From the NCBI GenBank assembly GCA_024402455.1, contig JAKSTS010000028.1:1-21404 (forward strand): 21,404 bases of DNA, given 5' to 3'. Origin of the DNA: Treponemataceae bacterium (lineage in GTDB: Bacteria; Spirochaetota; Spirochaetia; Treponematales; Treponemataceae). Position numbers and translations under genes: made by a program. Below the pieces are notes generated by a model. That model saw only the letters and a list, made by a program, of their open reading frames with translations. It searched no databases and was not told the DNA's origin. This document shows, in pieces, positions 1 through 21,404 of the stretch (its first letter is position 1; every line of letters begins with the position of its first letter).

Positions 1-47
1 GAGAAAGTTATTAATTTATCTAAATAATATTCTAATTTTTTTTCCAT
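1..47 (-). CDS. start of the next integron cassette gene (partial)
   Basis: An open frame starts with ATG at 47-45 on the minus strand and runs off the left edge; it reads MEKKLEYYLDKLITF. A GGAG lies about 11 bases upstream, a long but possible Shine-Dalgarno spacing. It begins 35 bases after the recombination core site at 76-82, which is where the first gene of an integron cassette is expected. Only 15 residues are visible, so no function can be given. That it is a real gene rests mainly on its position and on the open frame. Confidence 0.45.
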   Translation of the reverse strand, partial: MEKKLEYYLDKLITF

Positions 48-51
48 TTCT

Positions 52-82
52 GTTAGCGCTCCATCGCGAGCGTCCGCCTAAC
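52..82. repeat. short inverted repeat at the cassette start
   Basis: The 31 bases run from GTTAGCGCTC to GAGCG...CCTAAC, so GTTAG and GCGCTC at one end can pair with CTAAC and GAGCG at the other. The right end is the attC core site itself (76-82). The hairpin would sit in the leader of the next cassette gene. It may be part of the recombination site or a translational control element; the sequence does not decide. Confidence 0.4.
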
Positions 83-138
83 AATTGGTTGTACCGCAGC
101 GGGCTTGACCCGCTGTCGGCTACGAACCTTTGTTATGC
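76..138 (-). other. attC: integron attC recombination site
   Basis: On the minus strand this 63-bp element begins GCATAAC (R'' box, 138-132) and ends GTTAGGC (R' box, 82-76). GTTAGGC fits the GTTRRRY consensus exactly; GCATAAC differs from RYYYAAC at one position. The halves fold into an imperfect palindrome: boxes GGTTCGTA and TACAACC lie inside the R boxes, and the centre is a perfect stem, AGCGGG/CCCGCT, with loop TCAAG. Size, boxes and imperfect dyad symmetry are those of an attC. The stop codon TAA of the upstream gene (133-135) lies within the R'' box, a usual feature of compact cassettes. Confidence 0.85.
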
Positions 139-522
139 TTTTTTCCAACTGTCTAATAAATAATAAAATGGAAATGTTCCAAAATGAGCAAATCCAACTT
201 TTATTTTTTTTCTAGATTCATCTCTCAAAGGAAATGGTGAACGTAAACTTACAACAGATGCAACATCATCATCTGATAATTCTTTATTTAAGCCCCACGA
301 AAGTGGATAAACAATTAGTAAAACGCAGGGGACTAAAATAACAAATAATGGATTTGCTCTGTAAAATCCATATCCAACAATTAATATAAAAATTATGTTG
401 TCAATAAATGATAGTATTTTATGCAATATTCTCATTTTATTTGTAAATTTATATAAAATAAATAATATCAGATTAAGAAATACATATAATATAATTATGC
501 TAAAAAAAGTATCTTCTGACAT
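133..522 (-). CDS. small membrane protein of unknown function (cassette gene 2)
   Basis: 129 residues with no family I recognise. The first 80 residues are strongly hydrophobic and look like three membrane segments (about 6-26, 36-56 and 58-76), followed by a charged tail of about 50 residues with KKIKV, a short aromatic stretch (FGTFPFYYLLD) and a C-terminal WKKA. The ATG follows directly on the stop codon of the RDD gene (TAAATG) and has no strong ribosome binding site, so its translation is probably coupled to that gene. The stop codon falls inside the attC R'' box. An RDD protein and a small membrane protein acquired as one unit may act together, but their job is unknown. Confidence 0.7.
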   Translation of the reverse strand: MSEDTFFSIIILYVFLNLILFILYKFTNKMRILHKILSFIDNIIFILIVGYGFYRANPLFVILVPCVLLIVYPLSWGLNKELSDDDVASVVSLRSPFPLRDESRKKIKVGFAHFGTFPFYYLLDSWKKA

Positions 523-903
523 TTATTTTTCTACCACATCAGTTTTTGCTATTCTATCACCAATTCTTTTATTACTTACAATAAAAATAATAATTTCAAT
601 CCAGTTAAGAAGCAATGGTATATTTCTTAATAATCTTTGAGAAAAAGTTGCTGATTCTTTTGTTTCAGAATTAACTATTTTTAATTTTAAAATTCTTTTA
701 CCTACGCTTCCTTTGCTTGGTAAATCCCGTAGAATTAAATATATAAAAGCTATAAATGTTGATAATAATGTTCGCAATATGATATCAGAAGGTTGGTTCC
801 CTTTTATAGTTGGATAAATTACCAATAACCAAAATGGTATGTTCATAATCATTGCTGTAATTATAAAATCAATAAAGAAAGCTCCAATTCTTTTACTATT
901 CAT
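523..903 (-). CDS. RDD family membrane protein (cassette gene 1)
   Basis: 126 residues from the chosen start MNSKRIGAFF. The RDD hallmarks are present: an Arg and an Asp in the first helix (RIGAFFIDFII), GKRILKLKIV between the second and third membrane segments, and GDRIAKTDVV near the C-terminus. Three membrane segments are visible. RDD proteins are small membrane proteins, mostly of unknown role, with some linked to ion or solute transport. An in-frame ATG at 939 would add 12 residues, but 903 is preferred because GGAGAAAAG lies just before it and because 939 overlaps the cassette core site. The gene is first in its cassette and probably relies on a promoter upstream of the array. Confidence 0.85.
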   Translation of the reverse strand: MNSKRIGAFFIDFIITAMIMNIPFWLLVIYPTIKGNQPSDIILRTLLSTFIAFIYLILRDLPSKGSVGKRILKLKIVNSETKESATFSQRLLRNIPLLLNWIEIIIFIVSNKRIGDRIAKTDVVEK

Positions 904-916
904 TCTTTTCTCCTTA

Positions 917-932
917 CCACGCCAGTGGCGTG
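917..932. repeat. short perfect hairpin in the RDD gene leader
   Basis: CACGCCA and TGGCGTG pair perfectly around one central base, just upstream of the ribosome binding site and just inside the cassette end (936-942). The next cassette also has an inverted repeat at its start (52-82). The hairpin could modulate translation; nothing further can be said. Confidence 0.45.
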
Positions 933-935
933 TGA

Positions 936-942
936 GCATAAC
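936..942 (-). other. upstream cassette boundary (R' core site; possible attI end)
   Basis: Minus strand GTTATGC, the exact complement of the R'' box of the cassette's own attC. The sequence upstream (943-1080) contains no RYYYAAC partner; in fact there is no AAC on the minus strand there. So this boundary does not belong to a second attC. It is best read as the end of an attI site, or a scar of one, with this cassette in first position. Confidence 0.5.
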
Positions 943-1051
943 ATATATTATACGTATCCTGCATAAAATTTTTATCCCGACAAATCTGTCCGTATAAGAA
1001 TCACATCAAGATGCTTTCTTCTATTATAGCACATAACATCATGATTTTATA
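943..1051 (-). promoter_or_regulatory. possible promoters for the cassette array
   Basis: Two -10 hexamers of exact TATAAT type face the cassettes. One is at 1028-1023, with an extended -10 TG (TGCTATAAT) and a weak -35 (TATAAA) at 1051-1046. The other is at 952-947. Either could drive the RDD gene at 903, as the Pc promoter does in integrons. The -35 elements are poor and there is no experimental support. The segment also has partial symmetry between GTATCC...ATAAAAT and ATTTTATACGGATAC. Confidence 0.35.
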
Positions 1052-1342
1052 CGGATACTCCTAATCTCACATCCTGTCCAAGGGACTGATTACTCCGCCG
1101 GTTCCTTTATTCGCGCCGACGGGTTCAATACCCCGACGCTCTGCGTCGTATGAAGGGTATTGAACCTGGAGTGCAATTTCCTTTTAGAACGACGATACCT
1201 CGAACGCTCTGCGTCGAGGTTCGTCATTCAAATTTAAAATTTGAGGTACTGGAGGGGCGCACAGCGCGTTTGGAGCGAAGCGGAAACTCATGCAAACAAC
1301 CGCAGGTCGTAAAACAGTGTTATACATTTTTGCTGTGCATCA
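1052..1342. repeat. intergenic region with three palindromic repeats
   Basis: About 290 bases without a convincing gene. Three inverted repeats follow one another. At 1122-1166, GGTTCAATACCC pairs with GGGTATTGAACC and encloses CGACGC-TCT-GCGTCG. At 1191-1225, GACGA-ACCTCG pairs with CGAGGT-TCGTC around ACGC-TCT-GCGT. At 1228-1244, TCAAATTT and AAATTTGA surround one A. The first two share the core CGC-TCT-GCGTCG. The segment from 1105 to 1290 is richer in GC than its surroundings. These look like members of a dispersed extragenic palindrome family. No integrase gene fragment was found here. Confidence 0.55.
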
Positions 1343-3202
1343 TTACTGCTGCTTTTTCTTTTTTGCACCGGCTGGGGCAGCTGGTTTTAACACGTTTATC
1401 AAATCTTTTCTTCCGGCCAAAGTTAAAGCTTCTTTTACCAAAGCCTGGTTTTCATATCTGTTGAATTGCAATAATGCCCTCTGCAAGCGGCGTTCGTGAG
1501 CACCTTTTGCAACATAAACTTCTTCAAAACTACCATCAGGATTCTGTTTGCGAGGGTTCAAGCCAGTCCAATACATACAGGTAGAAAGTCCCCCCGGAGT
1601 TGGATAGAAATCCTGAACCTGATCTGGAACAAAGCCTGTTTTCTTTAAATACAAAGCAACTTCAACAGCTTCTTTTAAGCCAGCACCCGGATGGGAACAA
1701 ATATAATATGGAACAAGGAACTGATTTTTACCCTCTTCCTTGTTTATTTTTTCATATTCCTTTGCAAACTCTTCGTATAACTCATGGTTAGACTTTCTCA
1801 TCAGGCGGAGAACTTTATTATCAGCATGTTCTGGAGCAACCTTAAGCTGACCAGAAATATGGTGTTTTACAAGCTCGTGGAAAAATGTTTTATCTTTATC
1901 CATCATCAGATAATCAAAGCGAATACCAGACCGAATAAAAACTTTCTTTACACCCGGCAAAGCTCGAAGTTTCCTAAGCAATTCAACATATTCTGTATGG
2001 TCTACTTCCACATTTTTACAAGGATTAGAACCAAGACAATCCTTGTTAGGACAAGCGCCACGTTCCTTTTGCATAGGACAAGCATCTTTTCTGAAATTTG
2101 CAGTAGGACCACCAACATCATGAATATAGCCCTTAAACTGAGGATCCTTAATCATCTGTTTTGCTTCAGCAATCAAGCTGTCTTGACTTCTGGCCTGAAT
2201 ACGGCGTCCTTGATGAAAACTGATGGCACAAAAACTACAGGCACCAAAGCATCCTCTGACAGACTGCAAAGAAAACTGAACTTCGCTTAAAGCAGGAATT
2301 CCAGTTTTTCCATTTTCAGCAGGCTTGTCGTACATTGGATGCCATCTTCTTGTAAAAGGCATGGCATAAACCGCATCAAATTCTTCAGTAGACAAAGGTA
2401 AAGCAGGAGGTTCCTGAACTATAAAACGAGTATCAACAGGTTCAACCAAAGGCCTGCCATTAATTGCATCTGTATTCTGTTCCTGAATCAAATAACTTTT
2501 TGCAAACATTTTTTTGCTTTCAGGAGTATCTTTAGAAACTTCAGCAAAGGAAGGTAAACGGATTGCTTTTTCCGGAAGCTCCTCTTCCTTGCTTGTATAC
2601 CACACAGTTCCATGCACTCCGCGAATTTCCCGAACAGGAACACCAGCCTTCAATAGACCTGCAATTTCCAGAATAGAATGCTCTCCCATTCCGTACATCA
2701 ATAAATCTGCTTTAGAATCCAGAAGCAAAGAACGGCGGATTGTATTGGACCAGTAATCATAATGACTTGTACGGCGCAAACTTGCTTCAATACCACCAAT
2801 ACAAATTGCTACACCTTTGTAAGCCTGGCGAATTGCAGAACAATAAGTCATAATCGCCCTGTCAGGTCTGTGTCCTGCAACCCCACCATGGGCATACGCA
2901 TCCTCTGATCTTGGCTTATTGTTTGCAGTATAGTTTGAAACCATGGAATCCATAGCACCGCCACTAACCAAAAATCCCAGTTTAGGACGGCCAAATTCAC
3001 GGAATACCTCAATGTTTTTCCAGTCAGGCTGAGCAAGAAGCCCTACAGTATAGCCGTTAGTTTCAAGCAAGCGGCACAAAAGCGCAGCGGCAAAAGACGG
3101 ATGATCAACATATCCATCCCCACTTACAAAAACAAAATCAACTTCTTCAATACCGCGTTTTTTCAAATCTTCTTTACAAACTGGAACGTATGAATTCTTC
3201 AT
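1343..3202 (-). CDS. ygiQ: YgiQ family radical SAM protein
   Basis: 619 residues. The radical SAM cluster motif CxxxCxxC is seen as CFGACSFC at 318-325 and should bind the 4Fe-4S cluster that cleaves S-adenosylmethionine. The N-terminal 300 residues hold the YgiQ-specific region (SGDGYVDHPSFAAALL, CIGGIEASLRR, GMGEHS). The C-terminal half contains VRGCFG, HDVGGPTANF, a further Cys-rich stretch (about 375-395, CPMQKERGACPNKDC), and VAPEH and QDFYPTPGG blocks. The ending is Lys-rich. The enzyme's substrate is not established in any organism I can name. The ATG has no Shine-Dalgarno sequence, but TATAGT lies 11 bases before it, so the message may be leaderless or nearly so. The gene is on the same strand as the integron cassettes but is ordinary chromosomal sequence. 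Confidence 0.93.
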   Translation of the reverse strand: MKNSYVPVCKEDLKKRGIEEVDFVFVSGDGYVDHPSFAAALLCRLLETNGYTVGLLAQPDWKNIEVFREFGRPKLGFLVSGGAMDSMVSNYTANNKPRSEDAYAHGGVAGHRPDRAIMTYCSAIRQAYKGVAICIGGIEASLRRTSHYDYWSNTIRRSLLLDSKADLLMYGMGEHSILEIAGLLKAGVPVREIRGVHGTVWYTSKEEELPEKAIRLPSFAEVSKDTPESKKMFAKSYLIQEQNTDAINGRPLVEPVDTRFIVQEPPALPLSTEEFDAVYAMPFTRRWHPMYDKPAENGKTGIPALSEVQFSLQSVRGCFGACSFCAISFHQGRRIQARSQDSLIAEAKQMIKDPQFKGYIHDVGGPTANFRKDACPMQKERGACPNKDCLGSNPCKNVEVDHTEYVELLRKLRALPGVKKVFIRSGIRFDYLMMDKDKTFFHELVKHHISGQLKVAPEHADNKVLRLMRKSNHELYEEFAKEYEKINKEEGKNQFLVPYYICSHPGAGLKEAVEVALYLKKTGFVPDQVQDFYPTPGGLSTCMYWTGLNPRKQNPDGSFEEVYVAKGAHERRLQRALLQFNRYENQALVKEALTLAGRKDLINVLKPAAPAGAKKKKQQ

Positions 3203-3353
3203 ACTGCAAGAATACTATAAATTGCCAAAAACCAACAGACGCATTTCTGTGCTTGTATACAAAAAATCTGTTGTGCTTTAAAAATTAAACCAAAAGATAA
3301 AAAGATTATGTCAAATTCTGGCTATATATCTATAAGATGAGGTAATTTTCTGG

Positions 3354-3449
3354 ATGCAAATTAATTTTTTTGCTGTACAAAAGACACGTGTTCTGAATGA
3401 CCTTGCACAAATTTTAGAAAATTGCGGCAGAAATGTTTTTCAGCCTTAA
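3354..3449 (+). CDS. possible 31-residue peptide
   Basis: In the 249-base gap between the two divergent-side minus-strand genes, a plus-strand frame reads MQINFFAVQKTR...CGRNVFQP. A GAGGT lies 12 bases before the ATG and a TATATATC/TATAAG stretch about 25 bases upstream could be a -10. It ends just before the convergent phosphatase gene. Nothing in it is recognisable and a chance frame of this length is common; it is listed only because of the upstream signals. Confidence 0.15.
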   Translation: MQINFFAVQKTRVLNDLAQILENCGRNVFQP

Positions 3450-3451
3450 AA

Positions 3452-5614
3452 TCAAATTTCTTCTAATTCTTCAAGTTCTTCGAGCTCTTCTAATTCTTCC
3501 GGTTCTTCAGCATTGTTTTGAGATTGTGTTTTTTCGGAAGCCTTTGCCTGTGAATCGTAAAGCTTGTCTGATTTTTTAACCCGTTTTAAAACAATTATTG
3601 TAATGTCGTCTTTTAATTGAGCATCGCCGACATAAATCATAAAATCTCTTAAAACAGAAGCCAGCTGTTTTTCGGCACTGCCTGTTTCTGCATGTGCAAA
3701 ACTATATTTTAAACGCTGCAGACCATAGTCTTGTCCATAAACGTTTCTTGCTTCTGTAATTCCGTCTGTATAAAAAATAAGGCTGTCATCTTCGTTCATT
3801 CCGAATTCTACATTTTGAAAATGTACATCAAGTCCTGCAATGCCAATCATGCCGCACTGCAGTTTTGTCCGCTCTGGTACAAGAGAAATAGATGTGTCTG
3901 TTCCGGCTCTGTGCAGAAGCGGAGGAGGGTTTCCGGCATTTACCAGTTCAATCATGCCTTCTTTGCCGGCAATGTCGTTCATTCGTATCATTGCGCCGGT
4001 CAGATAATTTTCAATGCTTCCTTTTGCGCGGATGATTAAGTCGTTGATTTTTATCAGTACCTTGTTCAAAGGTTCATTCATGTTTTCTTTATAGGCATTG
4101 AAAATAATGTTTTTGGCAAGCATTGTTACAAGACCTGCTGCAATGCCATGACCAGAAACATCAAAAAGACCAAGGCCTGTAAGTTTGTCGTCAAAAACAT
4201 AAAAATCGTACAAATCGCCTGAAACGCCAGACAGCGGCTTAAAATAAACGGCAATGTCCCAGCCGTTATTGACAGAAATTTCCTGCGGATAAAAACTTCT
4301 TTGAACATGAGTTGCAAGATCCATGTCACGTACTGCCTGGTCGTGCTCTCTTTCAAGTTTTTCGTTTGATTCTGCAAGAGCCTGTGTTCTTTGCTTTACT
4401 TCAGTTTCAAGCTGTTCGGTGAGGAATTCAGATTTTCTGCGGGCTTGTGTATAACGTTCTGCGAGAATCAACAAGAATGCGAGAATTGTTGCCTGCCAGC
4501 CGAAAACAGTAAAAAACGGCATTGTGTTCATGTTAAAGACAACATGAACAAATAAATCAATAAAAACACATACGATAACTGGTGAAAAACCTGTAAGAAG
4601 CAGAACTACTTCCTGCCGTTTGTCAATAATTGCTTTTATAACTGCCCAGATTGCAAAACAAAGCTGAAAAAATGCAAATATAAACAAAACCGGCAGAAGT
4701 ATCGAGAATGTCTTTAAATCTGAAACATAAATCGTATCTATGATAGAAGCTGCAAGTATTGAAATGCGGACAACTTTTATATAGATGGTGTCTTCGTATT
4801 TTAGAAAGCTTCTTATAAATGAAGTTGCAAGATAGACATCTATAAATGCCGTAATGCCAGAAAGCAGTTTTCTAAAAGAAAGCAGTGTTGAAATTCCAAA
4901 CAGCCATGGAAATTCACTCATGTAGAACGGATAAAGATAAAGGGCAGAAACAAAACACATGAGTGAATAAAACAAGTGTTCTTTTTCTGACGTACGGCGG
5001 ATGAACATAAACAGATAAAAAATTGCAACAAGCAGAATTGCTCCTGCAAAAACAAGGTTTATTCCTGAAACTACAAAAGAAGTTTTTTTAGATGTAATTG
5101 ATACGTCTTCATAAGTTCCAATGAAAGGAAGTCCGTGAATATAGCCGTTCCCGTTGCACCAGACTTTTATCAAAAGTTCATTTTGACCGTCTATATTAAG
5201 ATATTCAGAAGGAATTAGAAAAAATGACGGAGCTTCTCCTGAAGAAAATGCATTTGGCGGAAGAAGTCCCTGAAGGCCGATTTCTTTGCCGTTTATTGAA
5301 ATTGCACATGAAATTTCAACTTTGCCGATATAAAGTCCGAGTTTTTCGTGTTTCAGGCTTTCTGGAATTTCAAATTCATTTTGAAGCCATATATAGCCTT
5401 TTTTTTCTGGAAGCAGGTCAGAAAGAACGTAAAGCGATTCTGTTGAAATGTGTGAAAAATTCTGTTTCTGGATATATGGAGATGACCATTGCCAGCCGCT
5501 GTCGAAAAGTATGCGTTCCGGTTTGTCTTTGCAGCTAAAAAACAAAGTGCTGCTTAAAATGCACAGAATGAGGACGATTGTTGTTTTGAATGTGGCAGTC
5601 TGTCTGCTGAACAT
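3452..5614 (-). CDS. membrane-anchored SpoIIE/RsbU-type PP2C phosphatase with 7TMR-like sensor
   Basis: 720 residues. An N-terminal signal segment ends in FFSC (Cys28), a loose spirochaetal lipobox. Residues 35-175 look like a beta-sandwich extracytoplasmic domain (WLQNEFEIP, SINGKEIG, NELLIKVWCNG) of the 7TMR-DISM type. About seven membrane segments fill 183-387, then a coiled coil covers 388-430. The PPM phosphatase domain follows (432-678), with metal-binding residues in SGDLYDFY (Asp467), DVSGHG (Asp485), YTDGITEA (Asp617) and KDDIT (Asp669/670). Such proteins dephosphorylate anti-sigma-factor antagonists or similar partners; no anti-sigma or STAS gene is next to it, so the target is unknown. 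The tail is an acidic EEL tandem repeat. The start has AAGGGA six bases upstream. Confidence 0.9.
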   Translation of the reverse strand: MFSRQTATFKTTIVLILCILSSTLFFSCKDKPERILFDSGWQWSSPYIQKQNFSHISTESLYVLSDLLPEKKGYIWLQNEFEIPESLKHEKLGLYIGKVEISCAISINGKEIGLQGLLPPNAFSSGEAPSFFLIPSEYLNIDGQNELLIKVWCNGNGYIHGLPFIGTYEDVSITSKKTSFVVSGINLVFAGAILLVAIFYLFMFIRRTSEKEHLFYSLMCFVSALYLYPFYMSEFPWLFGISTLLSFRKLLSGITAFIDVYLATSFIRSFLKYEDTIYIKVVRISILAASIIDTIYVSDLKTFSILLPVLFIFAFFQLCFAIWAVIKAIIDKRQEVVLLLTGFSPVIVCVFIDLFVHVVFNMNTMPFFTVFGWQATILAFLLILAERYTQARRKSEFLTEQLETEVKQRTQALAESNEKLEREHDQAVRDMDLATHVQRSFYPQEISVNNGWDIAVYFKPLSGVSGDLYDFYVFDDKLTGLGLFDVSGHGIAAGLVTMLAKNIIFNAYKENMNEPLNKVLIKINDLIIRAKGSIENYLTGAMIRMNDIAGKEGMIELVNAGNPPPLLHRAGTDTSISLVPERTKLQCGMIGIAGLDVHFQNVEFGMNEDDSLIFYTDGITEARNVYGQDYGLQRLKYSFAHAETGSAEKQLASVLRDFMIYVGDAQLKDDITIIVLKRVKKSDKLYDSQAKASEKTQSQNNAEEPEELEELEELEELEEI
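3455..3510 (-). repeat. EEL-coding tandem repeat at the 3' end of the phosphatase gene
   Basis: Residues 704-719 read PEELEELEELEELEE: a 9-base unit (GAAGAATTA-like) repeated four times with third-position variation, ending in EEI and the stop. Such a tract can change copy number by slippage without shifting frame, so tail length may vary between strains. The variation between units suggests it is not newly expanded. Confidence 0.7.
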
Positions 5615-5848
5615 CGAATTCCCTTATACAGAAACAGCATGTCTGCTGTGCTTTTCAAGCGCTTTTATGCTGCTGCTGTTGATTTTGCTAAATGTCTGTT
5701 TTGCTGCTTTGCCAGAGTTTTTAAGCTTCCGGTCGTTAAAAAATAACAACTGAAAATGCCGCACTTATAGAGATGATCTGTCCTGAAATTGTGCATGCAT
5801 CGGACTCTGTATGAAAATGTCTGGTGCTGTAAAATTCTTGATGATGCA

Positions 5849-5863
5849 GCAAGTTAAACTTGC
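5849..5863. repeat. perfect palindrome GCAAGTT-A-AACTTGC
   Basis: Seven-base arms around one central A, in the region between the divergent promoters of the phosphatase and methyltransferase genes. It has the form of an operator for a dimeric regulator, but could equally be part of a dispersed repeat. Confidence 0.45.
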
Positions 5864-5937
5864 AGGACTGTTTACCCTTTGATTAAGTGCAAAACTGCAA
5901 AGCTTAGAACATTATACACGATAATTTGGTGATTTTC

Positions 5938-5968
5938 GAGATTTTTTATAAAAAAACACAAAAATCTC
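5938..5968. repeat. AT-rich inverted repeat
   Basis: GAGATTTTT (5938-5946) and AAAAATCTC (5960-5968) are perfectly complementary across a 13-base A-rich loop. There is no transcript known to end here, as the flanking genes diverge, so its role is unclear. Confidence 0.4.
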
Positions 5969-6019
5969 AAATTATTTTGGAAAAAAATTCTGTCTGATAA
6001 TTCTGTGAGGTTTAAAAAA

Positions 6020-6074
6020 TTGATTTCTGCGGAGAGTTTTATGCTTCGGCTGCGATTTCTTATGTAAATGAACG
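6020..6074 (+). repeat. 55-bp imperfect direct repeat, copy A
   Basis: Copy A matches copy B (6200-6254) at 45 of 55 positions with no gaps and lies exactly 180 bases upstream. Read in one frame it gives IDFCGEFYASAAISYVNER; copy B gives VDFCREFHIPAAIFYKKER. That the frame is open and the residues similar in both suggests descent from a translated or translatable repeat. Confidence 0.65.
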
Positions 6075-6199
6075 GTCTTCGACGTTCTGTTCCGGAGTTA
6101 GTTTATTTTGAAGCTGTTTTTGCAAGATTTTAAATCTGAAATTTACTGAAGGTTTGCATCAGATGCGTTAATTTTGTTTCTGTGCTAAAATGCCTTCTG

Positions 6200-6254
6200 T
6201 TGATTTCTGCAGAGAGTTTCATATTCCGGCTGCGATATTTTATAAAAAAGAACG
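6200..6254 (+). repeat. 55-bp imperfect direct repeat, copy B
   Basis: Second copy of the repeat at 6020-6074. After it the frame stays open (CDALINVHSCRKFCTRRLYK) until it collides with the methyltransferase start. The pair may belong to a dispersed repeat family of this genome; only two copies are visible here. Confidence 0.65.
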
Positions 6255-6400
6255 ATACTGCGATGCTCTCATCAATGTTCATTCTTGCAGAAAATTTTGC
6301 ACACGGCGTTTGTACAAAAATCAGGAAATGGAAATTGACTGCGGTTTATTAAGAACAGCAGTTCCGCTGTTTTGTGGTGGATTTGCTGACTGGAGAAAAA

Positions 6401-7159
6401 ATGGCTGAAAAAGAATGGTTTGAAAAAGAAAATTTCTGGCTTGAATATGGACCGATAATGTTTGACGACCAGCACTGGGCAGAAGCACAAGGTGTCGCAG
6501 AAGCTGTTTCTAAGATTGCAGGACTTGCGCCTGGTTCAAGCATTCTTGATGCATGCTGTGGACCTGGACGTATAAGTGTTGAACTTGCGCTTCTTGGGCT
6601 TAATGTAACCGGCGTTGATATTATGCAGCCGTTTCTTGATGCAGCAAAAGAAACGGCAGAAGATGAAGATGTAGACCTTGATTTAATCTGTGCAGATATG
6701 CGCACTTTTGAAACATCAAAAAAATTTGATGCAGCATGCAATCTTTACACATCATTCGGTTACTGCAGTTCAATTGAAGAAGACTTGAAAATTTTAAAAA
6801 GCATTGCAAAATGCCTTAAACCTGGTGCTGTTTTTGTATTTGAAGCATTGGGCAGAGAAGTTGCAGTGCGCAATTTTATAGAAGGCGAATGGTTTGAACG
6901 TGCAGGCAAAACAGTGCTCACAGATTTCAGTGTTGTCGGTGCATGGGAAGGTTTAAAATCGCGCTGGATTTTAATAGATAATGAAACAGGCAGGCGCCTT
7001 GAACATTGTTTTGTTCAGCGCCTTTATTCTGCAGTTGAACTGAAAAAGTACATGCTCGACTGCGGCTTTGCTTCTGTTGAAATTTATGGCGGTTTTGATT
7101 TTTCGCCATATGACCAGAAAGCAAAAACAATGGTTCTGGTTGCCCGTGCGCCAAAATAA
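6401..7159 (+). CDS. class I SAM-dependent methyltransferase
   Basis: 252 residues from the ATG at 6401, chosen because GGAG lies seven bases before it; an in-frame ATG at 6374 would add nine residues and has no such site. The SAM-binding motif I is ILDACCGPGRISVELA (48-63). The acidic residue ending strand beta-2 is in VTGVDIMQP (Asp73), and CADM (97-100) corresponds to motif II/III. The C-terminal part (about 160-250) carries the substrate-facing region with GEWFERAGK and ends in a typical final strand, AKTMVLVARAPK. Small-molecule and protein methyltransferases share this fold, so the substrate cannot be named. The gene converges with the amidohydrolase gene, 57 bases apart. Confidence 0.85.
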   Translation: MAEKEWFEKENFWLEYGPIMFDDQHWAEAQGVAEAVSKIAGLAPGSSILDACCGPGRISVELALLGLNVTGVDIMQPFLDAAKETAEDEDVDLDLICADMRTFETSKKFDAACNLYTSFGYCSSIEEDLKILKSIAKCLKPGAVFVFEALGREVAVRNFIEGEWFERAGKTVLTDFSVVGAWEGLKSRWILIDNETGRRLEHCFVQRLYSAVELKKYMLDCGFASVEIYGGFDFSPYDQKAKTMVLVARAPK

Positions 7160-7168
7160 CGCAAAAGT

Positions 7169-7188
7169 GTGCACCGAAAATGGCGCAC
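7169..7188. terminator. possible bidirectional terminator hairpin
   Basis: GTGCACC and GGCGCAC can pair with one mismatch around GAAAAT, between the ends of two convergent genes. No T-run follows closely on either side, so it is a weak candidate. A second inverted repeat, TTTATAA...TTATAAA, lies at about 7201-7224. Confidence 0.3.
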
Positions 7189-7216
7189 CGGCAATGTTGC
7201 TTTATAAAGACAGCGC

Positions 7217-8020
7217 TTATAAACCTAAAAGTTTTGCAGCGTTGTCAAAAAGCACAGCTTTTCTTTCTTCTTTTGAAAAATCAAGCTTGTTGAAACGTTC
7301 CATTTCGCCTTCGTGATCCCACATCGGAAAATCGCTTCCAAAAAGGAATTTATCTGCGCCGTGCTTTTTTATAATTTCGTTTGCTTTATCTATTGGAAGT
7401 TTCCAAAGAGAGCTTGAAGTATCAAACCATACGTTCCGTTCAACAAGATATTCAAGCGAATTTTCCCATTCGGTGTAACCGCCAAAATGAGCAGCAATGA
7501 CTTTTAATTTAGGGTGCTTGTTCAAGACACGGCTTATGCGGAGCGGACCGGAAAAATCAAAGCGGCAGTCGCCTGCATGAAACAGAATCGGCAAGTCCCG
7601 CTGTTCAAGGCTTGAATAGAAATTGTCCATTTCGGGCATGTCAACCTGAAATTTTTGAAAATCCGGGTGCATTTTTACACCTTTTAGACCCGCAATCTGA
7701 ATCCGGTCAAGTTCTTTGTCAAAATTTGCATAATCCTGATGATATGTGGCAAAACCGATAAATTCGTTGTGGTGTTTGCATGATTCAATGATAAAACTGT
7801 TGACGGCTTCAACCTGTTCTGGCTTTGTTGCAACAGAATGAATTACGTATTTCGAAACGCCGATTTTTCTGCCGCTTTCAAGCAGTTCTTCTGCAAAACC
7901 ATGATAAAACATCGGTGCGTCATAAAATTTTCCTACGTTTTCAGAAGCTTTTTCTGCAATTTTTTTTGGATAAATATGTGCATGAAAATCTATTATATTT
8001 TCATTTTCAATCTGGTTCAT
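7217..8020 (-). CDS. amidohydrolase family protein (amidohydrolase 2 type)
   Basis: 267 residues forming a TIM-barrel metal-dependent hydrolase. Metal and active-site motifs occur in the expected order: DFHAH (His13, His15), KMHPDF (His118), LFHAGD (His148), AHFGG (His178) and FGSDFPMW (Asp230). This matches the amidohydrolase 2 group, which includes ACMSD-like decarboxylases and lactone hydrolases. The substrate cannot be inferred, and the neighbours give no pathway. The start has AGAGG six bases upstream. Length is normal for the compact members of the family, and no residue is missing. Confidence 0.88.
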   Translation of the reverse strand: MNQIENENIIDFHAHIYPKKIAEKASENVGKFYDAPMFYHGFAEELLESGRKIGVSKYVIHSVATKPEQVEAVNSFIIESCKHHNEFIGFATYHQDYANFDKELDRIQIAGLKGVKMHPDFQKFQVDMPEMDNFYSSLEQRDLPILFHAGDCRFDFSGPLRISRVLNKHPKLKVIAAHFGGYTEWENSLEYLVERNVWFDTSSSLWKLPIDKANEIIKKHGADKFLFGSDFPMWDHEGEMERFNKLDFSKEERKAVLFDNAAKLLGL

Positions 8021-8239
8021 TTTTTCCTCTTGAAAGGTTTGTTTCTGCCTTGAAATTTAAAAGCATTTTATCAAAAAGAACAGGAAAAATCATCAGATTT
8101 ATATGATTTTTCGCTTGTCTTGCGTTTATGCTGTTTGACAATTGTCAGCAGAAATTACAATTCAAAGTAATTCTTGTGTCGCTGTATGTTTATTCCGAAA
8201 TTCTTAGCCGGAAACTTCCAGAAAGTAAAAAGAGGTTTT

Positions 8240-8905
8240 ATGGCTTCACGCAAAAAAACGAAGTTAATCAACTTTTATTTTGATTCTCCTTTAGTTTTGG
8301 TTTTTGCCTTTATTGCAATTTTTATAATGATTTTAAATTCCATTGCAATGAAACGCGGACAATTCGGATTAATCAATTTTTTCTCTGCTCCAGCTTCGCT
8401 CAATGCAAAAAGCTGTGCATTTGATTTTAGAAATATCGTGCATTATTTAAGGCTTTTTCTGCATGTTTTGGGGCACACGCAATGGACTGTTTTGGTGCGC
8501 GATTTGAGTTTTATTCTGCTGCTCGGACCGTTACTTGAAAAAACTTATGGAACAAAACTGCTTTTGCTTATGTTTGCAGTCTGTGCATTTGCAAGCGGTG
8601 TACTAAATGTCTGTTTTGTTGATTCAATGCTGTGCGGTTCAAGCGGCATTGCTTTTATGATGATTCTGCTGACCGCTTTTATGAACATAAAAAAACAGAC
8701 AGTTCCTGTTTCATTCGTCCTTTTGCTTTTTTTATACATCGGGCTTTCGCTCAGCAAAAGCGGCGGCGGCAATGCTGAAATTGTTCACCTTGCAGGCGGA
8801 ATATCTGGAAGTCTTTTTGGAATGATTCCTCCGGTAAAAAACACTTCAAAAAAAGCTGCCGTCCAGAAACAGCCGGATGCAGGCGAAACAGCAGAAAAAT
8901 CGTAA
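8240..8905 (+). CDS. rhomboid-family intramembrane protease-like protein
   Basis: 221 residues from the ATG at 8240, preferred to 8174 because AGAGG lies five bases before it. About six membrane segments. The serine protease dyad is visible: CGSSGI (Ser135 in GxSG) and EIVHLAGGISGSLFG (His183 with the GxxxG of the last helix). The loop before the GPLLEKTYG motif aligns with E. coli GlpG HxxxxHxxxN, but only the first His is kept (His79); the oxyanion His150 and Asn154 equivalents are Val84 and Asp88. It may still be active, or have altered specificity. The C-terminal 25 residues are charged and cytoplasmic. The gene lies 65 bases upstream of pepT on the same strand, perhaps in one transcript. 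Confidence 0.82.
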   Translation: MASRKKTKLINFYFDSPLVLVFAFIAIFIMILNSIAMKRGQFGLINFFSAPASLNAKSCAFDFRNIVHYLRLFLHVLGHTQWTVLVRDLSFILLLGPLLEKTYGTKLLLLMFAVCAFASGVLNVCFVDSMLCGSSGIAFMMILLTAFMNIKKQTVPVSFVLLLFLYIGLSLSKSGGGNAEIVHLAGGISGSLFGMIPPVKNTSKKAAVQKQPDAGETAEKS

Positions 8906-8970
8906 ACTTTGCATTTTCTTCTATATAAAAGGGCTTCCATAAACAGTGCAAAATAGCTTATCTTTAGCCC

Positions 8971-10239
8971 ATGAATTGTATTGATTTACTTTTGAAAAGC
9001 CCAGTTTCAGAGCCTTTATTGCAGCGTTTTTTAAGCTATGTTTCAACATGGACAACAAGTGATGCAAATGCTGCAGAAAATGGCATTCAGCCTTCAACTG
9101 AACAGCAGCGTCTTTTTGCAGAACTTTTGCAGAATGAATTAAAATCTATTGGTGTTGCAGATGTAAACATAACGGAACATGCATTCGTATGCGCTAGAAT
9201 TCCTGCAACAGCCGGATTGGAAAAAGTTCCTTCGGTTTGTTTTTTAGCCCACATGGATACAGTTGATGAAGTTGAAGGGCGCAATGTACTTCCGCAGGTT
9301 TTCAAGAAATATGACGGAAGTGTTATAAATTTAAAAAATGGTGTAGTGTTAGATCCGGCAAAAGACAAATATCTTGCAGAAGCTTGCGGCGACACGATTA
9401 TTACAAGTGACGGCACAACATTGCTTGGTGCAGATGACAAAGCAGGAATTGCAATAATCATGACAGCCATTTCTGAACTCATTTCGCAAAAACTTCCGCA
9501 TGGACAAATTGAAATTGTTTTTTCTCCAGATGAAGAAACCGGACATGGAATGGACCACGTGCCGTTAGGATGGTTTCATTCTACACAGTGTTATACTTTT
9601 GACGGCGGTCATGTGGGCGAAATTGAAATTGAATGTTTCAATGCATATAAAGCTGAAATTCAGTTTAATGGAAAAGCAAAACACACTGGAACAGCCCGCC
9701 CTGACATGGTTAATGCAATAAGCATGGCTGCAGCTTTCCTTCAGATGCTGCCGCACACAGAACGGCCTGAAACTACAGATGGAAGACAAGGTTTTTATGC
9801 TCCGATGGAAATTTCGGGACATATTGAAAGTGCAAACGTTACATTATTTTTGCGTGACTTTGAAAATGAAGGAATGGAAAAACGCATAAATTATGTTAAG
9901 CAGCTTGCAGATGTTGTTGCTTCGCAGTTTGCAGGCGGCAGCGCAACTGTAAAGATAACGCAGCAATATCTTAATATGTACCAGAAAATAAAGAAACAGC
10001 CGCTTGTTGCAGAAATATTAAAACAGGCGTTGCAGAATACTGGCATTGAGCCTCGTTTAATGCCAATCCGCGGTGGAACTGACGGTTCGCGCCTTACAGA
10101 ACTTGGACTGCCGACTCCAAATATTTTTACAGGTGGTCATAATTTTCATTCAAAAAGCGAATGGGCTTCTCTTTCTCAAATGCTGTGCGGTGTAAAAACA
10201 ATGCTCGAACTGATAAAACTCTGGTCAGAACAGAAGTAA
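8971..10239 (+). CDS. pepT: peptidase T (tripeptide aminopeptidase)
   Basis: 422 residues, normal for the M20B family. PepT removes the N-terminal residue from tripeptides in the cytoplasm using two zinc ions. The ligands are in place: HMDT (His94, Asp96), GADDKAG (bridging Asp155), DEET (catalytic Glu188, Glu189), FDGG (Asp211) and GGHNFHS (His393). KHTGTARPDMVNA in the dimerisation domain is also typical. The ATG has no recognisable Shine-Dalgarno sequence; TATCTT lies eight bases before it, so the transcript may be leaderless. Nutrient peptide use would fit a host-associated spirochaete. Confidence 0.95.
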   Translation: MNCIDLLLKSPVSEPLLQRFLSYVSTWTTSDANAAENGIQPSTEQQRLFAELLQNELKSIGVADVNITEHAFVCARIPATAGLEKVPSVCFLAHMDTVDEVEGRNVLPQVFKKYDGSVINLKNGVVLDPAKDKYLAEACGDTIITSDGTTLLGADDKAGIAIIMTAISELISQKLPHGQIEIVFSPDEETGHGMDHVPLGWFHSTQCYTFDGGHVGEIEIECFNAYKAEIQFNGKAKHTGTARPDMVNAISMAAAFLQMLPHTERPETTDGRQGFYAPMEISGHIESANVTLFLRDFENEGMEKRINYVKQLADVVASQFAGGSATVKITQQYLNMYQKIKKQPLVAEILKQALQNTGIEPRLMPIRGGTDGSRLTELGLPTPNIFTGGHNFHSKSEWASLSQMLCGVKTMLELIKLWSEQK

Positions 10240-10296
10240 AATCTTTTGACGGAAATATTTAGAATAAATGTTTTTTTGAAGGATGCACAAAATGAG

Positions 10297-10328
10297 GTCA
10301 TGAAATTACTTCCATGTAATTTCATGAC
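10297..10328. repeat. 13-bp perfect stem with six-base loop
   Basis: GTCATGAAATTAC and GTAATTTCATGAC pair perfectly around TTCCAT. It lies 58 bases after pepT. Lacking a following T-run, it may stabilise the pepT message 3' end, or be an extragenic palindrome or a boundary of the island. Confidence 0.7.
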
Positions 10329-10338
10329 AGACAGTTTT

Positions 10339-10360
10339 GCTATTCGCTGTTGCGAATAGC
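10339..10360. repeat. 9-bp perfect stem with four-base loop
   Basis: GCTATTCGC and GCGAATAGC pair perfectly around TGTT, 10 bases after the previous hairpin. The two together look like one compound element. Confidence 0.65.
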
Positions 10361-10497
10361 GGCTAGTTTGCTTATGCGTTTTTGCTGTACTTTGTACAAC
10401 TTGTGAAAAAAGGAGAGTATACAAAATAATTGGCTAATCAATTAAAATCTAATTAAACTTTGTTTTTGGGAAAGTTTTGTAACGTGAATCTAAGATA

Positions 10498-10520
10498 GTT
10501 TACAATTTACAATTGTAAAC
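10498..10520. repeat. 10-bp perfect inverted repeat, operator-like
   Basis: GTTTACAATT and AATTGTAAAC flank TAC. It sits immediately before the first toxin-tip fragment. Its form would suit a dimeric DNA-binding protein, but no promoter is evident beside it. Confidence 0.5.
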
Positions 10521-10535
10521 GCTGCTGCAACATAA

Positions 10536-10892
10536 TCTGCATTAAACGCCATTCCAGAAATTGCAGAATTTGCCGGTAAACATGCTGACGATGCCACTGA
10601 ACTTGCACGAAAAAAGTGTGGCAAAGAATTAAGAAATACACCAGACCAAAATGCAGTATTAGAATTAGCTAAGGAAGCGAAGAAGAATGGTGGAGTTGAC
10701 GCAGAAGATGCTAAAACGATTATGGAATGGGCAAAAGAATATGATGTACCCTTTCATGGACCTGAACGCCATTTAAATAGACCACAATTATCTAGTCAAA
10801 ATTGGCATTTTCATATAGGAAATAGTTCAAAAACTGGGCATATACCGATTGTTGGTGACATAATAGGTGCATTTGGTGAGGTGATTAAATGA
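10536..10892 (+). pseudogene. headless C-terminal domain of a polymorphic-toxin-like protein (tip 1)
   Basis: 118 codons open after a TAA at 10533 with no start codon near the beginning; the first in-frame ATG is deep inside (about 10719). The translation begins SALNAIPEIAEFAGKHADDA, passes through the junction RNTPDQNAVLELAKEA, and ends in a His-rich domain: GPERHLNRP, NWHFHIGNS and TGHIPIVG. Such a TPDQ junction followed by a variable His-rich C-terminal domain resembles the tips of Rhs and similar secreted polymorphic toxins. The toxin body is missing, so this is a displaced tip. Its stop overlaps the ATG of the next small gene (ATGA), as in toxin-immunity pairs. The toxic activity cannot be named. 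Confidence 0.55.
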
Positions 10893-11185
10893 TAATTAAT
10901 TGTTTTTATGATGAGGACGAACAATATCCAGATATTATTTATATACCAAGAAAAATAGAGAATGTTAATTCTTTACAAGAGGATTTCTTTAAGTGGATTT
11001 TTGATGAAGAAAAGAGTAATGTTCAGTTTACTGAATTTGAGGGAATGAAAGGCTGTACGTATGATACAGAAAATTTTATATATTGGTTAAACGAGGTGTA
11101 TTTCACTGATGAAAATATAAGTGCTTATATTATTGAGAAAAATGCTAGTAGATGGAATTCGTCTGATTTTAAATTGTTTTTTTGA
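10889..11185 (+). CDS. putative immunity protein of tip 1
   Basis: 98 residues, acidic, with no membrane segment: MIINCFYDEDEQYPDIIYIP at the start, then FFKWIF and FIYWLNEVYF. The ATG overlaps the TGA of the toxin tip by two bases, and GAGGTG lies about six bases upstream inside the tip sequence. Size, charge and position suggest a cytoplasmic immunity protein. The gene ends LFF-stop directly in a run of seven T. Losing one T would extend the frame by 17 residues (ESAESDKYREVILVFIT) to a TAG at 11235. The present end may therefore be a slippage frameshift, or simply the true end. I do not recognise the family. Confidence 0.6.
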   Translation: MIINCFYDEDEQYPDIIYIPRKIENVNSLQEDFFKWIFDEEKSNVQFTEFEGMKGCTYDTENFIYWLNEVYFTDENISAYIIEKNASRWNSSDFKLFF

Positions 11186-11320
11186 AAGTGCTGAGAGTGA
11201 TAAGTATAGAGAAGTAATATTAGTATTTATTACGTAGATAAACAAAAAAGTAAACGTCATAGTTGGTTTTAAGGGCATGACTAGCTATACAGTTTATTGC
11301 TGTTTAGCAGGTCTGACTAA

Positions 11321-11698
11321 TTATATCCAAAAAGAGTTGAAGTCAAGGGTAGTAATTCTTCTGATATTCCTAATGCATCAAAAAGACAAACACCTGACCA
11401 AAGTGCACTACATAAATTAGCGAAGGAAGCTGCCGGGATACCAAAATCAGCACAATTTACAAAATACAAATTTGTCTTTGATGGTTCAACTGAAAACAGA
11501 ATGGTCTATGAATTCAATGTGGGTGGAAAGAAAAAATACATAATTGAACATGCTGAAGATAAATATGGACGTGGAAAGCATTTTCATGGAGCTAAAGATA
11601 AAGTTCTCTCTAACGGGAAAATACAAACGCCTTATGAGAAGGTAAGGTATAAGCAGTATGAAGGACATTTTCCAGAAGACATTAATGGATATAATTAA
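11321..11698 (+). pseudogene. headless C-terminal domain of a polymorphic-toxin-like protein (tip 2)
   Basis: About 125 codons open after a TAA at 11318, again with no start at the beginning; the first in-frame ATG is at 11501 and would cut the domain. It carries the same junction motif as tip 1, KRQTPDQSALHKLAKEA, followed by an unrelated tip: FVFDGSTENRMVYEF, KKYIIEHAEDKYGRG, KHFHGAKDK, and QYEGHFPEDINGYN at the end. Shared junction plus divergent tip is how polymorphic-toxin cassettes are built. It is followed after 14 bases by another small gene. The enzymatic class is unknown; the conserved His and Asp/Glu suggest a nuclease, but that is a guess. Confidence 0.55.
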
Positions 11699-11712
11699 GG
11701 AGAAACTAAAAA

Positions 11713-12165
11713 ATGGACAGAACAAAATTGATTGAAGAAGCACAGATAAGAAATAAACGGTTAAGACTCTGTAAAAAATGGTGTGCTTATGGAATAGAAA
11801 TATCTATTGATGATTTTTTAGATCCTAAAATAATTGGATTAGGTTACGTTTTTCCTTTACTAGATAATTTTGATGCACAAGAGAAATGCATAGTATGTCC
11901 AATAAATTGTGGTTTAGGGGATTTTATTGAACAAGTAAACAAAAATATTTCCAAAGATATGGAATATTTATTTTTTGAAGAACAATCATCAGAAATAGGT
12001 GCAATAAAAATATCTGGAAATATCATTTTGAACAATATTGATTTTATAATCAAGACTTCTCCATATTTTAATAATGGGAACAATATATGTATTTTCTCAG
12101 CAGATTTAAAAAAAGGTGTTTGTTTATGGCGAAGTGAATATGATACAAGAATTTATGTTTGGTAA
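11713..12165 (+). CDS. putative immunity protein of tip 2
   Basis: 150 residues, soluble, AT-rich codons (many AAA, ATA, TTA), with four Cys in the first 75 residues (LRLCKKWCAYG, KCIVCPINCG). A good ribosome binding site, AAGGAGA, lies eight bases before the ATG. Position directly after tip 2 suggests it is the cognate immunity gene. I do not recognise the family. Unlike the tips it has an intact start and stop, so it could still be made if transcribed, and would protect against a toxin delivered by neighbours. Confidence 0.65.
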   Translation: MDRTKLIEEAQIRNKRLRLCKKWCAYGIEISIDDFLDPKIIGLGYVFPLLDNFDAQEKCIVCPINCGLGDFIEQVNKNISKDMEYLFFEEQSSEIGAIKISGNIILNNIDFIIKTSPYFNNGNNICIFSADLKKGVCLWRSEYDTRIYVW

Positions 12166-12180
12166 GTGATAAAATCACTT
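12163..12180. terminator. short hairpin after the immunity gene
   Basis: AAGTGAT and ATCACTT pair perfectly around AAA, overlapping the stop codon of the immunity gene. There is no T-run after it, so termination is uncertain. Confidence 0.3.
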
Positions 12181-12184
12181 GTAG

Positions 12185-12350
12185 ATTTCGCGGACTGTAC
12201 TCTAATCTGTAGAAACAATCCTAGAGCGAAATTGAAATCAAGCAACATTTCACACCAGTCTTTATCAGTTTGGTTTTCGCTTTGGGGTTAATCACATTCT
12301 TTGATTTGGCGAAAATCGGTATTTATCGGTGTAAACCGATAGCCTTTCGC
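12185..12350. repeat. alternating TTTCGC / GCGAAA arms
   Basis: Five complementary motifs alternate: ATTTCGC (12185), GCGAAAT (12226), TTTTCGC (12274), GCGAAAA (12309) and TTTCGC (12345). Adjacent ones can pair in mutually exclusive ways. Between the last two lies a perfect hairpin, TATCGGT-GTAA-ACCGATA (12324-12341). The whole is upstream of the lipoprotein promoter. It might be a structured RNA, a composite palindromic element, or the right border of the toxin island. Confidence 0.45.
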
Positions 12351-12381
12351 AGCATATTTTCATTTGGATGTGTTTACCTTG

Positions 12382-12395
12382 TTTCAACTTTGAAA
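12382..12395. promoter_or_regulatory. possible operator upstream of the transporter promoter
   Basis: TTTCAA-CT-TTGAAA is a perfect 6-2-6 inverted repeat ending five bases before the -35 hexamer. This is a usual place for an activator site. Confidence 0.3.
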
Positions 12396-12400
12396 TCTAA

Positions 12401-12429
12401 TTGAATTATCTTTGGCTTGCAGTTATAAT
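12401..12429 (+). promoter_or_regulatory. sigma-70 type promoter of the transporter operon
   Basis: TTGAAT (12401-12406) and TATAAT (12424-12429) are separated by exactly 17 bases. Transcription would start near 12436, giving a short leader with the GGAGG ribosome binding site (12438-12442 region) before the ATG at 12451. This is the best promoter match in the window. Confidence 0.65.
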
Positions 12430-12450
12430 TACATCACGGAGGACATTCTA

Positions 12451-13611
12451 ATGAAAAAGATTTTTGTCTTATTATGTTGTGCACTTGCAATGATTTCATT
12501 CATTTCATGCTCAAAGAAAGAAGTTGCTACTTCTCAGTATAAAGTTGCAATGGTTACAGATTACGGTGATATTACTGATGAATCTTTTAATCAAATTACT
12601 TACGAAGCAGGAAAAAAATTCTGCAATGCAAATAAGCTTGATTATAAATATTTCAGACCTGCTTCTGACTCTACAGCAGACCGTGTTACAGCTGTTGAAC
12701 AGGCTATTGCAGAAGGTTTTAATGTAATTCTTTGCCCTGGTTATGCTTTTGCAGGCACAATCGTTGAAGTTTCACCAACTTATCCAGATGTTAAATTTAT
12801 TGCACTTGATGTAGCCGAAGGCGACATTCTTGCTGCTGCAATTCCAAATTATGACTACGACCCGTCAAAATATAACGTAGGCGATTATTACAACACAAGC
12901 TCTGTTTATTGTGCAATCTACAAAGAAGAGCTTGCCGGTTACATGGCTGGCTATGCAGCTGTAAAACTTGGCTACAAACACCTTGGTTTCTTGGGCGGCA
13001 TGGCTGTTCCAGCTGTTATCCGCTACGGTTACGGTTATGTTCAGGGTGCAAACGATGCAGCAAAGCAGCTTGGAATTGAAAACGATGTAACAATCGAATA
13101 TGTATACGGTAACCAGTTCTATGGTGATGCAGATATTACTGCTTATATGGACACATGGTACAAAGACAAGAAAGTTGAAGTTGTTTTTGCCTGTGGCGGC
13201 GGCATTTATACATCTGCTGCAGAAGCTGCAAAAAAAGTTTCTGGTACAAAAGTTATCGGTGTTGACGTTGACCAGAAACCAATCATCGATGCATATGCAT
13301 CTGGTTTGACAGTTACTTCTGCAATGAAAGGTCTTGCTGCAACAGTTAATACACTTCTTACAGAAACAATTTTGAACAACAACTGGTCAAAATATGCCGG
13401 AAAGATTGAAACACTTGGTCTTGTTTCAGAAGTTCCAGAAGAAAACTACGTAGGCATTCCTGATTCAACATCATGGAACGAAGGTTTCTCTAAAGATGAC
13501 TATAAGAAACTTGTAAAAGACATGTTCTTTGGCAACATCAAAGTTTCTGATGCAATTGATGCAGAACCATCAACATCAATCAAAGTGAACTACTACGGAA
13601 ACATCAAATAA
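12451..13611 (+). CDS. BMP/PnrA-family nucleoside-binding lipoprotein
   Basis: 386 residues from the ATG at 12451 (CGGAGG upstream); an in-frame ATG at 12412 lacks a site and would spoil the signal peptide. Signal peptide with lipobox FISC (Cys20). It is the periplasmic-type substrate receptor of an ABC importer. Residues resemble the T. pallidum purine nucleoside receptor PnrA (TmpC): MVTDYGDITDESFNQ (Asp37, Phe46, Asn47), IGVDVDQ (269-275; Asp272, Asp274) and TSAMKG (Lys293). The ligand is therefore probably a nucleoside. The riboflavin receptor RfuA is a related alternative in treponemes and cannot be excluded. It is the first gene of its operon and is followed by strong hairpins, which suits the excess of binding protein usual in ABC importers. 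Confidence 0.88.
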   Translation: MKKIFVLLCCALAMISFISCSKKEVATSQYKVAMVTDYGDITDESFNQITYEAGKKFCNANKLDYKYFRPASDSTADRVTAVEQAIAEGFNVILCPGYAFAGTIVEVSPTYPDVKFIALDVAEGDILAAAIPNYDYDPSKYNVGDYYNTSSVYCAIYKEELAGYMAGYAAVKLGYKHLGFLGGMAVPAVIRYGYGYVQGANDAAKQLGIENDVTIEYVYGNQFYGDADITAYMDTWYKDKKVEVVFACGGGIYTSAAEAAKKVSGTKVIGVDVDQKPIIDAYASGLTVTSAMKGLAATVNTLLTETILNNNWSKYAGKIETLGLVSEVPEENYVGIPDSTSWNEGFSKDDYKKLVKDMFFGNIKVSDAIDAEPSTSIKVNYYGNIK

Positions 13612-13624
13612 TTTGAATTAAACG

Positions 13625-13644
13625 GGGTGCTTAAATCTGCACCT
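13625..13644 (+). repeat. small hairpin after the lipoprotein gene
   Basis: GGTGC and GCACC pair around TTAAATCT. It is the first of three successive hairpins between the lipoprotein and ATPase genes. Confidence 0.35.
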
Positions 13645-13650
13645 TAAAGG

Positions 13651-13684
13651 GCTGCATTAAAAGTGTCTATTCTTTTAATGCAGC
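13651..13684 (+). repeat. 13-bp perfect hairpin, probable 3' stabiliser
   Basis: GCTGCATTAAAAG and CTTTTAATGCAGC pair perfectly around an eight-base loop. No T-run follows, so it probably protects the lipoprotein message from 3' exonucleases rather than ending transcription. Confidence 0.6.
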
Positions 13685-13703
13685 ATAAAACTTTTCTTGT
13701 TGA

Positions 13704-13738
13704 GGTTCTCTTAAAATATTTTTAGAGAACCTTTTTTT
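13704..13738 (+). terminator. intrinsic terminator between lipoprotein and ATPase genes
   Basis: GGTTCTCT and AGAGAACC pair around an AT-rich loop and are followed at once by seven T. Because the ATPase gene begins only 65 bases later, with no clear promoter between, read-through is probably partial. This would give more lipoprotein than ATPase and permeases. Confidence 0.75.
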
Positions 13739-13803
13739 ATGTCATTTTAAAAGCTGTACATTTTCCTGTGCAGTTTTAAGATTTTCCAGTTTTAGGAGGC
13801 AAA

Positions 13804-15354
13804 ATGGACGAAACATATGCTATTGAAATGCTTGGAATTACAAAACGATTTCCGGGAATAATTGCCAACGAAAATGTTACGATTCAGCTCAAAAAAGGCG
13901 AAATACATGCGCTGCTTGGCGAAAACGGAGCTGGAAAATCTACGTTGATGAGTGTTTTGTTTGGACTTTATCAAGCTGAAGAAGGCAAAATTTTAAAAGA
14001 CGGAAAAGAAGTTCAAATAAAAGACCCAAACGATGCTAATGCCCTTGGAATTGGCATGGTGCATCAGCATTTTAAACTTGTTGAATGTTTCTCTGTTTTA
14101 GACAACATCATTCTTGGTGTTGAAGAAACAAAAGCAGGTTTTCTGCAGAAAGAAGAAGCACGAAAAAAAGTGCTGGCTCTTTCTGAAAAATATAATCTGA
14201 AAGTTGATCCTGACGCAATTATTGAAAACATTACTGTTGGAATGCAGCAGCGCACAGAAATTTTAAAAATGCTTTATCGCGACAACAGCATTTTAATTTT
14301 TGATGAACCTACGGCTGTTTTGACTCCGCAGGAAATTAATGAACTGATGGAAATTATGCGGAACCTTGCAAAAGAAGGCAAAAGCATTCTGTTTATTTCG
14401 CATAAGCTTCAGGAAATTTTAAGTGTAGCAGACAGATGTTCCGTTTTGCGCAAAGGCAAATATATTGGAACTGTAAATATAAAAGACACTTCAGCAGAAG
14501 AATTATCGAGCATGATGGTTGGCCGGCAGGTAAAATTTGAAGTCGATAAAAAGCCTTCAACGCCAGGCGAAGTTATTCTTGACATTAAAAACATGTGTGT
14601 TGCCGGCGCTCATCACAAAAATGCCGTAAACAACGTCAGCTTTAATGTTCGCCGCAACGAAATTGTTGCCATTGCCGGCATTGACGGAAACGGACAGACA
14701 GAATTTGTGCATGGACTTACGGGGTTGCAGCCTGTAAAAAGCGGTTCTGTTTTTTTGTGTGGAAAAGAAATAACTTCGCTGCCAATCCGCAAACGTCTTC
14801 TGCTCGGCATGAGCCATATTCCAGAAGACAGACACAAACACGGACTTGTCCTTGACTATTCACTTGAAGACAACATCGTGCTTGAACGTTATTTCGAAGA
14901 TGAATTTACAAACAAAGCGGGTTTTTTGAAGCGAAAAGAAATCCGTGAATATGCAGACAGACTTATTGAACAATATGACATCCGTTCCGGTCAGGGTGCC
15001 ATAACAAAAGCACGCAGCATGTCCGGCGGAAACCAGCAGAAAGCAATTATTGCCCGCGAAATTGATAAAAATCCGGAGCTTCTTATTGCCGTGCAGCCGA
15101 CGCGCGGACTTGATGTCGGTGCAATTGAATATATTCATAAACAGCTTGTTTCGCAGCGAGATGCCGGCAAAGCTGTTCTGCTTGTCAGTTTTGAATTGAG
15201 CGAAGTTATGAATGTAAGTGACCGTATTCTTGTAATGTACGAAGGTGAAATTGTTGGAGAATTTGATCCGAAATCAATTTCTCAGGAAGAACTTGGGCTT
15301 TATATGGCAGGTGCAAAACGCCAGAATTTAAAAGAGGAGACAAAACATGAATGA
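13804..15354 (+). CDS. nucleoside ABC transporter ATPase (two ABC domains)
   Basis: 516 residues with two fused ABC domains, as in the YufO/RbsA type. Domain 1 is catalytic: Walker [10 protein letters not shown] (39-47), Walker [10 protein letters not shown] with Asp167 and Glu168, switch His200; its signature is altered to TVGMQQR (144-150). Domain 2 (about 256-505) has a degenerate Walker [10 protein letters not shown] (292-300), an intact signature MSGGNQQK (406-413), and a Walker B in which the usual DE is VQ (VQPTRGLD, 430-437). That asymmetry, one competent site, is normal for this family. AGGAGG lies before the ATG. The 3' end overlaps the permease gene by eight bases. It powers uptake of the ligand bound by the PnrA-like lipoprotein. 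Confidence 0.93.
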
Positions 15355-16492
15355 AAAGACAAAAAAATTTTTGAATAATTCACTTGTGCAGTCTGTAATT
15401 ACGTCTTTGTTTTGTATTTTTGCAGGCCTTTTTATTGGATTTATTGTTTTGCTGATAATCAATCCGGGCGAAGCTGCAAAGGCAATAAGCGTTATTATTA
15501 AAAATTATTTCTGGTACCCGAACCCTGTGATGGCAAAGCGTGCGTTTGGTACAACACTTGTAAAAACTGCACCTCTTTTGATGTGTTCGCTTTCTGTGCT
15601 TTTTGCCTATAAAACAGGTCTTTTCAATATTGGCGCGGCAGGTCAATATGTTGCCGGGGCTGGCGTTTCAATGTTTTTTGCATTAAAAATCGGCGCGCCA
15701 TGGTATGTCTGTCTTGTGCTTGCTGTTCTTGCCGGTGCTTTTTGGGGAGCAATTTCAGGTGTTTTAAAAGCAAAATGCAATGTAAACGAAGTAATTTCAT
15801 GCATTATGCTCAACTGGATTTCTCTGTATTGCGTTAACATGCTGCTGTCTCCTGTAAAAGAACCGACAAGTCCTCATGTTGTGGCACTTTTAAACACAAA
15901 CCCCAAAGGTGCACTGCCAAGTTTAGGGCTGGGCAGTCTTTTTGGCAGAAATAAGCATGTAACAATTGCGATTTTTCTTGCTGTGATTGTGGCTGTAATC
16001 ATCTGGATTCTGCTTGATAAAACAAAATTCGGTTATGAACTTAAAGCAACAGGCTTGAACAAGTATGCTGCAAAATATTGCGGCATGAACGAAAACAGAA
16101 ACATTATCGTAACTATGGCAATATCCGGCGGGCTTGCCGGAATGGGTGCTGCTTTTTATTATTTGAGCGGCTTTGAACAGTGGTCGTGCTCTTCAACAAA
16201 CCTGCCTGCCATGGGCTTTAATGGAATTGCTGCGGCTTTTCTTGGCGGGCTTCATCCGATTGGTGCAATTTTCTCTTCATATTTTATTCAGCATATTACG
16301 GACGGCGGCACACTTATCAACAAATCTGTTTATTCTTCGCAAATTTCAGATTTGATTTCTTCTATAATAATTTATCTGTGCGGTTTTGTGCTTTTCTTAA
16401 AGACCATTTTGAATAATATTCTGGCAAAGCGCGAAAACAGACAGGCAGAAGAAGCAGAAAAAAAAGCATCTTTGCAGAATGGCGGGGTGTAA
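15347..16492 (+). CDS. nucleoside ABC transporter permease 1 (YufP-like)
   Basis: 381 residues, about nine membrane segments. It belongs to the branched-chain-amino-acid/sugar permease superfamily (BPD_transp_2). Typical blocks are FNIGAAGQYVAGAG (residues about 93-106), NEVISCIMLNWIS and GFNGIAAAFLGGLHPIGA. The longer N-terminal region than permease 2 is the usual difference between the two partners. A charged tail (ENRQAEEAEKKA) is cytoplasmic. The start overlaps the ATPase gene by eight bases and has GAGGAG upstream, so translation is probably coupled. Confidence 0.92.
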   Translation: MNEKTKKFLNNSLVQSVITSLFCIFAGLFIGFIVLLIINPGEAAKAISVIIKNYFWYPNPVMAKRAFGTTLVKTAPLLMCSLSVLFAYKTGLFNIGAAGQYVAGAGVSMFFALKIGAPWYVCLVLAVLAGAFWGAISGVLKAKCNVNEVISCIMLNWISLYCVNMLLSPVKEPTSPHVVALLNTNPKGALPSLGLGSLFGRNKHVTIAIFLAVIVAVIIWILLDKTKFGYELKATGLNKYAAKYCGMNENRNIIVTMAISGGLAGMGAAFYYLSGFEQWSCSSTNLPAMGFNGIAAAFLGGLHPIGAIFSSYFIQHITDGGTLINKSVYSSQISDLISSIIIYLCGFVLFLKTILNNILAKRENRQAEEAEKKASLQNGGV

Positions 16493-16570
16493 ACTGGTTT
16501 TGCAAATCGGTTGATTTGTTCGGAGCGTTTAATATTGATGCTCTGTGGTGGGGTTATTTATAGAAGTTTT

Positions 16571-16601
16571 ATGCAATGCTGAATTGCATTGCATATTTTT
16601 T
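16571..16601 (+). terminator. terminator-like hairpin between the two permease genes
   Basis: ATGCAATGC and GCATTGCAT pair perfectly around TGAATT and are followed by A and six T. It lies in an unusual 136-base gap inside the operon, 28 bases before the second permease start. If it acts, it would lower permease 2 relative to permease 1, though both are expected in the complex in equal numbers. Confidence 0.5.
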
Positions 16602-16628
16602 GAAATGCAAAGTTTTTGGGAGTAATAA

Positions 16629-17567
16629 ATGCTTTTAATTCAATATACTTTGATTTTTGCGGCTGTTCTTGTACTTGTTGCGTTGGGCGGCTGTTTTAGT
16701 GAACATTCTGGAATTATTAATATTGGTCTTGAAGGAATAATGGTAATTGGTGCTTTAGGCGGTGCGCTTGCAATGAATGTGCTTAGCCCGGAAACGCCAG
16801 AAGTTTTGATAATACTTGTGGTACTGCTGGTGAGCATTTTGTTCGGCATGATTTATTCGCTTATGCTTGCAGTTGCTTCAATTAATTTTAATGCAGACCA
16901 GACTCTTGTAGGAACTGCCATGAACCTTTTGGGAACAGCTGCCGCTACAGTTGTTGTGCGTGCCATAAACATGAGTCGCAACCCTGATGATGTTTCTTCA
17001 ACCGTAAAATACATTGCACAGAAAAATGCACTTGTAATTCATATTGGCGACTATGAATACAACTGGTTCATTGTTGTTTCTGTTATTGTGCTTGTAGTTG
17101 CTTATATTGCACTGTATAAGACAAAGTTTGGGCTTCGGCTTATTGCATGTGGCGAACACCCGCAGGCAGCAGATTCTGTGGGTATAAATGTTTACAAGAT
17201 GCGCTATGCCGGTGTGCTTATTTCTGGTGCACTTGGCGGGCTTGGCGGAACAGCTTATATTACGGCTGGTGTAAGTCAATGGAAATTTGAAAACGGTGTT
17301 GCAGGTTTTGGTTTTCTGGCACTTGCCGTTATGATTTTTGGTCAATGGAAACCTGCCAGAATTGCGCTTGCAGCTTTGCTTTTTGGTTTTTTTCGTGCAC
17401 TTTCGAATGTTTATACAGGATATGACGTGCTTAAAGCCTTGAATTTGCCGGGTACAGTTTATAATATGCTTCCGTATATTATTTCATTGATTGTACTTGC
17501 ATTTACGTCTAAACATTCAAAGGCACCAAAAGCCGAAGGCGTTCCATATGACAAGGGAATGAGATAA
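16629..17567 (+). CDS. nucleoside ABC transporter permease 2 (YufQ-like)
   Basis: 312 residues with eight or nine membrane segments, same superfamily as permease 1 and normal for its shorter partner. Conserved blocks include HSGIINIGLEGIMVIGALGGA (about 26-46), the coupling loop region KFGLRLIACGEHPQAADSVGIN, and SGALGGLGGTAYI. GGGAG lies about eight bases before the ATG. It completes the importer of lipoprotein, ATPase and two permeases encoded from 12451. Confidence 0.92.
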   Translation: MLLIQYTLIFAAVLVLVALGGCFSEHSGIINIGLEGIMVIGALGGALAMNVLSPETPEVLIILVVLLVSILFGMIYSLMLAVASINFNADQTLVGTAMNLLGTAAATVVVRAINMSRNPDDVSSTVKYIAQKNALVIHIGDYEYNWFIVVSVIVLVVAYIALYKTKFGLRLIACGEHPQAADSVGINVYKMRYAGVLISGALGGLGGTAYITAGVSQWKFENGVAGFGFLALAVMIFGQWKPARIALAALLFGFFRALSNVYTGYDVLKALNLPGTVYNMLPYIISLIVLAFTSKHSKAPKAEGVPYDKGMR

Positions 17568-17608
17568 AAAGAAAATTTAGAGTTTTCTATATAAGACGAG
17601 GGGAAAAA

Positions 17609-17848
17609 ATGACATTTAAAACAAGCGGAACATGTTCTGTACAGATTGATTTTGAAGTAACGGACGGACTGGTTCACAATGTCCGTTTTACTGGTGGCTG
17701 TAACGGCAATACACAGGGGGTTGCAGCTCTTGTTGAGGGCATGAAAGTCGAAGATGTCGTGCAAAAATTAAAAGGCATTAAATGCGGTTTTAGACCGACA
17801 AGCTGTCCGGATCAGCTTGCAAAAGCTCTTGAGCAGTTTGCTAAATAG
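17609..17848 (+). CDS. TSCPD domain-containing small protein (TIGR03905 type)
   Basis: 79 residues made of a single TSCPD domain, named after the motif seen here as PTSCPDQLA (63-71). Four Cys (9, 31, 59, 66) are spaced as a possible metal site. The domain is otherwise known at the C-terminus of vitamin B12-dependent ribonucleotide reductases; free-standing versions have no established function. GAGGGG precedes the ATG. The gene lies 41 bases after permease 2 and could be on the same transcript. A link to nucleotide metabolism is suggestive given the nucleoside importer upstream, but it is only inference. Confidence 0.85.
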   Translation: MTFKTSGTCSVQIDFEVTDGLVHNVRFTGGCNGNTQGVAALVEGMKVEDVVQKLKGIKCGFRPTSCPDQLAKALEQFAK

Positions 17849-17858
17849 CCGTTCTCAT

Positions 17859-17894
17859 ATTTTGGGGCAGTTCATTTGCGGGCTGCTCCAAAAA
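17859..17894 (+). terminator. probable terminator of the transporter/TSCPD transcript
   Basis: TTTTGGGGCAG and CTGCTCCAAAA pair with one G-T wobble around a 13-base loop. The arms carry their own T and A ends. The following sequence is only moderately T-rich. Confidence 0.5.
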
Positions 17895-18053
17895 TTCCTT
17901 AGGTTGAGTTTTTATTTTCCGATATTTTAAAAAGCACTTTATGCACAATTTAATTCAAAGTCTTTTAACTTATTAAAGAAGCTCTTTAAATTTCAATTTT
18001 AGAGCAGCTTTGCAAAATTAAAATTCTTGAAAGTTTTATAAAAGAGGACTTCA

Positions 18054-19334
18054 ATGTACGAGTATTTGATTGAAGGCGGTTTTCCAATTAAAGGAACGAT
18101 TAAAGCAAGCGGAAACAAGAACGCCGCATTGCCATGTATTGCAGCTGCCTTGCTTTCTGCAGAACCTGTTACACTAAAAAACATTCCAGAAATAGAAGAT
18201 GTCGGCGTAATGCTTGATATTTTTTGTGCACTTGGTGGAACAGTTGATAAAAAAGATGCAAATACTTATGTGCTTCATGCAAAAGAAATTACAGAAAGTG
18301 AAATTCCTATTGAACATTCCAAAAAAATTCGTGCTTCAATATTGTTTGCAGGTCCGCTTATTGCAAGAACAGGCAAGGCTATATTGCCACCACCGGGCGG
18401 AGATGTAATTGGCCGCCGCAGGCTTGATACACATTTTCTTGCATTGCAGGAACTTGGCGCAAGAGTTGCAGTTAACGGCCGCTTTAAATTTTCTGCAAAT
18501 AAATTAAGCGGTGCAGATATTTTCCTTGATGAAGCTTCTGTTACTGCAACCGAAAATGCTGTTATGGCGGCTGTTCTTGCAGAAGGCGAAACAATCATTA
18601 CAAATGCAGCAAGTGAACCGCATGTTCAGGATGTCTGCAAAATGCTCAACGCAATGGGCGCAAAAATTACAGGCATTGGTTCAAATATTCTTACAATTCA
18701 GGGTGTTTCATCTTTGCATGGCTGCGAATATGAAATCGGACCGGATTATATGGAAATCGGTTCTTTTATCGGGCTTGCGGCTGCTACAAAAGGTTCAATT
18801 ACAATTACAGGTGTAAATCCTAAAGACATGCGCCCAATTAAACTTGCTTTTGGCAAACTTGGAATTACGTGGTCAATCGAAGGCGATTCTTTAACAGTTC
18901 ATTCCGGACAGTCTATGCAGGTTAATACAGATCTTGGCGGAATGATTCCAAAAATTGATGATTCGCCTTGGCCAGGATTTCCGCCTGATTTGACAAGCAT
19001 TATGACTGTTGTTGCAACACAGGTTGAAGGCACAGTTTTGATTCATGAAAAAATGTTTGAATCGAGAATGTTCTTCGTCGATAAGCTTATTGGAATGGGT
19101 GCTCGCATTACGCTTTGTGACCCGCATCGTGCCGTTGTATCTGGTCCGAGCAATCTGCATGGTTCAGAGCTTGTGTCACCGGATGTTCGTGCCGGCATGG
19201 CAATGATTATTGCAGCAATGAGTGCACACGGTGAAAGCATAATCAGAAATGTTTATCAAGTTGAACGCGGTTACGAACATCTTACAGAAAGGCTGCAAAG
19301 CCTTGGTGCTCATATTGAGCGAAGAACAGTTTAA
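18054..19334 (+). CDS. murA: UDP-N-acetylglucosamine 1-carboxyvinyltransferase (fosfomycin-insensitive type)
   Basis: 426 residues. MurA transfers enolpyruvate from PEP to UDP-GlcNAc, the first committed step of peptidoglycan synthesis, in the cytoplasm. Expected residues: SGNKNAALP (Lys22), [10 protein letters not shown] (Asp312, the base), [12 protein letters not shown] at the C-terminus. The loop that normally reads GGCAIGxRP reads [11 protein letters not shown] here, so the catalytic Cys is Asp117. The same replacement occurs in Mycobacterium, Chlamydia and Borrelia; it keeps activity and gives intrinsic fosfomycin resistance. AGAGGAC lies five bases before the ATG. The gene stands alone, with its own terminator. 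Confidence 0.95.
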
Positions 19335-19343
19335 TTAAAATTG

Positions 19344-19378
19344 AAAGCTTCAGTCAGAAATGTCTGGAGCTTTTTTTT
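19344..19378 (+). terminator. intrinsic terminator of murA
   Basis: AAGCTTCAG and CTGGAGCTT pair with one G-T wobble around a ten-base loop and run straight into eight T. It lies ten bases after the murA stop codon. Confidence 0.85.
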
Positions 19379-19431
19379 ATGTTTAAACGGTTGCAAAATA
19401 TATTCTGCCGATTTAGGTGATTTTACGGATT

Positions 19432-19460
19432 TTGACACGAATTGTAGACTAGTATATTAG
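19432..19460 (+). promoter_or_regulatory. promoter abutting the esterase start codon
   Basis: TTGACA (19432-19437) matches the -35 consensus exactly. TATATT (15-base spacing) or TATTAG (17-base spacing, 19455-19460) could be the -10. Transcription would begin at or within a few bases of the ATG at 19465, which itself lacks a Shine-Dalgarno sequence. Confidence 0.5.
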
Positions 19461-19464
19461 TGGC

Positions 19465-21404
19465 ATGAAAAAATTAACAGTTTCTATGCTTTTTACGTCT
19501 GGCATGGTGCTTCAGCGCAATGCAAAGACAATTGTTTCTGGCAGTGCAGCTTCTGGTTCGAGTGTATGTATTAATTTCTGCGGAAAAAATTACAAAACAA
19601 ACGTTTCTGAAAACGGACACTGGCGTATTCCGGTTAAATGCGGCAAAGCAGCCGGACCTGAAAAAATGAACATAAGCTGTTCATCTGGCGAAAGCCTGCT
19701 TTTAGATGATATTTATATTGGTGAAGTCTGGCTTTGTTCAGGTCAGTCAAACATGCAGCTTACAATGGACCGTCTCCGTTATAAATTTACAGAAGACATG
19801 GCTGCACCAGACAAAAATGTGCGCATGTTCACAGTGCCGATAAAAACGCGCTATTCTTCAAACGAAACATTTTCTGACGGTGTTTTTGATGAAGGAAGAG
19901 AAACTGATTCAAGCGAAGAAAAACCTGTCTGGCAGGCTGCATCAAGTGAAACAATTGCCGGTTTTTCTGGCAGTGCATATTTCTTTGCAAAAAATCTTGC
20001 AGAAAAACTAAATGTGCCGATCGGAATTATTCTTGCTGCTCAAGGCGGTTCGCCGATTACTTCATGGCTTGGCGAAAAAAGTCTCGAAGCTTTTCCAGAT
20101 TATGCAAAACGCCGCCGTGAATGTTTAAGTGAAGCATTCCGGAATGACCTGCAGGATAAAATTACTGCTGGTCTTGACCGCTGGAACGAGCTTTATAACT
20201 CAAGCGATGAAGGAATTTCCAAAAGTTATCATGCAAATCAATTTGAAAATGAAAAAACTTTGAACCTGCCTGGCGAACTTGCAGACAAAGATTTTGCCGG
20301 CGTAATCTGGCTTCAAAAAGAAATTACGCTTACAGCTGAACAGCTTGAAGTTTTTAAAAAACATGGTGCGTGGCTTTGGCTTGGAACAATCGTTGACCTG
20401 GATTTTGTCTGGATTAACGGCACACAGGTTGGTGTAACATGGTATCTTTATCCGCCGCGCCGCTATAAATTTGATGCTTCTCTTCTGCATGTAGGAAAAA
20501 ACCGCATTGCTGTACGGGTTGTTTCATCTGGAAGAAGCGGTGGTGCAAAGTTCATTCAAAAAAGGCCTTATGCGCTGTTTTCGGGCGACATTATTGAAAA
20601 CACTGACTGGCAGAAAATTTTTGACACTGGTGCAGTTACAAAAGTTTATGAACCGAAGCTTCTTGAAGAGAAAATAAATGCCGGTGGCGTTTATATAAGT
20701 CTTGAAGGTGAATGGCAAAGCCGTATCGGCTGTTCGGTTGAGCCGCGTAGTGACGAGCATTTCTTTGAGTGGGAACCTTCCGCATTGTACTACGGAATGC
20801 TCGAGCAATGTTTCGATTATGCCGTAAAAGGCGCGGTCTGGTATCAGGGCGAATCAAACGCCGAAAAATACGCCGAATATGCAGATTTGCTTTGTGCAAT
20901 GATAAAAGACTGGCGCAAACATTTTGTGCAGAGTCCAAAAAAAGAAATACCGTTTATCATTGCGGAACTTCCATGTTTTAATGACATGAACCTTTTGACA
21001 GAAAACTGCGACTGGGCATATTTGCGCGAAAAGCAGGAAGAAGCAGCCAATAAACTAAAAAATGTGGCTGTGGCTTCGCTTATAGACTGCGGCGAATGGA
21101 ACGAACTTCATCCCGAAGACAAAGCAACAGTTGGTCGCCGCTGTGCAGAACAGGCTTTGCGCATTGCTTACAAAGACAAAGAAGCACCGCTTATTCCAAA
21201 ACTGAAAAAAGCAGCATGGGCTTCAAAAAAACACGATTCTGTTTTGCTTAAGATAAACAATGGAAAAGACATATTAAATGCAAAAACAAAAGAAATTTCT
21301 GGTTTTACTGTTCTTGCAAAACAAAATGAAAAGAATGTTGTTCTGCCTGTAAAGGCGGTTTTATCAGGCGAAAATGAAATTACGGTAGATTTGTCATCTG
21401 ACAA
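19465..21404 (+). CDS. sialate O-acetylesterase-like carbohydrate esterase (partial)
   Basis: At least 646 residues, running off the right edge. An SGNH-type esterase of the SASA/DUF303 family: catalytic Ser95 in WLCSGQSNMQ, the second block WYQGESNAE (about 459-467), and the His of ELHPED (about 547-552). As in family members, a jelly-roll domain like those of beta-galactosidases is inserted between the first and second blocks (about 265-360: DLDFVWINGTQVG, LHVGKNRIAVRV). No signal peptide is seen (MKKLTVSMLFTSGMVLQRN is the start of the first beta domain), so the enzyme is probably cytoplasmic. It would remove acetyl groups from sialic acids or from plant-polysaccharide sugars; the window does not say which. 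Confidence 0.88.
   Translation, partial: MKKLTVSMLFTSGMVLQRNAKTIVSGSAASGSSVCINFCGKNYKTNVSENGHWRIPVKCGKAAGPEKMNISCSSGESLLLDDIYIGEVWLCSGQSNMQLTMDRLRYKFTEDMAAPDKNVRMFTVPIKTRYSSNETFSDGVFDEGRETDSSEEKPVWQAASSETIAGFSGSAYFFAKNLAEKLNVPIGIILAAQGGSPITSWLGEKSLEAFPDYAKRRRECLSEAFRNDLQDKITAGLDRWNELYNSSDEGISKSYHANQFENEKTLNLPGELADKDFAGVIWLQKEITLTAEQLEVFKKHGAWLWLGTIVDLDFVWINGTQVGVTWYLYPPRRYKFDASLLHVGKNRIAVRVVSSGRSGGAKFIQKRPYALFSGDIIENTDWQKIFDTGAVTKVYEPKLLEEKINAGGVYISLEGEWQSRIGCSVEPRSDEHFFEWEPSALYYGMLEQCFDYAVKGAVWYQGESNAEKYAEYADLLCAMIKDWRKHFVQSPKKEIPFIIAELPCFNDMNLLTENCDWAYLREKQEEAANKLKNVAVASLIDCGEWNELHPEDKATVGRRCAEQALRIAYKDKEAPLIPKLKKAAWASKKHDSVLLKINNGKDILNAKTKEISGFTVLAKQNEKNVVLPVKAVLSGENEITVDLSSD

Follow-up and report, generated by a model that had tools for sequence, protein, structure and literature searches.

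A probable Treponema chromosomal integron head that keeps attI and gene cassettes behind a 12-codon remnant of intI

The window, i.e. the whole stretch of 21,404 nucleotides that was analysed, carries near its left end a two-gene unit encoding a 129-aa protein and an RDD-family membrane protein. This unit is followed by an attI-like region, a short remnant of an integrase gene, a dispersed repeat and the gene of a ygiQ-type radical SAM protein, which is the chromosomal neighbour upstream of the platform and which we take to be ygiQ (Table 1). The sequence-only reading had described positions 76..942 as an integron gene cassette. The cassette stood, with its extent refined by the crossover at 942/941. 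An Rfam scan of the window at the gathering threshold returned nothing. Further to the right (11501-12165), a short ORF of 65 aa with a Tox-HNH-EHHH toxin domain precedes the gene of a YxiF-family protein; the pair may be what remains of a toxin tip together with its immunity gene.

Table 1. Positions of the features at the left end of the window, with their basis
Feature	Position	Strand	Basis or remark
Apparent start of second cassette	1-81	minus	starts at R' crossover; leader hairpin 57-72; ORF from near 47, cut by window end
attC site (by sequence)	76-138	minus	R'' 132-138 and R' 76-82; covariance model, rule-based scan
Gene cassette 1, 860 bp	82-941	minus	attI crossover to attC crossover; G|TT at 942/941 and 82/81
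129-aa ORF	133-522	minus	stop codon inside R''
RDD-family membrane protein	523-903	minus	PF06271, E 4.5e-12 for the ORF called from 939
Cassette 1 leader hairpin	918-932	minus	CACGCC-ACT-GGCGTG; offset 9 from crossover
attI region (by sequence)	936-1066	minus	R1 model, alignment with relatives
attI R site and crossover	936-959	minus	936-941 already part of the cassette
attI site 2	986-1000	minus	alignment
-10 TATAAT (probable Pc)	within 1021-1028	minus	alignment
attI inverted site 1	1045-1060	minus	alignment
intI scar, last 12 codons and stop	1067-1105	minus	GTGGVISPLDRM and stop; BLAST, alignment with relatives
Dispersed double-hairpin repeat, ~125 bp	1106-1230		adjoins the intI scar; boundaries from 16 copies
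ygiQ-type radical SAM protein	1343-3202	minus	PF08497, PF04055, PF11842; chromosomal neighbour upstream of platform

The RDD gene likely starts at ATG 903, behind AAGGAG (910-915), rather than at the 939 of the ORF caller. An RDD protein 59% identical to that of the window was found in T. zioleckii (L118), and the DNA similarity between the two (520-943) ends at the crossover, where T. zioleckii has the R' of an attC; the genome search flagged one stop codon within the T. zioleckii match. Relatives of the protein occurred in 14 of the 196 sampled Treponema genomes that formed our survey set (E 1e-10). Three RDD neighbourhoods were examined: one had an attC ~3 kb off and the other two contained neither attC nor attI at E 0.01. 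Thus, the family is not confined to cassettes and the idea of a cassette-only protein was rejected. The 129-aa ORF had no Pfam match at E 0.001, and its sequence suggests that the product is probably a membrane protein.

The cassette had been recognised by a 63-bp imperfect palindrome with R''/R' boxes GCATAAC and GTTAGGC, a gene stop codon within R'' and an upstream boundary complementary to that box. These elements were confirmed on the minus strand: R'' (138-132) and R' (82-76) flank a nearly perfect hairpin, the stop codon of the 129-aa ORF falls within R'', and GTTATGC (936-942) is the exact reverse complement of R''. The predicted fold has -21.0 kcal/mol on the cassette-coding strand versus -19.6 on the other. 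In a strict rule-based scan, the minus strand yielded no site other than this one, and the plus strand yielded it together with three weakly folded ones; a laxer scan added three weak candidates. We have then applied an attC covariance model (R2) trained on 42 sites of relatives with the window left out, in which 9 of 15 pairs show at least one pairing-preserving change on both sides. The window site scored 80.8 bits with an E-value, rough as all those of R2, of 2.4e-14 (0.71 Mb, 54 sources searched), and this check, which the sequence-only reading had proposed, excluded chance. The reversed-sequence control with a profile of the R2 alignment (2.49 Mb) gave a single match, at E 5.6. Of the 63 bases of the window site, 62 are identical in a T. 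zioleckii attC (L121:4413-4475). Judged by these comparisons, the site is an attC of the type found in the Treponema lineage, and it is the one complete attC of the window, which stops 75 bases past it.

Positions 1-81, left of the attC crossover, appear to begin a second cassette, since they resemble cassette starts in two other loci (L118 and L129), with the similarity extending past the attC. Both cassettes of the window open with a leader hairpin at offset 9. A short hairpin of this kind marks Treponema cassette starts, at a constant distance of 9 bases past the crossover and ahead of the ribosome-binding site, its loop often being ACT or GCACTG and its stem varying. Hairpins with a stem of at least 5 were present in 49/56 cassettes first after attI and 89/120 cassettes next after attC, compared with ~10% of shuffles; 46 of the 49 and 67 of the 89 were at offset 9.

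The right-hand boundary of cassette 1 is the attI crossover with the intI scar behind it, a feature absent from the earlier reading. It was located with R1, a sequence-only model of attI and the intI 3' end built from 22 relatives, the window being left out. The window gave a single match at E up to 10 (937-1112, 89 bits, E 4.1e-27), and the reversed-sequence control, run with a profile of the R1 alignment, a single one at E 3.5. An R1 match was present in 55 of the 57 genomes in which IntI exceeds the cut-off, and so the model tracks integrons. The same region of the window aligns end to end with a locus in which a full-length IntI precedes attI (L160). On this basis, it would qualify as an attI site with a G|TT crossover. 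Three related motifs of the TTATACGGATA type lie within it, which by analogy we take to be putative IntI-binding sites, and between two of them there is a TATAAT preceded by TG and aligned with relatives. A promoter scan of the minus strand found no sigma-70-type hexamer pair, the -10 alone being supported, by the alignment. We infer promoter activity inside attI.

The BLAST search matched window 1038-1112 to the intI 3' end and the sequence following it in T. zioleckii, T. saccharophilum and a third genome (G003). When aligned, the minus strand reads GTGGVISPLDRM and a stop codon, then the whole interval between intI and the first cassette; the IntI C-terminus of T. zioleckii reads GAGGVLSPLDRL before its stop. 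Identification of the scar rests on the DNA alignment, because tblastn with IntI queries misses the 12 codons by themselves at E 0.05 (the best single IntI match to the scar, in a window-only search, had E 0.011). The scar lies directly upstream of attI, and intI was directed towards attI, in the same direction as the cassettes. Beyond it, the window contained no IntI match of meaningful E-value. The earlier statement that no integrase accompanies the cassette thus holds within the window, where 12 codons and a stop are all of intI that stands beside attI.

The scar adjoins a repeat that is dispersed in the genus. Among 16 aligned copies (L261-L276), 12 start with TTTATTCG, all have ATTCG there, and most end near GATT. 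On the minus strand, the repeat of the window ends in GAATAAA (1106-1112), which is also present at this point of intI in L160. The stretch 1095-1345 found matches in 38/196 genomes (E 1e-5); since two of these (G127 and G181) match 1244-1286 only, the repeat itself occurs in 36. At least 23 of these 36 had two or more matches, with as a rule three candidates per genome being scored. The simplest reading would be that intI was deleted through the repeat, with a 6-7 bp overlap; a junction so rich in repeats could also be an assembly join.

We have compared the surroundings of ygiQ in 80 loci of relatives. The RDD protein was found in none (tblastn, E up to 1), and the 129-aa protein had one weak match (L038, E 0.01, tblastn). 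The covariance model detected no attC downstream of ygiQ in the 80 loci, and an attC 2.5-3.6 kb on its 5' side in two (L017, strong, 75.4 bits; L042, weak, 30.9 bits). The stronger (L017 88-152, from another Treponema) lies ~3.5 kb 5' of ygiQ. Rule-based scanning of the same loci yielded weak candidates only and overlooked one real attC. R1 (1.32 Mb, E up to 0.01) had one match, so that attI follows ygiQ in 1/80 loci: in L067 (11517-11659), attI lies directly downstream of ygiQ, oriented as in the window and with a different cassette start. This locus belongs to a more distant Spirochaetaceae bacterium and its contig ends within the first cassette. With attI in 1/80 and no downstream attC, a shared ygiQ-integron location was rejected. 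Likewise, no ancestral gene order can be inferred from the ygiQ neighbours, as a gene that we presume to be NFACT-like comes next in 1/75 loci.

Taken together, the attC, the cassette boundaries, the attI homology, the intI scar and the repeat at the junction make it very probable that the locus represents the head of a chromosomal integron of Treponema that lost intI by deletion and kept attI and the cassettes. The earlier suggestion of an integron cassette in a treponeme other than T. denticola is supported. That suggestion had left the choice between an integron array and an integrase-less attC cluster; the integron stands, and the scar together with the complete attI rules out a bare cluster, pointing to an integron that lost its integrase. 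IntI is also present in related genomes, passing TIGR02249 in 4/13 near relatives and 57/196 genomes of the genus, contrary to the absence that would have refuted the earlier reading. As long as the integrase was present, IntI would have inserted cassettes at the G|TT of attI. A deletion of intI ending at the dispersed repeat would then have left its last 12 codons, giving the order 12-codon scar, complete attI with a probable promoter, cassette 1 with its attC, and the start of cassette 2. Such a platform would be unable to move cassettes by itself; its first cassettes would still be expressed from the promoter inside attI, and an IntI from another source in the cell could act on it. This would be its present-day function.

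Similar states were frequent in the survey. The curated cut-off of TIGR02249 yielded IntI in the 57 genomes mentioned above (a few of these genes being cut or with a stop, e.g. in G196) and a limit of E 1e-40 in 68/196, while attI was found in 112/196 (R1, E up to 0.001) and attC in 132/196 (R2, E up to 1e-4). The 112 attI genomes comprised 55 with IntI over the cut-off, 9 with a weaker match only and 48 without a match at E 1e-40, a limit that misses short intI remnants (G073, G127 and G178, for example, have remnants beside attI); incomplete assemblies will explain some of the 48. An attC was present in 43 of these 48. When 62 attI were placed in their neighbourhoods, 6 followed an intact IntI, 30 a C-terminal remnant, and the other 26, window included, no intI detectable by tblastn. 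The remnants range from 225 to 19 residues, although three start less than 200 bases from the contig start and may be cut by it (L215, L238 and L248), with under 600 bases for L216, L241 and L242. A fixed cut point in intI was therefore rejected.

We have also investigated where these attI lie relative to attC. Of the 56 attI not accompanied by an intact intI, 29 had their first attC (within 4 kb) on the same strand and 0 on the opposite one; 17 had none, and 10 ran off the contig. No attC was found upstream of attI in the 47 loci with 1.5 kb of upstream sequence (E 1e-3), and hence these attI head arrays. Three upstream sequences had suggested attI placed inside arrays after an attC, which was rejected on the same count; weak upstream attC fragments occur in three of the 47, in L220 at a distance of 62 bp. 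An isolated attI followed by a cassette-like start (L223 6529-6670, genome G036) has no attC within 4 kb downstream nor in its genome, and is perhaps a fixed promoter-gene unit. T. saccharophilum DSM 2985 has two attI loci (L117 and L130), one behind a broken intI remnant with two stops and one behind a 19-residue remnant, and 23 attC matches in its genome.

Whether such platforms are live or relics was approached by comparing first cassettes behind 59 attI with a crossover, from 37 relatives and the window. In 109 attI pairs, the 120 bases before the crossover were at least 78% identical. Past the leader (bases 25-150), identity in the same pairs was 0.41-0.66, compared with a mean of 0.51 and a maximum of 0.65 in 500 shuffles; a single pair, from different genomes, exceeded that maximum (L180 with L238). 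The window attI is in none of the 109 pairs. Within-genome pairs numbered 22, in seven genomes, with 78-97% before the crossover and 0.42-0.58 after it. Thirteen of them came from G178, which has seven attI matches and may be a mixture of strains; the case does not rest on it. Three other pairs are more secure: that of T. saccharophilum (L117 and L130), in the interior of 191- and 105-kb contigs, showed 97% before and 0.50 after the crossover, and two pairs with both attI on one contig gave 92% and 0.42 (G177) and 93% and 0.51 (G089). As the cassettes differ from the crossover on, either they were exchanged at these attI once these had been duplicated, or each copy acquired its cassettes independently while intI was still present.

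The putative IntI-binding motifs showed little or no decay, in a set whose detection threshold favours intact sites. Identity to the motif consensus beside intact, truncated and no intI was 0.80, 0.83 and 0.81 for the R site, 0.80, 0.86 and 0.78 for site 2, and 0.74, 0.72 and 0.69 for site 1; the spacers gave 0.56, 0.52 and 0.55. The aligned R end is lacking in two truncated loci (L167 and L169) and in 14 intact-intI loci, where attI is divergent, interrupted or cut by the locus end.

A variant of integrase loss in place, which does not exclude it, is that a true integron with its intI persists elsewhere in the genome and that attI, scar and cassettes reached ygiQ from it by duplication or relocation. 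At least 13 of the 55 genomes with attI and IntI over the cut-off have an additional attI that is distant or on a different contig (G018, G045, G059, G075, G101, G115, G119, G120, G123, G129, G161, G167 and G177), and hence service in trans would be possible there. In T. zioleckii, intI is preceded by a gene that is presumably RtcB-like, and ygiQ is followed by the NFACT-like gene. Such a transfer is quite possible, though less likely than not: the gene after ygiQ varies, NFACT-like being next in the single locus of 75 noted above, and IntI is not matched at E 1e-40 in 48 of the 112 genomes with attI, so that intI may also often be lost with no second copy present. We consider it very unlikely that a distant IntI inserted the cassette at a non-canonical attG-type site downstream of ygiQ, where no integron ever stood. 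The lack of intI in the window and the occurrence of ygiQ in L067 and the window only, among the attI and intI loci examined, would be compatible with this, and cassette insertion at attG sites is mentioned in the literature (PMC12444791, PMC12901181); however, the flank upstream of the crossover is no arbitrary genomic site, being a full attI behind which stands the intI 3' end. That the palindrome and boundaries arose by chance or from an unrelated repeat (REP or terminator), as another hairpin repeat nearby (1106-1230) might suggest, is negligible given the attC and attI models, the exact crossovers, the 62/63 identity to the attC of a relative with intact IntI, and reversed controls without a match below E 3.5.

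As a single locus, this integron head is of a known kind and well preserved. Earlier work has described integrons of Treponema, with their orientation and with the loss of the integrase in T. phagedenis (PMC3607928). As in the window, intI of T. denticola, T. vincentii, T. succinifaciens and T. brennaborense points towards attI with the cassettes in the same direction, and the attC of T. denticola and T. vincentii, 63-68 bp, are of the size class found here (PMC3607928); in contrast to those integrons, only 12 codons of intI are left here and ygiQ precedes the locus. The remnant integron of T. phagedenis has attC without intI and so shares the loss of the integrase with retention of cassettes, whereas attI and an intI scar, defined here, are not described for it in the part of that report available to us (PMC3607928), and similar states recur in the genus. 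CALINs, as defined with IntegronFinder 2.0, likewise have attC, at least two of them, without a neighbouring integrase (PMC9024848) but differ from the window in its complete attI. In Xanthomonas, integrons at ilvD have deleted or truncated intI, so that intI was inactivated repeatedly and arrays were kept, as here, and CALINs occur at other loci too; dispersed attI are not described in the available portion of that study (PMC12444791). An early survey counted nearly one third of intI genes as pseudogenes, many ascribed to within-genome duplication (PMC2426708). These broken copies, sometimes beside an intact intI in one genome, resemble the Treponema case, but that account, as far as available, treats intI rather than any attI and cassettes retained behind it (PMC2426708). 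Delta-attI-type cassettes, known in class 1 and 2 integrons, are also extra copies of attI sequence; there, pieces of attI replace attC inside arrays (PMC12901181), whereas the Treponema attI examined here head arrays.

Among the literature matches listed (orphan or multiple attI, secondary sites, Treponema attI), none described dispersed attI platforms without intact intI, and such a set therefore appears undescribed. The usual picture of an integron is one integrase and one attI. IntegronFinder limits attI detection to class 1 integrons (PMC9024848), and since attI is not searchable outside class 1, integrase-less arrays are filed as decayed attC clusters. With a Treponema attI profile, arrays without intact intI are often seen to keep a complete attI with a promoter-like -10, several per genome being possible. 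In the window, the final state after loss of the integrase can be read clearly from the anatomy, as the deletion junction is preserved. We tentatively put forward that many Treponema have a distributed integron, in which several scattered attI-promoter platforms without intact integrase, the window being one, would each remain active in capturing and expressing a set of cassettes of its own, with one integrase or transient ones acting in trans. With the attI profile, one can test whether these arrays are relics devoid of activity, serve as fixed platforms for expression, or are acted on by an integrase in trans.
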